Below, piece after piece: positions 1 through 64,000 of a stretch of DNA of 64,000 nt. The notes below the pieces were generated by a model, which had not been told where the DNA came from, did no database searches, and saw only the letters and a list, made by a program, of their open reading frames with translations. Source of the DNA: Aliidongia dinghuensis (GTDB lineage Bacteria > Pseudomonadota > Alphaproteobacteria > ATCC43930 > CGMCC-115725); the NCBI RefSeq assembly GCF_014643535.1, contig NZ_BMJQ01000004.1, positions 372,001 through 436,000 on the forward strand. The letters run 5' to 3'. Positions within the stretch are counted from its first letter, which is position 1. Every line of letters starts with the position of its first letter. The translations under genes were made by a program, and so were the position numbers.

Positions 1-1
1 C

Positions 2-535
2 GCCGCCGCTCTCGGGCTCATTGCCCCGCTGATGTACGTCAGCAGCCGGCGGGCCCGCAATCAGCAGGCGGTGCGCGAAGGCCTGCCGGATGCGCTCGAT
101 CTGCTGCTCGTCTGCGCCGAGGCCGGCCTCGGCCTCGACACCGCCATCCTCAAGGTCGGCGAGGAGCTGGCCACGATGCACCCGGTCATCTCGAAATATC
201 TCTTGCACATCAGCAGCGAGCTGCGTGCCGGACGCCCCCGGGCCGAAGCCTTCCGCAGCTTCGGCGACCGCACCGGCATCCAGGAGACGACGTCCATGGT
301 CAACCTGCTGGTGCAGTCCGATCAGCTCGGCACCAGCATGGCGGCGACGCTCCGGGCCTTCGCCGACGACATGCGGGCGCACCGGCTGCTCAGGGCGGAG
401 GAGCTCGGCCAGAAGGTTGCCGTCAAGCTCACCATCATCCTGGCCACCTGCCTGCTGCCGGCGCTGATGATCGCGATCCTGACGCCGGTCGGAAACAAGA
501 TTCTGCACACCTCCTTCAAGGCGCTCCTGCAATGA
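2..535 (+). CDS. tadC: TadC-type Flp pilus assembly membrane protein (C-terminal part)
   Basis: C-terminal part of an inner-membrane platform protein of the Tad/Flp pilus, family T2SSF. The frame is open from the first bases of the window, ahead of the first Met at position 32, so the N-terminus lies upstream and is missing. The stretch LPDALDLLLVCAEAGL and the later QSDQLGTSMAATLRAFADD are characteristic of TadB/TadC cytoplasmic domains. A hydrophobic helix (KLTIILATCLLPALMIAIL) near the end is the last membrane segment. In the Tad system TadB and TadC sit in the inner membrane and work with the TadA ATPase. The stop overlaps the next start as ATGA (532-535), so the two genes are translationally coupled. 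The TadC rather than TadB assignment rests on the downstream tadD-like genes. Confidence 0.85.
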   Translation, partial: AAALGLIAPLMYVSSRRARNQQAVREGLPDALDLLLVCAEAGLGLDTAILKVGEELATMHPVISKYLLHISSELRAGRPRAEAFRSFGDRTGIQETTSMVNLLVQSDQLGTSMAATLRAFADDMRAHRLLRAEELGQKVAVKLTIILATCLLPALMIAILTPVGNKILHTSFKALLQ

Positions 536-1839
536 GATACGCCCCGCTCGCCACGACCCTGCTCGTTGCCGCGTGCGGCGGCACGATGATGCCCGAAGTG
601 CGCCCGCTGCCGATGCCGGCATCCACCGAGCTCACGCCCTTCGCCGAGGCCTACCAGGCTGGCAAGGACCACCTGAGGGCGGATCGCGCCGGCCTCGCCA
701 TCGTGATGTTCGAGAAGGCGCTCGCCATCGACCCGACGTCGGTCGCCGCACTCAACGCAATCGGTGCCGCCTATGACGAGCTGCATCGGCCGGATGTCGC
801 GAAGACCTATTACACGAAGGCGCTGGCCCTCGAGCCGAACGGCGCCGACACGCTCAACAACATGGCGATTTCGGCGGCGCTGGCGGGCGACGCCGCCGCG
901 TCGCGCGAGCTGCTCGCCCAGGCGGCATCGATCGATCCGGCCAATCCGACTATCCGCGGCAACATCCAGGTCGCCGACAGCAAGCCACCGGAAGCACCTG
1001 AGCCGCCGGTCGACGAGGATGCCAATCGGCCGCGGCTCGACCGCACGGGACTGCAGGAACTGACACTGCGCCTCCCGGCCGGCGCGTTTGCGCCGAGGGA
1101 TGGCGGCGTGCCGATGGAAATCGGCTACGCGAATCGCGATCCGCTGGCACCGATAGATACGATGTCCATTACGGCCGCGGCGCTCACCGATCGGCACCCT
1201 GTCACGATCGAACGCTTCGCCGCCGACGACAAGCGGCTCGCCCCGTCCGCCAATGGCACGCCGACCCTTGCCGCCGTTCAGCTCGCGGCCCTGCGCGGTG
1301 GGCAGATCAGTCTCGCGGGCCTGGTGCCGTACGACCCGACGCCGCGCACGCCCGTCATGAGCGAGGCGCTGGCGCCGCCCCAAGGCGCCCGAGCGGAGAA
1401 CGGGCACGCGCGGGTCATCGCCGCGGCCGTCACGCTACCGGCCCCGGCAACGGTGCCGAGCCCGGTCGATGCCGCTCGCCCGACCGCCGATGTCGCAAAA
1501 CCGGCGCCCTTGGCGACGCCGGCGCCGGCGCATTGCGCGCTAGAGGTTTCGAACGGCGCCGGCCGGGACGGGATGGCGCGGCGCGTGCGGGACTTCCTGA
1601 CTGCGCACGAGATCGCCGCCGGCCGGCTGACCAACGCCACGAGCTTCGATCACGCCGAGACGACGCTGTTCCATCGTCCCGACGCTGAGGCGACGGCACG
1701 CCAGTTGGCCGGGCTCCTGCCGAATGCTGTCGTGCTTCGCGCCGACCCGGACTTGGGCTGCGCCGTCCGGCTCGAACTTGGCCGCGATCTGCTGCCGTTC
1801 GACGGCCAGCTCTCGAAGCCGAATCATGACGCCCAGTAA
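532..1839 (+). CDS. TPR lipoprotein with LytR_C-like C-terminal domain, Tad locus
   Basis: 435 residues. The N-terminus MRYAPLATTLLVAACGG is a lipoprotein signal with lipobox LVAAC, so the protein is probably anchored to a membrane on the periplasmic side. Residues about 35-145 hold three TPR units (AGLAIVMFEKALAIDPTS, AKTYYTKALALEPNG and following), as in TadD pilotin-like proteins. A long Pro/Ala-rich, low-complexity linker follows. The last 90 residues (CALEVSNGAGRDGMARRVRDF onward) resemble the LytR_C domain, seen by the EVSNGAG start and the RPDAEATARQLAGLLP segment. It overlaps tadC by 4 nt. Such TPR-LytR_C proteins are found in alphaproteobacterial tad loci but their function is not established; a role in pilus secretin assembly or wall contact is inference. 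Confidence 0.75.
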   Translation: MRYAPLATTLLVAACGGTMMPEVRPLPMPASTELTPFAEAYQAGKDHLRADRAGLAIVMFEKALAIDPTSVAALNAIGAAYDELHRPDVAKTYYTKALALEPNGADTLNNMAISAALAGDAAASRELLAQAASIDPANPTIRGNIQVADSKPPEAPEPPVDEDANRPRLDRTGLQELTLRLPAGAFAPRDGGVPMEIGYANRDPLAPIDTMSITAAALTDRHPVTIERFAADDKRLAPSANGTPTLAAVQLAALRGGQISLAGLVPYDPTPRTPVMSEALAPPQGARAENGHARVIAAAVTLPAPATVPSPVDAARPTADVAKPAPLATPAPAHCALEVSNGAGRDGMARRVRDFLTAHEIAAGRLTNATSFDHAETTLFHRPDAEATARQLAGLLPNAVVLRADPDLGCAVRLELGRDLLPFDGQLSKPNHDAQ

Positions 1840-1878
1840 CGCGCCCCACAGTAACGCAACCCAAAGTAACACACCCCG
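1834..1878 (+). repeat. 15-bp tandem repeat, three copies, over the stop codon
   Basis: Three degenerate 15-bp units (1834-1848, 1849-1863, 1864-1878) share the core AGTAAC followed by a C/A-rich tail. The TAA stop of the TPR gene (1837-1839) lies in the first unit. Because the unit is a multiple of three, every copy also carries an in-frame TAA, so copy number does not change the protein. Confidence 0.7.
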
Positions 1879-1921
1879 AGGCCGGGCATGGCCTGAACGA
1901 CTAACCTCAAGAGGCTCAAGC

Positions 1922-2800
1922 ATGTTTCTGCGCCAGCTCGGAGCGGCTACGCTGCTCCTCCTCGTCGCCGCCTGCGGCACCATGCCCGGTGGCGACGGCG
2001 TCGCCCGCGGGCCTGTGACCTCGGCCCCGCCCGTGGCCTCGATCCCCTCGCTTCTCGCCGCCGCCGATGCGGCGCGGCAGGACGGGCGCTTCGAGGAGGC
2101 GATGCCGATCTATCAGCAGATCCTGCTCTCCGACCCGAAGTCCTTGGCGGCCAAATATGGCATGGCCGAGTGCCTGCTGGGCTCGGACAAGGCCGGTGAC
2201 GCCCGGGCCATTTACGAGGAACTGGCCCAGAATGCCGAGTTCCACGCCCGCGCCCTGCAGGGCGAAGGCCTGGTCGGTCTGACGCTCAGCCAGCGGGAGC
2301 AAGCGGCCAAGGCGCTCCGCGCCGCGACCGAAGCCGATCCGTCACTGTGGCGGAGCTGGAACGGTCTGGGCCTGCTCGCCGACTTGAAGCGCCAGCCGCA
2401 GGAAGCGCAGGAAGCCTATTCTCACGCACTCGCCGCCAATCCGGACTCCGCGGTCCTGCACAACAATCTCGGCTATTCGCGGCTGCTTGCCGGCAAGCCC
2501 GACGAGGCGATGGTCGAGCTGCGCAAGGCCTATGGCATCGATCCGGACAGCGAAACCATCCAGAACAACGTCCGCCTGGTCCTCGCCGCCAAGGGCAACT
2601 ACGCGGCCGCGGTCAAGGACGTGCCGCGCCACGAGCTGCCGGCGGTGCTGAACAATGTCGGCTATGTCGCCATGCAGCGCGGTGATCTCTCCGCGGCGGA
2701 GACCTATCTCGCCCGCGCCATGGAGGACAGCCCGAACTACAACACCATCGCCTCCCAGAACATCGAGCAGCTGAAGGCAAAGAAGGGCGAGGGGCAGTGA
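1922..2800 (+). CDS. tadD: TadD-type TPR lipoprotein of the Flp pilus system
   Basis: 292 residues from the ATG at 1922. The frame is open further upstream, but MFLRQLGAATLLLLVAACG is a clear lipoprotein signal (lipobox LVAAC), which fixes this start. At least five TPR repeats follow, for example EAMPIYQQILLSDPKSLAAKY, AQEAYSHALAANPDSAVLHN and DEAMVELRKAYGIDPDS. TadD proteins are TPR lipoproteins needed for secretin assembly in Tad systems. The gene lies between the other TPR lipoprotein gene and the prepilin peptidase gene, with the TGA at 2798-2800 only two bases before the next ATG. Size and domain layout are normal for the family. Confidence 0.85.
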   Translation: MFLRQLGAATLLLLVAACGTMPGGDGVARGPVTSAPPVASIPSLLAAADAARQDGRFEEAMPIYQQILLSDPKSLAAKYGMAECLLGSDKAGDARAIYEELAQNAEFHARALQGEGLVGLTLSQREQAAKALRAATEADPSLWRSWNGLGLLADLKRQPQEAQEAYSHALAANPDSAVLHNNLGYSRLLAGKPDEAMVELRKAYGIDPDSETIQNNVRLVLAAKGNYAAAVKDVPRHELPAVLNNVGYVAMQRGDLSAAETYLARAMEDSPNYNTIASQNIEQLKAKKGEGQ

Positions 2801-2802
2801 CC

Positions 2803-3303
2803 ATGGTTGCGGTGCTGCTCATCGCGATCATCGCGGCCCTGCTGCTGATCGCAAGCTGGACGGACCTCACGACCTACCGCATCCCGAACAGGATCCCGCT
2901 CGCCATCTTCCTGCTGTTTCCCGTGTTCGCGCTGGCGAGCGGCCTCTCCCTTTCGGACGTCCTGTGGCACGGCGCGGCCTTCGGCATCACCTTTGCGGCC
3001 GGCTTCGTCCTGTTCGCCTTCAACAAGGTCGGTGGCGGCGACGTGAAGCTGTTTGCCGCGACGGCTCTCTGGGCCGGCTGGGGCACGCCGCTCATCGAGC
3101 TCACGACGATGACGGCGATCCTGGGTGGCCTGCTGTCGCTCGCCATCCTGCTCTGCCGCTGGACGCCGATCGGTGTTGCGGTCGGCGGCCTGTTTCAGGC
3201 TTGCGGCGTGAAGCTCGCCCTGTTCGATCCGACCCAGCAGATGGCGCCCTATGCCCTCGCCATCACCGGCGCGTTCTTCACCCTGCTGTTCATGCCGTTC
3301 TAA
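2803..3303 (+). CDS. cpaA: Prepilin peptidase CpaA/TadV (A24 family)
   Basis: 166 residues. Membrane aspartyl protease that cleaves the leader of Flp-type prepilins. The two catalytic aspartates of the A24 family are visible: D in SWTDLTTYRIPN near residue 20 and D in GGGDVKLFAA near residue 80. Five to six hydrophobic segments make up the rest, and no N-terminal methyltransferase domain is present, as expected for TadV/CpaA. A GTG at 2797 is in frame, but GAGGGG sits 8 bases before the ATG at 2803, so the ATG is preferred. It is the last gene of the Tad set in the window. Confidence 0.88.
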   Translation: MVAVLLIAIIAALLLIASWTDLTTYRIPNRIPLAIFLLFPVFALASGLSLSDVLWHGAAFGITFAAGFVLFAFNKVGGGDVKLFAATALWAGWGTPLIELTTMTAILGGLLSLAILLCRWTPIGVAVGGLFQACGVKLALFDPTQQMAPYALAITGAFFTLLFMPF

Positions 3304-3315
3304 CGGAGGCGTCCC

Positions 3316-3963
3316 ATGTCTGATCGGCTGGTTCGAGGGGTGGTCGCTGCCTGGTTCCTGCTGCTTGCGACCGTCGTGGCATTGGGCATCGGAAGCGCGC
3401 TTACTGGCGACCGACCGATGACCGAGCTCGACTATGCGAGGATCGCCTCGAAGGTCGCGGTCATCTCCTTCCTTGCGATGATGGGCTATCTGACGATCGT
3501 GCGCGCGAGCCCGCTTGCCCAGGCGAAAGGCTGGCAGCCACGGATCTCCGCGTTCGTCGGCACCAACCTCATCTTCATCGGGATGCTGTTCCTGTCGCCC
3601 CGGACCGATCTCGGCATCGGGGCGCATATCGCGTCAACCTGCTTGATCCTGACCGGCAACGCGCTCTGCGTCTATGTCCTGTCCCATCTCGGCCGCTCGT
3701 TCAGCATCATGGCCGAGGCGAGGAAGCTGATCTCGAACGGCCCCTACCGGGTCGTCCGGCACCCGCTCTATTTCGCGGAGCAGGTCGCGATCATCGGCGT
3801 CTTCATTCAATACGCCTCGGTCATGGCGGCCGTTCTGATCGCCATACATTTCTCCTTTCAGTTGAGGCGGATGTTCAACGAGGAGCGGCTGCTGCGCGCG
3901 ACCTTCCCGGAATATGCCGCGTACATGTCGCACACGGCCCGGCTGATCCCAGCGATCTGGTGA
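3316..3963 (+). CDS. Isoprenylcysteine carboxyl methyltransferase-like membrane protein
   Basis: 215 residues with about five predicted membrane segments. The C-terminal half has the hallmarks of the ICMT/PEMT-like membrane methyltransferase superfamily: GPYRVVRHPLYFAE around residues 144-157 and EERLLRATFPEYAAYM near the end; the RHPxY and EE residues belong to the S-adenosylmethionine site in characterised members. GGAGG lies six bases before the ATG. It is followed at 6 bp by a fatty-acid-hydroxylase-family gene. Bacterial members methylate varied lipids or quinone-like molecules, so the substrate is unknown; the company of two lipid-oxidase-family genes suggests a lipid substrate (inference). 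Confidence 0.75.
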   Translation: MSDRLVRGVVAAWFLLLATVVALGIGSALTGDRPMTELDYARIASKVAVISFLAMMGYLTIVRASPLAQAKGWQPRISAFVGTNLIFIGMLFLSPRTDLGIGAHIASTCLILTGNALCVYVLSHLGRSFSIMAEARKLISNGPYRVVRHPLYFAEQVAIIGVFIQYASVMAAVLIAIHFSFQLRRMFNEERLLRATFPEYAAYMSHTARLIPAIW

Positions 3964-3969
3964 ACCATC

Positions 3970-4902
3970 ATGACGTTCGACATGGAAACGATCCGGATCG
4001 CCGTCGCAACCATCAGCCTGGCTCTGGCGCTCGTGCTGATCGCTCGCCGGCTGGAGAAGAGCTTTCCGATCGAGCCCAACCAGCCGCGAGCGGAGGTCTG
4101 GCTCGACTATAAGCTCGTCGCCGCCAGCGTGCTCATTCCCTATGTGCTGTCCTCGGCGACCGCGTTCTCGTCGAGCGCGATCCTCTCGGCCGCGGGCGGC
4201 GGGTTCTTCCACCTGCGCGCCGACGGTTGGTGGCTGGCACCTTCGCTCGTCGTCTACATCCTGGCGGCCGACCTCTACCGCTACTGGATGCACCGTCTCT
4301 CCCATATGATTCCCGCGCTGTGGCAGATCCATTCCTTTCACCACAGCGCCGAGGCGGTGACCTTCGTGACCGGTGCCCGCCATCATTGGCTGGATCGCGT
4401 CCTCAACGACGCGTTCTTTCCGTTCTTCCCGATTGTCTTTCAGACGCCGCCCGAGATCGTACTCATCGGCAATTTCATCTACTTCCTGCCGGACGGCTGC
4501 GCCCATCTCAACGTGAAGTTTTCTTTGGGACGCTTTGTCATGTGGATCAACAGCCCGCAATACCACCGGATCCACCATTCGACGCAGCCCGAGCATTTCA
4601 ACAAGAACTTCGCGCCGCTGCTGCCGCTGTGGGACATCGTGTTCGGCACCGCGTGGCGGCCGGCAAAGGACGAGTTCCCGTCGACGGGTCTCGCCGGCGG
4701 CGAGAAGCCCAGAACGGTGTGGGAAGGCGTCGTCTGGCCGTTCCGCATCCTGTTTCGATCGAAGACATCCGAGCGCCAAAGCGCTTTTCGTTCGGTGGAT
4801 TGGGCCACCTCGAACGCGCTCGTTTGCGTCACCGCGCGGGATGGTGCCGCGGCGGGTGCCGACGCCGGCGAACCATCCGCCAGACGCGGCAACGGCCCCT
4901 GA
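3970..4902 (+). CDS. Fatty acid hydroxylase / sterol desaturase family protein (copy 1)
   Basis: 310 residues. Di-iron membrane oxidase of the fatty-acid-hydroxylase superfamily (PF04116). The histidine boxes are present in order: HRLSH, then HSFHH, a lone His-Leu-Asn segment (HLNVKF), and QYHRIHHS. Four hydrophobic stretches precede or separate them, placing the di-iron site on the cytoplasmic face. After the fourth box the NLAPLLPLWD-like segment common to the family appears as NFAPLLPLWDIVFGTAWR. A basic and Ala-rich tail of about 60 residues follows and is not part of the domain. The protein is clearly a paralogue of its downstream neighbour. Substrate cannot be read from sequence; fatty acid, sterol-like or carotenoid oxidation are all possible. 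Confidence 0.8.
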   Translation: MTFDMETIRIAVATISLALALVLIARRLEKSFPIEPNQPRAEVWLDYKLVAASVLIPYVLSSATAFSSSAILSAAGGGFFHLRADGWWLAPSLVVYILAADLYRYWMHRLSHMIPALWQIHSFHHSAEAVTFVTGARHHWLDRVLNDAFFPFFPIVFQTPPEIVLIGNFIYFLPDGCAHLNVKFSLGRFVMWINSPQYHRIHHSTQPEHFNKNFAPLLPLWDIVFGTAWRPAKDEFPSTGLAGGEKPRTVWEGVVWPFRILFRSKTSERQSAFRSVDWATSNALVCVTARDGAAAGADAGEPSARRGNGP

Positions 4903-4915
4903 GCGGAGCGCGAGC

Positions 4916-5701
4916 ATGAGCGCGCTGCTGGAAGCTCTGCCAGGTCTCGCCATGATTGGCCTGATGTGCGTCGTCGCGGTGGCGATCGAATGCGGCGGCA
5001 ATGTCGACCGGCAACGCCACTGCCGGGCTGCCGCGTTCAACCTGGCCTATTACTTCACGACGACCGCGGCGCTGGCGCCGGTGATGAGCATCGCGGCTTC
5101 CGGCGTCGCCGTGTCGCTGAATTCGATCGGCGGCGGCCTCGTCGCACTGCCGGCCGGCGGATGGTGGTTTCCGGCCAACGTGCTGGCCATCCTGCTCGTC
5201 ACCGACTTCCTCGAATATTCCTACCACTATGCCCAGCACAAGGTGCCGCTGCTCTGGCGGATGCATTCGCTCCATCACAGCGAAGAGCAGATCAATGCCA
5301 CGACGACGACGCGGCAATTCTGGTTCGATCAGATCATACGCGCGATGGTCATTCTGCCGATCGTCGGCCTGGCTATCCGGACCGACGCATCGGTCGTCGT
5401 CGTGGCGCGGATGCTCGTCGTCGCCAACGGTATTCATGTCCACATGAGCCTGCAGCGGGGGTGGGGGCGCCTGTGGTGGCTCCTCAACTCGCCCCAATAT
5501 CACCGCTGCCATCATTCGTTCCTGCCGCAGCACATCGACCGGAACCTGGCCCCGATGTTCCCGATCTGGGATATTCTGTTCGGCACCGCCTATCGGGCGG
5601 CGGCGGACGAATATCCGCCGACCGGCTTGCAGCCGAGCGTCCGCCCGTCGCTGCTGGGCGCCGTGCTCTGGCCGCTGCGCGCCGGCGCAAGCGGGCGGTG
5701 A
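4916..5701 (+). CDS. Fatty acid hydroxylase / sterol desaturase family protein (copy 2)
   Basis: 261 residues from the ATG at 4916; the frame is open far upstream but GGAG lies eight bases before this ATG and the upstream part overlaps copy 1. All histidine clusters are intact: HYAQH, HSLHH, HVHMS and QYHRCHHSF, with the following HIDRNLAPMFPIWDILFGTAYR motif. It lacks the long C-terminal tail of copy 1. The 13-bp gap to copy 1 indicates one transcript with it and the methyltransferase-like gene. Whether the two paralogues form a heteromer or act in sequence on one lipid cannot be told from the sequence. Confidence 0.8.
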   Translation: MSALLEALPGLAMIGLMCVVAVAIECGGNVDRQRHCRAAAFNLAYYFTTTAALAPVMSIAASGVAVSLNSIGGGLVALPAGGWWFPANVLAILLVTDFLEYSYHYAQHKVPLLWRMHSLHHSEEQINATTTTRQFWFDQIIRAMVILPIVGLAIRTDASVVVVARMLVVANGIHVHMSLQRGWGRLWWLLNSPQYHRCHHSFLPQHIDRNLAPMFPIWDILFGTAYRAAADEYPPTGLQPSVRPSLLGAVLWPLRAGASGR

Positions 5702-5730
5702 TCGAAGCAACTCAAAGCGGGTAGGGCGCC

Positions 5731-7239
5731 TCACGCACCGGAACGACCGTTCTCGCGTGCGGCCAGCCGTTGCGGCCGCGCGCCCGATGCATCGATCGCG
5801 CCGAAATTCTTCCGCCCGTTCGCCAGGCGGATCGTGAAGCAGGAGCCGCGGTGCAGCTCGGAGCGCACGGAAACGGTGCAGCCCAGGATCTGCGACGTCC
5901 GCCGAACGATGCTGAGTCCCAACCCGACGCCGCCGCCGGCGCCCGGCTCGAGCTGCCGATAGTCGTCGAAGATCCTCGGGATGGAGCACGCGGCGATGCC
6001 GCAGCCGGTGTCGTAGACCTGGAGATCCGCGCCGTTGTGCCGTCGGCGGACGCCGACCAGCACGCCGCCGCTGTTCGTGTATTTGATCGCGTTGCCGATC
6101 AGGTTCCTGAGGATCGTGGCCAGCATCGCGGGATCCGTCTCGACGAAGACCGACGAGGCGACGCAGCGAAGGCGGAGTTGCTTGCCGGTCGCGAGCGGTT
6201 CCAGCTGGTCGCAGATCTCGGCGATCAGCGAGCCGAGTGCCACCATCTGGCGGTCCGGCACGATCGTGCCGGAGGTGAGGCGGGCGGCTTCGCTGAATTG
6301 CGAGAACGCGCGATCGAGAAACGTCACGGCGGCTTGCGCGCGTCGCCCGTTCTTGGCGCCGGCCTCGCCGGCCTGCCGTTCCAGCTGCTCGACCGCCATG
6401 GCGATGACCTGCAGCGGCTGGCGCAGGTCGTGCCCCGCCGTCGCGAGAAAGCTTGCCTTCGCCTGCTCAGCACGGTCGAGCTGCTCCTTGGCCTCGACGA
6501 TCGCGCGCCGGGCCTCTTCGAGTTCCGTCGAATGGAGGTCGGCAATCTCGCGGAGCTGCTGGATTTCCGCGGTCGCGCGGCGGCGGCGCGCCAACTCGCG
6601 CCGGATGATCGCGAAGGCCGACGCGGCAGACGCGATGCCCAGCACGACGGCGATCAGCGCGCAACCGATGGCACCGCTCTCCGACAGTTCCGCCTGCCGC
6701 TGATCGTCGGCGAGGCGCTGATTTTCGAGCGCAAGCAACTCGTCCGATTGCTGTCGCACGATATCGATCGGGGCGTGGCCGCTGCTGTCGCGGAGCAGGG
6801 CCAGTGCGGCGGTCGGGTCGACCGTGCGGGCGAGCCGCGTCGCGCCGGCCAACGCGTCGAGCTCACCGCGCGTTGCCTGGACGAGCAAAGTCGCGCGCCC
6901 GCGCAGGTCCCCGGCAACCATCCCGTCCAGCCGGCCGGCATCATCGCGCACCTGTGCGGCGACATCCGGCCGGAAATTCTGCAGATCCCCGGTCAGAAGG
7001 AATTCCCGCTCGGCCGTTTCCAGGTCGGTCGTGTTCGACTGGATGCGATGCAGCGCCGCGATCGCTTGTTCGGCGCGCCCGGCGGCCTGGCTCGCGCGCA
7101 AACCGTCGTGGGAATAGCGCGCGCCGAGGGCGCAGGTGGCGATCAGCGTCAGCAGCACGGCGCCATCCGCGTAGTCCCTCGCGCGGAAACTCCGCGGCAA
7201 GGGGCTTCGCAGCCTATGCAGTAAATCGGCTGGCTTCAT
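5731..7239 (-). CDS. Membrane sensor histidine kinase with CHASE3-like sensor region
   Basis: 502 residues. One membrane helix near residues 26-44, a periplasmic helical region (about 45-188) resembling CHASE3 (the TDLETAEREFLLTGD signature is typical), a second helix near 190-213, a coiled-coil linker rich in Glu/Arg, then HisKA with the phospho-acceptor H270 in ATAGHDLRQPLQ, and an HATPase_c domain with N-box NLIGNAIKYT, G1-box DTGCGI and G2-box GVGLGLSIVRR. The FLATAGHDLRQPL form of the H-box is common in hybrid-type kinases, but no receiver domain follows. No response regulator gene is adjacent, so it is an orphan kinase here. It is convergent with copy 2 of the hydroxylase family and divergent from the GH26 gene. 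Confidence 0.88.
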   Translation of the reverse strand: MKPADLLHRLRSPLPRSFRARDYADGAVLLTLIATCALGARYSHDGLRASQAAGRAEQAIAALHRIQSNTTDLETAEREFLLTGDLQNFRPDVAAQVRDDAGRLDGMVAGDLRGRATLLVQATRGELDALAGATRLARTVDPTAALALLRDSSGHAPIDIVRQQSDELLALENQRLADDQRQAELSESGAIGCALIAVVLGIASAASAFAIIRRELARRRRATAEIQQLREIADLHSTELEEARRAIVEAKEQLDRAEQAKASFLATAGHDLRQPLQVIAMAVEQLERQAGEAGAKNGRRAQAAVTFLDRAFSQFSEAARLTSGTIVPDRQMVALGSLIAEICDQLEPLATGKQLRLRCVASSVFVETDPAMLATILRNLIGNAIKYTNSGGVLVGVRRRHNGADLQVYDTGCGIAACSIPRIFDDYRQLEPGAGGGVGLGLSIVRRTSQILGCTVSVRSELHRGSCFTIRLANGRKNFGAIDASGARPQRLAARENGRSGA

Positions 7240-7675
7240 TTCGTTGGCAGCCCACGTAACAGGCGATGGTGTCGAAAATTTTCAATAAATACGCGGCTTA
7301 ATTATATAGTCTAAAAGCTATTTTTGCGCGATCAAGAATATGCAGTCGCCACGAAATTTTTTTCTCGAATATTTTGAGACGATCCTGGAAGTCCAGGACA
7401 GATTGTGGCGTGAGCCACAATAAGTAGTTTAGTTGAGAAAAACGCAGCCAGAATCCATTGCTGGTTGATCAAGGGAATACGTAGGTATGCGCGCAAATTG
7501 GATAAAAATTTAAGCAAATCAATGATGTCATCGGCGTTCGCGACCAAGACTTTGCTGCGAACTTAGGAAATGCAACTGCGCGATGAAGTCCCATAAAAGC
7601 CCCTAGGCAGGGGTGCAAAAACGCCTCATTTCCCTGGCCCGGCACGACGGGTGCCGCGCAGGGGGAGATAGAATA
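7240..7675. other. AT-rich non-coding region with hairpins, between kinase and GH26 genes
   Basis: About 435 bp with clearly lower GC than its neighbours and no convincing reading frame. Two perfect hairpins lie close together: 7383-7398 (arms TCCTGG/CCAGGA, loop AAGT) and 7402-7421 (arms ATTGTGGC/GCCACAAT, loop GTGA, a GNRA-type tetraloop if transcribed rightward). Near the GH26 start are two more hairpins (7600-7613 and 7632-7663). The region must hold the promoters of both divergent genes and may also encode a small RNA; no clear -35/-10 pair was chosen. Confidence 0.5.
7600..7667 (+). promoter_or_regulatory. Structured leader able to mask the GH26 ribosome binding site
   Basis: Hairpin A is CCCCT (7600-7604) with AGGGG (7609-7613). 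Hairpin B pairs CCCTG (7632-7636) with CAGGG (7659-7663) around an inner six-pair helix CGGCAC/GTGCCG (7640-7645 with 7651-7656). Hairpin B includes part of the GGGGGAG Shine-Dalgarno sequence at 7661-7667. The CAGGGG string occurs at both 7608-7613 and 7659-7664, so the two copies could compete for the same CCCCT partner. Confidence 0.4.
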
Positions 7676-8605
7676 GTGCGTAAGTTATTCTTGGCGGCGG
7701 CCGCAGCGGTCTCTTTTCCATGGAGTATCTGCAGCGCCCAAGCGGCGGAAACGGGGCTCTATGCCGGGCCGGGCTGCTACGGCCTGACCCATCTCTCCAG
7801 ATTTGACGCCTGGCTTGGCGAACCGGTCCATCATGTGACGGAGAATCTAGACCAGAGCAGCTGGTCCAACCTCGTCAGCGATGCCGAATGGTCGATCGGC
7901 TGCTATGCCAAAGTGCGCAGCACGACGAGCTTCACCTTCTCGATCCCAATGCTGACGGAGGACGGCGCCTCGACCTTGGCGAAGGGGGCGGCAGGGGAGT
8001 ACGACCAGTATTTCACCCAGATCGCCAAGATTCTGGTAGCCCACGATCTTTCGACCTCGATCATCCGCATCGGCTGGGAATTCAACGGCAATTGGCAGCC
8101 CTGGTCGTCCCATAAGGACAACGTGCATTTCATGAGCTACTACCGGCGGATCGTGTCGCTGATGCGCGCCGTCCCTGGTGCCCGCTTCCAGTTCGAATGG
8201 TGCCCGAACGTCGGCACGGGCTCGCTCGCCCCGGACCAGAGCTATCCGGGCGACGACTTCGTCGACATTGTCGGCATGGACGTCTACGACGGCCACTATT
8301 CGGCGATCGATGCGGCGGCCGACAGCCGCTGGAACTACTTCGTCACGCGCGATTATGGCCTGCAATGGCAGGTCGATTTCGCGAACGCCCACGGCAAGCG
8401 GTTCTCGCTGCCGGAATGGGCCTGCTGCGGCGCCAGCACCGGCGACGATCCCTACTTCATCAACCAGATGGCCCGGTGGCTCCGCAACAACGGCTATCTC
8501 TACGCCGACTATTGGGACAGCAACACGGTCTACCGGGGCGAACTCTCGAACGGCCAATATCCTATGGCGGCCGCGGCCTATCTCGCCGACTTCGGCGCCC
8601 GGTAG
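7676..8605 (+). CDS. Secreted glycoside hydrolase, GH26-like
   Basis: 309 residues from a GTG at 7676, chosen because GGGGGAG lies 8 bases upstream and because VRKLFLAAAAAVSFPWSICSAQA then forms a Sec signal peptide. The mature part resembles clan GH-A family 26 (beta-mannanase and related endo-glycanases). IRIGWEFNGNW supplies the acid/base Glu (E135) and FSLPEWACCG the nucleophile Glu (E247); the 112-residue spacing fits the family. Other clues are MPMLTEDG-like Pro-Met loop and the WCPN motif. The gene is alone and ends at a strong hairpin. The natural polysaccharide is unknown; mannan or a self-made exopolysaccharide are options. The assignment to GH26 rather than another GH-A family is moderately sure. 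Confidence 0.7.
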   Translation: MRKLFLAAAAAVSFPWSICSAQAAETGLYAGPGCYGLTHLSRFDAWLGEPVHHVTENLDQSSWSNLVSDAEWSIGCYAKVRSTTSFTFSIPMLTEDGASTLAKGAAGEYDQYFTQIAKILVAHDLSTSIIRIGWEFNGNWQPWSSHKDNVHFMSYYRRIVSLMRAVPGARFQFEWCPNVGTGSLAPDQSYPGDDFVDIVGMDVYDGHYSAIDAAADSRWNYFVTRDYGLQWQVDFANAHGKRFSLPEWACCGASTGDDPYFINQMARWLRNNGYLYADYWDSNTVYRGELSNGQYPMAAAAYLADFGAR

Positions 8606-8619
8606 AGATAAGCCTTTGT

Positions 8620-8650
8620 CGTCGCCCGCCCGGAAACCGGATGGGCGACG
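8620..8650. terminator. Stem-loop terminator between GH26 and hxlR
   Basis: Outer arms CGTCGCCC (8620-8627) and GGGCGACG (8643-8650) pair perfectly and enclose an inner CCGG-AAA-CCGG helix (8630-8640). It lies between convergent genes. No long T-run follows, so it may work in both directions or with Rho. Confidence 0.65.
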
Positions 8651-8661
8651 TACTGCTCCCT

Positions 8662-9129
8662 TTAGCGCGTGCGGTCGCTCTCGCTCGGCGGCGACCGCAC
8701 GATGGCATCCTCCGGGCCGAGCACGCGCCCGTCTTGCGCGCGAAGCTCCAGCCGTCGCACCGGCAGGCCCGCTTTCTTGTCCACGAGCAGCACATGCGCC
8801 TCCTCGGGCTCGAAGAAGAAATCTTCGCCCCATTGCCGGAGTGCGACCAGCAGCGGGAACAGTCCGCGCCCCTTCGCGGTCAGCACATATTCCTGATAGG
8901 GACTGCCGTCGGAAGCGGGGACCATGTCCATGATGCCGTGCGCCACGAGATTGCGCAGGCGGGCCGCGAGAATGTTCTTCGCCAGCCCCAGGCTCTTCTG
9001 AAACTCCCCGAACCGGCTGAGACCGTCGAACGCATCGCGGACGATGAGCAGGGTCCACCAGTCGCCGATCGCGTCCAGCGGCCGTGCGACGCCGCAGAGC
9101 GAATCCTTGTGGCTTATTCTCTTGGCCAT
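8662..9129 (-). CDS. HxlR-family winged-helix transcriptional regulator
   Basis: 155 residues. The core ARPLDAIGDWWTLLIVRDAF and the following FGEFQKSLGLAKNILAARL are the winged-helix signature of the HxlR family (PF01638). Family members are DNA-binding dimers that often sense electrophiles or redox state, or control degradation genes. The frame extends upstream to 9207, but the ATG at 9129 is preferred: AGGAAGG lies nine bases before it and the extra N-terminus is unlike the family. The gene is divergent from an alpha/beta-hydrolase gene, and the intergenic DNA carries two matching inverted repeats, so it probably represses itself and that neighbour. Confidence 0.88.
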   Translation of the reverse strand: MAKRISHKDSLCGVARPLDAIGDWWTLLIVRDAFDGLSRFGEFQKSLGLAKNILAARLRNLVAHGIMDMVPASDGSPYQEYVLTAKGRGLFPLLVALRQWGEDFFFEPEEAHVLLVDKKAGLPVRRLELRAQDGRVLGPEDAIVRSPPSESDRTR

Positions 9130-9178
9130 CGCGCTCGGCCTTCCTGTCCTCGTCCTGGGGCGCTGATCTCTGACTCTC

Positions 9179-9207
9179 GATATAATGGTTGCAATCTGAA
9201 ACCTCAA
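9179..9207 (-). promoter_or_regulatory. Probable sigma-70 promoter of hxlR
   Basis: Read on the minus strand: -35 TTGAGG (9207-9202), 17-bp spacer, -10 TATATC (9184-9179). The first inverted repeat (9187-9203) occupies the spacer, which fits autorepression. Confidence 0.5.
9187..9203. promoter_or_regulatory. Candidate HxlR operator 1 (GGTT-N9-AACC)
   Basis: 17-bp inverted repeat GGTTGCAATCTGAAACC with GGTT/AACC arms and a 9-base centre, lying between the -35 and -10 of the hxlR promoter. Confidence 0.5.
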
Positions 9208-9223
9208 GCGATACAGCAGATGT

Positions 9224-9240
9224 GGTTTTAAATTAAAACC
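9224..9240. promoter_or_regulatory. Candidate HxlR operator 2 (perfect inverted repeat)
   Basis: GGTTTTAAATTAAAACC is a perfect 8+1+8 inverted repeat with the same outer arms and length as operator 1. Its start is 37 bp from that of operator 1. It lies 44 bp before the hydrolase start. Confidence 0.55.
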
Positions 9241-9284
9241 TCGTCACCGGAACCTTCGTGCAGATCAACCCGTCGAGGCCTTCC

Positions 9285-10205
9285 ATGATCCGATCCGACG
9301 CCACGTTTGCGGGCACCTTTGCCTTTGCGCCGCATTTTACCGACGCCCCCGGTTTCAGGATGCACTATGCCGACGAAGGGCCACGCGGCGGCGAGGTCGT
9401 GCTGTGCCTGCACGGCGAGCCGACCTGGGGCTATCTGTTTCGGCACCTGATCCCGGCCTTGCGCGAAACGCACCGAGTGGTCGTGCCGGATCACATGGGC
9501 TTCGGCAAAAGCGCCGCACCGCCGGACCGCAGCTATTGGCTGCAGGATCACATCGACAACCTGGAGCGGTTCGTTCTGGCGCTCGATCTTCGCGACATTT
9601 CCCTCGTCATGCATGATTTCGGCGGTCCCGTCGGCATGGGGTTCGCGGCCCGGCATCCGGACCGCATCCGCCGCGTGATCTCGACCAACGGGCCGACGCC
9701 GTTCGGGCAAGCGGATCTGCTCGATCGCTTGATGGCGAATGCCCGCGTCTCGCCGTGGTTTCAATGGATCGCCGAGGCGACGGAGGACGGCAGCCTCGAA
9801 CCGGTGCTGGGGCACCTGGGCTTCAACATCCTGAGCACGTTGAAGCTCAACGGCTTCGAGAACAACGCGCTCATCACCGAGACATGGCTCGACGCTTATG
9901 GCACACCTTTCCGGCGCCCGGCCGACTGCCTGGGGGCGATCGGCTGGGCCAAGGGCTTTGCGGCCGGAGCGCATCGGTTCGAGACGCCGGGTCCTGCGGC
10001 CGACCGCGCGATCCGCAGCAAGCCCGCCCTGGCCATCTGGGGGGAGGCGGACCGCACGCTCCAGGCGGAGCACTTCCTGCCGCTCTTCAGCGCGCTTTTC
10101 CCGACCGCGCCCGTCAAACGTCTCCCGGGCGTCGGGCATTACTGCCTCGAGGATGCGCCGGAGACAGTTGCAACTTTGGTTTCGGAATTCATCCGGCAGA
10201 CCTGA
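9285..10205 (+). CDS. Alpha/beta-hydrolase of the haloalkane dehalogenase-like group
   Basis: 306 residues from the ATG at 9285 (GAGG six bases upstream); a GTG at 9258 is also in frame. The fold and motifs resemble haloalkane dehalogenases: oxyanion segment HGEPTWGYLFR (residues 43-53), nucleophile Asp111 in VMHDFGGPVG, WGEAD, and the catalytic His in GVGHYCLED. The residue after the nucleophile, which is the halide-binding Trp in characterised dehalogenases (DWGG), is Phe here, so true dehalogenase activity is doubtful; an epoxide hydrolase or a related hydrolase is as likely. It is divergent from hxlR and probably its target. The MFS gene starts 73 bp downstream on the same strand. Confidence 0.75.
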   Translation: MIRSDATFAGTFAFAPHFTDAPGFRMHYADEGPRGGEVVLCLHGEPTWGYLFRHLIPALRETHRVVVPDHMGFGKSAAPPDRSYWLQDHIDNLERFVLALDLRDISLVMHDFGGPVGMGFAARHPDRIRRVISTNGPTPFGQADLLDRLMANARVSPWFQWIAEATEDGSLEPVLGHLGFNILSTLKLNGFENNALITETWLDAYGTPFRRPADCLGAIGWAKGFAAGAHRFETPGPAADRAIRSKPALAIWGEADRTLQAEHFLPLFSALFPTAPVKRLPGVGHYCLEDAPETVATLVSEFIRQT

Positions 10206-10278
10206 GGCAGCAGTCGCCCCGTGCCGGGTTCATGGCGTCAAATGCAGTTGCATCTTAAAACTCATTGAGGATGATTCC

Positions 10279-11592
10279 ATGCAGTTTGAGGGCGAGGCCG
10301 TCGCAGGCGGCACTGCACCAGCACGCGCTGACGCTGAGCGGCGTCAGACAGTGGTGGGAGAGGCCGGGGTGGGGGAGGCCAGGGTGGAGGAGGCCAGGGC
10401 AGTCCCGCTGTCTCGCGGAACGGCGCTGCTGTTCGCCGTCGCCTGCGGCCTTGCCGTCGCCAATGTCTATTATGCCCAACCGCTGCTCGACACCATCGCG
10501 GTTGAATTCGGCATCAGCCGCGCAACGGTCGGCCTCGTCATCACCGTCACGCAAGTGGGGTATGGGTTGGGGCTGCTCCTGCTGGTTCCGCTCGGCGATC
10601 TCCTGAACCGGCGACGTCTGATCGTCGGCCTGTCGCTTTTCTCCGTCCTGGCGCTTCTCACGGTCGCCTTGGCGCCGACCGGTACGGTCCTGCTTGCCGG
10701 AATGGGCGCCGTCGGTCTGCTGGCCGTCGTCACCCAGATCCTCGTGGCCTATGCGGCGGCGCTGGCACACCCCTGCGAACGCGGCAGCGTGGTCGGTACC
10801 GTGACCAGCGGCATCATCATCGGCATTCTGCTCGCCCGCACCATCTCCGGCACCTTGTCGGACCTGTTCGGCTGGCGCTCGGTCTATCTGGCCTCTGCCG
10901 GCGCGACGCTCGTCGTCGCAGTCGTGCTGACCAAGGTGCTGCCGCGACGGGAAGCGCGCCGGCCATCCATGCCCTATGCGCGGCTTATCGGATCAGTGTT
11001 CACGCTGCTGGTCGAAGAGCCGGTGCTGCGCACCCGCGCCATCCTAGCGCTGTTGATCTTCAGCGCCATCACGGTTCTGTGGACCCCCATGGTGCTGCCG
11101 CTGAGCGCGCCGCCTTTCTCGCTCTCCCACACCGAGGTCGGCCTGTTCGGCCTCGCGGGCGCCATGGGCGCCGCCGGTGCGGCCAGTGCCGGCCGGCTCG
11201 CCGATCGCGGGCAGGCACAGCGGGCGACAGGTGTCGCGCTCGCGATCATGCTTGCCTCCTGGCTGCCGATCGCGCTGCTGGGCCGTTCGCTGTGGGGCCA
11301 TTCGCTGTGGGGCCTGATCATCGGTGTCGTAACGATCGATTTCGGGCTGCAGTCAACGCATGTCGCAAACCAAAGCCTGATCTATCGCGTGCGGCCCGAG
11401 GCCCGCAGCCGGCTCACGGCCGGCTACATGATCTTCTACTCCATTGGCTGCGCCACGGGGTCGATCGGGTCGACCCTCGTCTATGCGCACGGCGGCTGGA
11501 CCGGCGTGTGCGCGCTGGGGGCGGCGATCAGCGCCGTCGCCGTCGTTTTCTGGGCGCTCACCCGCCGTCCGACGCCGAGCCCGGCGGCCTGA
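10279..11592 (+). CDS. MFS transporter, probable small-molecule exporter
   Basis: 437 residues with 12 predicted membrane helices after a 45-residue hydrophilic N-terminus. The first helix carries VANVYYAQPLLDTIA, a signature of one group of MFS exporters, and DLLNRRRLI is the inter-helix basic motif between helices 2 and 3. The second half begins near residue 220 (RLIGSVFTLL). Two short in-frame 15-bp duplications are present: three units at 10354-10398 give VGEAG, VGEAR, VEEAR in the N-terminal tail, and two units at 11286-11315 give the repeated SLWG in a helix. It follows the HxlR-linked hydrolase and may be part of the same response, exporting a toxic compound (inference). Confidence 0.8.
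   Translation: MQFEGEAVAGGTAPARADAERRQTVVGEAGVGEARVEEARAVPLSRGTALLFAVACGLAVANVYYAQPLLDTIAVEFGISRATVGLVITVTQVGYGLGLLLLVPLGDLLNRRRLIVGLSLFSVLALLTVALAPTGTVLLAGMGAVGLLAVVTQILVAYAAALAHPCERGSVVGTVTSGIIIGILLARTISGTLSDLFGWRSVYLASAGATLVVAVVLTKVLPRREARRPSMPYARLIGSVFTLLVEEPVLRTRAILALLIFSAITVLWTPMVLPLSAPPFSLSHTEVGLFGLAGAMGAAGAASAGRLADRGQAQRATGVALAIMLASWLPIALLGRSLWGHSLWGLIIGVVTIDFGLQSTHVANQSLIYRVRPEARSRLTAGYMIFYSIGCATGSIGSTLVYAHGGWTGVCALGAAISAVAVVFWALTRRPTPSPAA
10354..10398 (+). repeat. In-frame 15-bp tandem repeat (three units) in MFS gene
   Basis: Units 10354-10368, 10369-10383 and 10384-10398, each about GTGGGGGAGGCCAGG with single differences. They encode three near-identical pentapeptides in the hydrophilic N-terminal tail. 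Confidence 0.75.
11286..11315 (+). repeat. In-frame 15-bp duplication in MFS gene
   Basis: TTCGCTGTGGGGCCA at 11286-11300 is repeated at 11301-11315 with one change. It duplicates five residues in or near a membrane helix. Confidence 0.7.
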
Positions 11593-11690
11593 GGTTCTTC
11601 TGGCTGAAGTGTCGAGGGGTTTTACAGTCGTCGCCGGGCGCCCGTCACCGATCTGCAACCTTGTCGCGCCAAATCAAGCAGATACGCTTG

Positions 11691-11708
11691 TTGGCACAGC
11701 AAGTGCTT
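11691..11708 (+). promoter_or_regulatory. Sigma-54 promoter of the PEP-CTERM gene
   Basis: TTGGCACAGCAAGTGCTT has the invariant GG (11693-11694), ten bases, then GC (11705-11706), and matches the TTGGCAC and TGCTT blocks of the RpoN consensus. It is 106 bp ahead of the start codon. PEP-CTERM genes in other proteobacteria are known to be linked to sigma-54 with the PrsK/PrsR two-component pair. Confidence 0.65.
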
Positions 11709-11813
11709 ACAGATCGAAGTGTGGGGGATATCACCGAGCTCAGTCCTGCGCAGCACCCCGATGACGGGCGCAGGCACTCTCGAAACTCGGTGGGTCGGAC
11801 AGGAGCACTTTTA

Positions 11814-12764
11814 ATGAAGCGCACATTTGCAGGCGCCGCCTTTTGTGCGGCGATGATCGGCTTGACGGTCACCGGCCAGGCCAAGGCAGACGCGATCGGC
11901 TTTGCATCGCTCGACTTCAGCGCAGCGTTCTTCAGCGCGCCCGGATCGTCGACGCCGGCCGACCTCTCGCACGTCACCTTCAACAGCGTGTCGGATGTGC
12001 TGACCAATGCGGCCAGCCTCGACGCATCGAGCGGCTCCGACAGCGCGAACCGCACCGGCCTTGGGCAAAACAGCGTCGATCCTGCCCTGGTCTCTTACGG
12101 CAGCTATAGCGGCGGCCAGAACAATTTCGGCTTTACGGCGGCCAACACCACCTTCTCGCGCTCGGACAGCCTGCTGACCGGCAATCTCCGCGACGGCAAC
12201 ATCAACGCGAACGTGGTCGCCGAGACCCAGGTGCAGAACGGCCATGCCGGCACGGCGAACACGTCCAGCACCAGCGCCAGCAACGACAATTTCACGGCGA
12301 ACTCCAATCTCACGCTGGTGCTCAACGTCGCGGGCACGGTCGCGACCTACACGAAGCTCTACAATGCGACCGGCACAAGCCAGTCGGCCCATGCCTCGAC
12401 CCAGTTCGAAGTGAAACTCGTGGATACGTCGAGCAGCACGACAGTCCTGGACTTCGCGCCGACCGCGCTCAATACCAGCCTCACCGCCTCGGCGACGCCT
12501 GAGCAGAGCGGTTCGAGCACGCCGACCGCATTCGCGCTCACCTCCAGCGTCTTCACGCTGATCGCGCACGACCATTACACGCTGACGATCAGCCAGACGG
12601 TCTCGTCGGATGCGACCGCCCCCGCCACCGCGAACAACCCCACCGCGGGCGATCCCACCACGACCGTCCCCGAACCCGGGACGATCGCGCTCCTGGGCGC
12701 CGGGCTCGCCTGCCTGGGCTTCCTGAGCTTCCGCCGCCGGCAGACCGAGGGCGCCGGCGCCTGA
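11814..12764 (+). CDS. PEP-CTERM sorting-signal surface protein
   Basis: 316 residues. The start is set by AGGAG eight bases before the ATG and a signal peptide (MKRTFAGAAFCAAMIGLTVTGQAKA). The body is rich in Ser, Thr, Ala and Asn with few charged residues and no recognised enzyme domain, like many exported matrix proteins. The C-terminus carries VPEPGTIALLGAGL from about residue 285, then a hydrophobic helix and the basic FRRRQ: the tripartite PEP-CTERM signal recognised by exosortase. No exosortase gene is in the window, so processing depends on one elsewhere. PEP-CTERM proteins are usually tied to exopolysaccharide and floc formation. A sigma-54 promoter precedes it. Confidence 0.85.
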   Translation: MKRTFAGAAFCAAMIGLTVTGQAKADAIGFASLDFSAAFFSAPGSSTPADLSHVTFNSVSDVLTNAASLDASSGSDSANRTGLGQNSVDPALVSYGSYSGGQNNFGFTAANTTFSRSDSLLTGNLRDGNINANVVAETQVQNGHAGTANTSSTSASNDNFTANSNLTLVLNVAGTVATYTKLYNATGTSQSAHASTQFEVKLVDTSSSTTVLDFAPTALNTSLTASATPEQSGSSTPTAFALTSSVFTLIAHDHYTLTISQTVSSDATAPATANNPTAGDPTTTVPEPGTIALLGAGLACLGFLSFRRRQTEGAGA

Positions 12765-12792
12765 GGCGCCGGTCGGCATCAAGGCAGCGGGT

Positions 12793-12825
12793 GGCTGCTG
12801 GGGCGAGCGATGCGCCCCAGCAGCC
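12793..12825. terminator. Strong stem-loop between PEP-CTERM and DUF1186 genes
   Basis: Perfect 13-bp arms, 12793-12805 (GGCTGCTGGGGCG) and 12813-12825, with a 7-base loop. The genes on both sides converge on it. There is no T-run of note. Confidence 0.7.
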
Positions 12826-12884
12826 CTGCTCGACTCGTCCTAGTGCTCGATCCAGCTTTGCCGCCCGGTGTCACGCCGCGCTTG

Positions 12885-13778
12885 TCAATTGGCCAGGCAA
12901 CATTTCTTTGCCTTCTTGCCGCTTCCACAGGGACACGGATCGTTGCGTCCGACATGGCGCCAGGGATTTCTCATCGGCGTGCTCGGCTGCCGCAACCCGT
13001 CTGCCCAGAGCGGCTCTAGCGGCTGCTCTTCGATGGGGCTTTCCGCGCGGCGGGTCCAGTCCAGGCTTTCGATAACGTCGTCGATATAGCCGAGATTGGC
13101 CAGCTTGAATCTGCCGATATCGCCGGGCGCCCGCTCGGCATCGGCGAGATCTTTCTCGAAATCGCTGCGATCGAGGATTCCTTCGGGAACGCGGCCGTCT
13201 TGCCAGGCGCGCCGGACAAGCGGCGCCAGATTGCGCAGGCCGAGTAGGGCGATTGCTTCAAGCCAACCGACCCATGCGAGATCGCCGTCGGCAGCCCGCC
13301 GGCCTTCATAAAACTGCTCGAGAAAGCGTTCCATCCGAACGGGTTCGAAACGGCCGTCCCAAGCCAGAAAGGTCGCAGCGCCAAAGAGTGCTTCGCGGAC
13401 GAACTCGTCGATCGAGCGATCGACGATCCCGTCGAACAGCGCGTCAGCATCGCCGTCGAACACACCCGCGACGATTTTCGGCATCGTTTCCGTGATGGCG
13501 TCGCCGAGCAGGTCCTCCACCTCATCGTGCGGCCGGCGCAACAGGCGCAACAAAGGCCGGCAGGCCTGGCTGTCGCGAGCCCCACCCAGGATATGCAGGC
13601 CTCGAAAGACCAGCAGCTTCTCATCCTCCGACAGGGTCTCGCCCTCGGCTGCCCTGACGAGGATGGCACGCAGCGCCGGAGCGCTCTCTTCGATTCTGAC
13701 GGTGCAGAACGCAATGGCGGCATCCGGCAGTGCCCGCTCGGTCGCCATGGCATGGATGTAATGCTCGATCGGCGCCAA
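12885..13778 (-). CDS. DUF1186-type protein with C-terminal SEC-C zinc motif (5' frameshift suspected)
   Basis: As it reads, 297 residues from a TTG at 13778. The body is helical and resembles DUF1186 proteins (DAAIAFCTVRIEESAPALRAIL; then the ALFGAATFLAWDGRFEP region). The last residues, GRNDPCPCGSGKKAKKCC, are a complete SEC-C zinc motif as in SecA tails. The TTG has no ribosome binding site. In another frame, an ATG at 13831 with AAGGAG six bases before it opens MKKEELEALLSLDGTAP, which would join naturally to the APIEHYIHAM start of the TTG frame after a one-base shift near 13780-13795. So the gene is either frameshifted (mutation or sequence error) or uses a poor start. Function unknown. 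Confidence 0.7.
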   Translation of the reverse strand: MAPIEHYIHAMATERALPDAAIAFCTVRIEESAPALRAILVRAAEGETLSEDEKLLVFRGLHILGGARDSQACRPLLRLLRRPHDEVEDLLGDAITETMPKIVAGVFDGDADALFDGIVDRSIDEFVREALFGAATFLAWDGRFEPVRMERFLEQFYEGRRAADGDLAWVGWLEAIALLGLRNLAPLVRRAWQDGRVPEGILDRSDFEKDLADAERAPGDIGRFKLANLGYIDDVIESLDWTRRAESPIEEQPLEPLWADGLRQPSTPMRNPWRHVGRNDPCPCGSGKKAKKCCLAN

Positions 13779-13967
13779 ATCGGGGCGGTTCCATCGAGAC
13801 TAAGGAGCGCCTCGAGTTCCTCCTTCTTCATGCTGCTCTCCTTCGCTCACGCCGCGTAACGGCACTGTATACGGTAACGGAGCCGCGAAGGCAGGGATGT
13901 GAGAAGGGACGTGATGGGTGTTGCACGCTGCTGCCGCGCAGCTTGTCGTACCACAGAATTGGCAGAA

Positions 13968-14057
13968 TGGCGGATGGGGTGGGATTCGAACCCACGGTAG
14001 GCTTGCGCCTACGCCAGTTTTCAAGACTGGAGCCTTAAACCGCTCGGCCACCCATCC
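13968..14057 (-). tRNA. tRNA-Ser (anticodon TGA), CCA encoded
   Basis: 90 nt. Acceptor 5' GGATGGG (14057-14051) pairs with CCCATCC (13978-13972). The anticodon stem is CCAGT/ACTGG with loop CTTGAAA and anticodon TGA at 14023-14021. The T-loop GGTTCGAATCC is intact, and a long variable arm (about 12-18 nt around GTAGGC/GCCTAC) marks it as a class II serine tRNA. The 3' CCA is encoded (13970-13968). Confidence 0.97.
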
Positions 14058-14139
14058 TCGTGCTCAGGAGAGCGGATAGCGGAGGATGGGGCAGGGGGTC
14101 AATGGCCCTGCAGCGCAACCCCGGCCATTCCGCGTCCGG

Positions 14140-14706
14140 CTACTCCGCGTCGGGCGGCAGGCGATATTCGATGTCGAGCACTTCTAGCCGCTCCGAACCG
14201 GCCGGCGTCCTGACTTCGACCAGGTCGCCGACCTTGGCCTTCATGAGCGCGCGGGCGACGGGTGAGATCCAGCTGATCTGCCCCCGTTCCATATCCGCCT
14301 CGTCGATGCCGACGAGCGTCACGGTCAGCTCCTCGTCGCGCGCGTTGGCATAGGTCACGGTCGCGCCGAAGAATACTTGCCTCAGGCCCTGCTGGCGCCG
14401 GGGGTCGACCACCTCGGCCACCTCGAGTCGCTTGGTGAGGAAGCGGAGCCGCCGGTCGATCTCGCGGAGCCGCTTCTTGCCGTAGAGATAGTCGCCATTC
14501 TCCGATCGGTCGCCGTTGCCGGCGGCCCAGGACACGACCTCGACGATCTTCGGGCGCTCGACCCGGGCCAAGTGCTCGCGCTCGTCGCGCAACCGCTTGA
14601 AGCCCACGGGTGTCATGTAGTTCTTGGTGCCCGGCGGCAAGGGGGCCGGTTCGTCCGGCAGTTCCTCGTCGTCGATCTCGGTTTCTTTGGTGAAGGCCTT
14701 GCTCAT
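14140..14706 (-). CDS. greB: Transcription elongation factor GreB
   Basis: 188 residues. Cleavage-stimulating factor that rescues backtracked RNA polymerase. The N-terminal coiled coil includes the tip acidic pair region (AAGNGDRSENGDYLYGKKRLREIDRR), typical of GreB rather than GreA, and MTPVGFKRLRDEREHL opens the coiled coil. The C-terminal FKBP-like domain is seen in VTYANARDEELTVTLVGIDEAD and ISPVARALMKAKVGDLVEVRTP. A 28-residue acidic N-terminal extension precedes the domain. It lies just upstream of tRNA-Ser on the same strand and is divergent from the transglycosylase gene. Confidence 0.93.
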   Translation of the reverse strand: MSKAFTKETEIDDEELPDEPAPLPPGTKNYMTPVGFKRLRDEREHLARVERPKIVEVVSWAAGNGDRSENGDYLYGKKRLREIDRRLRFLTKRLEVAEVVDPRRQQGLRQVFFGATVTYANARDEELTVTLVGIDEADMERGQISWISPVARALMKAKVGDLVEVRTPAGSERLEVLDIEYRLPPDAE

Positions 14707-14846
14707 GGCGATTCCGGTGGAGTCATCCGGCCATGATAGCGCCGGCCGCCCAAGGCCCGCCATAATTCTGCAGCACAAGGACGACATGCGTGCCCGCCCG
14801 GGCGTCCATTGGCGGCGTTCATCGGCGGCGTCCATAGCCCGGCCAA

Positions 14847-14876
14847 TGGTTGCCAGAGGGGTGGTTGCCAGAGGCC
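14847..14876 (+). repeat. Short direct repeat with 15-bp period
   Basis: TGGTTGCCAGAGG occurs at 14847-14859 and 14862-14874, a 15-bp period, in the divergent region between greB and the transglycosylase gene. Confidence 0.6.
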
Positions 14877-14924
14877 GGCCGGCTGTGGCACGACAAGCCG
14901 TCACCTTCGATCCAGGACCCGCTC

Positions 14925-15917
14925 TTGCCCGTCTCGCGCCGTCAGCTTCTCGTCCATCTCGCCGCCGCCGCGGCAACGCCGCTCCTGATCGATGGGATAC
15001 GGCCGGCCTCGGCGGCGGACCAGGACTTTCCGACCTGGCTCGCGGCGTTCCGGCAGGAGGCGCTCGGCACCGGCATCCGCGCCGGCACGTTCGACGCCGC
15101 CTTCGCCGGTGTGGCACCGCTGCCCCACGTGCTGGAGCTGGATCAACGCCAGCCCGAAACCACGATCACGTTCGATACCTATATCTCGCGCGTCGTCTCG
15201 GATGCGCGTGTGCAGGCCGGCCGCCAGCATCTGGCCGACGACGGGCAGCTCCTGGACGAGATCGGTGCCCGGTACGGCGTGCAGCCGCGCTTCATCGTGG
15301 CGCTCTGGGCGATCGAGACGGATTTCGGCAAGGTCCAGGGCGACTACCCGATCGTGGCGGCGCTGGCGACGCTCGCCTATGACGGCCGGCGCGGCGCCTT
15401 CTTCCGCAAGGAACTGATCGCGGCGCTCAAGATCCTCGACCAGGGCCATATCCGGCCCGACGAGCTGCGCGGCTCCTGGGCCGGCGCCATGGGCCAGACC
15501 CAGTTCATGCCGTCGACGTTCCTGGCCTATGCCGTCGACTATGCCGGCACCGGCAAGCAGGACATCTGGCACGACAAGCGCGACGCGCTTGCCTCCATCG
15601 CCAATTATCTCTCGAGCCTCGGCTGGCAGTCCGACTATACCTGGGGCCGGCCGGTCCTGCTGCCGGGCGGGTTCGATTCGGCGCTCCTCGGCGGCCAGGT
15701 GCTGAAGCCGGTCGACCAGTGGCGGGCACTCGGCGTCAGGCGGACGGACGGCGGGCCGCTGCCGCAGGCGGCGATCGACGCCGGTCTGGTCCAGCCGGGC
15801 GGCCCGACCGGCCCGACCCTGATGGTCTATGGGAACTACCGGGCGATCATGAAATGGAACCGGTCGCTCTACTTCGCGACGGCCGTCTCTTACCTTGCCG
15901 ACCGGATCGAGAATTGA
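14925..15917 (+). CDS. Lytic murein transglycosylase, MltB family (Tat-type signal)
   Basis: About 330 residues from a TTG at 14925 (AGGA seven bases upstream); the frame is open to a TTG at 14850. The N-terminus VSRRQLLVHLAAAAATPLLI followed by PASAADQ looks like a twin-arginine signal peptide. The SLT_2/MltB-type domain follows, with the catalytic Glu in FIVALWAIETDFGKVQGDYP, the GAMGQTQFMPSTFLAYAVD motif, and the later YRAIMKWNRSLYFATAV segment. The enzyme cleaves the MurNAc-GlcNAc bond to give anhydro-muropeptides in the periplasm. It precedes rlpA by 49 bp, in a run of cell-wall genes (rlpA, dacA). Confidence 0.88.
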   Translation: MPVSRRQLLVHLAAAAATPLLIDGIRPASAADQDFPTWLAAFRQEALGTGIRAGTFDAAFAGVAPLPHVLELDQRQPETTITFDTYISRVVSDARVQAGRQHLADDGQLLDEIGARYGVQPRFIVALWAIETDFGKVQGDYPIVAALATLAYDGRRGAFFRKELIAALKILDQGHIRPDELRGSWAGAMGQTQFMPSTFLAYAVDYAGTGKQDIWHDKRDALASIANYLSSLGWQSDYTWGRPVLLPGGFDSALLGGQVLKPVDQWRALGVRRTDGGPLPQAAIDAGLVQPGGPTGPTLMVYGNYRAIMKWNRSLYFATAVSYLADRIEN

Positions 15918-15966
15918 TAGGCTCGACCCACTAGATTTTCGCACCGAACTGCCCTGGGACCACTAG

Positions 15967-16929
15967 ATGATGAGTCGGCGTCGGCCGTATTCCGTGGCCG
16001 CCTGTCTGGCGCTGAGCCTCATGCTGGCCGCCTGCGCGTCGCGGCCGTCCGGGGGCTCGTCCGCCGGCAGCACGGAGCGCAGCCAGGGCACCTTCAAGAT
16101 CGGGCAGCCTTACCAAGTGAACGGCGTCTGGTATTACCCAAGCCAGGATCTCAATTACGACGAGACCGGCATCGCCTCCTGGTACGGGCCGGATTTCCAC
16201 GAAAAATCGACGGCGAACGGCGAGCAGTTCGACCAGAACGCGCTCTCGGCGGCGCACAAGACGCTGCCGCTGCCGTCGATCGTCCAGGTCACCAATCTCG
16301 AGAACGGCCGCTCGATCGAGGTGCGGGTCAATGATCGCGGACCGTTCGTCGGCAACCGCATCATCGACATGTCGCGCCGGTCGGCCCAGCTCCTGGGCTT
16401 CGAAGGGCAGGGCACGGCCAAGGTCCGCGTCAAGGTGCTGGCGACCGAATCGATCCAGGCCCAGTCGATCGCGCGGATCAACGGTTCGGACCAGGCCCCG
16501 GTCGAAACGCCGCGCGCGGCGCCGAAGGAGACGGTCGTGGCCGAGGCGCTGCCGCCGGCCCCCGGCGTGCCTGTCGCCCCGGCGCCTCCGCCGCAGCAGC
16601 CGGTGGCCCCCCTGCCGGCTCCACCGCCCGCGACGCCTCAGCCGGCGGCGCTGCAGGAGCCGGAGCTGCCCAACCAGGTGCTGGTCTATCCGGTGAAGCC
16701 GACGCACATCTACGTCCAGGCCGGCGCTTACTCGCAGGGCGACAATGCGTCACGTATGAAGGCGAAGCTCGCCGGCCTCGGCCCGGTTTCGGTGACCGGC
16801 GCCAGGGTCAACGGCGTCGACGTCTATCGGGTCAGGCTCGGGCCGATCGGGTCCGTCGACGAGGCGGATCAGATGCTGGCGCGCGCCGTCAACGCAGGTG
16901 CGACGGAGGCGAAGATCGTCGTCGACTGA
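15967..16929 (+). CDS. rlpA: RlpA-family septal lytic transglycosylase lipoprotein with SPOR domain
   Basis: 320 residues. Lipoprotein signal with lipobox LMLAAC near residue 23. The double-psi beta-barrel domain is clear: GIASWYGPDFHEKSTANGEQFDQ, then VQVTNLENGRSIEVRVNDRGPF and IIDMSRRSAQLLG. A Pro/Ala-rich linker leads to a C-terminal SPOR domain (HIYVQAGAYSQGDNASRMKAKLAGLGP through YRVRLGPIGSVDEADQMLARA), which binds denuded septal glycan. RlpA proteins cleave peptide-stripped glycan strands at division sites. A 14-bp perfect palindrome (16933-16946) lies directly after the stop codon. Confidence 0.92.
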   Translation: MMSRRRPYSVAACLALSLMLAACASRPSGGSSAGSTERSQGTFKIGQPYQVNGVWYYPSQDLNYDETGIASWYGPDFHEKSTANGEQFDQNALSAAHKTLPLPSIVQVTNLENGRSIEVRVNDRGPFVGNRIIDMSRRSAQLLGFEGQGTAKVRVKVLATESIQAQSIARINGSDQAPVETPRAAPKETVVAEALPPAPGVPVAPAPPPQQPVAPLPAPPPATPQPAALQEPELPNQVLVYPVKPTHIYVQAGAYSQGDNASRMKAKLAGLGPVSVTGARVNGVDVYRVRLGPIGSVDEADQMLARAVNAGATEAKIVVD

Positions 16930-17058
16930 TCGCGACGAATTCGTCGTCGACGGAACGGCTGCCAGCGCCTAGACATGCAGCGTCCAAACCTCACGTAGCC
17001 AGGCCTTCCGGCCCCAAGCATCTTGGTCCCCTTACTTCATCGAATCGGTTCCGACACC

Positions 17059-18207
17059 ATGGCCGCTCTCTCGTTCCGCCGCTTCGGCCTTCTCGCTCTC
17101 GCCGCCATCCCGTTTGCGCTGGCGCATCCCGCGCTCGCCGCGTTCGAGACGAGCGCCAGCCACGTCTACATCACCGATTTCGACACGGGCGCCGTGCTCT
17201 ACGACAAGGCCGGCGAGGATCGCATTCCGACGGCCTCGCTCAGCAAGATGATGACGGCCTATGTCGTGTTCGACCAGCTGAAGCAGGGCAAGCTCAAGCT
17301 CGACGACGAGTTGCCGGTCAGCGAGAACGCCTGGCGCACCGGCGGCTCCAAGATGTTCGTGCCGCTCAATGGCAAGGTGAAGGTCGAGGACCTGATCCGC
17401 GGCATGGTGATCCAGTCCGGCAACGACGCCTGCGTCGTGCTGGCCGAGGGCATCGCCGGCTCGACCGACAATTTCGTCGGCATGATGAACGAGATCGGCA
17501 AGAAGATCGGCTTGAAGGACAGCCACTTCGCCAGCGTCGACGGCCTGCCGGATCCGGACCATTACATGACGGCGCGCGACCTCGACACGCTCGGCACGCA
17601 CCTCATCAAGGATTTCCCCGAGTACTATCACTATTTCTCGGAAATCGACTTCACCTACAACGGCATCAAGCAGGGCAACCGCAACCCGCTGCTCTACAAG
17701 AACAGCGGCGCCGACGGCATCAAGACCGGCCATACCGAGGAGGCGGGCTTCGGCCTTACCGCATCGGTCAAGCGCAACGGCCGGCACATCATCATGGTCG
17801 CGACCGGCCTGCAGAGCATGAAGGGCCGCTCGCAGGAAGGCGAGGCGATCGTCGACTTCGCGTTCCGCGAGTTCCAGAACTACCAGATCGTCAAGAAGGG
17901 CGACGAGGTCGACCAGGCGGACGTCTGGCTTGGTCAGCAGCCGAAGGTGCCGCTGGTCGCGACCCAAGACCTGCTGGTGACCCTGCCCCGCGGCTCGCGC
18001 AAGGACATGAAGGTCACGGTCAGCTACGACGGCCCGCTCCAGGCGCCGGTCGCGGCCGGCACCGTGGTCGGCACCTTGACCGTGACGGCGCCCGACATGC
18101 AGCCGCAGAGCGTGCCGATCGCCGCCGGCGGTGACGACGCCCGCCTTGGGCCCATGGGCCGCATGGCGAAGGGGCTCGAAGGGCTCATCTGGGGCACCAA
18201 GAGCTGA
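17059..18207 (+). CDS. dacA: D-alanyl-D-alanine carboxypeptidase (PBP5/6-type, S11)
   Basis: 382 residues from the ATG at 17059, which opens a signal peptide (AALSFRRFGLLALAAIPFALAHPALA); the frame extends 12 codons upstream. The active-site motifs are all present: SLSK (Ser nucleophile, about residue 60), SGN, and KTGHT. The C-terminal PBP5 domain starts near residue 275. The enzyme trims the terminal D-Ala from peptidoglycan pentapeptides in the periplasm. The sequence ends ...LEGLIWGTKS, without an obvious strong amphipathic anchor. It is 11 bp ahead of tmk, the usual order in alphaproteobacteria. Confidence 0.93.
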   Translation: MAALSFRRFGLLALAAIPFALAHPALAAFETSASHVYITDFDTGAVLYDKAGEDRIPTASLSKMMTAYVVFDQLKQGKLKLDDELPVSENAWRTGGSKMFVPLNGKVKVEDLIRGMVIQSGNDACVVLAEGIAGSTDNFVGMMNEIGKKIGLKDSHFASVDGLPDPDHYMTARDLDTLGTHLIKDFPEYYHYFSEIDFTYNGIKQGNRNPLLYKNSGADGIKTGHTEEAGFGLTASVKRNGRHIIMVATGLQSMKGRSQEGEAIVDFAFREFQNYQIVKKGDEVDQADVWLGQQPKVPLVATQDLLVTLPRGSRKDMKVTVSYDGPLQAPVAAGTVVGTLTVTAPDMQPQSVPIAAGGDDARLGPMGRMAKGLEGLIWGTKS

Positions 18208-18218
18208 GCCGGCGCGCC

Positions 18219-18857
18219 ATGCCGCACGGTCGGTTCGTGACACTCGAGGGCGGCGAGGGCGCTGGCAAGTCGACGCAGATCAAGCGGCTGGCCGAGCGGT
18301 TGCGCGCCGCGGGCTTCGGCGTCGTCGAGACGCGCGAGCCCGGCGGTGCGCCTGGGGCGGAGGAGATCCGCAACCTGCTGCTCGGCGGCGGCGTCGAGCG
18401 CTGGGACAGCGTCACCGAAGCACTGCTCATGTATGCCGCGCGGCGCGACCATCTGGTGCGCACGGTCTGGCCCGCCCTCGACCAGGGCCAATGGGTGCTG
18501 TGCGACCGGTTCGAGGATTCGACCCGGGCCTACCAGGGCGCCGGCAGCGGGCTCGACCGAGCCGTGATCGACGCGCTGGGCAAAGTCGCGCGCGGCCCCT
18601 TCGCGCCCGACATGACGCTGATCCTCGACCTGCCGGTCGCGGTCGGCCGGGCGCGTGCCGCAGCCCGGCGCGGCGCCAACGACCGGTTCGAGCAGCGCGA
18701 CGACGCGTTCCACGAGCGCGTGCGCCAGGGCTTCCTCGCCATCGCCGCGGCCGAGCCGAAGCGCTGCGCCGTGATCGACGCGAGCCGGCCGCTCGACGAG
18801 GTGGCCGCGGCGATCACGCAAGAGGTCGAGCGTCGCCTTGGGGTCGCACTGCCTTAA
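18219..18857 (+). CDS. tmk: Thymidylate kinase
   Basis: 212 residues. Phosphorylates dTMP to dTDP. The P-loop is GGEGAGKST at residues 11-19; ETREPGGAPGAEEIR is the DR(E)-type catalytic/LID-proximal region, and CDRFEDSTRAYQGAGSG is the typical dTMP-binding segment. The LID contains RARAAARRGANDRFEQRD. Length is normal. Its TAA (18855-18857) overlaps the stop of the convergent alpha/beta-hydrolase gene by 4 nt, so there is no room for a separate terminator. In relatives tmk is followed directly by holB; here two other genes intervene. Confidence 0.95.
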   Translation: MPHGRFVTLEGGEGAGKSTQIKRLAERLRAAGFGVVETREPGGAPGAEEIRNLLLGGGVERWDSVTEALLMYAARRDHLVRTVWPALDQGQWVLCDRFEDSTRAYQGAGSGLDRAVIDALGKVARGPFAPDMTLILDLPVAVGRARAAARRGANDRFEQRDDAFHERVRQGFLAIAAAEPKRCAVIDASRPLDEVAAAITQEVERRLGVALP

Positions 18858-19738
18858 CCGAGGAAAGCCAGGATTTCGGCAGCGACGTGGTCGGCCGCCT
18901 CCCGCTGCGGGAAATGGCCGACGCCGTCCAGCAGCACGCGCCGATAGGTGCTGGTGAATAAGCCTTCCTTGCCCTCGGAGGTCGCCGGCTCGTTGCACGG
19001 ATCGGCGGCGCCGTGCAGCAGCAGCGTCGGGGATGCGATCCGCGGATCGTCGGCCAGGCGCCGCTCGGTCTCCGCATAGCGCGGATCGGTCGCGGCAAGC
19101 CCCCAGCGGACGCGATAGGAATGCAGCACGACCTCCGCCCAGTCCGGATTGTCGAACGCGGCGGCCGTCGCGGCGAATTCCGCGTCGGATAGGTCCCAGT
19201 TCGGCGTCCACGCGCGCCAGATATGGTGCGTGAAGGCGCGTCGCTCCTCGCGGACGAGCCGCTCGCCGCGGTCGAGCGCCATGTACCAGTGATACCAGTA
19301 ATTCTGGACCTGGCGCAGCGACAGCGGCTGGTCGGGGCTGTTCGTGCCCCAGCCGACCGACAGCGTGACGCAATGGGTTACTCGATCGGGCGCCAGGCAG
19401 GTGGCGACATAGGCCGCCCTGGCACCCCAGTCATGGCCGATGACGGCAAACCGCTCGAGGCCCAGCCCATCGGCGAGCTCGAGCACATCGCGCCCGAGCG
19501 CGGACACTTGGCCGGAGCGCATGGTCTCGGCCGCGCGAAAGCGCGTGCGCCCGAAGCCGCGCAGATAGGGCACATAGGTGCGGCAGCCGCTGCTGTGTAG
19601 CGCCGGCAGGACCCGATCCCACGTCCGGGTATCATCCGGCCAGCCATGGAGCAGAATGACCGGCGTCCCGCCATCTGGCCCTGAAATTTCGCAAGCGATG
19701 TCCAGCACACTGGTCGCGACGATCTGGGTGTGAGTCAT
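18854..19738 (-). CDS. Alpha/beta-fold hydrolase (epoxide hydrolase-like)
   Basis: 294 residues. PVILLHGWPDDTRTWDRVLP gives the oxyanion HGWP motif, AVIGHDWGARAAY gives the nucleophile Asp, and VLLDGVGHFPQREAADHVA supplies the catalytic His; a cap domain lies between. HGWPxxxxxW with GHDWG is typical of epoxide hydrolase-like enzymes, which use an Asp nucleophile and form an alkyl-enzyme intermediate. No signal peptide. It is divergent from the LysR gene 94 bp away, a common arrangement for a regulator and its target. The substrate is unknown. Confidence 0.82.
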   Translation of the reverse strand: MTHTQIVATSVLDIACEISGPDGGTPVILLHGWPDDTRTWDRVLPALHSSGCRTYVPYLRGFGRTRFRAAETMRSGQVSALGRDVLELADGLGLERFAVIGHDWGARAAYVATCLAPDRVTHCVTLSVGWGTNSPDQPLSLRQVQNYWYHWYMALDRGERLVREERRAFTHHIWRAWTPNWDLSDAEFAATAAAFDNPDWAEVVLHSYRVRWGLAATDPRYAETERRLADDPRIASPTLLLHGAADPCNEPATSEGKEGLFTSTYRRVLLDGVGHFPQREAADHVAAEILAFLG

Positions 19739-19832
19739 CGAGCCCTCCGATCTCTTTCTGCAGGCCGCAGGCTAGAGCTTGCCGTCTCATCGGATAAATG
19801 ATTTTCTCTGCGCTGATATATCGGTAATTTCG

Positions 19833-20699
19833 ATGAATGAGCTCGCGATGTTCGACCCGGAGCTTTTGCGCGCCTTTGCGGCGGTGGCGGACTTGAGCAG
19901 CTTCACGCGCGCCGCCGAACGCCTCAATTCGACGCAATCGACCGTGAGCTTCCAGATCAAGCGACTGGAGCAACAGGCCGGGCGGGCCTTGCTGGCCAGG
20001 ACCACGCGCCAGGTGACATTGACGCCCGACGGCGAGACCCTGCTTGGCTATGCCCGCGGCATCCTCCGGCTGCAGGATGCGGCACGCCGCGAATTCGCGG
20101 CGCTCGACGGGCTCGCCGGCAGCGTGCGGCTCGGCACGTCGGAAGACTTTGCGAGCGGCGGGCTCGCCCAGGCGCTGGCCGCGTTCCGTCGGAGCCATCC
20201 GCGCGTCCGTCTCACGGTCGAGGTCGGCATGAGCCGCAACCTGGTCCAGGCGCTCGACAATTTCGATCTCGACCTCGTGCTGGCCAAGCGGCAGGCGAAC
20301 GAGACGCGCGGCGAGGTGCTGTGGCGCGAGCCGATCGTCTGGGCCTACGGGCGCGACCAGGAGCGGCTCGATCCGGCAGCGCCGCTGCCGCTCGCGTTCT
20401 TCCCGGAGCCATGCGTCTATCGGCAAGCGGCGCTCGACCGGCTCCGCGCGGAGGATCGGACCTACGAGATCGTCTATGTCAGCCCGAGCTTTTCGGGTGT
20501 CAAAGCCGCCGCCGCGGCCGGCCTCGCGATCACGCCGCTGCCGGTGAGCGTCATGACGCCGCAACTGAGGACGGTCGGCGCCGAGGAAGGCGCGCCCACG
20601 CTGCCGGACGGCGAATTCGTGCTGTTCCACCGCGAGGGCGATCGCCAGGACCCGATCGTGGTGCAGCTGGCCGAGGCACTGCGCAGCGTCAGGCTGTGA
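19833..20699 (+). CDS. LysR-family transcriptional regulator
   Basis: About 288 residues (ATG 19833; ATG 19848 is an alternative). The N-terminal winged helix is typical: LLRAFAAVADLSSFTRAAERL, then TQSTVSFQIKRLEQQAGRAL and the wing. The effector-binding domain follows from about residue 90 (GSVRLGTSEDFASGGLAQAL). The imperfect dyad TCAT-N7-ATGA (19787-19801) in the intergenic DNA could be part of its operator. It probably controls the divergent alpha/beta-hydrolase gene and itself. The inducer is unknown. Confidence 0.88.
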   Translation: MNELAMFDPELLRAFAAVADLSSFTRAAERLNSTQSTVSFQIKRLEQQAGRALLARTTRQVTLTPDGETLLGYARGILRLQDAARREFAALDGLAGSVRLGTSEDFASGGLAQALAAFRRSHPRVRLTVEVGMSRNLVQALDNFDLDLVLAKRQANETRGEVLWREPIVWAYGRDQERLDPAAPLPLAFFPEPCVYRQAALDRLRAEDRTYEIVYVSPSFSGVKAAAAAGLAITPLPVSVMTPQLRTVGAEEGAPTLPDGEFVLFHREGDRQDPIVVQLAEALRSVRL

Positions 20700-20858
20700 T
20701 CTGGTACCTCACGAAATCTTGCGCGGCGCTTGCGGCTTCGTGCGCTGTGTGGCTGGCGCTGCGTTTCGGCCTGCTCAAGCCGCATATGGCGTGATTGCCA
20801 AGCCGGCCGCCCTTATGGTCTGGTGCCGCGATCGGGCGGTTGAGATCCAGGGGACGGC

Positions 20859-21977
20859 ATGGCGGCGGGCGCAGCGCAGGGCGAGGAGACCGAGGTCGAT
20901 CCACGCGCGCCGCGCCGGAACCCCGACCTGTTCGGCCATGCGGTTGCCGAACAGAGCCTGCTGCAGACCGCGGCCTCGGGCCGGCTGCCCCATGCGATCA
21001 TCCTCGGCGGCCCGCGCGGTATCGGCAAGGCGACGCTCGCCTTCCGTTTCGCCCGCTGGCTCCTGGCCGGGGCGGGTGCGGCGGACGCCGGCCCGTCGCT
21101 GTTCGGCGAGGTCGCGGCGCCGACCAGCCTCAGAGTCGAGCCGGACCATCCGGTCGCCCGGCGTATTTCCGCCGGCGGCCATGCCGACCTCCTGACCGTC
21201 GAGCGCGGCTATGATCCCAAGCGCAAGAAGATGCGCGGCGAGATCGTGGTCGACGACGTGCGCGAGATCTCAAGCTTCCTGCGCTTGACATCGGCCGAGG
21301 GCGGCTGGCGCATCGTGATCATCGACAGCGCCGACGAGATGAACCGCAATGCCGCCAACGCCTTGCTCAAGGTTCTTGAGGAGCCGCCGCGCCAGGCGCT
21401 GCTGCTGCTGGTCTGCCACGCGCCGGGCCGGCTGCTGCCGACCATCCGCTCGCGCTGCCGCAAGCTCAATCTGCAGGCGCTTGCGTCCGACGAGGTGGCG
21501 CGCCTGCTGCTGGACCACCGGCCGGACCTCTCGGGCGAGGACGCGCTGGTGCTGGCGCGCATGGCGGACGGCTCGATCGGGCGGGCGCTCGAGCTCGCCG
21601 ACGCCGAGGGGCTGGTGCTTTATCGCGAGATGGTGGGGCTGCTCGAGACCCTGCCGCGGCTCGACGGCGTCAGGCTTCACCGCCTGGCCGACGCGGCGGC
21701 GCGCGGCGAGGCGGACGAGCTCTACCGCACGCTCACCGACCTGCTGATCGACTTCCTCGCACGCATGGTGGCAGGGGCCGCGGAAGGCGGCGTCCGCGAA
21801 GTGCTGCCGGGTGAGGGCGTGCTCATGCGGCGCTTGTCCGGGTTCGGCCGCCTTGATCAATGGGTCGAGGTGTGGGAAAACCTGCGCGCCTTGTTCGGAC
21901 GGGCGGATGCCGTAAATCTCGATCGCAAGCAGGTCGTGCTCGACGCATTCCTTACCCTGGGTGCGGCCGCGCGCTGA
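20859..21977 (+). CDS. holB: DNA polymerase III delta' subunit
   Basis: 372 residues. Clamp-loader subunit. The AAA+ core shows GGPRGIGKATLAFRFARWLL (Walker A form), VIIDSADEMNRNAANALLKVLEEPP (Walker B region and following helix), and TIRSRCRKL, the SRC motif of clamp loaders. The region before the gene (20700-20858) holds nothing recognisable. It is followed 59 bp later by metG. The separation from tmk by two accessory genes is unusual. Confidence 0.92.
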   Translation: MAAGAAQGEETEVDPRAPRRNPDLFGHAVAEQSLLQTAASGRLPHAIILGGPRGIGKATLAFRFARWLLAGAGAADAGPSLFGEVAAPTSLRVEPDHPVARRISAGGHADLLTVERGYDPKRKKMRGEIVVDDVREISSFLRLTSAEGGWRIVIIDSADEMNRNAANALLKVLEEPPRQALLLLVCHAPGRLLPTIRSRCRKLNLQALASDEVARLLLDHRPDLSGEDALVLARMADGSIGRALELADAEGLVLYREMVGLLETLPRLDGVRLHRLADAAARGEADELYRTLTDLLIDFLARMVAGAAEGGVREVLPGEGVLMRRLSGFGRLDQWVEVWENLRALFGRADAVNLDRKQVVLDAFLTLGAAAR

Positions 21978-22036
21978 CGGCGCGCCGACGTCCCCGGGCG
22001 ACGTTCCGAGCGGGCTCCATGAACCGGGAGAGCAGG

Positions 22037-23569
22037 ATGCCCGACGGGCGGCCCTTTTACATCACCACGCCGATCTATTACGTCAACGACAAGCCGCACA
22101 TCGGCCACGCGTACACGACGCTCGCGTGCGACGTGCTGGCCCGCTTCATGCGGCTTGACGGGCGCCCAGTGCATTTCCTGACCGGGACCGACGAGCACGG
22201 CCAGAAGGTCGAGAAGTCGGCCGCCGCTGCCGGCCTGGAACCGCTCGCGTTCTGCGACGAGGTGTCGGAGCATTTCCGCGCGCTCGCCCGTGCGCTCAAC
22301 ATCTCGAACGACGATTTCATCCGCACGACCGAGCCGCGCCACATCGCGTCCTGCCAGGCGCTGTGGCAGCGACTGGTCGACCGTGGCGAGATCTATCTGG
22401 GCTCCTACGCCGGCTGGTACTCGGTGCGCGACGAGACCTTCTACACCGAGGCCGACCTCATCGACGGCAAGGCGCCGACGGGTGCGCCGGTCGAGTGGGT
22501 CGAGGAGCCCAGCTATTTCTTCCGGCTATCGGCCTGGGGCGACCGACTCCTGGAGTTCTATGACAAGAACCCCGGCTTCATCGGCCCGGAGACCCGGCGC
22601 AATGAGGTCGTGAGCTTCGTCAAGTCGGGCCTGCGCGATCTCTCCGTCTCGCGCACCAGCTTCCGCTGGGGCGTGCCGGTGCCGAACGACCCGGCCCACG
22701 TGATGTATGTCTGGCTCGACGCGCTCACCAACTACATCACGGCTGTCGGCTATCCCGATACGGACGCCGACGCCTACAAGGCGTTCTGGCCGGCCAACCT
22801 GCATGTCGTCGGCAAGGACATCGTGCGCTTCCATGCGGTCTATTGGCCGGCGTTCCTGATGGCGGCCGGGCTCGAGCCGCCCAAGTCCGTGTTCGCCCAC
22901 GGCTGGTGGACGAACGAGGGCCAGAAGATCTCGAAGTCGCTCGGCAACACGATCGACCCGTTCGATCTCATCCGGACCTACGGGCTCGACCAGACGCGCT
23001 ATTTCCTGCTGCGCGAGGTGCCGTTCGGCCAGGACGGCGACTTCTCGCAAAAGGCGATGATCAACCGGATCAATGCCGACCTTGCGAACAATCTCGGCAA
23101 CCTGACGCAGCGTGTCTTGAGCCAGGTGCAGAAGAACTGCGCCGCTGCAGCCCCGACGCTGGGCGCGCTTACGGCCGAGGACGAGGCGCTGCTGGCTGAG
23201 GCCCGCGGCCTTCTGCCGGCGATGCGCGCGTCGATGGAGAAATGCGAGCTGCATCACACGCTGGCCCAGCTCTGGGCGGTGAGTGACGCCGCCAATCTCT
23301 ATATCGACCAGCAGGCGCCCTGGACGCTGAAGAAGACCGACGTCACCCGGATGGCGACCGTGCTGGGTGTGCTGGTCGAGGTCATCCGTATCCTCGGCAT
23401 CCTGGTGCAGCCGGTCATGCCGGATGCCGGCGCCAAGATGCTGGATCTGCTGGCCTTGCCGGCGGACGCGCGCGACTTCACGGCGATCGCGCGCGGCCCG
23501 ATCGCGGCCGGCACGCCGCTGCCGGCGCCGCAGGGCGTGTTCCCGCGCTACGAGACGAAGACGGCATGA
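22037..23569 (+). CDS. metG: Methionyl-tRNA synthetase
   Basis: 510 residues from the ATG at 22037; an ATG at 22019 is six codons upstream. Class I synthetase: ITTPIYYVNDKPHIGHAYTT contains HIGH, and KISKSLGNTIDPF is the KMSKS loop with Ile in place of Met. FLTGTDEHGQKVEKSA and VGKDIVRFHAVYWPAFLMA are typical. The length matches the short MetG form of alphaproteobacteria with no C-terminal tRNA-binding (EMAP-like) domain. It overlaps tatD by four bases (ATGA). Confidence 0.96.
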   Translation: MPDGRPFYITTPIYYVNDKPHIGHAYTTLACDVLARFMRLDGRPVHFLTGTDEHGQKVEKSAAAAGLEPLAFCDEVSEHFRALARALNISNDDFIRTTEPRHIASCQALWQRLVDRGEIYLGSYAGWYSVRDETFYTEADLIDGKAPTGAPVEWVEEPSYFFRLSAWGDRLLEFYDKNPGFIGPETRRNEVVSFVKSGLRDLSVSRTSFRWGVPVPNDPAHVMYVWLDALTNYITAVGYPDTDADAYKAFWPANLHVVGKDIVRFHAVYWPAFLMAAGLEPPKSVFAHGWWTNEGQKISKSLGNTIDPFDLIRTYGLDQTRYFLLREVPFGQDGDFSQKAMINRINADLANNLGNLTQRVLSQVQKNCAAAAPTLGALTAEDEALLAEARGLLPAMRASMEKCELHHTLAQLWAVSDAANLYIDQQAPWTLKKTDVTRMATVLGVLVEVIRILGILVQPVMPDAGAKMLDLLALPADARDFTAIARGPIAAGTPLPAPQGVFPRYETKTA

Positions 23570-24363
23570 GCGCGCTGCCCCGGCTCGTCGACAGCCATTG
23601 CCACCTGGACTTCGATGACTTCGCCGCCGAGCGCGGCGAGGTCGTCGCGCGCGCCCGGCGGGCCGGGGTCGGCACGATGGTGACGATCTGCACCAAGATC
23701 ACCGAGTTCCCGGCGATCCGTGCCATCGCCGAGGCCGACCCGGACATCTGGTGCACGGTCGGCATCCATCCGCACGAGGCGGCGAGCGAGCCCGACACGG
23801 ACGAAGCGGCGCTCGTCGCGTTCGCTGCGCACCCGAAGGTGATCGGCATCGGCGAGTGCGGCCTCGACTATCACTATGACTACGCACCGCGCGACCGGCA
23901 GGCCCAGGTGTTCCGCACCCACGCCCGGGCGGCGAAGCAGGCCCAGGTGCCGATGGTCGTGCACACCCGCGAGGCGGACGAGGACACGGCGCGGCTCCTT
24001 TCGGAGGAGAGCGACGGTGGCCGGCTCACCGGTGTGCTGCACTGCTTCACGTCCGGCCGCGATCTCGCCATGCGCGGGCTCGATCTGGGATTCTATGTCT
24101 CGTTCTCCGGCATCGTCACGTTCAAGAACGCGGCCGACCTGCGCGAGATCGTCAAGGCGGTGCCGCTCGACCGGCTTCTGGTCGAGACCGACGCACCGTA
24201 CCTGGCGCCGGTGCCGATGCGCGGCAAGCGCAACGAGCCGGCTTTCGTCGTCCATACCGCCGCCGCCATCGCCGCGATGAAGGGCGTCTCGCCCGAGGCG
24301 CTGGCGGAGGTCACGACGGAGAATTTCCACCGCCTGTTCACCAAGGCCGCGAAGGCGGCATGA
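23566..24363 (+). CDS. TatD-family metal-dependent hydrolase (YcfH-like)
   Basis: 265 residues. TIM-barrel metal hydrolase, possibly a 3'-5' exonuclease in nucleic-acid repair. Metal ligands: DSHCHLDF at the start, Glu in GIGECGLDYH, His in PMVVHTREADED, His in GVLHCFTSG, and Asp in LLVETDAPYLAP. The gene sits directly after metG with 4-nt overlaps on both sides, the standard alphaproteobacterial order. Confidence 0.92.
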   Translation: MSALPRLVDSHCHLDFDDFAAERGEVVARARRAGVGTMVTICTKITEFPAIRAIAEADPDIWCTVGIHPHEAASEPDTDEAALVAFAAHPKVIGIGECGLDYHYDYAPRDRQAQVFRTHARAAKQAQVPMVVHTREADEDTARLLSEESDGGRLTGVLHCFTSGRDLAMRGLDLGFYVSFSGIVTFKNAADLREIVKAVPLDRLLVETDAPYLAPVPMRGKRNEPAFVVHTAAAIAAMKGVSPEALAEVTTENFHRLFTKAAKAA

Positions 24364-25148
24364 GCCGGCTGCGCGTCACCATCCTCGGCTGCGGCGGCTC
24401 GCAGGGCGTGCCGACGCCGGTCGGCGACTGGGGCCTGTGCGACCCCAAGAACCCGCGAAACCGGCGCTTGCGCCCCTCGATCCTGGTCGAGGCGACGGAT
24501 GCCGAGGGCGGCCGCAAGACCATCCTCGTCGACGCCGGCCCCGACCTCCGCGCGCAACTGCTCGCGGTCGAATGCCGGCACATCGACGCGCTGCTGTTCA
24601 CCCACAGCCATGCCGACCATACCCACGGCATCGACGACCTGCGCGCCGTCAATCGCCTGATGGGCCGGCCCATCCCGTTCTGGGCGGCGCCCGAGACGCT
24701 GGCCGACATCCGGCAGCGCTTCGGCTATGCCGTGGTCGACGATCCGGCCGTGAGCAATTTTTATCGGCCGGTGCTGGTCGCGCACGAGATGGACGGCCCG
24801 TTCGTGGCCGCAGGCATCCCCGTCGTGCCGTTCGAACAGGACCACGGCTTCAGCCGGTCCTGGGGCTTCCGCATCGGCAATTTCGCCTATTCGACCGACG
24901 TGGTGCAGCTGAACGAGGCGGCCTTCGAGGCGCTCGCCGGCATCGAGCTCTGGGTCGTCGATTGCCTGCGCGAGGCGCCGCATCCGACCCATAGCCATCT
25001 GGAGCGCACGCTCGACTGGATTGACCGACTGAAGCCGCGCCGGGCGATCTTCACGCACATGGACCAGAGCAGCGACTTCGACGTGATCCGCCGCCAGCTG
25101 CCGCCGGGCGTCGAGCCGGGCTACGACGGCCTGGTCGCCGAGCTCTGA
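24360..25148 (+). CDS. MBL-fold hydrolase, PhnP/phosphoribosyl cyclic phosphodiesterase-like
   Basis: 262 residues. ILGCGGSQGVPTPVGDWG is the typical opening of the PhnP-like group, followed by LLFTHSHADHTHGIDDLRAVN with the HxHxDH metal motif. VVDCLREAPHPTHSHLERTLD and AIFTHMDQSSDFD give the remaining ligands. The CDPKNPRNRRLRPS segment fits this group. Its position after tatD is conserved in alphaproteobacteria, but the cellular substrate is not settled; no phosphonate genes are nearby. Confidence 0.88.
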   Translation: MSRLRVTILGCGGSQGVPTPVGDWGLCDPKNPRNRRLRPSILVEATDAEGGRKTILVDAGPDLRAQLLAVECRHIDALLFTHSHADHTHGIDDLRAVNRLMGRPIPFWAAPETLADIRQRFGYAVVDDPAVSNFYRPVLVAHEMDGPFVAAGIPVVPFEQDHGFSRSWGFRIGNFAYSTDVVQLNEAAFEALAGIELWVVDCLREAPHPTHSHLERTLDWIDRLKPRRAIFTHMDQSSDFDVIRRQLPPGVEPGYDGLVAEL

Positions 25149-25150
25149 CA

Positions 25151-25822
25151 GTGACGCCGGACGAGATCACCGGCCGCATCCTCTGGCGCTCCGACGAGAT
25201 CCTGGTGCTCGACAAGCCGGCGGGCTTGGCCGTGCATCGGGCGCCGGGCACGTGGGCGAGCCTCGAGGATCATTTCGACGCGCTGCGCCTCGGCCTGCCG
25301 GACCTGCCGGGCCTCGCCCACCGGCTCGACAAAGATACGAGCGGCTGCCTGGTGCTGGGCCGCACGCCGGCGATGCTGCGGCGGCTCAACCAGCTGTTCG
25401 CCGACGGCCTTGTCGAGAAGACCTATTGGGCCGTGGTCGAGGGCGCGCCGCCCGCGCCGGACGGGCGGGTCGACCGGGCACTCCGGCGCGTGCGCCGCGC
25501 AGGCGACTGGACGAGCGTCGTCGACAAGAACGGCCAGCCAGCGGCGACGCGCTACCGCACGCTTGGGAGCGGCGACGGCCGCACCTGGCTCGAGCTCGCC
25601 CCCGAGACCGGACGCACCCACCAGATCCGCGTGCATTGCGCGTTCCTCGGCTGCCCGGTCGTGGGCGACATGGCATACGGCCGGCCGGCCGGCCCCGGCG
25701 AGCGGCTGCATCTCCATGCCCGCGCCGTTGCCTTCGACCTCGACGGTGCCCGCGTCGAGGTCGTGGCACCGCCGCCGCGCCACATGTTGCCGGCGCTCAG
25801 GGCCTGCGGCTTCGCCGTCTGA
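25151..25822 (+). CDS. RluA-family pseudouridine synthase
   Basis: 223 residues from a GTG two bases after the previous stop. The catalytic motif GLAHRLDKDTSGCLVLG carries the essential Asp. VLDKPAGLAVHRAPG and ETGRTHQIRVHCAFLGCPVVGD are the other family motifs. There is no N-terminal S4 domain, so it is of the short RluA/TruC-like type acting on rRNA or tRNA. The exact target base cannot be assigned from sequence. Confidence 0.9.
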   Translation: MTPDEITGRILWRSDEILVLDKPAGLAVHRAPGTWASLEDHFDALRLGLPDLPGLAHRLDKDTSGCLVLGRTPAMLRRLNQLFADGLVEKTYWAVVEGAPPAPDGRVDRALRRVRRAGDWTSVVDKNGQPAATRYRTLGSGDGRTWLELAPETGRTHQIRVHCAFLGCPVVGDMAYGRPAGPGERLHLHARAVAFDLDGARVEVVAPPPRHMLPALRACGFAV

Positions 25823-25831
25823 ACCTCGGAC

Positions 25832-27244
25832 TCACGCTACCGCGGGACCTGCAAAATGGTTGTGGATCCGCGACTTGATGTAGTCGGACGCCTCGCCCTG
25901 GGTCTTGGGCAGCAGCTCGGCCGCGTCCTGCGGGTGGCTCGCCCGGGTCAGATGATGCACGCCCAGGAGCAGGCCTTGCTGCAGCGGGTCGAGCGGCTGG
26001 TTCGCCGGATGGCTCGGATCGGTCGTGGCAGGGAGGGTCGGCAGCGGCCCGCGCGGTAGTTTCGCGGGCGCGTCGGTGCGCGGTGCCGTCAACGAGAGCA
26101 ACCCGGCAAACGATGCGGCCTCGGCGTCCCGGCTGGTCAGGTTTCCCGCGACGCCGAACAGCTCGCGAGCCGTCTTCATGACCGAAGTGTGCTGCAGCTT
26201 CTGATGCCAGATCGTGCCTTTGGCGATCCACGGCGAGACCACCACGGCGCCGACCCGGAGCCCCAGTCGGTCGAATTGGAACGACGGCGCATAGCTTGGA
26301 TCGTTCGCCGTGGGCGAGTTCTTGCCGTCCGGGCTGGTGGCGGCCGGCGGCGTCACATGATCGTAGAAGCCGCCGTGCTCGTCATAGACGATGACCAGCA
26401 CGCTCGACTGCCAGACCGCCTCGTTCGCGCGCAGCGCCTCGTAGACGTCGGCGATCAATTCCTCGCCCCAGCGGACGTCGTGCGGCGCGTGCTGGCTGTT
26501 GACCATCTGACCGTCCTTGTCGGCCAGCATCCGGGGTACGATGAAGCTGTAGTTCGGCAGCTTGCCGGATGCGCAATCCGCGGCGAACGCGTCGATCTGC
26601 TTGAATGCCGCCGTGTAGCCCTGCAGCGGTGTGAAGGAACGGACCTCGTTCGTATCGTGCTCATAGGTCGCCCAGGTCCGGCCGGCCTCCTGCAGCTGCT
26701 GGTAGATGGTCTTGAGGTCGAAATGCGCCGACCAGGCATTGAGCGCGTGGCCGGCCGAGGTCGCTGCATGCAGATAGAGCCGATTGGGCTGCGTCGGGCC
26801 CGGCACCTCGGCGTACCACTGGTCGCAAACGGCGAATTCGTCCGCAAGCGCATTCAGCACCGGCAGCTGGGCGGCCGAGAATGACTGCATGACCACGCCC
26901 AGGTCCGCGTTGCTCGGATGGGGCACATGGTCGGCGACCGTGAGCTCGACCTGGTAGCTTTTGACGAAGCCGTCGTTGGCCACGGGACCGGTCGCCGCGT
27001 TGTTGCCGAACAGCTGCATGTTGGTCTGCTTGACCGAATGCCCGGGCCCCTGGCCGACAGTGATGGCAAAGGGCGCGCCGGTGCCCACGGTGAAGGGTGG
27101 ATTGGCGAGGCTTTGCGCCTCTGCGGGATTGAGGAGGTTGAACTCCTTGCCGGTGAGGCCTTGGACCTCGGGCCGGAATCCAAACAGATGATCGAACGCG
27201 CGGTTTTCCAGCATGAGAACGACGAAGTGATCGATTTGCGGCAT
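25832..27244 (-). CDS. Phosphoesterase family protein (phospholipase C / acid phosphatase type, PF04185)
   Basis: 470 residues. MPQIDHFVVLMLENRAFDHLFGF is the metal-binding start of the family, which includes phosphatidylcholine phospholipase C and AcpA-like acid phosphatases. NDGFVKSYQ, DQWYAEVPGPTQPNRLYLHAATS, VIVYDEHGGFYDHVTPP and LGLRVGAVVVSPW are further family motifs. Unlike many secreted members it has no signal peptide; the first residue is already in the domain. The last 90 residues are Pro-rich. It converges on the pseudouridine synthase gene with a 9-bp gap. Cytoplasmic location or export by another route cannot be decided. Confidence 0.85.
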   Translation of the reverse strand: MPQIDHFVVLMLENRAFDHLFGFRPEVQGLTGKEFNLLNPAEAQSLANPPFTVGTGAPFAITVGQGPGHSVKQTNMQLFGNNAATGPVANDGFVKSYQVELTVADHVPHPSNADLGVVMQSFSAAQLPVLNALADEFAVCDQWYAEVPGPTQPNRLYLHAATSAGHALNAWSAHFDLKTIYQQLQEAGRTWATYEHDTNEVRSFTPLQGYTAAFKQIDAFAADCASGKLPNYSFIVPRMLADKDGQMVNSQHAPHDVRWGEELIADVYEALRANEAVWQSSVLVIVYDEHGGFYDHVTPPAATSPDGKNSPTANDPSYAPSFQFDRLGLRVGAVVVSPWIAKGTIWHQKLQHTSVMKTARELFGVAGNLTSRDAEAASFAGLLSLTAPRTDAPAKLPRGPLPTLPATTDPSHPANQPLDPLQQGLLLGVHHLTRASHPQDAAELLPKTQGEASDYIKSRIHNHFAGPAVA

Positions 27245-27529
27245 GACGGCGCCCTCCCAACGGATTCCGCCGCGGGTTCGCGATCCGCTGGGCGGAACAA
27301 ATGACTTCGGTCGACTTATTCAATCAAAATATCACATCCGTTCGACGATCGACAACTTGGGGTTAAATCGTCGCGCGCCATGCGTTGCGCCGCACCCAGG
27401 CCGTCGATTTTTGCGTCTGCAACCGCCTGGCGGATGGGTTCATCCTTATTGCTGAGCTTTGAAAGGATCTCCGTCCGTCACGCCGCCGTCTGCGCGAGGG
27501 GAGGTCGCCCGCGTCCGAAAGGTCGTTCA
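27245..27529. other. Divergent intergenic region, phosphoesterase and DHA2 exporter
   Basis: About 285 bp holding the promoters of the two divergent genes. Around 27300-27365 it is AT-richer. A frame is open on the plus strand from 27380, but it has poor N-terminal character for an MFS protein. No clear operator was seen. Confidence 0.4.
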
Positions 27530-29110
27530 TTGTCAGCTGCCCCATCCGCCGTCGCCGAGAGCCCGACCCGTTTTTCCCATCGCGAGACGATCGTCATCAT
27601 CGCCGGGCTGATGCTCGGCATGTTCCTGGCGGCACTCGACCAGACGATCGTGGCCACGGCTCTGCCGCGCATGGCGGCCGACCTGCAGGGCGTCAGCCAC
27701 CTGTCCTGGGTCGTCTCGGCCTATCTCCTGACATCGACCGCGGTCACACCGATCTACGGCAAGTTATCCGATCTCTACGGCCGCAAGATCATGCTGCAGA
27801 TCGCCGTCAGCCTGTTCGTGCTGACGAGCCTTTTGTGCGGCCTTGCCGACAGCATGGTGCAGCTGATCCTGTTCCGGGCGCTCCAGGGGCTGGGCGGCGG
27901 CGGGCTGCTCGCCATGGCGCACGCGACCATCGCCGACGTGATCTCGCCGCGTGAGCGCGGGCGCTACCAGGGCTATATCGCGAGCGTGTTCGCAGCGGCG
28001 AGCGTCGTCGGCCCCGTGCTGGGCGGCCTGTTCGTCGATCACCTGACCTGGCGCTGGGTGTTCTGGATCAATCTGCCGATCGGCATCGGCGCGCTGATCG
28101 CCTCGCAGATCACGCTGAAGCGGCTTGCAGCGAAGCGGCTCCGCCACAAGATCGACTATCTGGGCGCCATCCTCATCGTCTCCGCCGTCTGCTGCGTGCT
28201 GCTGGTCACCACGATGGGCGGCGAGGAAGTGCCGTGGGACTCGCTGACGATCAAGCTTCTCGGCCTCGCCGCGGTCGTGCTGTTCGTCGCCTGCATCGTC
28301 CAGGAACGGCGGGCGAGCGAGGCGATCCTGCCGCCGCGCCTATTCCACAACCCGGTGTTCTTCGTCGCCAATACGGCGAACCTGCTCGCTTCGATCTGCA
28401 TGCTCGGCGGCATCGTGTTCATGCCGCTCTTCCTGCAGCTGGCATTTGCGATGCCGGCCGATGCGTCCGGCCTCATGCTGATCCCGCTCACGGGCGGCAC
28501 AGTCCTGGGTGCGGTCAGCTCCGGCCAGCTCGTCGCCCGGATCGGCCGCTACAAGCGGTTCCCGCTGATCGGGCTCGCGACGACCTGTCTCGGCTCGCTG
28601 CTGCTCTCTACCGTGACGCGCGACACCTCGCTGGCGCTGGTCTGCGTCTTCCTGGCGGTGAACGGCCTCGGCATCGGCCTCATCATGCCGGCCCTGCTGG
28701 TCGCCGTGCAGAATTCGGTCGACGTGCGCGATCTGGGATCGGGCACGGCCTCGATTACCTTCTTCCGCTCGATGGGTGGCTCGTTCGGCGTGGCGCTGTT
28801 CGGCGCGGTGCTGATCGGCCGGCTGAACGGCCTCATTCCGAGCCTGCCGGGCGCCGACGTGCTCGGCAGTTCGCCGGGGCCGGCGCTGCTCCATGCCGGC
28901 CCGGACGCCATCGCCTCGGTCCCGGCGGCGCTGCAGTCGTCCGTCGGGACGGCGATTGCTGAGGCGTTCCACGGCGTGTTCCTGTTGTCGGCATCACTCT
29001 CCTTCGTGGCGTTCCTCGTGGCGCTGTTCTTGAAGGAGCTGCCGCTGCGCACCAGCACCGGCCCGTCGGGCGACGCCGCCAAGGTCGTGGCCGCCGCACT
29101 CGCCGATTGA
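27530..29110 (+). CDS. MFS multidrug exporter, DHA2 (EmrB/QacA) family
   Basis: About 526 residues from a TTG at 27530 (AAAGG seven bases upstream), which gives a normal family length; an ATG at 27380 would add 50 atypical residues. Fourteen membrane helices are expected. Helix 1 carries LGMFLAALDQTIVATALPRMAADL, the DHA2 motif D1, and the loop KLSDLYGRKIMLQIA is motif A. RALQGLGGGGLLAMAHATIADVISPRERGRYQGY is motif B, and VGPVLGGLFVDHLTWRWVFWINLPIG is motif C. It would extrude lipophilic or cationic drugs in exchange for protons. No adaptor (EmrA-like) gene is next to it. Confidence 0.88.
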   Translation: MSAAPSAVAESPTRFSHRETIVIIAGLMLGMFLAALDQTIVATALPRMAADLQGVSHLSWVVSAYLLTSTAVTPIYGKLSDLYGRKIMLQIAVSLFVLTSLLCGLADSMVQLILFRALQGLGGGGLLAMAHATIADVISPRERGRYQGYIASVFAAASVVGPVLGGLFVDHLTWRWVFWINLPIGIGALIASQITLKRLAAKRLRHKIDYLGAILIVSAVCCVLLVTTMGGEEVPWDSLTIKLLGLAAVVLFVACIVQERRASEAILPPRLFHNPVFFVANTANLLASICMLGGIVFMPLFLQLAFAMPADASGLMLIPLTGGTVLGAVSSGQLVARIGRYKRFPLIGLATTCLGSLLLSTVTRDTSLALVCVFLAVNGLGIGLIMPALLVAVQNSVDVRDLGSGTASITFFRSMGGSFGVALFGAVLIGRLNGLIPSLPGADVLGSSPGPALLHAGPDAIASVPAALQSSVGTAIAEAFHGVFLLSASLSFVAFLVALFLKELPLRTSTGPSGDAAKVVAAALAD

Positions 29111-29167
29111 CGTCAAACCGTCATCTGGCTTGGCTATAGTCCGCCGCCTTCGGGGCAGGGGGACGCC

Positions 29168-30646
29168 ATGGCATCCAATCGCAAATTCGCGCGCGTAGCA
29201 CTTACGGCCGCAACGCTGGCCGCGGCAGCGTTCTCGACCGCGCCGGCCCACGCCGCCAGCTACCAGCATGTGCTGCTGATCTCGATCGACGGGCTGCATC
29301 AGGCCGACCTGAAACGCTTCATCGAGACGAACGGCCGCTCGACGCTGGCCCAGCTCGCGAAGAGCGGCAAACTCTACGACAATGCCCAGACCACGAAGCC
29401 GTCGGACAGTTTCCCGGGCATGCTGGCGCTGGTGACCGGCGGCACGCCGGCGGCGACCGGGATCTATTACGACGCCTCCTGGGACCGTACCCTGTCGCCG
29501 GCCGGCTCCGACTGCTCCGCGCGCGGCGCTGCGGCCGACTTCGACGAAGCGATCGACCGCAATCCCGATGCGGTCGACGCCGGCGGCGGCATCGACGAGA
29601 AGAAGCTGCCGCGCGATCCGGCGAACGGCTGCAAGCCGATCTGGCCGCACGCCTATCTTCGCACCAATACCGTGTTCGACCTGGTCGCGGCCGCCGGCAA
29701 GACCGCGGCCTGGCTCGACAAGCACCCGGCCTACGACCTGCTCGCCGGGCGGAATGGCACGGCGCTCGCCGATTTCTATGCGCCCGAGATCGCGGCCGGC
29801 GCGCAGGACCACGACGTGCACAAGACGGAGGCGAACGACGACCTGCGCGTGGCCGCCCTCGTCAACGAGATCAACGGCCTCGACCATACCGGCGCGCGCA
29901 AGATCGCGGTGCCGACCGTGTTCGGACTCAATTTCCAGGCAGTGAGCGTCGGCCAGAAATACGCCGGCTACACGGACGCCGCCTTCACGCCGAGCGCCGA
30001 TCTTGCCGAAGGCCTCGCGCATACGGATCGCTCGCTCGGCACCATCGTGGCCGCGCTGCGCGCCGCGGGCCTCTATGACAAGACGCTGCTTATTTTCGCG
30101 AGCAAGCACGGCAACTCGCCGGTCGATCCGAAGCTGGTGCGCAAGATCGATGGCAAGAGCCTGACCAAGGCAGTCGACGAGGCGGTGAAGGGCAGCCTGG
30201 CGCATGCGACGCTCGACGATGTCGGGCTGCTGTGGCTCGCCGACGAGGCTCAGTCGAAGCCGGTCGCCGATGCGCTGATGGCGCGCAAGGACGAGCTCGG
30301 CATCGCCCATGTCTATCAGGGCGACGAGCTGAAGCGGCTGTGGGGCGCCGATCCGGCGCAAGACGCCCGTGTGCCGAACCTGTTCGTCGAAGTGCAGCCC
30401 GGCGTCATCTATACCAAGCCGACCAATGCCAAGCTCGCCGAGCACGGCGGTTTCGCCGCCGACGACACTCATGTTGCCCTGCTGGTCGCCGGCGCCGGCA
30501 TCAAGTCCGGCGTGGTGGCCGATTCGGTCGAAACGCGGCAGGTGGCGCCGACGATTCTGAAGGCGCTCGGCATGGATCCGAGCCGGCTCGATGCCGTGCG
30601 TGCGCAGCACACCGCGGCACTGCCGGGGCTGGGCTTCACGAAATGA
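29168..30646 (+). CDS. Exported alkaline phosphatase-superfamily enzyme (nucleotide pyrophosphatase/phosphodiesterase-like)
   Basis: 492 residues with a Sec signal peptide ending APAHA-AS. ASYQHVLLISIDGLHQADL carries the first metal-binding Asp, and TKPSDSFPGMLALVTGGTPAATGIYYD has the Ser/Thr nucleophile region of the type I phosphodiesterase/NPP group. HTDRSLGTIVAALRAAGLYDKTLLIFASKHGNSPVD and EHGGFAADDTHVALLVAG give the later metal ligands (KHG in place of the usual DHG). Likely periplasmic hydrolysis of phosphoesters. It lies 57 bp after the exporter gene, with its own ribosome binding site (GGGG). Confidence 0.82.
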   Translation: MASNRKFARVALTAATLAAAAFSTAPAHAASYQHVLLISIDGLHQADLKRFIETNGRSTLAQLAKSGKLYDNAQTTKPSDSFPGMLALVTGGTPAATGIYYDASWDRTLSPAGSDCSARGAAADFDEAIDRNPDAVDAGGGIDEKKLPRDPANGCKPIWPHAYLRTNTVFDLVAAAGKTAAWLDKHPAYDLLAGRNGTALADFYAPEIAAGAQDHDVHKTEANDDLRVAALVNEINGLDHTGARKIAVPTVFGLNFQAVSVGQKYAGYTDAAFTPSADLAEGLAHTDRSLGTIVAALRAAGLYDKTLLIFASKHGNSPVDPKLVRKIDGKSLTKAVDEAVKGSLAHATLDDVGLLWLADEAQSKPVADALMARKDELGIAHVYQGDELKRLWGADPAQDARVPNLFVEVQPGVIYTKPTNAKLAEHGGFAADDTHVALLVAGAGIKSGVVADSVETRQVAPTILKALGMDPSRLDAVRAQHTAALPGLGFTK

Positions 30647-30764
30647 CGCTGCACGCCTGACGGGTTGCCCGCCTGTCACTTCGCTAACTTCTTGTTCGAG
30701 AATTTATAGTAAGCTCCGTGCATAGGTCCGATGAAGGGGTGTCGTGGCCAGCACGTGAGGCGGT

Positions 30765-31715
30765 ATGTCGGCTGAAAAGCACAGAATTTTGATCGTCGAC
30801 GACGCCGCGACGAATATCGAGATTCTGAACGAGGTCCTGGGGGTTGAGTACGACAGCCTGTTCGCCATGGATGGCGCAACGGCGCTGCAGCTTGCCGTCG
30901 ACGAGCAGCCGGACCTCATTCTGCTCGACGTGGTCATGCCCGGCCTCGACGGCTACGAGGTTTGCCGCCGCCTGAAGGCCGATCCGCGGACCAAGGGCGT
31001 TCCGGTGATCTTCATCTCCGGCCTGTCCGAGGAGGCCGACGAGGCCAAGGGCCTCGAGATCGGCGCCATCGACTATATCGCAAAGCCGTTCAGCCCGCCG
31101 ATCGTGCGCGCCCGCGTACGCAACCATCTGCAGCTGAAGCGCTATCAGGACATGCTGGAGCGCCTGTCGGTGCTGGACGGGCTCACCGGCATCTCCAACC
31201 GGCGCCGCTTCGACGAGGTGCTCGACCATGAGTGGCTGCGCGCCCGCCGCCAGGGCACGCCGCTGTCGCTCATCATCATCGATGTCGACTGCTTCAAGGC
31301 CTACAACGACAATTACGGCCATGCCGCTGGCGACGATTGCCTGCGCAAGGTCGCGAACATGCTGGCCAACACCGCGCGCCGGACGATGGACCTGGTCGCC
31401 CGCTATGGGGGCGAGGAATTCGTCGTCATCATGCCCGAGACCGATGCCGCGGGCGGCATCGTGATCGCCGAAACGCTGCGCCGCAGCGTCCAGGCGCTGG
31501 CGCTGGCACATACCCATTCGCCGGTCACGAATGTCGTCACGGTCAGCATCGGCGGCGCGACGCTCGTCCCGGCGCGCCATGCGCAGGGGCCGGAGGAGCT
31601 GGTGAAGCTGGCCGACGTCCGGCTTTACGAGGCGAAGAACGCCGGCCGCAACCGGGTGGCCTGGAGCGCCCGGCCGACACCGGATGCGCCGCCTGTCGGC
31701 GAAGTCTTCGGCTGA
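30765..31715 (+). CDS. Response regulator diguanylate cyclase (REC-GGDEF)
   Basis: 316 residues. The receiver domain has D12/D13, the phospho-acceptor D55 (LILLDVVMPGLDGYEV) and K107. After a helical linker the GGDEF domain begins at SVLDGLTGISNRRRFDE. The active site is GGEEF at residues 215-219, a functional variant, and the substrate-binding LSLIIIDVDCFKAYNDNYGH is intact. An inhibitory I-site is present: R206-T-M-D209, five residues before GGEEF. It should make cyclic di-GMP when phosphorylated and be inhibited by its product. No cognate kinase gene is adjacent; the orphan kinase at 5731-7239 is far away. Confidence 0.93.
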   Translation: MSAEKHRILIVDDAATNIEILNEVLGVEYDSLFAMDGATALQLAVDEQPDLILLDVVMPGLDGYEVCRRLKADPRTKGVPVIFISGLSEEADEAKGLEIGAIDYIAKPFSPPIVRARVRNHLQLKRYQDMLERLSVLDGLTGISNRRRFDEVLDHEWLRARRQGTPLSLIIIDVDCFKAYNDNYGHAAGDDCLRKVANMLANTARRTMDLVARYGGEEFVVIMPETDAAGGIVIAETLRRSVQALALAHTHSPVTNVVTVSIGGATLVPARHAQGPEELVKLADVRLYEAKNAGRNRVAWSARPTPDAPPVGEVFG

Positions 31716-31724
31716 GCCTCCGGC

Positions 31725-32438
31725 TCAGGATTTCCGGAAAAGATTGGCCCGGGTCGGCTGGTGGAAGCGGTAGCCGTCGGGTGTCTGCTCGGCCGCCACC
31801 TCGAAGGCGGCGCGGAGCTCGGCGCGATGACGTTCGATCATCGGGGCCCGCGCCGGGTCGACCGCCGCAAGCCGCGCCTCGAACGCGGTGTAATCCTTGA
31901 AGACGAGGGGATTGCGATAGGTCTCCTCGGCGACCGCCGTTAGGCCGTAGTCGGTTGCCCGGCCCAGCGCCTCGTAGGCCTTGGCACGGACGAAGGTCTC
32001 GTCCTCGACAAGCCGTGTCAGCTCGAAATAGCCGCCGGCCGCAATCGGCTCGACCACCAGCAGCCGGCCGTCGGGGACGAGCACGCGCGCGGCCTCGTGA
32101 AGCGCGCGCGCCAGCAGATCGACCGGCACGTGATGCAGGCTGTTGAAGAACAGGACGACGTCGACCGAGGCGTCGCCGAGCGGCAGCGCCTCGGCCCGGC
32201 CCTCGAGATAGCGCTCGTCCGCTACCAGCGGTGCCGCTAGCGCCGGGGCCAGCGCCCGGGCGTCGATCTCGATGCCGGTCATCGCGGCACCCCGGCGGGC
32301 GAGTGCCCGGACGAGCGCGCCGTCGCCGCAGCCAACGTCGATCACCCGACGCCCGTCGAGGGCGGCGAGTGCCGACAGGCGGTCGAGATGCCTGGCGATC
32401 GGCAGGGTGTCGACCGTTGCTGCGGAAAACGAGGTCAT
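31725..32438 (-). CDS. SAM-dependent methyltransferase, class I
   Basis: 237 residues. Start at 32438 with AAGGAG just upstream; the frame is open much further but overlaps the dctM gene in another frame. The Rossmann motif I is GRRVIDVGCGDGALVRALARRG, motif II ends in TGIEIDARAL, and post-I VDVVLFFNSLHHVPVDLLARALHEAARVLVPDGRLLVVEP is typical of small-molecule methyltransferases of the UbiE/Methyltransf_11 group. The gene is 12 bp after dctM on the same strand, so it may be co-transcribed with the TRAP operon, but a role there is not evident. Confidence 0.82.
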   Translation of the reverse strand: MTSFSAATVDTLPIARHLDRLSALAALDGRRVIDVGCGDGALVRALARRGAAMTGIEIDARALAPALAAPLVADERYLEGRAEALPLGDASVDVVLFFNSLHHVPVDLLARALHEAARVLVPDGRLLVVEPIAAGGYFELTRLVEDETFVRAKAYEALGRATDYGLTAVAEETYRNPLVFKDYTAFEARLAAVDPARAPMIERHRAELRAAFEVAAEQTPDGYRFHQPTRANLFRKS

Positions 32439-32449
32439 GGGACTCCTTC

Positions 32450-33730
32450 CTACATCTTCAGATAATGCGGCAGCCAGACCGAGATTGCCGGCACATAGCT
32501 GATCAGAACCAGGAACATCAGCATGGCGATGAGCCAGGGCATGACGGCCACGGTCAGTTCCGAGATGCCCATGCGCGCGATGCCGGAGGCGACGTAGAGA
32601 TTGAGCCCGACCGGCGGGTGGCAGAGGCCGACCTCCATGTTGACCGCCATCAGGATGCCGAAATGGATCGGGTCGACGCCCAGGCTGGTCGCGATCGGAA
32701 ACAGGATCGGCGCCATGATCAGCAGGATCGAGGTCGGCTCCATCACGTTGCCGGCCGCGAGCAGCACGATGTTGACCACGAGCAGGAAGGTCCAGACGTT
32801 GAAGTGCTGTGCCACGATCCAGGCGGCCATGGATTGCGGGATGTGCTCGTTCGTCATCAGGAACGAGAACAGCACCGCGTTCGTGATGATGTAGAGCAAC
32901 ATGGCGCTGGTGTTGGCGGCACTCAGCAGCACCTTCGGCACGTCGCGGAGCTTGAGGTCGCGATAGACGAAGACCGCGATGACGAAGGCATAGACGGCGG
33001 CGATGGCGGCCGCCTCGGTCGGCGTGAAGATGCCGCCGTAGATGCCGCCCAGAACGATGCCGATGAGCGCCAGGCCCCACACGGACTCGCGGAACGTCCG
33101 CCAGCGCTCGCGCCAGCTGGCCCGCGCCATGCGCGGGTAGCCGCGCTTCCAGGCGATGACGAGCGTGACGCCGATCATGAGGGCGGCGAGCAGCAGGCCG
33201 GGCACGACGCCCGCCATGAACAGCGCGCCGATCGAGGTGTTGGTCGAGACGCCGAACAGCACCAGGATGACCGAGGGCGGCAGCAGGATGCCGAGCGCGC
33301 CCGAGGTCGTGATGACGCCGGCGCCGAAGCGCCGCGGATAGCCGCGTTCCAGCATCTCCGGCAGGATGATCGAGCCGATCGCGACGACGGTCGCGACGCT
33401 CGAGCCCGAGACGGCGGCGAACAGGGCCGAGGCGGCGACGCCGGCCAAGCCCAGCCCGCCCGGCCAGTGGCCGACCAGCGACGCGGTGAAGGCGACCATG
33501 CGGCGCGCCACGCCGCCACGGGTCAGGAACGTGCCGGCCAGGATGAAGAACGGGATCGCCATGATCGAGAAATTGTCGAGCCCGGTGAAGAGCTTCAGCC
33601 CGACGCTCTCGATCGGCACCTGGGTCATGGTGAACAAGAAGGTGAGCACCGACAGGCCGAGCGCGATCGAGATCGGCATGCCGGTCACCATCAGCGCCAG
33701 CAGCAGGCCGAAGATGATCGCGGCGCTCAT
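32450..33730 (-). CDS. dctM: TRAP transporter large permease, DctM type
   Basis: 426 residues, about 12 membrane segments. MPISIALGLSVLTFLF, the IPFFILAGTFLTRGGVARRMVAF region, and SGSSVATVVAIGSIILPEM are standard DctM (TRAP-L) motifs, as is LLPPSVILVLFGVSTNTSIGALFMAGVVPGLL. It forms the sodium-driven channel with DctQ and takes substrate from DctP. It overlaps dctQ by 4 nt. The position downstream of CoA-dependent dicarboxylate genes suggests a dicarboxylate substrate. Confidence 0.93.
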   Translation of the reverse strand: MSAAIIFGLLLALMVTGMPISIALGLSVLTFLFTMTQVPIESVGLKLFTGLDNFSIMAIPFFILAGTFLTRGGVARRMVAFTASLVGHWPGGLGLAGVAASALFAAVSGSSVATVVAIGSIILPEMLERGYPRRFGAGVITTSGALGILLPPSVILVLFGVSTNTSIGALFMAGVVPGLLLAALMIGVTLVIAWKRGYPRMARASWRERWRTFRESVWGLALIGIVLGGIYGGIFTPTEAAAIAAVYAFVIAVFVYRDLKLRDVPKVLLSAANTSAMLLYIITNAVLFSFLMTNEHIPQSMAAWIVAQHFNVWTFLLVVNIVLLAAGNVMEPTSILLIMAPILFPIATSLGVDPIHFGILMAVNMEVGLCHPPVGLNLYVASGIARMGISELTVAVMPWLIAMLMFLVLISYVPAISVWLPHYLKM

Positions 33731-34293
33731 ACCGGCGCTCCCATCTCGGCGTCCTCGCCGACCAGGTCCTCGACATGGGCCGCGTCATGGTGCGGCAGCT
33801 CGCCGGTCCGCGCGAAGGCCCACGCCACCTGCAGGAAGCGGAAGCACATGAGGTAGGAGCCGAGCGGGATGCACAGATAGACCATCCAGCTCGGCCATTC
33901 GAGATCGGGTGTCGTCTGGTCGGTCCCCATCAGGCCATAGACGAACTTGGCGCCCATGGTGCCGATGACGCCGGTGAAGAGCGCGCCGCACAGGAGCCCG
34001 AACAGCACGACCCATTTGCGCCGGCTGGGCTCGAGCCGCTTGATCAGCACGTCGACGCCGACATGGATGCCGGTGCGCACGCCGTAGGCGGCGCCGAACT
34101 TCGCCATCCAGATGAACATGAAGATGCAGAGTTCCTGCGCCCAGTCCATGTCGAACTGGCTCGCGATCGGGAAGAGCAGGGGTATGCCGACGGCGAAGCG
34201 CTGCACCACCGACAGGAAGATGATGAGCGTGGCCCCGGCCATCATCGTCGCGATCAGGATCTCTTCCAGCCGATCGACTATTCGAAGCAGCAT
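33727..34293 (-). CDS. dctQ: TRAP transporter small permease, DctQ type
   Basis: 188 residues from ATG 34293 (the frame runs eight codons further up). Four membrane helices. MDWAQELCIFMFIWMAKFGAAYGVRTGIHVGVDVL is the diagnostic TRAP-S motif (WAxE...R...HxxVD). The extension between helices 2 and 3 is somewhat long. It couples with dctM, whose start overlaps its end. Confidence 0.9.
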   Translation of the reverse strand: MLLRIVDRLEEILIATMMAGATLIIFLSVVQRFAVGIPLLFPIASQFDMDWAQELCIFMFIWMAKFGAAYGVRTGIHVGVDVLIKRLEPSRRKWVVLFGLLCGALFTGVIGTMGAKFVYGLMGTDQTTPDLEWPSWMVYLCIPLGSYLMCFRFLQVAWAFARTGELPHHDAAHVEDLVGEDAEMGAPV

Positions 34294-34388
34294 CTGGCTT
34301 TCTCTCCGCCAAGGCATGAAGCACGACCGCCCCGGCGCATCCGACGGGCGGGCCCATCGGATGGTCGGGGCGGCAACGGGGACGGCGA

Positions 34389-35390
34389 CTAGTTTGCGGC
34401 TGCCGTCGCCTGGCGGAACGCGTCGATGGTTTCCTTGCCGATGCGCGAGGTCATCTCGGTCGCGACCGGGTCGAGCGCCTTGCGCCAGGCTGCCTTCTCG
34501 TCGGCGGTGAGGTCGATGAAGGTGATCTTGCCCGACGCCTTCATCTGGGCGAGCGCGTCGTCATTTTCCTTCTGCGACAGGTCGTTGACGTAGGTCGTTG
34601 CCTCGGCCATGGCCTTGTCGAGCTCATCGCGGATGTCGGCCGGCAGCCCGTCCCAGAACTTCTTGTTCACGATGACGGCGTAGCCGATGTAGCCGTGGTT
34701 GGAGAGCGTCGCGTACTTCTGCACTTCATAGTGCTTCTGCGTGTACATGTTGGACGGCGTGTTCTCCGAACCGTCGACGACGCCGGTCTGCATCGCCTGA
34801 TAGACGTCGGAGAAGGCCATGACCTGGGGAAGCGCGCCCAGCGCCTTGAACTGCGCCTCCAGCACCTTGGATGACTGGATGCGCATCTTCAGGCCCTGGA
34901 AGTCGGCCGGAGTCTTGAGCGGCTTGTTGGCGCTCATGATCTTGAAGCCGTTGTCCCAATAGGCGAGGCCTTCGATGCCCTTCGACTCGAGCTTCTTGAA
35001 CAGGCTCTTGCCCAAGGGGCCGTCGGTCACGCGCCGGAGTGCCGCCTTGTCCGGGATGATGTAGGGCAGGTCGAAGACCTCGAACTCCTTGGCGCCGAGC
35101 GGGCCGAACTTGGCAAGCGAGGGCGCCAGCATCTGAACGGCCCCCAGCTGCAGCGCCTCGACCTCTTCCTTGTCCTTATAGAGCTGGGAATTGGGATAGA
35201 CTTCGATCCGGACCTTGCCGTTCGTGTATTTCTCGGCCAGTTCCTTGAACTTGTCGGCGCCTTTGCCCTTGGGCGTGTCCGGCGCCACGACATGGCTGAA
35301 CTTGATGACGATCGGATCGTCCGCCCAGGCTGGGCCCGCGACGAGCGCGACCAGCGCCGTGAAAATGCCCGCGGCGAAAATATGCTTCAT
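34389..35390 (-). CDS. dctP: TRAP transporter periplasmic substrate-binding protein, DctP type
   Basis: 333 residues with a signal peptide (MKHIFAAGIFTALVALVAGPAWA). IKFSHVVAPDTPKGKGADKFKELAEKYTNGKV opens the DctP fold, and the carboxylate-clamping Arg lies in LKMRIQSSKVLEAQFKALGA. VVDGSENTPSNMYTQKHYEVQKYATLSNHGYIGYAVIVNK is the typical second half. Family members bind C4-type or other organic acids. The ligand here is inferred from the adjacent CoA-transferase, fumarase and hydratase genes. A hairpin lies just upstream of its start. Confidence 0.92.
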   Translation of the reverse strand: MKHIFAAGIFTALVALVAGPAWADDPIVIKFSHVVAPDTPKGKGADKFKELAEKYTNGKVRIEVYPNSQLYKDKEEVEALQLGAVQMLAPSLAKFGPLGAKEFEVFDLPYIIPDKAALRRVTDGPLGKSLFKKLESKGIEGLAYWDNGFKIMSANKPLKTPADFQGLKMRIQSSKVLEAQFKALGALPQVMAFSDVYQAMQTGVVDGSENTPSNMYTQKHYEVQKYATLSNHGYIGYAVIVNKKFWDGLPADIRDELDKAMAEATTYVNDLSQKENDDALAQMKASGKITFIDLTADEKAAWRKALDPVATEMTSRIGKETIDAFRQATAAAN

Positions 35391-35436
35391 CGTTTACTCC
35401 CCCCAAATGGTGTGGTTCGTTGAATCTTGTTACAGG

Positions 35437-35454
35437 CCGGCCTCTTCGGGCCGG
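35437..35454 (-). promoter_or_regulatory. Intra-operon hairpin upstream of dctP
   Basis: Perfect 6-bp arms CCGGCC/GGCCGG with a 6-base loop, in the 68-bp gap between the hydratase and dctP genes. It may stabilise or attenuate the dctP part of the transcript. Confidence 0.45.
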
Positions 35455-35458
35455 TTCT

Positions 35459-36319
35459 TCAAGCGCTTTCGGACTCCATGCAGATCTTGCCTGCAGCATC
35501 CTCGGTCCAGCAATGGATCCCGCCCGCGGCATGGCGCCGCCCTCGGACGGCGAAGCGCTGGCCAGAGATGAGCGGCGAGACGCCGCGATAGCGGAACGAG
35601 CTGGGTGCCGCGCCGCCGAGCTCGGCCGCGAGATTGAACATCAGGCTCGCCTGCAGCGGCCCGTGCACCACCAGGCCGGCATAACCTTCGACGCCGGTGA
35701 CATAGGGATGGTCGTAGTGGATCCGATGGCCGTTGAACGTCATGGCCGAATAGCGGAACAGCAGGACCGGCGTCGCCTCGACATGGCGGGTGATGTCGGC
35801 CAGACGTGACTGGGGCGGACGCAGCTCGGGCGCGTCGCTGGCCTCCGCCTTCTGGGGTGTCGCACTCGTCGCTTCGCGATAGACGATGTTATGCCGCTCA
35901 GTGAGCGCCACGCCGCGCTCGGTCGCGTATTCATGGTCGACCGAGACGAAGCACAGCGTGCCCGTGCGGCCTTCCTTGACCATGACGTCAGCAATGACGG
36001 AGCGGCGGCGCACATGGTCGCCGACCCGCAGCGGCGCCAGGGTCTCGACCGAACCGCCGGCCCACATCCGGCGCGGCAGCGGCACCGGCGGCAGGAACTC
36101 GCCCTTGGCCGCATGGCCATCCTCGCCGATGCCGCTCAAGGGCGTGATCGGCGGCGCCAGGCACCAATGGAGGGCGAGCGGCGCGTCATCGGTCGCAACG
36201 GGCGCGAGGTTGGGCTCGAGCGTTGCGCGGTACTCCTGGGCGAGCCGCGGCGTCACGATGTCGTCCGCTTCCATGGTGCGGCCGATCCATTGCCGGAGCG
36301 TCGCGAGATCCAGCTGCAT
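35459..36319 (-). CDS. HTD2/MaoC-type hydratase, possible mesaconyl/itaconyl-CoA hydratase
   Basis: 286 residues, a double hot-dog protein. The second hot-dog has the hydratase motif RYSAMTFNGHRIHYDHPYVTGVEGYAGLVVHGPLQASL, with Asn/His residues in place of the Asp-His pair layout of R-hydratases, as in HTD2 and mesaconyl-C4-CoA hydratases. The N-terminal half starts LRQWIGRTMEADDIVTPRLAQEYRATLE. Cytoplasmic. Homologous enzymes hydrate mesaconyl-CoA or itaconyl-CoA to citramalyl-CoA. Its company (CoA-transferase, class I fumarase, acyl-CoA dehydrogenase, TRAP) supports a C5-dicarboxylyl-CoA substrate, but this is inference. Confidence 0.75.
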   Translation of the reverse strand: MQLDLATLRQWIGRTMEADDIVTPRLAQEYRATLEPNLAPVATDDAPLALHWCLAPPITPLSGIGEDGHAAKGEFLPPVPLPRRMWAGGSVETLAPLRVGDHVRRRSVIADVMVKEGRTGTLCFVSVDHEYATERGVALTERHNIVYREATSATPQKAEASDAPELRPPQSRLADITRHVEATPVLLFRYSAMTFNGHRIHYDHPYVTGVEGYAGLVVHGPLQASLMFNLAAELGGAAPSSFRYRGVSPLISGQRFAVRGRRHAAGGIHCWTEDAAGKICMESESA

Positions 36320-36331
36320 GGCTGACGCCTC

Positions 36332-37498
36332 CTAATAGGACCGGGGCAGGCCCAGCACATGCTCGGCCAGATAGGACAGGATCAGATTGGTCGAGATCGG
36401 GGCCACTTGATAGAGCCGGGTCTCGCGGAATTTGCGCTCGACGTCGTATTCTTCGGCGAAGCCGAAGCCGCCATGGGTCTGGATGCAGGCGTTCGCCGCC
36501 TCGAACGAGGCGTCGGCCGCCAGCATCTTCGCCATGTTCGCCTCGGCGCCCGGGTTCTGCCCGGCCTCGTAGAGCCGGAGCGCCTCGCGCACCATGAGTT
36601 CGGCCGCGCGCATGTTGGCGTAGGCCTTGGCGATCGGGAACTGGATGCCCTGGTTCCGGCCGATCGGCCGGTCGAACACGACGCGCTCCTTGGCATAGGC
36701 CGAGGCCTTGCCGATGAACCATTTGGCATCGCCGATGCACTCGGACGCGATCAGGATGCGCTCCGCGTTCATGCCCGACAGGATGTAGCGGAAACCCTGG
36801 CCTTCCTCACCGATCAGGTTCTCGGCCGGCACTTCAAGATTGTCGAAGAAGACCTCGCACGTATTGTGGTTCATCATCGTGCGGATTGGCCGGATGGTGA
36901 GGCCGTGGCCCAAGGCCGCGCGCATATCGACCAGGAAGGTCGAGAGCCCCTCGGTCTTCTTCGCGACCTGATCGCGCGGCGTCGTGCGCGCGAGCAGCAG
37001 CATCAGGTCGGAATATTCCGCCCGGCTGGTCCAGATCTTCTGGCCGTTCACGATGTACTTGTCGCCCTCGCGCCGGGCCACCGTCCGGAGTGAGGTCGTG
37101 TCGGTGCCGCTCGTCGGCTCGGTCACGCCGAACGCCTGCAGCCTGAGCTCACCGGCTGCGATCTTCGGCAGGTAGGCCGCCTTCTGCTGGGCGTTGCCGT
37201 GCCGGAGCACCGTGCCCATCGTGTACATCTGGGCGTGGCAGGCGGCCCCGTTGCAGCCGTTCGCCTGTACCGTCTCGAGGATCGCCGCCGCGGCCGACAG
37301 CGGCAGGCCGGCGCCGCCATATTCCTCGGGGATCAGCACCGAGAGATAGCCGGACTCGGTCAGCGCCCGAACGAATTCGGCCGGATATTCCATCGACCGG
37401 TCGAGCTTGCGCCAATACTCGCCGGGGAAGCGTGCGCACAGCTTGGCGACGGCATCGCGGATGTCGGCGTAGGGATCGTCGGCGTGGCTGGTATCCAT
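36332..37498 (-). CDS. Acyl-CoA dehydrogenase family flavoprotein
   Basis: 388 residues. FAD-binding motifs are clear: AFGVTEPTSGTDTTSLRT (about 122-139) and KYIVNGQKIWTSRAEYSDL (148-165), and the C-terminal IQTHGGFGFAEEYDVERKFRETRLYQ. The usual catalytic Glu near the C-terminus (YEGT) is missing; that stretch reads YQVAPIST. A Glu at 246 (SGMNAERILIASE) lines up with the alternative base used by isovaleryl-CoA and long-chain enzymes. So the enzyme may act on a branched acyl-CoA such as methylsuccinyl-CoA. It sits between the fumarase and hydratase genes with 10-12 bp gaps. Confidence 0.85.
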   Translation of the reverse strand: MDTSHADDPYADIRDAVAKLCARFPGEYWRKLDRSMEYPAEFVRALTESGYLSVLIPEEYGGAGLPLSAAAAILETVQANGCNGAACHAQMYTMGTVLRHGNAQQKAAYLPKIAAGELRLQAFGVTEPTSGTDTTSLRTVARREGDKYIVNGQKIWTSRAEYSDLMLLLARTTPRDQVAKKTEGLSTFLVDMRAALGHGLTIRPIRTMMNHNTCEVFFDNLEVPAENLIGEEGQGFRYILSGMNAERILIASECIGDAKWFIGKASAYAKERVVFDRPIGRNQGIQFPIAKAYANMRAAELMVREALRLYEAGQNPGAEANMAKMLAADASFEAANACIQTHGGFGFAEEYDVERKFRETRLYQVAPISTNLILSYLAEHVLGLPRSY

Positions 37499-37508
37499 GG
37501 CGGAACTC

Positions 37509-39017
37509 TCAGGCTGTGCGGGCAGCGGCGCGCCACCGGGCAGGCCCCTCGCGGTGGACGGAAGTGCCTTGCGCGTCGACTGCGACCGTGACCGGCATGT
37601 CGACCACGGTGAATTCGTGGATCGCCTCCATGCCGAGGTCGCCGAACGCCAGCACCCGGGCGGACTTGATCGCCTTGGAGACGAGATAGGCGGCTCCGCC
37701 GACGGCGATCAGATAGGCCGCACCATGGGCCTTGATCGCCTCGATCGCGGCCGGGCCGCGCTCGGCCTTGCCGATCATGACCAGGAGGCCGGTCTCGGCC
37801 AGCATGGTTTCGGTGAAGCGGTCCATGCGGGTGGACGTGGTCGGGCCGGCCGGGCCAACCGCCTCGTCACCGACCGCATCGACCGGGCCCACGTAATAGA
37901 TCGCCCGGTCGCGGAAATTGACCGGCAGCGGCTCGCCTGCGGCCAGCATCCGGGTCATGCGCAGATGCGCCGCGTCGCGCCCGGTCAGCAGCTTGCCCGA
38001 CAGCAGCAGCGTCTCGCCCGCGCGCCAGGTCGCGACCTCCGCCGGCGTCAGGCGGTCGAGGTCGACGCGCCGCGCGCCGGCGGCGATGCCATCGAGCGCG
38101 ATCTCCGGCCAGAGGTCGAGATCGGGTGGGGTGAGTGTCGCCGGCCCCGAGCCGTCGAGCACGAAATGCGCGTGCCGATCGGCGGCGCATTGCGGGATGA
38201 GGCCCACGGGCAGCGAGGCTGCATGGACCGGGAAGGTGCGGATCTTGACGTCGAGCACGGTGGTGAGGCCGCCCAGCCCTTGGGCGCCGATGCCGAGCGC
38301 GTTGATCTTCTCCCAAAGCTCGATGCGCATTTCCTCGAGCTTGGAGGCGGGGCCGCGCGCCCGGAGCTCGGTCATGTCGATCGGGTCCAGGAGCGACTGT
38401 TTTGCCAGCAGCATCGCCTTCTCGGCACTGCCGCCGATGCCGAGGCCGATCAGACCCGGCGGGCACCAGCCGGCGCCCAAGGTTTCGACCGTGCGCAGGA
38501 CCCAGTCGACCACGGAGTCGCTGGGCTCAAGCGTTGCAAAGCGCGACTTGTTCTCGGAGCCGCCGCCTTTGGCCGCGACATGGACCTCGACCTGGTCACC
38601 GGCGACCATCTCGACATGCAGGTTGGCCGGCGTGTTGTCGCCTGTGTTCTTCCGGTCGAACAGCGGCTCGCGCACCATCGAGGCGCGCAGCGGGTTGGTG
38701 TCGGCCTTCCAGGCGCGCCGAACACCCTCGTTCACCAGTTCGTCGAGCGGCCGACCGGTCGCGAAACGCGCGCCCATGCCGATCTTCATGAAGACATTGA
38801 CGACGCCGGTGTCCTGGCAGATCGGCCGCCGGCCGAACGCCGCCATGCGCGAGTTCGCCAGGATCTGCGCCATGGCGTTCTTCGCCGCCGGGCTCTGTTC
38901 CAGCCGATAGCTCTCGGCCAGATGCCGGATATAGTCCTCCGGGTGGTAGTAGGAGATGAACTGCAGCGCGTCGGCGATGCTCTGGACCAGGTCTTCCTCG
39001 GTGATGGGCGTGCTCAT
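37509..39017 (-). CDS. Class I (Fe-S) fumarate hydratase, possible mesaconase
   Basis: 502 residues. Alpha and beta parts are fused. Probable 4Fe-4S ligands: C67 (RRPICQDTG), C185 (GAGWCPPG) and C277 (GLIPQCAADRHAHF). The beta part starts near residue 330 (LTPAEVATWRAGETLLLSGKLLTGRDAAH). The start at 39017 overlaps the CoA-transferase stop as ATGA. Class I fumarases hydrate fumarate to malate, and promiscuous ones hydrate mesaconate to (S)-citramalate, as shown for Burkholderia xenovorans and E. coli FumA/FumB. Its place in this operon, rather than with citric-acid-cycle genes, favours the second role. Confidence 0.88.
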   Translation of the reverse strand: MSTPITEEDLVQSIADALQFISYYHPEDYIRHLAESYRLEQSPAAKNAMAQILANSRMAAFGRRPICQDTGVVNVFMKIGMGARFATGRPLDELVNEGVRRAWKADTNPLRASMVREPLFDRKNTGDNTPANLHVEMVAGDQVEVHVAAKGGGSENKSRFATLEPSDSVVDWVLRTVETLGAGWCPPGLIGLGIGGSAEKAMLLAKQSLLDPIDMTELRARGPASKLEEMRIELWEKINALGIGAQGLGGLTTVLDVKIRTFPVHAASLPVGLIPQCAADRHAHFVLDGSGPATLTPPDLDLWPEIALDGIAAGARRVDLDRLTPAEVATWRAGETLLLSGKLLTGRDAAHLRMTRMLAAGEPLPVNFRDRAIYYVGPVDAVGDEAVGPAGPTTSTRMDRFTETMLAETGLLVMIGKAERGPAAIEAIKAHGAAYLIAVGGAAYLVSKAIKSARVLAFGDLGMEAIHEFTVVDMPVTVAVDAQGTSVHREGPARWRAAARTA

Positions 39018-40159
39018 GACGCGAACTCCTCGCGGATCTTTCGGTTGTGCTCGCCGATCGCCGGCACCCGGCCCAGCGACGGCGCGGTGCCGTCGCGGAG
39101 CGCCGGCGGGGCCACGATCGAGGCCAGGCCGTCGGGGGTCTCGACCGCGGCCCGGCGCAAGGCCGGATGCGCCGCCAGGTCCTTGAGGTCGCTGACGAAA
39201 CCGTAGGCGGTCTTGGCGGCGCGCAAGCGCTCGGCCGCTTCTTCGCGCGTGAACCGGCGGAACACGGCCGCGACGCGCGCGTCGACCGCGGGCCGGTTGG
39301 CGACGCGGATCGTGTTGGTCTCGTAGCCGGGCTCGCGCGGCAGGTCCGGCTCGCCCATGAACGTAGCGCAGAAATTGGCCCATTCCCGCTCGTTCTGGAT
39401 CGAGATCAGCACGAGCTTGCCGTCCGCCGTCTCGAACGCGCCATAGGGGCAGATCGAGGGATGGGCAAGGCCGACGCGCTCGACCGACCGGCCGGTGCCT
39501 TCCGAATAGAGCAGCGGCACGTTCATCCAGTCGGCCATGCCGTCGAACAGGCTGACCTCGAGCCGGCTGCCTTGGCCGGTGAGCGAGCGGGCGATAAGCG
39601 CCTCCAGCACGGCCGCATGCGCCGACATGCCGCACGCGATGTCGCAGACCGAGACGCCGACGCGCCCGGGCCCGGCCGGGTGACCGGTGATCGAGGCGAG
39701 GCCGCTTTCCGCCTGGACCAGCAGGTCGTAGGCCTTCATCTCGGTATAGCTGTTGCCGGCGCCGTAGCCGGTCACGTCGACCGTGACAAGCCGCGGATAG
39801 CGCCGGCGCAACTCGGCCGAGCCGAAGCCGGCGCGCTCGGCAGCACCCGGTGCCAGGTTCTGGATGAACACGTCCGCCTTTGCCAGCAGGCGATGGAGGA
39901 GGGCGGCTTCGTCCGGGTCCTTGATGTCGGCGACCAGGCTCTCCTTGCCGCGGTTGAGCCAGACGAAATAGCTGGAGAGACCGCCGACCGCGGCATCGTA
40001 GCCGCGCGCGAAGTCGCCCTCTGGCCGTTCGATCTTGATGACGCGGGCGCCGGCGTCGGCCAGCCGCGAGCTGCAATAGGGCGCCGCTACCGCCTGTTCG
40101 AGCGCCACGACCAGCAGGCCCTCGAGCGGCCTGGCGGGCTTGGCGGTGCGGTCTGTCAT
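39014..40159 (-). CDS. Class III (CaiB/BaiF) CoA-transferase
   Basis: 381 residues from the ATG at 40159. GGAGG is six bases before it, but directly abuts another ATG at 40165, which is therefore less likely. The catalytic Asp is D145 in MKAYDLLVQAESGL. LLVVALEQAVAAPYCSSRLADAGARVIKIERP and the WLNRGKESLVADIKDP segment are typical. These enzymes move CoA between dicarboxylates, for example succinyl-CoA to mesaconate, itaconate or citramalate. First gene of the minus-strand operon and divergent from lysR. Confidence 0.88.
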   Translation of the reverse strand: MTDRTAKPARPLEGLLVVALEQAVAAPYCSSRLADAGARVIKIERPEGDFARGYDAAVGGLSSYFVWLNRGKESLVADIKDPDEAALLHRLLAKADVFIQNLAPGAAERAGFGSAELRRRYPRLVTVDVTGYGAGNSYTEMKAYDLLVQAESGLASITGHPAGPGRVGVSVCDIACGMSAHAAVLEALIARSLTGQGSRLEVSLFDGMADWMNVPLLYSEGTGRSVERVGLAHPSICPYGAFETADGKLVLISIQNEREWANFCATFMGEPDLPREPGYETNTIRVANRPAVDARVAAVFRRFTREEAAERLRAAKTAYGFVSDLKDLAAHPALRRAAVETPDGLASIVAPPALRDGTAPSLGRVPAIGEHNRKIREEFAS

Positions 40160-40235
40160 CGGCATCCTCCGGATCGGGCTGTTGGTTCAGCTTTCCGACA
40201 GTTTCTCGACCACGGGCTGATCCGTCCAATATATA

Positions 40236-40252
40236 ATACTGCCGAACAGCAT
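40236..40252. promoter_or_regulatory. Candidate LysR binding dyad
   Basis: ATACTG-CCGAA-CAGCAT is an inverted repeat with one mismatch between the arms, directly ahead of the lysR start and about 75 bp from the CoA-transferase start. An AT-rich stretch (40228-40238) adjoins it. Confidence 0.35.
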
Positions 40253-40263
40253 ATGTGAAACGT

Positions 40264-41172
40264 ATGGAGCTCCGTCATTTCCGCTATTTCCTCGCCGTCG
40301 CCGAGGAACGTCATTTCACCCGGGCGGCCCAGCGGCTCGGCATCAGCCAGCCGCCCTTGAGCCAGCAGATCCGGCAGTTCGAGGCCGAGGTCGGCGCCGT
40401 CCTGTTCCATCGCCTGCCTCATGGCGTGGCGCTGACCGAGGCAGGCGAGCGCCTGCTGCAGGATGCGCGCACGATCCTGCGCGACGCCGACAAGGCGCTC
40501 GACAACGCGCGGCGCGCAGCGCGCGGCGAATGGGGCGTCATCCGGATCGGCTTCACCTCGTCGGCCTCGTTCCATCCGTTCGTCACCGGCGCCATTCGCG
40601 ACTATCGCCTGGCCTATCCCGAGGTCCGGCTCGAGCTCATCGAGGCCAACACGGTCAGGCTGTTCGAGCTGTTCCAGGCCGAGCAGCTCAATGCGGCCTT
40701 CATTCGCCCGGCGCCGGGCGAGAGCGGCGCGCTCGGGGAGATGCCGCTCTTCCGGGAGGAGATGCTGGTGGCGCTGCCGGCCGATCACCGGCTCGCCGCA
40801 CAGCCGCGCGTGGCGCTCACGGAACTGGCGGACGAGACCTTCATCCTCTATCCGCGCCGCAACGGCCGGGCGCTCTATGACGACATCGTCGGCGCCTGCC
40901 AGGCGGCGGGCTTCAATCCCCATGTCGAGCAGGAGGCGCCGCAGATGGCCTCCACCATCACGCTCGTCGCCACCGGCCTCGGCATCTCGATCGTGCCGGC
41001 CTCGATGAAGCACCTGGCCGCCCGCGGCGTGACCTATCGGCCGATCGACGGCGAGGAGCCGCGCGCCGCCATGAGCCTCGTGCATTTCGGCGGCGGCTCG
41101 CCGGCCGCGACGCGCGCCTTCGTCGGCATCGTCGAGGCGCGGCTCGAGCGGGAGCAGGCGGGCAAGGCATAG
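40264..41172 (+). CDS. LysR-family regulator of the CoA-transferase/fumarase/TRAP operon
   Basis: About 302 residues from ATG 40264; a GTG at 40255 is in frame. The winged helix is MELRHFRYFLAVAEERHFTRAAQRLGISQPPLSQQIRQ, the CatR/BenM-like subgroup, whose members sense organic acids. The effector domain starts near GEWGVIRIGFTSSASFHPF. It is divergent from the CoA-transferase gene, so it is probably the activator of that operon, with the pathway substrate or its CoA ester as inducer (inference). Confidence 0.9.
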   Translation: MELRHFRYFLAVAEERHFTRAAQRLGISQPPLSQQIRQFEAEVGAVLFHRLPHGVALTEAGERLLQDARTILRDADKALDNARRAARGEWGVIRIGFTSSASFHPFVTGAIRDYRLAYPEVRLELIEANTVRLFELFQAEQLNAAFIRPAPGESGALGEMPLFREEMLVALPADHRLAAQPRVALTELADETFILYPRRNGRALYDDIVGACQAAGFNPHVEQEAPQMASTITLVATGLGISIVPASMKHLAARGVTYRPIDGEEPRAAMSLVHFGGGSPAATRAFVGIVEARLEREQAGKA

Positions 41173-41229
41173 CGGCTCAGGCACCGTCGCGCGGGGCGCA
41201 GAACAGCGCCACCTCCCAATGGCGATGAC

Positions 41230-42198
41230 CTACGCCTGACGTCCTTGCGGCACCGGCGGTTTCCAGCCCATCACCGCTTCAGCGCGCCACGGCGCGTCCG
41301 TCAGCTCGGTGATCAAGAAGTCGGCCAGGGCGGAGACCTTCGCAGGACGAGCGCGAGCCGTCGGTGTCACGAAGTACAATCCGCCTTCCGGCAGGCGCCA
41401 ATCGGTCAGGATCGGCTCAAGCAGCTTCTCTGGGAAATATTGTGTCGCGACAAATTCGGGGAATTCGCCGATCGCCAGCCCTTCGAGTACGGTTGGCATC
41501 AGCGCCTCGACGCTCGTTCCTCTGAGCGGCCCTGTTGGCGTGACCAAGCATTCCTCGCCCGTCTCGCGGTGCGTGAAGCGCCAAGCATCGCGCTTCGCTC
41601 TGTTCGCGTAGCTCAGGCACCGATGAGCATCCAGGTCGTGCGGGTGCTGCGGACGGCCATGCCGGGCGATGTAACTCGGCGATGCGACCACGAACCGGCG
41701 AACGGGCGCGATCAGCCGCGCCACAAGGGACGAATCTTCCATGATCGCAATGCGCAGGGCGGCGTCAAAGCCGTCGCCGATCAGGTCGGTCTGCGCATCG
41801 GTCAGGTGAAGATCGACCACGATGTCGGGATAGCGACGAAAGAACTCGGGCAGCATGGGTGCCACCCAGCGCGCGCCAAAGGAGAGCGGGGCGGCGAGCT
41901 TCACCAAGCCTCGCGGGCGACTGGAGGTCTCGCGCGCGAAGTCCTCGGCCGCCTCTGCATCCGCATAGATTCTGGAGGCTCGCTCGGCCAGGGTGTGACC
42001 GAAGTCCGTCAGTGCGAGCCGTCGTGAGGTTCTATTGAAGAGACGCCCGCCGAGCCGCTCTTCAAGGCGCGTGACGGCCCGGGAGACAGTGGCGACCGAC
42101 ACGCCCAGGGCTCGGGCCGCGGCGGCGAACGATCGCTCCTCCGCCACCGTCGCGAACATCGCGAGCCCCTCGAAGTCAGGCAGTTTCGACATCGACAT
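41230..42198 (-). CDS. LysR-family transcriptional regulator (CrgA/DmlR-like)
   Basis: About 322 residues from ATG 42198 (an ATG at 42219 is in frame). The DNA-binding part is FEGLAMFATVAEERSFAAAARALGVSVATVSRAVTRLE, followed by the LTDFGHTLAERASRIYADAEAAED linker typical of the large CrgA/DmlR group. The effector domain carries GLVKLAAPLSFGARWVAPMLPEFFRRYPDI and SPSYIARHGRPQHPHDLDAHRCL. It is divergent from the small NTF2-like gene 92 bp away and may control it. No known ligand. Confidence 0.88.
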   Translation of the reverse strand: MSMSKLPDFEGLAMFATVAEERSFAAAARALGVSVATVSRAVTRLEERLGGRLFNRTSRRLALTDFGHTLAERASRIYADAEAAEDFARETSSRPRGLVKLAAPLSFGARWVAPMLPEFFRRYPDIVVDLHLTDAQTDLIGDGFDAALRIAIMEDSSLVARLIAPVRRFVVASPSYIARHGRPQHPHDLDAHRCLSYANRAKRDAWRFTHRETGEECLVTPTGPLRGTSVEALMPTVLEGLAIGEFPEFVATQYFPEKLLEPILTDWRLPEGGLYFVTPTARARPAKVSALADFLITELTDAPWRAEAVMGWKPPVPQGRQA

Positions 42199-42290
42199 TC
42201 TCGCAACGATGACTTTCATCCATTTCTATTTCGAAAACGCCGCCTCCGCCACAAATTTGCCGGACCCGCAAGGTGATACGGAGATGCGCG

Positions 42291-42680
42291 ATGTCTGACA
42301 GGATCTACGAACTGCTGCACCGAAACCTCCAGGAGGTGTTCGGCGAAGGAGACGCCACCCGCCGTCGCGCGGCCATCGCGGAGCTCTACACCGCTGACTG
42401 TGTCCTGTATGTGCCGCCTGGTGTCTTCATCGGGCACGACGCGCTGGACAAGTTCGCCGGCGACCTGCGGGCGACGCATCCCCATTTCGCGTACGCGCCT
42501 CACGGTGCGCCGCAGGCACTGCACAACGCCGGCCGCTTGGCCTGGGGATCGGGGCCGCTCGGTGAGACGCCCGATTACACCGGTTTGGACGTGATCATCG
42601 TTCGCGACGACAAGATCGCCGCGCTCTATGTGTTCCTCGATTCAGTGCCGTCCGCGGCTGGGGGCGAGGCAAGGCGCTAA
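42291..42680 (+). CDS. NTF2-like / SnoaL-type small protein
   Basis: 129 residues from ATG 42291 with GGAG seven bases upstream. The pattern AAIAELYTADCVLYVPPGVFIGHDALDKFAGDLRATHPHF followed by GETPDYTGLDVIIVRDDKIAALYVFLD is that of the nuclear-transport-factor-2-like fold (SnoaL group), which includes small isomerases, cyclases and ligand-binding proteins. Its TAA overlaps the stop of the convergent efflux gene by 4 nt. Likely target of the divergent LysR gene; reaction unknown. Confidence 0.78.
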   Translation: MSDRIYELLHRNLQEVFGEGDATRRRAAIAELYTADCVLYVPPGVFIGHDALDKFAGDLRATHPHFAYAPHGAPQALHNAGRLAWGSGPLGETPDYTGLDVIIVRDDKIAALYVFLDSVPSAAGGEARR

Positions 42681-44200
42681 TCGGCTTTGGCGGCGGTCGT
42701 CGGCTCGGCGCTGGCCTTCTCGATCTTGTCCAGTGTCGGCAGCTCGTCGGTGCTCCAGCCGCCGCCCAGCGCCTTGACCAGCAGCACGCTCGCCTCCATG
42801 CGCCGGCGCTGGATCTCCACCTGGTTGCGCTGGTTGCTGAGCGCTGCGGTCTGCGCCGTGATGACCTGCAGATAGGTGTCGCGGCCGCCGAGATAGCGCG
42901 TGGTGAACAGCTGCAGCGAATTCTGCGCCGCGGCGACCGCCTCGTCCTGCTGCTGCGCCTCCTGCTGCAGGATGCGGAGAGCCGCGAGGTTGTCCTCGAC
43001 CTGCTGGAATGCATCGAGCGTCGTCTGGCGGTAGTTCGCGACATTCGCGTCATAAGCGGCGCGGGCCGCTTCCGACAGCGAATCACGACGCCCGCCGTCG
43101 AACAGGGTCTCGCTGAGCGACAGGCCGACCGACCAAAGCCGGCTTGGCCAGCTGAACCAATCGGTGATCTGGTCGCCCTCGAGCCCGACCGCCGAGTTCA
43201 GCACCAGGGACGGGTAATAGGCCGCCTGCGCGATGCCGATCTGCTCGTTCGCTTCGGCCATGCGCCGCTCGGCGGCGGCGATGTCGGGCCGGCGCTCGAG
43301 CAATCCCGACGGTAGGCCGACAGGGATGGTCGGCTCGCGGAGCGTCAGCGGGGCAGGGGCCAGGCTGAACTTTGCCGGCGCCTGGCCGGTCAGCGTGGCG
43401 ATCGCATGTTCGAACTGGGCGCGCTCTACCGTGACGTCGGTCGCCTGTACCCGGGTGACGTCGAGTTGCGTCTGCGCCTGCGCCACGTCCGATTCCGGTG
43501 CAGCACCGCCTCTGGCCCGGTTGATCGTCAGCTGCAGCGCGTCGGCAAAGGCCTTCACCGAATCGTCGAGCAGCTGCTTCTGGGCATCGGCGCTGCGCAG
43601 GTTGAAGTAATCGACCGCGAGCTCGGCATGGAGGCTGAGGTCGGCTGTCTCGAGGTCGGCGGCGCTCGCCTGCGCCTCTTCGCCGGCCGCCGTGACGCTG
43701 CGGCCGATCCGCCCCCACAGGTCGACCTCGTAGGTCGCGTCGAACGGCAAGGTGAAGTCGCCGCTGGTATGCGTGCTGCTGACGTAGGGCCGGTGCAGCG
43801 ATTGGCGGACCGAGGCGACGCCGGGTGCGACCGACAGGGTCGGGAATTCCGCCGCCCGGCTGACGCCGACCAGTGCCCGCGCCTGCTGGAAGCGCGCCGC
43901 GGCGATCTTCAGGTCCTGGTTCGCCGCCGTCACCTGGTCTTCGAGCGTGTTCAGCGTCGGATCGCCGAACACCACCCACCAATTACCGCGCGGGCTGCCG
44001 TCGGCCGGCCGTGCCGGCTGCCAGACGCCCGCGTCGGCGACGGGTGCCGGCGGCGCCTCCTTGAAGGCGTCAGCCTCGGGTGCGGGTGGTTTCTCATAGT
44101 CGGGGCCGACGGTGCAGCCGGCGACGAGCGCCCCCACCACGAGCAAAGGCGCCGCGGATGTGGGTGCCGCGGAGAGGAACCCGGAGCGATGGCGCATCAT
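42677..44200 (-). CDS. RND efflux outer-membrane factor, NodT/OprM family lipoprotein
   Basis: 507 residues with lipobox LVAGC-TVGPDYEKP, the standard opening of the NodT family. Two OEP repeats form a TolC-like trimeric channel: QDLKIAAARFQQARALVGVSRAAEFP in the first and FQQVEDNLAALRILQQEAQQQDEAVAAAQNSLQL in the second. SGLLERRPDIAAAERRMAEANEQIGIAQAAYYPSL is a typical middle motif. Last gene of the efflux operon; its start overlaps the adaptor's stop. Confidence 0.92.
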   Translation of the reverse strand: MMRHRSGFLSAAPTSAAPLLVVGALVAGCTVGPDYEKPPAPEADAFKEAPPAPVADAGVWQPARPADGSPRGNWWVVFGDPTLNTLEDQVTAANQDLKIAAARFQQARALVGVSRAAEFPTLSVAPGVASVRQSLHRPYVSSTHTSGDFTLPFDATYEVDLWGRIGRSVTAAGEEAQASAADLETADLSLHAELAVDYFNLRSADAQKQLLDDSVKAFADALQLTINRARGGAAPESDVAQAQTQLDVTRVQATDVTVERAQFEHAIATLTGQAPAKFSLAPAPLTLREPTIPVGLPSGLLERRPDIAAAERRMAEANEQIGIAQAAYYPSLVLNSAVGLEGDQITDWFSWPSRLWSVGLSLSETLFDGGRRDSLSEAARAAYDANVANYRQTTLDAFQQVEDNLAALRILQQEAQQQDEAVAAAQNSLQLFTTRYLGGRDTYLQVITAQTAALSNQRNQVEIQRRRMEASVLLVKALGGGWSTDELPTLDKIEKASAEPTTAAKAD

Positions 44201-45414
44201 TGCTTGGTCTGAGCCACTGTCGGGCCTTCAGTCCGGACCGGCGTGTCGCTGACGAGCGAGTCCGACGGATCGAGAATGACCTCGTCCGTCGCTTTGAGGC
44301 CGGAGACGACCTCGACCTTCTCGCCGTAATCGCGGCCGATGGTGATCGGCGTCAGCACCGCTTTGCCGTCGCGCACCAGGGCCACGCGCAGGCCTTCCTT
44401 GCGGAACAGGAGCGTATTCGACGGGATGGTCATCGATTGCGCCGGCTTCGCCATGCTCAAGTGGACGAAGGCATAGGCGCCGGGCAGCAGCTTGCCGTCG
44501 GCATTATCCACGTCGATCTCGGTGAGCAGGGTACGCGATGCCGGATCGATCGCGTTCGCCGTGCGCACGAGCGTCCCGGTGAACGCCTCGCCCGGGAACT
44601 CGTCGAGCGTGACCCTGGCCTTGTCGCCGACATGCACGGCGCGCGAGTAGGTCTCCGGGACCGAGATGAAGACGCGGATCTTGTCGATCGCCGACAGGTG
44701 AAACAGCTCGCGCGCGGCAGACGCGGCACCGGCATCGATCAGCGCGCCGATATCCGTGTTGCGCGCGGTAATGATGCCGTCGAATGGCGCATAGACCTTC
44801 TCGTAGGACTGCATCCGCTCGAGCCGGGCGACGTCGGCCTGCTTCGAGGCGACGGTCGCCTTGGCCGCCGCGAGCGCGCCCACGGCATTGTCGCGCTCCT
44901 GGGTCGCGATTGACCGCGTCTTCAGCAGGTCCTCGTTCCGCTTGGCGGTAATATCGGCGAGCTTGAAGTTGGCCGTGGCCGTCTCGAGGTCGGCGCGTGC
45001 CTGGCGCAGCTGCTCGTCGACCTCGGGCGTGTCGATCTCGGCGAGCAGGTCACCCTGCTTGACGTGCGCGCCGATGTCGAAATACCAGCGTTTCAGGTAG
45101 CCGTTGGTGCGCGCATAGATCGGCGTGTCCGTGTTCGCCTGGGTGCCGCCGGGCAGAACCAGGTCCTCGCTCGGCGCGCCGACGTCAGGATGCGCGACGT
45201 TGACCGTCGGCACGGCCGATTCCTCGGTCGTGCGCGCCAGCCGCCGTTCGGCCGCGATCCGCTCGCGGATGCCGCCTCCGATCGCGACCACCAGGACGAG
45301 GACGGCGAGCCCGCCCAGAATGGCACCGCGCCGCGACCGGCGCGGCGGCGGCCCGCCTTTCGACAGCCGATCGTCATAGGTGGCGTCCAGCTCTCCATTG
45401 CCGTTGGGGGTCAT
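44197..45414 (-). CDS. RND efflux periplasmic adaptor (membrane fusion protein)
   Basis: 405 residues. One membrane anchor near residues 30-48 (AILGGLAVLVLVVAIGGGI) with no lipobox. The lipoyl and hairpin parts follow: RTNGYLKRWYFDIGAHVKQGDLLAEIDTPEVDEQLRQARADLETA. The beta-barrel region contains VYAPFDGIITARNTDIGALIDAG and VFISVPETYSRAVHVGDKARVTLDEFPGEAFTGTLVRTANAIDPASRTLLTEI. It bridges the inner-membrane pump and the outer-membrane channel. It is preceded by the pump gene with a 46-bp gap. Confidence 0.92.
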   Translation of the reverse strand: MTPNGNGELDATYDDRLSKGGPPPRRSRRGAILGGLAVLVLVVAIGGGIRERIAAERRLARTTEESAVPTVNVAHPDVGAPSEDLVLPGGTQANTDTPIYARTNGYLKRWYFDIGAHVKQGDLLAEIDTPEVDEQLRQARADLETATANFKLADITAKRNEDLLKTRSIATQERDNAVGALAAAKATVASKQADVARLERMQSYEKVYAPFDGIITARNTDIGALIDAGAASAARELFHLSAIDKIRVFISVPETYSRAVHVGDKARVTLDEFPGEAFTGTLVRTANAIDPASRTLLTEIDVDNADGKLLPGAYAFVHLSMAKPAQSMTIPSNTLLFRKEGLRVALVRDGKAVLTPITIGRDYGEKVEVVSGLKATDEVILDPSDSLVSDTPVRTEGPTVAQTKQ

Positions 45415-45460
45415 GGGCGGGCTCCGGTCTCAGTGCTGGCAGGAGGGCGGCGAGGGGCGA

Positions 45461-48400
45461 TCATTCCACGGACTCCGGCTTGAGCGTGTCGTGACGGTGC
45501 AGCAGGCTGAACACCGCCGGCACGAAAATGAGCGTCGCGACGGTCGCCAGGATCAGGCCGCCGATCACGGCGCGGCCGAGCGGCGCATTCTCCTCGCCGC
45601 CGTCGCCGAGGCCCAGGGCCATCGGCACCATGCCCATGATCATGGCGAGCGCCGTCATGATGACGGGCCGGAGCCGCGTGAGGCCGGCCTCGATCGCCGC
45701 CTTGACCGCATCGCCGTGGGCGGCGAGCCGGTCGCGCGCGAAGGAGACGACCAGGATGCTGTTCGCAGTCGCGACACCCATGCACATGATGGCGCCCATC
45801 AGCGCCGGCACGCTCAAGGTCGTGTGGGTGAAGAACAGGAACAGCACGATGCCGGCCAAGGCCGCGGGCAGGGCGGTTACGATGATGAACGGGTCGAGCC
45901 ACGACTGGAAGTTGACGACGATCAGCAGATAGACGAGCACGATCGAGAAGGCGAGGCCGCCCAGAAGGCTTACGTAGGAATGCTGCATCGTGTCGATCTG
46001 GCCGCGCACGGTGAGGAAGCTGCCGCGGGGGAGCGACGCCCGATGCGCGTCGACGATCCGCGTGATGTCCTGGCCGACGCTGCCCAGGTCGCGGTCCTGG
46101 ACCGAGGCATAGACATCGACGGTCCGGCGGATGTTGTAGTGGGTGACGACCTGCATTTCGTTCGAGCGCCTGATCGTCGCCATGTCGCCGAGGATCCGGT
46201 CGGACCGGCCGCCGATGGCGCTCACCGGGATGTTCTGGACGTCCTGCAGCGATTGGATGTCGTACTGCGGCGACAGCGCCGTCATGTTGTAATTCACGCC
46301 GTTCTGCCAGTTGAGGAAGAACATCGGCGTAACCTGCGAGCTGCCGCTCAGGATGTTGAGCATGCTGTTGGCGACATCGCGCTCGGTAAGTCCGCTCTGC
46401 GCCGCCTTGGTCCGGTCGACCGCGACGTCGAAGCTCGGGTAGTCGAAGGCCTGCTGGACGCGGGCGTCGACGATGCCCGGCACGTGGCGCAGTTCGGCGA
46501 GGATCTGGTTCGCGACCTGCCGGTTGCCCTCGACATCGGCGCCATCGATCTGGATGTCGACTGGCGCCGGGATGCCGAAGTTCAGAATCTGCGTCACGAT
46601 GTCGGCCGGCAGGAAATAGAACACGACGCCCGGAAACGCCCGCGGCAGGTCGGCGCGCAGCTTGCGGATATAATCCGCCGTCGGGCGATGGTTCTCGTTG
46701 AGCGACACCATGACATCGGCGTCGCCGGCGCCGATCAGGCCCGAGGTCGCGTGCATCAGGTTGATGGTGCTGTAGGGCAGGCCGATGTTGTCGAGAATGC
46801 CGCTCAGTTCCTGTTCCGGGATCTCGCGCCTCACGAAGGCCTCGACCCGGTCGGCGAGGTTCGCCGTCTCCTCGATGCGCGTGCCCGACTTGGCCCGTAG
46901 ATGCAGGATCATCTGCCCGTTGTCGGTATTCGGGAAGAAGTCCTGGCCCAGCCAAGGCACCAGCAGGAACGCGGCGAGGCAGGCGACGAAGAAGCCCGGG
47001 ATGAAGAGCGCGCGGCGCGCCACCAGCAGCGTCAGCACCCGGCCGTAGGCGTCGCGGAATGCCGAGAAGCCGCGCTCGAAGCCGGCCTGCGCGATGGTGA
47101 AGATGTTGCGCCGTGGCTTGACGGTCCCGTGGTGCGCCTTCAGCAGATACATCGCAAGCGTGGCGACAAGCGTGCGCGACAGGAGGTAGGACCAGAGCAT
47201 CGCAAACACGACCGCCTCGGCCAGCGGCACGAAGAGATAGCGCGAGACGCCGGTCAGGAAGAACATGGGCAGGAACACGACGCAGATGCAGAGCGTCGCG
47301 ACCAGCGACGGGGCGGAGATTTCGGCTGCACCCTCAAGGATCGCGGTCTTCAGCGATTCGCCTTCCTCGAGATGGCGCTCCATGTTCTCGATGGTCACGG
47401 TCGCGTTGTCGACGAGCACGCCGACCGCGAGCGCCAGGCCGCCCAGCGTCATGATGTTGATCGTCTCGCCGAGCGCCCCCAGCACGATGACGGCGCCCAG
47501 GATCGAGAGCGGGATCGAGATCGCGATGATGATCGTGCTGCGCCAGCTGCCGAGGAAGATCAGGATCATCGCGGCGGTGAGCGCCGTCGCCATCAGCGCC
47601 TCGCGGATGACGCCGGTAACCGCCGCCTTGACGAAGACCGACTGGTCGCCGAGCTGCGAGATCTTGAGCTCGGGCGGCACGGTCTGCTGGACGCGGCCCA
47701 GCATGCTGCGGATGCCGGCGACGACGTCGATGGTCGAGGCCGAGCCCGCCTTGAGGATGCTCAGGAGCACGCCGCGCTGGCCGTTCTGGCGCACGATGTT
47801 GGTCTGCGGCGTGAAGCCGTCGCTGACCGTCGCCACGTCGCGCAGATAGAGCGTCGAATTGCCGACGACCTTGATCGGCAGGTCGTTGAGCTCGGCAATC
47901 GCATGGGGCGCGCCGTTGAGGCGCGCGTCGTACTCCATCTCGCCGATCTTGGCCGTGCCCGACGGCAGGACCAGGTTCTGCGCGGCGACGGCATTCAGGA
48001 TGTCGCTCGGCGTCAGGCCCTTGGAGAGCAGCAGCCGCGGATTGGAATAGATCATCACCTGGCGCTGCTTGCCGCCGAACGGGTAGGGGACGACGGCGCC
48101 TGGCACGGTGACGAGCTGGGTGCGCACGAAATTGACCGCGAGGTCATTGAGGCGCTGTTCCGAGAGGCCCTTGCCCGACAGGCCCAGCTGCAGGATCGGC
48201 ACGCTCGACGGGCTGTAGTTGATGATGAGCGGCGGCTGGGTGCCGGTCGGCATGCTGCGCAGCTGGGTCTGCGAGATGGCCGTGATCTGGGCGTTCGCCG
48301 TGTCGAGGCTGGCCGACGGCTGCAGGAACACCTTGATGACGGCCTGGCCGTTGATCGTGGTCGATTCGATATGCTCGATATTGTCGACCGTGGTCGTGAG

Positions 48401-48610
48401 GCCGCGCTCGAACTGCGAGGTGAGGCGGCCTTCCATTTCCTCCGGGTTGAGGCCGGTATAGGTCCACGACACCGCGATCACCGGAATGTCGATGTTCGGG
48501 AAGATGTCGGTCGGCGTCCGCAGGATCATGATCGGGCTGACGATCAGGATGCCGAGCGCCAGCACGATGAAGGTATAAGGCCGGCTGAGCGCGATGCGGA
48601 CGAGCCACAC
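45461..48610 (-). CDS. RND efflux pump, inner-membrane permease (HAE1-like)
   Basis: 1049 residues, twelve membrane helices and two large periplasmic loops, as in AcrB. The fourth-helix motif reads GLALAVGVLVDNATVTIEN (D401, N402), where AcrB has two Asp (D407, D408). The tenth-helix motif reads GVATANSILVVSFARD (A949), where AcrB has Lys940. RLRPVIMTALAMIMG retains the Arg region of helix eleven. So half of the classic proton-relay set is changed. The pump probably still uses proton-motive force through D401, in a subfamily different from AcrB. Substrates unknown; no local regulator gene was seen. Confidence 0.92.
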   Translation of the reverse strand: MWLVRIALSRPYTFIVLALGILIVSPIMILRTPTDIFPNIDIPVIAVSWTYTGLNPEEMEGRLTSQFERGLTTTVDNIEHIESTTINGQAVIKVFLQPSASLDTANAQITAISQTQLRSMPTGTQPPLIINYSPSSVPILQLGLSGKGLSEQRLNDLAVNFVRTQLVTVPGAVVPYPFGGKQRQVMIYSNPRLLLSKGLTPSDILNAVAAQNLVLPSGTAKIGEMEYDARLNGAPHAIAELNDLPIKVVGNSTLYLRDVATVSDGFTPQTNIVRQNGQRGVLLSILKAGSASTIDVVAGIRSMLGRVQQTVPPELKISQLGDQSVFVKAAVTGVIREALMATALTAAMILIFLGSWRSTIIIAISIPLSILGAVIVLGALGETINIMTLGGLALAVGVLVDNATVTIENMERHLEEGESLKTAILEGAAEISAPSLVATLCICVVFLPMFFLTGVSRYLFVPLAEAVVFAMLWSYLLSRTLVATLAMYLLKAHHGTVKPRRNIFTIAQAGFERGFSAFRDAYGRVLTLLVARRALFIPGFFVACLAAFLLVPWLGQDFFPNTDNGQMILHLRAKSGTRIEETANLADRVEAFVRREIPEQELSGILDNIGLPYSTINLMHATSGLIGAGDADVMVSLNENHRPTADYIRKLRADLPRAFPGVVFYFLPADIVTQILNFGIPAPVDIQIDGADVEGNRQVANQILAELRHVPGIVDARVQQAFDYPSFDVAVDRTKAAQSGLTERDVANSMLNILSGSSQVTPMFFLNWQNGVNYNMTALSPQYDIQSLQDVQNIPVSAIGGRSDRILGDMATIRRSNEMQVVTHYNIRRTVDVYASVQDRDLGSVGQDITRIVDAHRASLPRGSFLTVRGQIDTMQHSYVSLLGGLAFSIVLVYLLIVVNFQSWLDPFIIVTALPAALAGIVLFLFFTHTTLSVPALMGAIMCMGVATANSILVVSFARDRLAAHGDAVKAAIEAGLTRLRPVIMTALAMIMGMVPMALGLGDGGEENAPLGRAVIGGLILATVATLIFVPAVFSLLHRHDTLKPESVE

Positions 48611-49002
48611 GGTCGAGGACTCCAGGCTGGCGGCCCGCGGGATCGGGCGTTTTCAGGGGACCGGCCGCGGGCATTCCCTATAGGTTTTCCCAGGAGGGCG
48701 TTCCCATGGGGCGTTTCAGAAAAACGCCGCGCGAGCCCGTGAGGGTCGCGAGAAGTCCGCGGTTGTCGGCTGCGTCACGGTAAGCGGAACCGGTTCGCGG
48801 CGGCAATCATCGAGCGATTGCTTGCGCCTGCAAATGATGCGTCATGTCGCATGGCAGCGAATGGCTGATCTTCGCCATTTCGCGTATCCCGGAAAACAAT
48901 TTATCGACTATTCCGTGTACCATGCAGGAGGTGCAACGACGGGGAAGGGCGCGCCCCTCAAATCGGCACCCAGGAACAACATCGCGACACGGGAAATGAC
49001 GC
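48611..49002. other. Intergenic region between RND operon and binding-protein gene
   Basis: About 390 bp between divergent genes with no plausible protein. It holds a perfect hairpin at 48710-48728 (arms GGCGTTT/AAACGCC, loop CAGAA) and a 6-bp inverted repeat AATGGC-N8-GCCATT at 48860-48879, a possible operator. An AT-richer stretch at 48890-48920 precedes the binding-protein gene. Confidence 0.4.
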
Positions 49003-49830
49003 ATGGCCGCACGACGGCGGGTGCAGCAGGGCGCTCGGCTTGCCCTGGCAATGGCATTGCTGCCGACGGCGACCCTGTCGGCAGGCAGCCGCGCTTGGGC
49101 CGCCGGGACGCGCCCGTGCGAACGGGTCGTCGTGTCCGGCGACGCCGACTATGAGCCGCTTTCCTGGTTCGACGGCAGGGAGATGCAGGGCGCGGCTGAG
49201 ACGATCGTCGGCGCCGCGCTGGGTCGCATCGGCGTGCCCTTCGAGATGCAGTATGTCGGTCCGTTCAAGCGCGTGCTCGCCGATGCCGAGGTGGGCGACG
49301 TCGATGTCGTGGCCGAATTGAAGAAGACGCCGGAACGAGAGGCATTTATGGCGTTTTCCTCAACCCCGATCTTCGTCAATCCCGTCGCCATCTTTACCCA
49401 TCGCGCTCGCCATCTCAAACTGGCTCGGCGCGAGGATCTCGTCGGGCTCCGCGGCGGCATCGTCATCGCCAATCAGTTCGGCGGTGATCTCGACGCGTTC
49501 ATCAACGCGCGTCTCTCTGTCGAGGAAGTGCCGCGGCTCGATCTCGGCCTCAAGATGCTGGCCGAGGGCCGGCTCGATTACTTCATCACCAGCTATTACC
49601 CCGGCATGACCTATCTCCTGGATCAGGGCTGGGAGACGGCCTACACAATCCAGCAGCCCTACATCGTGGCGACCGACAATTTCGTCGGCATCTCCCGGCA
49701 GAGCCGCTGCTTTGCCGAACTTCAGGCGCTCGATCGCGCGCTTGCCGAGATGGCGCGCGAGGGCGAGATCGCGCGGCTGTTCGACGCCGCGACCGCCGAC
49801 TGGCGCCGCCGGGCCGCCCAAAGCGAATGA
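49003..49830 (+). CDS. Periplasmic solute-binding protein, SBP_bac_3-like
   Basis: 275 residues with a Sec signal (LALAMALLPTATLSAGSRAWA). The mature start CERVVVSGDADYEPLSWFDGREMQGAAETIVGAALGRIGVPFEMQYVGPFKRVLADAEVGDVDVVAEL matches family 3 solute-binding proteins. LDLGLKMLAEGRLDYFITSYYPGMTYL is the hinge/second-lobe region. No permease or ATPase gene is adjacent, so it may be an orphan binding protein or act as a sensor. The gene ends inside a stretch of 11-bp repeats. Confidence 0.82.
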   Translation: MAARRRVQQGARLALAMALLPTATLSAGSRAWAAGTRPCERVVVSGDADYEPLSWFDGREMQGAAETIVGAALGRIGVPFEMQYVGPFKRVLADAEVGDVDVVAELKKTPEREAFMAFSSTPIFVNPVAIFTHRARHLKLARREDLVGLRGGIVIANQFGGDLDAFINARLSVEEVPRLDLGLKMLAEGRLDYFITSYYPGMTYLLDQGWETAYTIQQPYIVATDNFVGISRQSRCFAELQALDRALAEMAREGEIARLFDAATADWRRRAAQSE

Positions 49831-49853
49831 GTGGCGAATGAGTGGCGAATGAG
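49825..49853 (+). repeat. 11-bp tandem repeat at the stop codon
   Basis: GAATGAGTGGC at 49825-49835 and 49836-49846, with a partial third copy to 49853. The TGA stop (49828-49830) lies in the first copy. Confidence 0.8.
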
Positions 49854-49857
49854 CGCC

Positions 49858-49935
49858 CGCCCGAGACGATCGGCTGAGACGATCGCCCGAGACGATCGGC
49901 TGAGACGATCGGCTGAGACGATCGGCTGAGACGAT
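49858..49935 (+). repeat. 13-bp minisatellite, six copies
   Basis: Six exact-length units ending in GAGACGAT: two types, CGCCCGAGACGAT (A) and CGGCTGAGACGAT (B), in the order A B A B B B. Each junction makes a CGATCG-type palindrome. The array is directly downstream of the binding-protein gene. Confidence 0.9.
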
Positions 49936-50033
49936 TCCGTTCCATAAGTATTATTCCTTAAGGATTTAATCGAATCGCAGCGATGGGAGCGCCGTGATCA
50001 ACTAGCTGAATCGCCGATCGGATGGAGACAACT

Positions 50034-50291
50034 ATGAACATTATCATTGGGCCGGTCCTGGCGCGTGACGGTGGTTACGCGTTCGATTACTGGATCGCAA
50101 AGGACGGCTTTGTGTGCGGCTGCGTCTATCGGCGGATCGAGGACGCCTACTATGCAAGGCGCGCCTTGGCCGCGGCCGAGCACGCCGACGCCGTGTGCGA
50201 GACGCTGTCCGAGTTCGTGCGCGGCATCCACGGTGGGAGTGTCGGCGGTGGGGGTGGCGGCGTCGGTCGCAGCCTCGGCGCCGCGGCGTGA
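50034..50291 (+). CDS. Small protein of unknown function with Gly-rich tail
   Basis: 85 residues from ATG 50034, chosen over ATG 50022 because GGAG lies six to seven bases upstream. The first 60 residues (MNIIIGPVLARDGGYAFDYW, then KDGFVCGCVYRRIEDAYYARRALAAAEHADAVCETLSEF) look like a folded alpha/beta domain with three Cys. The tail is Gly/Ser/Val rich (GGSVGGGGGGVG). No family recognised. It stands alone between the minisatellite and lctP. The good ribosome binding site and composition suggest a real gene. Confidence 0.6.
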   Translation: MNIIIGPVLARDGGYAFDYWIAKDGFVCGCVYRRIEDAYYARRALAAAEHADAVCETLSEFVRGIHGGSVGGGGGGVGRSLGAAA

Positions 50292-50402
50292 GGCCCAGGA
50301 TTCCTCTCATCTAACCGAACGATGAGCGCTGATGGAGACGAGCGAGCGGTGCCGCTCGCCATCGACTTGCGGCGGGGGCGGTGCTCGTCCCCGTTGGGTG
50401 CG

Positions 50403-50419
50403 ACAAGAGAATCTCTTGT
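50403..50419. promoter_or_regulatory. Inverted repeat, candidate operator upstream of lctP
   Basis: ACAAGAG-AAT-CTCTTGT is a perfect 7+3+7 inverted repeat about 150 bp before the lactate permease start. Confidence 0.4.
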
Positions 50420-50445
50420 GCAACCTCGCGGAAAAGGGGAATAAT

Positions 50446-50513
50446 CCAAACCGTACTGGAGACTAGAGATAGTTTCTGACGTCTGCCGCCAAAATCGTCG
50501 CAGAACGGTTTGG
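50446..50513 (+). promoter_or_regulatory. Possible lctP leader helix
   Basis: CCAAACCGT (50446-50454) and ACGGTTTGG (50505-50513) are perfect 9-bp complements 50 bases apart, ending 56 bases before the start codon. If transcribed, they close a loop in the 5' leader. Confidence 0.35.
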
Positions 50514-50569
50514 CCAATAAAGCATGACGGTCGTCTTCAATCCGTCATGCGCAGGAGAGGGGCGACGCG

Positions 50570-52195
50570 ATGTTTACGCAGATCGTGGATCCGACCGGCC
50601 AGCTCTGGCTGTCCTGCCTGGTGGCGCTGGTGCCGGTCGTGCTGCTGCTGGTCTTGCTCGCCGTGTTCCGCGTCTCAGCCTGGCTCGCCGTGCTGATCGG
50701 CTCGCTCGTCACGTTCCTGCTTGCCGCCGCGGTCTGGCACATGCCGACGGGCGACGGCGCCCGGGCCTATCTCTACGGCTCCGCGACGGGCGTCTGGAAT
50801 GTCGACTGGATCACCTTCTGGGGCGCGGTGCTGTTCAACACCTTGTCCGTCACCGGCCTCTTCGAGAATTTCCGGCGCTGGCTCGTGGCACAGGGCAGCG
50901 CCGACGTCCGGGTGCAGACGCTGCTGTTCGCCTGGGCGTTCGGTGCCTTGCTCGAAGGCCTGGTCGGCTTCGGCTATCCCTGGGCGGTCGTGGCGCCGAT
51001 CCTGATCTCGCTCGGTATCGCCGATCTCGACGCGATCCGCGTCGCCGCGATCGCCAACAATGCCCCGGTCTCCTATGGGGCGCTCGGCGCGCCGATCATC
51101 GCGCTTGCGGCGGTCACCGGTTATCCGCTGCTGGCCCTCTCGGCCTCGGTCGGCACGGTCGTAGCCGTGCTCGCGTTGCTGCCGCCCTGGGTGCTGATCT
51201 ATCTCGTCTCCGGCAGGGAAGGGCTCCGGGACGGCTGGCCGCTCGCGATCGTCGCTTCGCTGGGATACATCCTTGGGCAATATCCGGTTGCGGTCTATCT
51301 CGGGCCCTATCTGCCCGACATCGCCGGCGCGATCCTGAGCTTCGTTGCCTTGCTGGCGCTGCTGAAGGTCTGGCGGCCGCAGACCATGCTCGGCTATGGC
51401 GGCCGGCCGCTCGAGGCGTCGGCCGGGGCCGGCGGCGGTCGCCAGCACGGCCTCAGCCCGTCGGAAGTGCTGCTCGCCTGGATGCCGTTCGCCGTGCTGG
51501 TGATCGTCGTGGCGCTCTGGACCGGGCCCTGGTCGCCGCTGCCGCGGGTCAGCTGGTTCCTGGTCAAAGTGACGGCCGCGGCACCGGAGCTCCAGACGAC
51601 CATCGCCGCCGCGTTCAACTTCGCCCCGTGGGTCGGTGGGACGTCGATCCTGGCGGCTTGGCTTATCGTGGCGGTGCTGCTCGGCCTGACCGGCCGGCTC
51701 AAGGTCACGCAGCTCGGCGAAGTGTTCCGCCGCACGTTCCATCAGATGTGGGGTGCGCTGCTCGTCGGCGTCTTCATCTTCGGCCTGGCCTATGTGTTCA
51801 ACTTCTCCGGCATGGCGTCCTCGCTGGCGAAGGGCTTTGCGGACCTCGGCACGGCCTTCGTCGTGGTGGCGCCCATCCTGGGCTTCATCGGCGTGGCGCT
51901 GTCCGGATCGAACACGTCGACGAATGCCATGTTCGGCAAGTTCCAGGCCTTGGTCGGCGCGCAGCTCGGGATGCCGCTCTTGCTGCTGCCGACGCTGAAC
52001 TCGGTCGGTGCCGAGATCGGCAAACCGATCGCACCACAGACCGCGAGCGTCGGCGTTTCGACCAGCCGGTTCGTGCGCAACGAAGGCGAAGTGATCCGGC
52101 ACAATCTCGGCTGGACGATCATTCTGCTGGTCTATCTGATCATCATCGGCGTCGCATTCTATTTCCTCCGTCCGGCGTTGATGGGCGCGCCGTGA
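50570..52195 (+). CDS. lctP: L-lactate permease family transporter
   Basis: 541 residues, about 13 membrane helices. Family motifs: LRWPLLVALVPV-like start (WLSCLVALVPVVLLLVLL), AFGALLEGLVGFGYPWAVVAPILISLG, NNAPVSYGALGAPIIALAAVTGYPL, and the C-terminal ALSGSNTSTNAMFGKFQ with QTASVGVSTSRFVRNEGEVIRHNLGW. It imports lactate or glycolate with protons. The length is normal. No lactate dehydrogenase genes are next to it. Two inverted repeats lie in its upstream region. Confidence 0.9.
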   Translation: MFTQIVDPTGQLWLSCLVALVPVVLLLVLLAVFRVSAWLAVLIGSLVTFLLAAAVWHMPTGDGARAYLYGSATGVWNVDWITFWGAVLFNTLSVTGLFENFRRWLVAQGSADVRVQTLLFAWAFGALLEGLVGFGYPWAVVAPILISLGIADLDAIRVAAIANNAPVSYGALGAPIIALAAVTGYPLLALSASVGTVVAVLALLPPWVLIYLVSGREGLRDGWPLAIVASLGYILGQYPVAVYLGPYLPDIAGAILSFVALLALLKVWRPQTMLGYGGRPLEASAGAGGGRQHGLSPSEVLLAWMPFAVLVIVVALWTGPWSPLPRVSWFLVKVTAAAPELQTTIAAAFNFAPWVGGTSILAAWLIVAVLLGLTGRLKVTQLGEVFRRTFHQMWGALLVGVFIFGLAYVFNFSGMASSLAKGFADLGTAFVVVAPILGFIGVALSGSNTSTNAMFGKFQALVGAQLGMPLLLLPTLNSVGAEIGKPIAPQTASVGVSTSRFVRNEGEVIRHNLGWTIILLVYLIIIGVAFYFLRPALMGAP

Positions 52196-52251
52196 GAGCG
52201 GGCTTGCACCGGACTGCGGGGCGTGGCGCTTGAGCGTCGAGCATTATTTTT

Positions 52252-52267
52252 CATAATATATATTATG
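52252..52267. promoter_or_regulatory. AT-rich 16-bp perfect palindrome
   Basis: CATAATATATATTATG is self-complementary over 16 bp in an otherwise GC-rich genome. It lies 57 bp after lctP and downstream of the interrupted small gene. Could be a protein-binding site; nothing further can be said. Confidence 0.4.
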
Positions 52268-52360
52268 CGACAAATTGGCGTGTTTCGCGCTAAGGCATGA
52301 GACCGCCCTACGCTGCTGGTTCGTGAGCGCGATGCTGTGCCGTTCGGTGAAATCTTCTCT

Positions 52361-52576
52361 TCATCGAACCAGTTTTTCGTAAGGCGGCAGACCGGACTCG
52401 GTGGCCCGAGCCGCTTCTTACAGTTCCTCAAGCTCCTCGGCCAAATTCTCGAAATCGACCAGCCGCAACTGGTCCTCGGGCTCGGTTTCATCCTGTGGCA
52501 GATTGCGAAGACGGCGGATCTCCGTGTCCACTGCCTGGATCACCATCATCAGCGACCGTCCACGGATCTCAGGCAT
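52361..52576 (-). pseudogene. Small gene interrupted by an in-frame TAA
   Basis: ATG at 52576 with AAGGGA six bases upstream. The frame gives 52 residues (MPEIRGRSLMMVIQAVDTEI to ...FENLAEELEEL), highly charged and helical, then TAA at 52420-52418. In the same frame 18 more codons follow (EAARATESGLPPYEKLVR) to a TGA at 52363-52361. The composition runs smoothly across the stop, as if a Tyr codon (TAT/TAC) had become TAA. The intact product would be about 71 residues with a PPYxxLV end, a form I associate with small conserved proteins of unknown function in related bacteria (memory, not checked). It may be a truncated gene or a real shorter one. Confidence 0.5.
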
Positions 52577-52695
52577 CCTCGATCCCTTCTGTGGGCCCCT
52601 GGCCTTCTGTATTGGCCGGATGTAGCATCCATCAGTCAGGTTAAACGCGCGTGGGCGGTACGCAAAGTGCTGGCGGATAACTATCGGGGTTATTT

Positions 52696-53280
52696 GTGAA
52701 TCACATTTCGCATGTTTGCGAGTCCCTGGCAGAAGCTCTTGTTGACGATCCATTTTACCAAGCGGTGACGATCGATTCGTCGGCAGACGAAGGGAAAAGG
52801 CGACTGATTCTCGCTCGATACTTCAACCTTGCCATCGAGGAAGCGACCAGCATTGGCGAAGTTCAATATGCCGGAGGTGACGGTGCTGCAATCTGGGTCA
52901 CCAATGAAGCGAGTGACGGCGATATAGGAAGGTACAGCACGGCCCGGACACGGGCATTGACGAAGCTGCTCGGCGCCGCAGGTTTTGATAATTACGTGAG
53001 CATTTCCAAATCGATGGCGAAGAATGTTCCGACTCACCTTGCCGACGCTTGGTATTTATCCATCTTGGGCGTGCGGCCAGCGGCGCGAGGGCAACGACTG
53101 GCGCATCGTCTCGTCGAATTGACCTTGAGCCGGGCCGATCGACAGGGTGCTACGTGCTTTTTGGAGACCTTTAACCCACTGAGCCTGCCCTTTTATCGGA
53201 GGCTTGGTTTTGATCACGAAATTCGTTGTTTTGAAGAAGTTACGGCTCGTCCCTATTGGATATTAACGCGACATAACTAG
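52696..53280 (+). CDS. GNAT-family N-acetyltransferase
   Basis: 194 residues from a GTG. The acetyl-CoA site is LSILGVRPAARGQRLAHRLVELTL (motif A with RGQRLA in the Q/RxxGxG/A place), and the C-terminal FLETFNPLSLPFYRRLGFDHEIR is motif B. The N-terminal half is less typical. Base composition is visibly lower in GC than the flanking genes and codon use differs, suggesting recent transfer. The stop overlaps the convergent FUSC gene by 4 nt (CTAG). Substrate unknown. Confidence 0.82.
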   Translation: MNHISHVCESLAEALVDDPFYQAVTIDSSADEGKRRLILARYFNLAIEEATSIGEVQYAGGDGAAIWVTNEASDGDIGRYSTARTRALTKLLGAAGFDNYVSISKSMAKNVPTHLADAWYLSILGVRPAARGQRLAHRLVELTLSRADRQGATCFLETFNPLSLPFYRRLGFDHEIRCFEEVTARPYWILTRHN

Positions 53281-55556
53281 AACCCGGCGAGCCGGATCCC
53301 GGCCGCGTGCAGCACGTGGGTCTGGCGCGTGAGGCGCGCGATCTCGTGCTCGAACAGATGGCGCTCAGTCGCGTGTTCGGCGCCTTCGGGGGGCGGCTCG
53401 TCGGGCGTCGCCGGCACCAGCGCCGCGATGTCCGGCGGCGGCGGCAGTTCCGGCGGCGCCATCCGCCGATCGACGGCATCGGCGATGGCGCTCATGGCGC
53501 TGCCGAGCCAGTCGCCCAGCCGCTCGAGCTGCGCCCGCCCCTCGCCCGTCACGAGATCGGTCGGCAGGTATGCCAGTGCCAGCGCCACGCCTGCGAGCCG
53601 CCTGAGGCAGGTGAGGATCGTCGTCGCCGGCTCCTCCTCGCGCCGCGTCCCGGTATGCGGTTCGTCGATCAGGCGCTGCAGCGAGGCTTCGGCATTGTTG
53701 CTGGCCATGCCGGCAACCTGGCGGGGGGCTACCAGACCCGGCCGCGGCTCGCCCGCCACGAACTGGGTGATCGCCGCGAGCGTCAGATCGCGGTTGGTGC
53801 GGATGGCGCGCGCCACTTGCCGCTGCAGCTCGAGCCCCTCGCGCACCGGCCAGAGCAGATAGGCCGCGACCAGGCCCAAGGCACCGCCCAGCAGGCTGTG
53901 CATCGCCCGGAGCGCTGCCAGATAGAGATCGCCGCTGCCGCCGGTCTGGAACAGTTCGGCGACGAGCACGAACTGCGGTGTCAGCAGGAACACGAACAGC
54001 GTGTAGTTGACCGGGCGCAGCGCCATGGTCGCGATGGCGAGCGGGAAAATCACGACCGTGATGGCGATCGGATCGGGCAGCATCCAGCCCAGCAAGGCCG
54101 CGACCAGGCCGCCGGCGACGCTGCCGACGACGCGCTCGACCGTGCGGCGGAACGTCGTCGCCAGATAGGGCTGCAGCACCACGGCGGCCGTGATGGTGAG
54201 CCAATAGCCGCGCGTCAGCAGCAGCGACCGGGTGAGCGCCACCGCGACCGCGGCGGTGATCGCAAGGCGCAGCGCGTGGCGGAACGTAATCGAGCGGAAA
54301 TTGAAGTTGGCCCGGAGCGTCGCCAGGATGTCGCTGAAACGCCGCCCCCGTTCGGCCGGCATGAGCGTCTTCAGCTGGCCGGGCGGCAGTTGGCCGGGTG
54401 ATGCCGGCGGCATATCGGGCGCCACGCCGCGGATCGTCAGCGCGGCATGGCCGGCATAGCCGTCGATGGTCTCGAACAGGCCCGCCGCCTGGCGATAGGC
54501 CGCAAGATCGGCGGTGCCGCGCGGCTCGGCGGCCTCGACCGCCCGGCGCAACCCGCGGGCGGCGGCTCTGATGTCGGTCGTCTGCGGCAGCGGCCCGCCG
54601 GTCATCGCGTCGGCGAGCCCGCGCGTGATGGCGGCGAGGCGGTTCAGCGCCGCATCGACCTGGAAATGGATGTCCGGATGCCGGTCGAGTGCGCTCGCAA
54701 GCTCCAGCACCTCGCTGAGCGCGATCAGGGCGGCGAAGATCTGGTCGATTTCCGCGGCCAGGATGACAAGGCCGGCACCGCGGTCGCTTTGGCCCGGCGC
54801 GCGCCGGCGCGTGTCGGCGAGCGTCGCGCGGGCAGTCTCGATGGCGGCGCGGGTATGGTTGCGCCGCTCGCGCACGAGCCGCCCCCACTCCGCCTCAGAC
54901 GGCGCGCTGCTGCCGTGCACCTGGCCCAGCGCCGCGGCGAAATCTGCAACACTGCGCCAGCACGCGGCGATCGCACGCCTGGACGCGGCATTGGGATGGA
55001 CCGGCCAGAGCACCAGCGCCAGTCCCATGGCCCAGAGCCCGCCGCCGATGGTGAGCGCGCCGCGGAACAGCGCCTCGCGCGGGCTCGGATCCGGGATGCC
55101 GATCGAGACCAGCACATCGGTGGTCAGGAGCACGCCGACGGTGGTGGCAGCGTTGCCGAACAGCCGGATCATGCTGGCGCCGAAGCTCCACAGCAGGACC
55201 AGCAGGACGGCGAGCGGCGTGCTGTCCTGAACCAGGAACGACAGCAGGTTGCCGATGGCGGCGAACAGCGTGAAGCCGCCCATCGAGAGCGAGCGCGTGC
55301 GGTTCGACCCGCCGACGTCGGCGAGGCAGGTCCAGAACCCGATGATCGCGATCCAGTTGAGTTCCGGCCGATGCAGCAGTTCGCCCGCCAGCACCGGCAG
55401 CGCGCTCGCGGTTGCGGCACGCGCACCCGCCGCGAGGCTGATTTCCCTCAGATCCAGCGGCAAGGCCCGATCAAGTCGGCTGCGCCAGTTCCCAGGCGCC
55501 CTTCTCCCGACCAATCCGTCCACGCCACCCATCCCTGTCGCCTGCCCCCGCGACAT
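53277..55556 (-). CDS. FUSC-family (aromatic acid exporter-like) membrane protein
   Basis: About 759 residues from ATG 55556; a GTG at 55604 would add 16. Two blocks of about six membrane helices (residues about 35-165 and 440-560), each followed by a soluble helical domain, as in YccS/AaeB-type FUSC proteins. RSLLLTRGYWLTITAAVVLQPYLATTFRRTVERVVGSVAGGLVAALLGWMLPDP is the diagnostic repeat. ATASALPVLAGELLHRPELNWIAIIGFWTCLADVGG is the first copy. Likely proton-driven export of aromatic carboxylic acids. No AaeA-like adaptor gene is adjacent. Confidence 0.85.
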   Translation of the reverse strand: MSRGQATGMGGVDGLVGRRAPGNWRSRLDRALPLDLREISLAAGARAATASALPVLAGELLHRPELNWIAIIGFWTCLADVGGSNRTRSLSMGGFTLFAAIGNLLSFLVQDSTPLAVLLVLLWSFGASMIRLFGNAATTVGVLLTTDVLVSIGIPDPSPREALFRGALTIGGGLWAMGLALVLWPVHPNAASRRAIAACWRSVADFAAALGQVHGSSAPSEAEWGRLVRERRNHTRAAIETARATLADTRRRAPGQSDRGAGLVILAAEIDQIFAALIALSEVLELASALDRHPDIHFQVDAALNRLAAITRGLADAMTGGPLPQTTDIRAAARGLRRAVEAAEPRGTADLAAYRQAAGLFETIDGYAGHAALTIRGVAPDMPPASPGQLPPGQLKTLMPAERGRRFSDILATLRANFNFRSITFRHALRLAITAAVAVALTRSLLLTRGYWLTITAAVVLQPYLATTFRRTVERVVGSVAGGLVAALLGWMLPDPIAITVVIFPLAIATMALRPVNYTLFVFLLTPQFVLVAELFQTGGSGDLYLAALRAMHSLLGGALGLVAAYLLWPVREGLELQRQVARAIRTNRDLTLAAITQFVAGEPRPGLVAPRQVAGMASNNAEASLQRLIDEPHTGTRREEEPATTILTCLRRLAGVALALAYLPTDLVTGEGRAQLERLGDWLGSAMSAIADAVDRRMAPPELPPPPDIAALVPATPDEPPPEGAEHATERHLFEHEIARLTRQTHVLHAAGIRLAGF

Positions 55557-55654
55557 GATGGCACGGATGCGCCGGCGTCCGGGAGGTGGTTTTGTCGATT
55601 TCACACCGTCTTAACGATGAAAACCGGAGAATGGCGGCACTCCAGGAGACGCTC

Positions 55655-55945
55655 ATGCCCTCGTTCTTCGCCCAGTTGGCCTCATTCATCGCCGGCCCTG
55701 CGAAACCGGCCGCTGCCCCGGCACCCGCTCGTGGCGCCAAACCGCCGGCGGCCGCACCGAAAAGCGCCGAACGTCAGGCTTTGGAACAATCGATCCTGGC
55801 GAATCGGCGCAAGATCCTGACCAACATGGCGGCGATGCAGCAGGAACGCGAAGCCGCGCTCAAGGCGCGCGGCATCTCCAGTCAAGACATGGTGTCGGCC
55901 GCGGAAATCGCGCGCCGCATCCTCCTCGATCAGGGGAATCATTGA
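55655..55945 (+). CDS. Small Ala/Pro-rich protein of unknown function
   Basis: 96 residues from the ATG at 55655 (AGGAG six bases upstream); an in-frame ATG at 55631 lacks a spaced ribosome binding site. A short hydrophobic N-terminus ([11 protein letters not shown]) is followed by an Ala/Pro linker and a charged helix, [34 protein letters not shown]. Not recognised. It stands alone between the FUSC gene (divergent) and dctA. Confidence 0.55.
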
Positions 55946-56069
55946 CGAACGCAACAATTGCTGCGTCGCAACAAAAACTAATCGTTCCGTTTGTCTGGCG
56001 ATTTCTGTAGGGTCGCGCACCGTTTCACCGAACGGCCCATCCCTTTTGTCAGCCAGCGGAGATTCTTCA

Positions 56070-57374
56070 GTGCCGACAGACGTCGTTGCTTCGGGTCGCA
56101 GGAGCCGCCCGTTCTACAAGAATCTGACCGTCCAGGTTTTGACGGCGATCCTCATCGGCGTTCTGCTGGGTGAGTTCGATCCGGAGCTGGCGAAGCAGCT
56201 GAAGCCGCTCGGCGACATCTTCATCAAGCTGATCAAGCTGGTGATCGCACCGGTGATCTTCCTCACGGTCGTGACCGGCATCTCGCATATGGGCGACATG
56301 AAGAAGGTCGGCCGGGTCGGCGGCAAGGCGCTGCTCTATTTCGAGCTCGTGACGACGATCGCCCTCGCCTTCGGCCTGATCATCGTCAATCTGATCGGTC
56401 CCGGCCGCGGCGCCTCGACCGCGAATGCGAAGATCGACGCGGTCGCAAGCTATGCGGCCCAGGGCAAGGCGTTCGACATTCAGAAGTTCCTGCTCGAACT
56501 CATTCCCGACAATTTCCTCGGTGCCTTCGCCAAGGGTGACCTGATCCCGATCCTGATCATCGCCATCCTGTTCGGCGCGGCCTTGACCCATATGGGCGAG
56601 CGCGGCAAGCCGATCGAGGAATTGCTGGAACGCGTCAGCCACGTGTTCTTCGGCATCATCGGCATCGTCATGTATGCGGCGCCCTTGGGCGCCTTGGGCG
56701 CCATGGCATACACCATCGGCGTCAACGGCGTCGGCGTGCTGGTCAACCTGGGCGAGCTCATGGCTTGCGTCTACCTGACCATGGCGGCATTCGTGCTCCT
56801 GGCGCTCGGCCTGATTGCCAAGTTCTCGGGCTTCAGCATCTTCAAGTTCCTGCGCTACATCACCGAGGAGCTGCTGATCGTGCTCGGCACCTCCTCGTCC
56901 GAGACGGCGCTGCCGCGCCTCATGGACAAGCTCGAGCGCTTCGGCGTGGCGCGCCCAGTCGTGGGCCTGGTCGTGCCGACCGGCTATTCCTTCAATCTCG
57001 ACGGCACCTCGATCTACATGTCCATGGCGACGATCTTCATCGCCCAGGCCTATGGCATCGATCTTTCGATCGGCCAGCAGATCTTCATCCTGAGCGTGCT
57101 CATGGTGACGTCCAAGGGGGCGGCCGGTGTCACCGGCTCCGGCTTCATCACGCTGGCGGCGACGCTGGAGGCGACCAAGATCGTGCCGATCGAGGGCCTG
57201 GCGCTGCTCCTCGGCGTCGATCGCTTCATGTCCGAGGCGCGCGCCATCACCAACATCATCGGCAATGCGGTCGCGGCCGTGGTGATCGGCAAGAACGAGA
57301 AGGCTTTCGACGAGGCAGCGGCCCTGGCAGAATATCGCCGGGCGTTCGACGATCCGTCGATCAGCCGGATCTGA
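56070..57374 (+). CDS. dctA: C4-dicarboxylate:cation symporter DctA
   Basis: 434 residues from a GTG at 56070 (GGAG eight bases upstream); a TTG at 56046 is in frame. Glutamate-transporter fold (DAACS). Motifs: [21 protein letters not shown] (HP1), [18 protein letters not shown] (NMDGT-like helix 7), [19 protein letters not shown] (HP2) and [16 protein letters not shown] (helix 8). It takes up succinate, fumarate and malate. No DctBD genes are adjacent. It is one of two dicarboxylate uptake systems in the window, the other being the TRAP operon. Confidence 0.94.
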
Positions 57375-57427
57375 CCCACGCGACGACCACACGCCACGAC
57401 GACCCGCCACGACCCAGACGAGGACCG

Positions 57428-58258
57428 ATGTCGATACCACCGCCGTCCGGGACCGGCATCGACCGCCTGCTCCGCATCATGGCGCAGCTCCGCTCGAAAG
57501 ACGGCGGCTGTCCCTGGGACATCGAGCAGGATTTCTCGACCATCGCGCCCTACACGATCGAGGAAGCCTATGAAGTGGCCGACGCGATCGAGAAGCGCGA
57601 CATGCCGGCGCTCAAGGACGAGCTGGGCGACCTCTTGTTCCAGGTCGTGTTCCACGGTCGCATGGCCGAGGAAGCGGGCCTGTTCGGCTTCGAGGAGATC
57701 GCCGACGCGATCTCGGAGAAGATGGTCCGCCGGCACCCGCATGTGTTCACCAGCGAAGCCGGCGACGGGACGGCGGTCGCGACCGCGGCGGATCAGACGG
57801 TCAATTGGGAGCGCATGAAGGCGGCCGAGCGCGCAAGCCAGGCGCAGGAGGCCGAGCGCCACAGCGCGCTCGACGGCGTCATTGCCGGCCTCCCCGCTTT
57901 GACCCGCGCCGTCAAGATCCAGAAGCGCGCGGCCCGCGTCGGCTTCGACTGGACCGAGCCTGCGCCGATCCTCGACAAGATCGAGGAAGAGATCGACGAG
58001 CTCAGGGCCGAGCTTACGAACGGCGCTGCCGCCGAGCGGATCGAGGATGAGCTGGGCGACCTCATCTTCGCCCTTGCCAACCTGGCGCGCCGGCTCGACC
58101 TCGACGCCGAAGGCGCCCTCCGACGCGCGACAGCCAAGTTCGAGCGCCGCTTCCGCGCGATGGAAGCGCTGGCCACCGCCGAAGGGCGTCCGTTCGACAG
58201 CCTGCCGCTCGACGAGCAGGACGCGCTCTGGAACCGCGTCAAGGCGAATGAGGGCTGA
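57428..58258 (+). CDS. mazG: Nucleoside triphosphate pyrophosphohydrolase MazG
   Basis: 276 residues from ATG 57428 with GAGG five bases upstream. Two MazG domains: CPWDIEQDFSTIAPYTIEEAYEVADAIEKRDMPALKDELGDLLFQVVFHG in the first, with the EExxE-12-ExxD metal motif, and GFDWTEPAPILDKIEEEIDELRAELTN then IEDELGDLIFALANLARRL in the second. Hydrolyses all (d)NTPs and damps stress signalling. It overlaps the next gene by 11 bases. In many alphaproteobacteria it follows hflX; here hflX is 5 kb away on the other strand. Confidence 0.95.
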   Translation: MSIPPPSGTGIDRLLRIMAQLRSKDGGCPWDIEQDFSTIAPYTIEEAYEVADAIEKRDMPALKDELGDLLFQVVFHGRMAEEAGLFGFEEIADAISEKMVRRHPHVFTSEAGDGTAVATAADQTVNWERMKAAERASQAQEAERHSALDGVIAGLPALTRAVKIQKRAARVGFDWTEPAPILDKIEEEIDELRAELTNGAAAERIEDELGDLIFALANLARRLDLDAEGALRRATAKFERRFRAMEALATAEGRPFDSLPLDEQDALWNRVKANEG

Positions 58259-58643
58259 AACGGTGACCTTCGGCCGTGGGCCCCGGGTCGTCCCGGCCCT
58301 CCTTGCTCGCGACCTCTCAGAGACAGCCGCGTTCTACGGCCGACTGGGCTTCTCGATCGAATGGCCGGACGGTGATCGTCGTCCCGCACATCGGCTGCGG
58401 GTAGAGCGCGACGGCATCGCCCTGTTCTTCTTCGACGAGCCAATCGGGACGGCCACCGATCCTGCCCTGTCCGGCACAATCTACGCGTTCCCCGAAAGCG
58501 TCGACGCGCTCGCTGAGGAATGGCGGGACAAGGTCGCGTTTCTTTGGGGCCCCGAATTGATGCCCTATGGACTCTACGAGTTCGGCATTGCCGATCCAAA
58601 CGGCTATTGCCTCGCCTTCGCCGAGCGCCGGTCGAGCTTGTGA
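58248..58643 (+). CDS. VOC/glyoxalase-fold protein (bleomycin-resistance-like)
   Basis: 131 residues. ATG at 58248 lies inside the end of mazG. VVPALLARDLSETAAFYGRLGFSIEW is the typical start of a VOC domain, and LRVERDGIALFFFDEP, LMPYGLYEFGIADPNGYCLAFAER give the paired beta-alpha-beta modules; the Glu in YEFGIADPNG is the usual metal ligand. Members bind or modify bleomycin-like drugs or catalyse small reactions. Activity unknown. Confidence 0.78.
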   Translation: MRAETVTFGRGPRVVPALLARDLSETAAFYGRLGFSIEWPDGDRRPAHRLRVERDGIALFFFDEPIGTATDPALSGTIYAFPESVDALAEEWRDKVAFLWGPELMPYGLYEFGIADPNGYCLAFAERRSSL

Positions 58644-58716
58644 TCTCCCTCACAGAGCCACGATACAGTTCGAAATAGAGTTCGATCGTCACAAACCCGT
58701 ATAGCGGGAGGCGATC

Positions 58717-59193
58717 ATGGCGAAATGTTCAGGCTGGTACTACAAGGGGCCCGCGTGGCATCAGAACAGCCTCGTCGCGGTCAACGCCGATAGCCGGAGC
58801 GGCAAGGAGACTCGGAAAGATCTCCTGGGCCTCGGCAGCAATGAGGATGCGAAGGCCTTCATCGGGGCGCTCGACTACATCGCGCGCCTCGGCATCGAGG
58901 GAAAGGACGGCAAAAGCCGTGATCCGTTCGGCTGTGCCGAGCCCGATGCTGTCTACCAGCTGCTCAAGCTCGGTGCCGAGATCAACCAGATCTTCATCAG
59001 CCAGACACGCGAGAGCCGGGTTTCGACGTACTGGCGCGACGCCGGCGAAGAATATGACGTCTACCTGAAACCCTGCCCGTGCTGCCGCCTGTGGCTCAGC
59101 GCCGAACATCGGGCCGGGTACTTCATGATCGACATCAAGGAGCTTTATCGCCTGCGGGATCTCAACAGCAAGGCGACCACGTCCGACAAGTGA
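58717..59193 (+). CDS. Hypothetical protein with C-terminal CPCC motif
   Basis: 158 residues with a strong ribosome binding site (GGGAGG) at the right distance. No known domain was recognised. The sequence is hydrophilic and globular in look (KDLLGLGSNEDAKAFIGALDYIARLG; AVYQLLKLGAEINQIFISQTRESR). Near the end it has C120-P-C122-C123, which with C4 or C73 might bind a metal. A strong terminator-like hairpin follows its stop. Confidence 0.6.
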   Translation: MAKCSGWYYKGPAWHQNSLVAVNADSRSGKETRKDLLGLGSNEDAKAFIGALDYIARLGIEGKDGKSRDPFGCAEPDAVYQLLKLGAEINQIFISQTRESRVSTYWRDAGEEYDVYLKPCPCCRLWLSAEHRAGYFMIDIKELYRLRDLNSKATTSDK

Positions 59194-59196
59194 CCC

Positions 59197-59228
59197 AGGA
59201 GCCCGCTGCAAGCCGGCAGCGGGCTCCT
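59197..59228. terminator. Perfect 13-bp stem-loop between convergent genes
   Basis: Arms 59197-59209 (AGGAGCCCGCTGC) and 59216-59228 with a 6-base loop, 4 bases after the stop of the CPCC gene and 31 bases from the end of the TonB-receptor gene. Serves both directions. Confidence 0.8.
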
Positions 59229-59259
59229 GCGGCGACGGTGCATGATCACGTCCCGGCCG

Positions 59260-61560
59260 TCAGAAGTCCTTCGACACCGACAAGCCGACCGTCAGTGGCC
59301 GGACTGTGTAGCCCTCGTTGACCGAGAGCAGCGACGGCCGCTGGATCGTCTTGTTCTGGTCGAGCAGGTTCTTCACGAACAGCGAGACGACCAGGCTGCC
59401 GAAATCGGCACCGACGCTCGCGTTCAGTACGTTGTAGACCGGCCGGCCATAGTCCGGGTCGGTGTTCTGGAACGCACCGTGGCTCGGGCCCGTCCATTCC
59501 CAATCGGCACGGACGAAGCCGTCGACGCCGTTGGCGACTTCGGTCGTGTAGTCGGCGCCGAACGCAGCGGTCCAATCGGGCGTGCCCAGCAGCTTGTCGC
59601 CGACCGCGGCGCCCAGGCCCGGATCGGCTTGGGTCAGGGTCGAGTGCGTGTAGTCGGCGGACGCGGTCAGCGTCAGGGCCGGCGTCACGCGCGCGCGGAT
59701 CGAGAGTTCCGTGCCGTAGCTCTCGGCATTGCCGGCGTTCGTCGTGTAGTCGAAGCCGCAGATCGGCAGATAGATGTGCTGCTGCACGTTCTTCCAGGTG
59801 ATGTAGTAGACCGCGGCGTCGACCGAGACGCGATTGCCCCAGAAGCGCGCCTTGTCGCCAAGCTCGTAGCTCCAGAGCGAGTCGGCGTTGTATTTCTCCG
59901 GCGCGCCCTTGACGCCGAGGTTCTGGAAGTCGGCCGAGCATTCGAACTGCGGGATCGGCTGATTGGGCGCGCCGAGCCGGAACCCCTTGCTGGCATTGGC
60001 ATAGAGCGTCTGGGCCTCGGTCACGTCCCAGGTCGCCGCGAACTTCGGCGTCGCGGCATAGCTGCGCTCGTTGAAGCCGAACTGGGGCGCCGCGTCGGCG
60101 TTGTAATAGCCGCCGCCGGTGCCGCCGAGCGATTCGCGGGCGAAGTTATAGCGGAGGCCCGCTGTCAGGTGCACGGTCTCCCACGGGATATAGGTGAACT
60201 CGCCGAATACGGCGTATTGCCGCTCGTCGTAGCGGTCCGTGTTCGAATAGACGAGATCGCCCGTGAGCGGGTTGGAGATGACCGGGATATTGTCCGGCGT
60301 CGTGCCGTAGAGCTGCTGCAGCGCCGCACCGACGCCGGTGATGTATTCCTGGTCCGACAGATGGACGTGCTGGTCCGAGAAATAGAGCCCGCCGATCCAG
60401 GTATAGGGCCGGCCGGTGTCGGCGCTCGATTTCGAGGCGAGCCGCAGCTCCTCCGAATATTGCCGCGTGGTCGGGTAGATATAGGCGGGCGACGGCAGGC
60501 CGCCGATCGACGCCGGGTTGACGTTCGGGAAGGCGGCGACCGTCGCTGGGTCGGATGCCAGCGTGTTGGCGAGCAGCACGCTGTTGTAATAGGTGCCGTC
60601 CTGCACGCGATTGAACTGGCGCCAGAAATAGCTTGAGACCGAGGTGAGGTCGGCCCAGTGCAGGTCGTAGTCGGCAGTGATGCTGGGCACGAACAGCGTG
60701 TCGCGACCGCGCTCGGCGACCAGCTTCGCGGTCGAGAGCGACGGCAGGCTCAGGTCATAGACCGAGGTGTCGTCGACCCTGAGCCGCTGGAAGAACACGG
60801 CGGGCGTGATCGTGAGGTCGTCGCCGATGCGCGCCTTCAGGGTCGCGCGCACCACGCCGGTCTTCTCGTCGTTGATGTCGTGGTCGAGCAGCTGGCCCGT
60901 GGTCGACAGCTGGTCGATGTAGCCGCTGTTGTCGAGGAAATCGACGCCCAGGCGCAGCGCGGCCATGCCCTTGACGATCGGCACGTTCAAGACACCGCTT
61001 TCCTCGTAGTTGAGGCCGCCGTGCTTGGTGCTGGACAGCTCGGAATAGACGCTGCCGCCGAAATCGTCGAGGTCCGGCTGTTTGCTGATGAAGCGGATCG
61101 TGCCGCCCATGGAGCTCGAGCCGTAGAGCGTGCCCTGTGGGCCGCGCAGTACCTCGATCCGGTCGAGGTCGAAGAATTGCGGCTCGGTTGCCCCGGTATT
61201 GAGCAGGTTGCGCATCGTGATCGGCACTTCGTCCAGATAGATGCCGACCGTGGGCGAGCCTGCGTCCGAGCTGATGCCCCTGAGCTCGATCTTGCTGAGC
61301 CCCGTGCCGCCCTCGTTCGAGAAGGACAGTCCCGGCACCTCACGGGAGAGATCCGTGATGTCGTTGATGTGCTGTTCCTGGAGCTGCGTGCCGCTCAGAA
61401 CCGAGATATTGAGCGGGACTTCCTTGACGTCTTCCGCGCGCTTCTGCGCCGTGACCGTGATGACTTCGGTGCTGGACGCCCCGTCGGCGAGCGCTGCCAG
61501 CGGCGCCAGCAGAAGCGCGCCGCAACCGGCGCCGCACAAGAACCCGGCTCGCTGCCCCAT
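59260..61560 (-). CDS. TonB-dependent outer-membrane receptor
   Basis: 766 residues with a signal peptide. The TonB box region is TEVITVTAQKRAEDVKEVP, the plug carries GISSDAGSPTVGIYLDEVP and DRIEVLRGPQGTLYGSSSMGGTIRFISKQP, and the barrel ends with a C-terminal aromatic (LSVSKDF). It belongs to the large group common in sphingomonads and related bacteria with VTAQKR-type starts; ligands in this group range from siderophores to glycans or aromatics. No local sigma/anti-sigma or siderophore genes. Its 5' leader is strongly folded. Confidence 0.92.
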   Translation of the reverse strand: MGQRAGFLCGAGCGALLLAPLAALADGASSTEVITVTAQKRAEDVKEVPLNISVLSGTQLQEQHINDITDLSREVPGLSFSNEGGTGLSKIELRGISSDAGSPTVGIYLDEVPITMRNLLNTGATEPQFFDLDRIEVLRGPQGTLYGSSSMGGTIRFISKQPDLDDFGGSVYSELSSTKHGGLNYEESGVLNVPIVKGMAALRLGVDFLDNSGYIDQLSTTGQLLDHDINDEKTGVVRATLKARIGDDLTITPAVFFQRLRVDDTSVYDLSLPSLSTAKLVAERGRDTLFVPSITADYDLHWADLTSVSSYFWRQFNRVQDGTYYNSVLLANTLASDPATVAAFPNVNPASIGGLPSPAYIYPTTRQYSEELRLASKSSADTGRPYTWIGGLYFSDQHVHLSDQEYITGVGAALQQLYGTTPDNIPVISNPLTGDLVYSNTDRYDERQYAVFGEFTYIPWETVHLTAGLRYNFARESLGGTGGGYYNADAAPQFGFNERSYAATPKFAATWDVTEAQTLYANASKGFRLGAPNQPIPQFECSADFQNLGVKGAPEKYNADSLWSYELGDKARFWGNRVSVDAAVYYITWKNVQQHIYLPICGFDYTTNAGNAESYGTELSIRARVTPALTLTASADYTHSTLTQADPGLGAAVGDKLLGTPDWTAAFGADYTTEVANGVDGFVRADWEWTGPSHGAFQNTDPDYGRPVYNVLNASVGADFGSLVVSLFVKNLLDQNKTIQRPSLLSVNEGYTVRPLTVGLSVSKDF

Positions 61561-61564
61561 TCAT

Positions 61565-61641
61565 CCCCCCGTCCGATGAACAACCCCTTGTCACGCAAGT
61601 GCAATCTTCGTTCCACTTGCGTGACTGGGATGGACGGGGAG
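61565..61641 (-). promoter_or_regulatory. Folded leader of the TonB-receptor mRNA, hides the ribosome binding site
   Basis: On the minus strand: an outer helix pairs CTCCCCGTCC (61641-61632) with GGACGGGGGG (61574-61565), ten pairs with one U-G. Inside it a perfect 12-bp hairpin (61625-61614 with 61601-61590) has a 12-base loop. The GGGGGG Shine-Dalgarno run lies in the outer helix, 4 bases from the ATG at 61560. The inner hairpin may also end transcripts from the upstream gene. Confidence 0.55.
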
Positions 61642-61647
61642 TTCTCG

Positions 61648-62514
61648 TCAGGGTCGGGCGAGCAGGTCGATCAGGCTGGAGGTATCCCAGCGGTTGCCGC
61701 CGCGGGCTTGGACGCGGCCGTAGAACTGGTCGACGAGTGCCGTGACCGGGAGCGCCGCCTTGTTGCGCTTGGCCTCTTCGAGGCAGATCGCCAGATCCTT
61801 GCGCATCCAGTCGACGGCAAAGCCGAAGTCGAACTTGCCTTCGGCCATGGTCGCGGCGCGGTTCTCCATCTGCCAGGACTGTGCTGCCCCCTTGGAGATG
61901 ACCTCGACGACCTTGTTCGGGTCGAGCCCAGCGCATTGCGCGAAATTGATGCCCTCGGACAGCGCCTGGACCAGGCCGGCGATGCAGATCTGGTTGACCA
62001 TCTTGGTCAACTGGCCGGCACCGACCGGCCCCATCAGCGTCACGGCGCGGCCGTAGTGGACCATGACCGGCTCGGCCTTGGCGAAGGCCGCGGCGTCGCC
62101 GCCGACCATGATGGTGAGCTTGCCGTTGACGGCGCCGGCCTGGCCGCCCGAAACCGGGGCGTCGAGGAAGGCGATCCCCTTCTCGGCGGCGAGCGCCGCC
62201 AACTCGCGCGCGACGTCGGCCGACGCGGTAGTGTGGTCGGCGAGAATGGCACCCGGCGCCATGCCGGAGAAAGCACCGCCGGGCCCGGCCACGACCTCGC
62301 GCAGGTCATGGTCGTTGCCGACGCAGACGAAGACGATCTCGGCACCCTTGGCAGCCGCGGCCGGCGTCTCGCCCGAGGCCCCGCCGTACTCGGCGACCCA
62401 GGCCGCGGCCTTGGCGGCGGTGCGGTTATAGACGGTCACTGCATGGCCGGCGCGCTGCAGGTGGCCCGCCATCGGATAGCCCATGACGCCCAGGCCCAGG
62501 AATGCAAGCTTCAT
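61648..62514 (-). CDS. NAD(P)-dependent beta-hydroxyacid dehydrogenase
   Basis: 288 residues. AFLGLGVMGYPMAGHLQRAGHAVTVYNRT is the Rossmann dinucleotide motif; the Arg after VYN favours NADP-type binding but is not decisive. LDAPVSGGQAGAVNGKLTIMVGG is the substrate motif, and the catalytic Lys is in VGAGQLTKMVNQI. Candidates are 3-hydroxyisobutyrate dehydrogenase, tartronate semialdehyde reductase or a succinic semialdehyde reductase-like enzyme. It lies 27 bp after the inositol-monophosphatase gene on one transcript. Confidence 0.88.
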   Translation of the reverse strand: MKLAFLGLGVMGYPMAGHLQRAGHAVTVYNRTAAKAAAWVAEYGGASGETPAAAAKGAEIVFVCVGNDHDLREVVAGPGGAFSGMAPGAILADHTTASADVARELAALAAEKGIAFLDAPVSGGQAGAVNGKLTIMVGGDAAAFAKAEPVMVHYGRAVTLMGPVGAGQLTKMVNQICIAGLVQALSEGINFAQCAGLDPNKVVEVISKGAAQSWQMENRAATMAEGKFDFGFAVDWMRKDLAICLEEAKRNKAALPVTALVDQFYGRVQARGGNRWDTSSLIDLLARP

Positions 62515-62541
62515 CGTCCCCTCCTCCCCGTTTGGTCGAAA

Positions 62542-63348
62542 CTATTCCTCGCCGCCGATCAGCACTTCGTGCAAGGCATTCCAGCTGGCCTCGTCCGGCG
62601 TCAAGAGCAGGCCGCCGTCGTGGGTGCGCGGCGTATAGGCCGAGCGGTCGAGCCGGCGCGAATAACCGCCCGCCTCGCGGTGCAGCAGCCAGCCGGCGGC
62701 ATGGTCCCACGGCAGAAGCCGATGATAGAGCGCGAAATGGACGCGGCCGCTCGCAAGCGCCAGATATTCCTGACCGGCGCAACGGAAGCTGAACACGGAG
62801 CCCACCAGGTTCGACCGGCCGGCGATCTTGCGCACGAGCTGGCGATTGCCGAAGCGCAGCGTCAGCGAGCCGCTCATATGGTCCGGCGTCGCCGGCGCCG
62901 CCACATGCAGGCGCTGGCCGTCGAGCCAGGCCCCCTCGCCGCGCCCGGCAACCGCCATATGATCCTTGACCGGATCGAGGATCCAGGATTGTACCACCTC
63001 GCCGCTGCGGATGAGCGAGACCATGACCGCGAACAGCGGGATGCCGGCCGCGAAATTGGCCGTGCCGTCGACCGGATCGATGACCCAGACGGGCGTGTCG
63101 CCCGACAGCCGCTCGAGCACGGTCGGGTCTTTGGACGCCGCCTCTTCGCCGACGACGATCGAGCCCGGCAGCAGGTCGCAGAGCTGCGGCGTGAGGCGAT
63201 GCTCCGTCTCCAGATCCGCGATCGTCACCAGGTCGCCCGGCGCCTTCGCCTGGATGTCGCCCGTCTCCAGGCGCTGGAAGCGGGGCAGGATCAGATCGGC
63301 CGCGGCCTCGCGCAGCAGGGTCGAGACCTTGGTCGTGTCGGGCAGCAT
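62542..63348 (-). CDS. Inositol monophosphatase family phosphatase
   Basis: 268 residues. Li-sensitive phosphatase fold: VGEEAA (first metal Glu), WVIDPVDGTANFAAGIPLFAVMVSL (metal DPVDGT) and LLPWDHAAGWLLHREAGG (WDxAAG). SLTLRFGNRQLVRKIAGR is the variable substrate region. Relatives act on inositol phosphate, histidinol phosphate, PAP or fructose bisphosphate, so the substrate is open. It lies 37 bp downstream of hflX. Confidence 0.88.
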   Translation of the reverse strand: MLPDTTKVSTLLREAAADLILPRFQRLETGDIQAKAPGDLVTIADLETEHRLTPQLCDLLPGSIVVGEEAASKDPTVLERLSGDTPVWVIDPVDGTANFAAGIPLFAVMVSLIRSGEVVQSWILDPVKDHMAVAGRGEGAWLDGQRLHVAAPATPDHMSGSLTLRFGNRQLVRKIAGRSNLVGSVFSFRCAGQEYLALASGRVHFALYHRLLPWDHAAGWLLHREAGGYSRRLDRSAYTPRTHDGGLLLTPDEASWNALHEVLIGGEE

Positions 63349-63385
63349 GCGTCCGAACCTTTCGGCGACGGGTGGCGGAGGGAGA

Positions 63386-64000
63386 TCAGCGTTCGCGGGC
63401 GGCGAAACGGTCGAGATCGGCCTGGTTTATGTTGACGACGAGATGGGCGACATGATCGTCGTCATGCCGTTCCAGCACCTCGCCATGGCGATAAAGCCAG
63501 GCGATGCCGGCGCCGTCCATCAGGTCGACGTCGAGCGGGACTGGTCGTACACCGTCGATGAGGCGCGTGTCGAGCAGGTGCCGCAACGCGTCGCACCCCT
63601 CGCCCGTCGCGGCTGAGAGTGCCACCGCGTCATGATTGCGCCCGGCCCGGTTGACGATCGCCTGGCGCGTCTCGCCGTCCAGCAGGTCGATCTTGTTGAG
63701 CGCCTCGACCAGACCGCGCTCGACCGCCTCGCCGAGGCCCAGGTCCTTGAGCACTCCATGGACGTCTTCGCGCTGCGCCTCGGTATCGGGATGCGCCACG
63801 TCGCGCACATGGACGACAACGTCCGCCTCCTGCACCTCTTCGAGCGTCGCGCGGAAGGCCGCGACCAGATGGGTCGGCAACTCGGAGATGAAACCGACGG
63901 TATCCGACAGGATCGCCTTGCGGCCCGACGGCAGCTTCAAGGTCCGGAGCGTCGGGTCGAGCGTCGCGAACAGCAGGTCCTTGGCGAAGACCTCGGACTG
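63386..64000 (-). CDS. hflX: GTPase HflX (C-terminal part, start beyond the window)
   Basis: The frame runs off the end of the window. Visible are VFAKDLLFATLDPTLR (switch region before G3), SDTVGFISELPTHLVAAFRATLEE (G3 DTVG), LVEALNKIDLLD (G4 NKID) and VALSAATGEGCDALRHLL (G5 SAATG), followed by the short C-terminal domain. HflX is a ribosome-associated GTPase that splits stalled ribosomes under stress. The Walker A region is outside the window. Confidence 0.95.
   Translation of the reverse strand, partial: QSEVFAKDLLFATLDPTLRTLKLPSGRKAILSDTVGFISELPTHLVAAFRATLEEVQEADVVVHVRDVAHPDTEAQREDVHGVLKDLGLGEAVERGLVEALNKIDLLDGETRQAIVNRAGRNHDAVALSAATGEGCDALRHLLDTRLIDGVRPVPLDVDLMDGAGIAWLYRHGEVLERHDDDHVAHLVVNINQADLDRFAARER

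Follow-up and report, generated by a model that had tools for sequence, protein, structure and literature searches.

Bacterial gene ends may carry terminator-like hairpins that lack a U-run, with the stem a few tens of nucleotides past the stop codon, and the poly-U trail behind terminator hairpins has been reported to be unnecessary in some bacteria (PMC8355165). The hairpin described here, between a dehydrogenase gene and a TonB-dependent receptor gene, occupies the same position behind a stop codon, but differs from those cases in that the next gene begins only 29 nt past the stem and in that termination is here only what we infer. Among 32 other tandem stems listed from the same genome, just four had a shorter distance to the start called for the following gene, such starts being approximate. 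From a classical intrinsic terminator, the inner stem differs in having no U-run directly behind it.

Translational coupling is explained by two models, of which RNA unfolding is one, and a case at a spacing of +52 nt is the rpmI-rplT pair of E. coli, where an inhibitory helix lies on the downstream ribosome site and the terminating ribosome is distant enough to open this helix without covering the site (PMC12548453). Such a helix is predicted for the locus described here, and so, depending on the footprint assumed, is its opening by the terminating ribosome. However, precedents for RNA unfolding are backed by experiment, whereas coupling between the dehydrogenase and the receptor is a prediction. 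The pair also differs from the coupling precedents in being apparently species-specific among the genomes compared and, on its face, functionally unrelated.

The third system for comparison is btuB, a TonB receptor gene whose riboswitch works at the level of translation initiation (PMC11162775). Cobalamin riboswitch leaders of btuB-type receptors and the present leader have in common a structure on the receptor ribosome site, which in our case is a predicted one. They differ in that the gap studied here totals 87 nt, has no Rfam match at gathering scores and has no pocket-like architecture.

Locus and predicted structure

The window is the whole 64,000-nucleotide stretch of DNA that was analysed, and both genes lie on its minus strand. 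The upstream gene (61648..62514) encodes an NAD-binding dehydrogenase of the 3-hydroxyisobutyrate-dehydrogenase type with 288 aa, which carries the Pfam domains PF03446 and PF14833, does not reach the cut-off of any NCBIfam model shown, and ends in a TGA stop codon at 61650-61648. The downstream gene (59260..61560) is an ORF for a TonB-dependent receptor of 766 aa with PF07715 and PF00593, scoring far under the cut-offs of both NCBIfam B12-receptor models listed. Its ATG is located at 61560-61558 with an in-frame TGA immediately 5' of it, and the gap between the two genes is 87 nt. For the genome rankings the receptor start was fixed by hand at 61560, while the stem census used the caller's start at 61539. 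The order of the dehydrogenase gene, an inositol-phosphatase-like gene and a third gene, which we take to be HflX-like, was retained in three of four relatives compared; the middle gene had no match in the fourth relative (L069).

The gap contains two nested helices on the minus strand, and their arms, coordinates and nesting agree in both sequence and predicted fold with what the sequence-only reading had described. The 5' arm of the outer helix (61632..61641, minus strand, CTCCCCGTCC) starts 7 nt past the dehydrogenase stop. It pairs with a 3' arm at 61565..61574 (minus strand, GGACGGGGGG), forming ten pairs, nine of them Watson-Crick (eight contiguous) and one G-U. This 3' arm includes the Shine-Dalgarno run GGGGGG, so the Shine-Dalgarno run is paired in the predicted fold, as had been proposed earlier. 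The inner hairpin is a perfect 12-bp stem, 22 nt past the dehydrogenase stop and 29 nt ahead of the receptor ATG, with its 5' arm at 61614..61625 (GTCACGCAAGTG), its 3' arm at 61590..61601 (CACTTGCGTGAC) and a loop of 12 nt at 61602..61613 (all on the minus strand), within which the predicted fold has two weak pairs. Between the two helices, the minimum-energy fold also contains a middle helix of five pairs (5' arm 61627..61631, 3' arm 61583..61587, minus strand, 61627-61631 pairing with 61587-61583), which was absent from the earlier description.

The 121-nt fold of the minus strand reached z = -4.57, and none of 200 shuffles was equally stable. On the plus strand, the same dyad within 141 nt gave z = -2.81, with 2 of 200 shuffles as stable. 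Pairing energies of Shine-Dalgarno sites were calculated with the letters that we take to be those of the 16S 3' end; the predicted value for the receptor was -9.4 kcal/mol, and 71 of 667 genes, the receptor included, had an equal or stronger pairing.

The inner hairpin among the gene-end hairpins of the genome

The inner stem is far beyond chance. Stems were counted in 856 kb of the same genome (positions 1-400000 of C1 and 1-456000 of C4, with the studied window included), using crude gene calls whose starts, set by a home-made caller, are approximate. Between the genes of this sample lay 58 perfect stems that were at least 10 bp long and had loops of 3-15. Among gaps of at least 40 nt, those containing a stem of at least 10 bp numbered 16 of 61 if convergent, 31 of 251 if tandem and 7 of 109 if divergent; a gene 3' end was no more than 50 nt away for 38 stems, and a 5' end was this close for 10. 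For the first 60 nt past the stop in tandem gaps, shuffles gave an expectation of 0.1 for stems of at least 12 bp, of which 12 were observed; for stems of at least 10 bp the expectation was 0.6 and the observed number 25. Divergent gaps, which are without gene ends, were also above shuffles, though less so (8 stems versus 1.9), so some such stems are not gene-end hairpins. A T-rich tail was present in only 12 of 40 cases of a stem with a gene end. The inner hairpin of the dehydrogenase-receptor gap belongs to the class of perfect stems of at least 10-12 bp located no more than about 60 nt after a stop.

The sequence-only reading suggested a possible second role for the inner hairpin, that of terminating the dehydrogenase transcript. 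This role is favoured by its placement, which is like that of the gene-end hairpins of this genome. However, the stem is followed by AAGGGGTT and not by a U-run, no terminator-like site was found in 61000-62000, and the hairpin is absent behind 13 dehydrogenase orthologues. Termination at the inner hairpin would thus need Rho or another route, and the hairpin is not a conserved terminator of the dehydrogenase. For the class to which it belongs, we infer that transcription is terminated here.

Read instead as DNA, the same element forms a perfect dyad with two arms of 12 bp and lies 29 nt 5' of the receptor start. It might be the site for a dimeric regulator of the receptor gene, with RNA folding being incidental; a palindrome before a regulator-like gene (C2:165297) demonstrates that dyads do precede starts in this genome. 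However, the placement of the dyad fits the gene-end class, no sigma-70-type promoter match was found in 61000-62000, and no second site with up to three mismatches at fixed spacing was found in the 39 family genomes, its own included. An operator at this position is considered distinctly unlikely.

On the other side of the receptor gene, a 158-aa ORF on the plus strand (58717-59193) has no Pfam or NCBIfam match and falls within a region for which the compared stretch of the sister species shows no match at the DNA level. Between the converging ends of this ORF and the receptor gene lies a perfect hairpin of 14 bp (59196-59229), which lacks a U-run and is a further gene-end hairpin of the same class as the inner hairpin.

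Conservation of the leader and of its genes

The leader is present once in its own genome, and a DNA search of the other 38 genomes of the family (39 including its own) found no copy. Among these 39 genomes, 13 dehydrogenase orthologues with 73-91% identity were identified, each of 288 aa. The flanks of the dehydrogenase gene were inspected at 14 of 30 loci, namely those with at least 73% identity, its own included; no leader or hairpin was seen by eye behind any of the 13 orthologues. The sister species keeps homology to the window only up to the dehydrogenase stop, and different ORFs are found in the receptor's place.

An order-level search for the receptor (43 genomes) gave two genomes with a match at 1e-100, which were its own and that of the sister species, and a class-level search (385 genomes drawn evenly from the larger group) gave four with a match at 1e-120, where the best non-self identity was 49%. 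The receptor was also searched in two genomes of the genus. All of 1782 plasmid records were below 60%, the best among those listed being about 32%. One of the genome-contig searches gave no match, and the best in the other was 47% among the matches listed (at least 80 loci). Taken from the matches listed, the best relatives found are 45-49% identical to the receptor.

Twelve homologous leaders were chosen for comparison, consisting of the six non-self class-level loci (L003, L006, L015-L018) and the best six of at least 80 contig loci (L112-L117), with weaker paralogues (L004, L007 and others) left out. The homologue starts were placed mechanically, three of them were reset (L112, L017, L117), and L116 was unplaceable, leaving 11 leaders. 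None of these 11 placed leaders had a perfect stem of at least 9 bp between -140 and +20. L117, one of the three reset leaders, where 8-bp stems were also listed, has one stem of 8 bp. No homologous leader was thus found that could be aligned for the covariation on which the earlier proposal was to be judged. Judging from these comparisons, the pairing of dehydrogenase and receptor appears to be species-specific among the genomes compared; no relative examined has the leader, and conservation does not support a dedicated regulatory leader.

In two of the homologous leaders, L015 and L016 (genomes G286 and G365, from another family), the ribosome site GAGAGGACC is predicted to pair with GGTTCTCA / GGCTCTCA about 40-50 nt upstream. 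This helix is sequestering and unrelated to the one described here, and the two upstream arms differ by eye at one of eight bases.

The same comparisons bear on a receptor leader that responds to a ligand or to temperature, as a new riboswitch or thermometer would. Such a leader would be consistent with the sequestered Shine-Dalgarno run of the predicted fold and has a parallel in the translational riboswitch of btuB mentioned above. However, nothing similar was found in the 11 placed receptor homologues or, by DNA search, in the 38 other family genomes, and the predicted fold consists of plain nested helices without a multi-way junction for a pocket. Rfam, run over the whole window at gathering scores, returned a single match, a tRNA, so that the earlier remark that the structure resembles no known riboswitch class holds within this search. 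No evidence for a ligand-sensing leader was found, and a responsive leader is regarded as highly improbable.

The outer helix on the ribosome site

Once the hairpin and the base composition are granted, the outer helix alone is within chance. When the hairpin was kept and its flanks were dinucleotide-shuffled, 139 of 1000 sequences attained at least eight contiguous Watson-Crick pairs, 114 of 1000 attained the 10-pair length counting G-U, and the total energy was attained in 325 of 1000. A helix at least as long on the Shine-Dalgarno region was present in 31 of 666 genes of the genome, the receptor included, and among the 182 tandem pairs separated by 30-200 nt the same measure of helix length picked out 12. 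A second-tier helix of at least 8 was present at 7 of the 58 genomic stems, again with the receptor's included.

The predicted cost of opening the ribosome site ranks the receptor 77th of 666 genes (76 higher), and the leaders of 51 of 666 genes are more stable. With tandem pairs limited to gaps of 40-150 nt and no ribosome upstream, the opening cost ranks 4th of 127. Among the 16 Plug-domain genes found in the genome, with starts chosen by hand, three exceed the receptor's opening cost of 13.0 (14.3, 15.0 and 16.6). The comparisons of chance, opening cost, leader stability and Plug genes indicate that the second tier alone is unexceptional. The sequence-only reading had held that the structure should block translation unless opened; a helix is indeed predicted on GGGGGG, but with the opening cost at rank 77 of 666 and a helix within chance for its composition, a block of the strength claimed is not borne out.

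Predicted relief by a ribosome at the dehydrogenase stop

With a ribosome covering the mRNA to 61637, the predicted cost of opening 61558-61574 drops from 17.9 to 7.8 kcal/mol. In a first sample of 127 tandem pairs with gaps of 40-150 nt, the receptor ranked first for this relief. The ranking sample was then enlarged by 400 kb each from C2 and C3 to 262 tandem pairs, among which the receptor ranked first at footprints of +11, +13 and +16. The rank depends on the footprint, being 3rd of 262 at +9 and 141st of 262 at +6. The relief was attained by only 2 of 500 shuffles of the full gap and, when the other 261 gaps were shuffled, by 1 of 1044. It was also attained by 130 of 500 shuffles that kept the hairpin and by 93 of 300 shuffles of the 5' flank alone, indicating that the hairpin together with C-rich and G-rich flanks suffices to explain the relief.

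These results could point to a selected coupling element. Selection would then preserve the outer helix to make translation of the receptor strictly dependent on ribosomes that terminate at the dehydrogenase stop, with the inner hairpin serving to join the arms. The largest relief among the 262 pairs, seen for footprints of +11 to +16, its rarity in full-gap shuffles and the rpmI-rplT precedent at +52 nt argue for selection. However, the relief test was designed after the structure was already known, the rank falls to the middle of the sample at footprint +6, shuffles that keep the hairpin often attain the relief, and no conserved copy was found. In addition, the gap of 87 nt is long, while translational coupling is described as most efficient over small distances and as lowered by structure right after the stop (PMC12548453). 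We regard a selected coupling element as rather unlikely.

Two other gaps of the genome, C1:385261 and C2:165297, have predicted folds that resemble that of the receptor gap. The latter (G000:C2:165297) is a 116-nt gap upstream of a gene labelled by eye as regulator-like, and has a partly AT-rich palindrome inside a clamp of the CCTCCC/GGGAGG type on the ribosome site. This arrangement of hairpin and clamp begins shortly past the upstream stop, and its relief ranks second at +11 to +16 and first at +9.

Proposed reading of the gap

The best reading of the gap, which we hold with slightly better than even confidence, is a gene-end hairpin with possible passive translational coupling and no ligand sensor. 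The inner stem-loop, as an ordinary gene-end hairpin, would mark and protect the transcript whose last gene is the dehydrogenase, or help to terminate it, and the receptor gene appears to sit close behind this hairpin in this species only, among the genomes compared. In mRNA that reads through from one gene into the other, the C-rich stretch past the stop and the G-run of the ribosome site would zip together atop the hairpin and lower translation of the receptor. A ribosome terminating at the dehydrogenase stop would cover the 5' arm, and the block would be relieved, which corresponds to passive coupling by RNA unfolding. Termination or protection of the 3' end, co-transcription of the two genes and coupling in the cell would all be presumptive parts of this model, in which the gap holds a real yet mostly ordinary object, and a composition-driven clamp may couple the receptor to translation of the dehydrogenase.

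Biological implications

The locus calls for caution in a GC-rich genome with many gene-end hairpins that lack a U-run, as a hairpin shortly before a start codon can readily be the tail of the previous gene and not the leader of the next one. If the coupling is true, the gap would be a simple example of a newly landed gene tied to translation of the gene ahead. A further step, which we think quite improbable, is that a single species has converted the gene-end hairpin to use as a dedicated switch, bringing the C-rich post-stop stretch onto the ribosome site of the newly adjoined receptor, which would then be translated only alongside its neighbour. If the similar gaps at C2:165297 and C1:385261 act likewise, gene-end hairpins would be a general route to the coupling of new neighbours.
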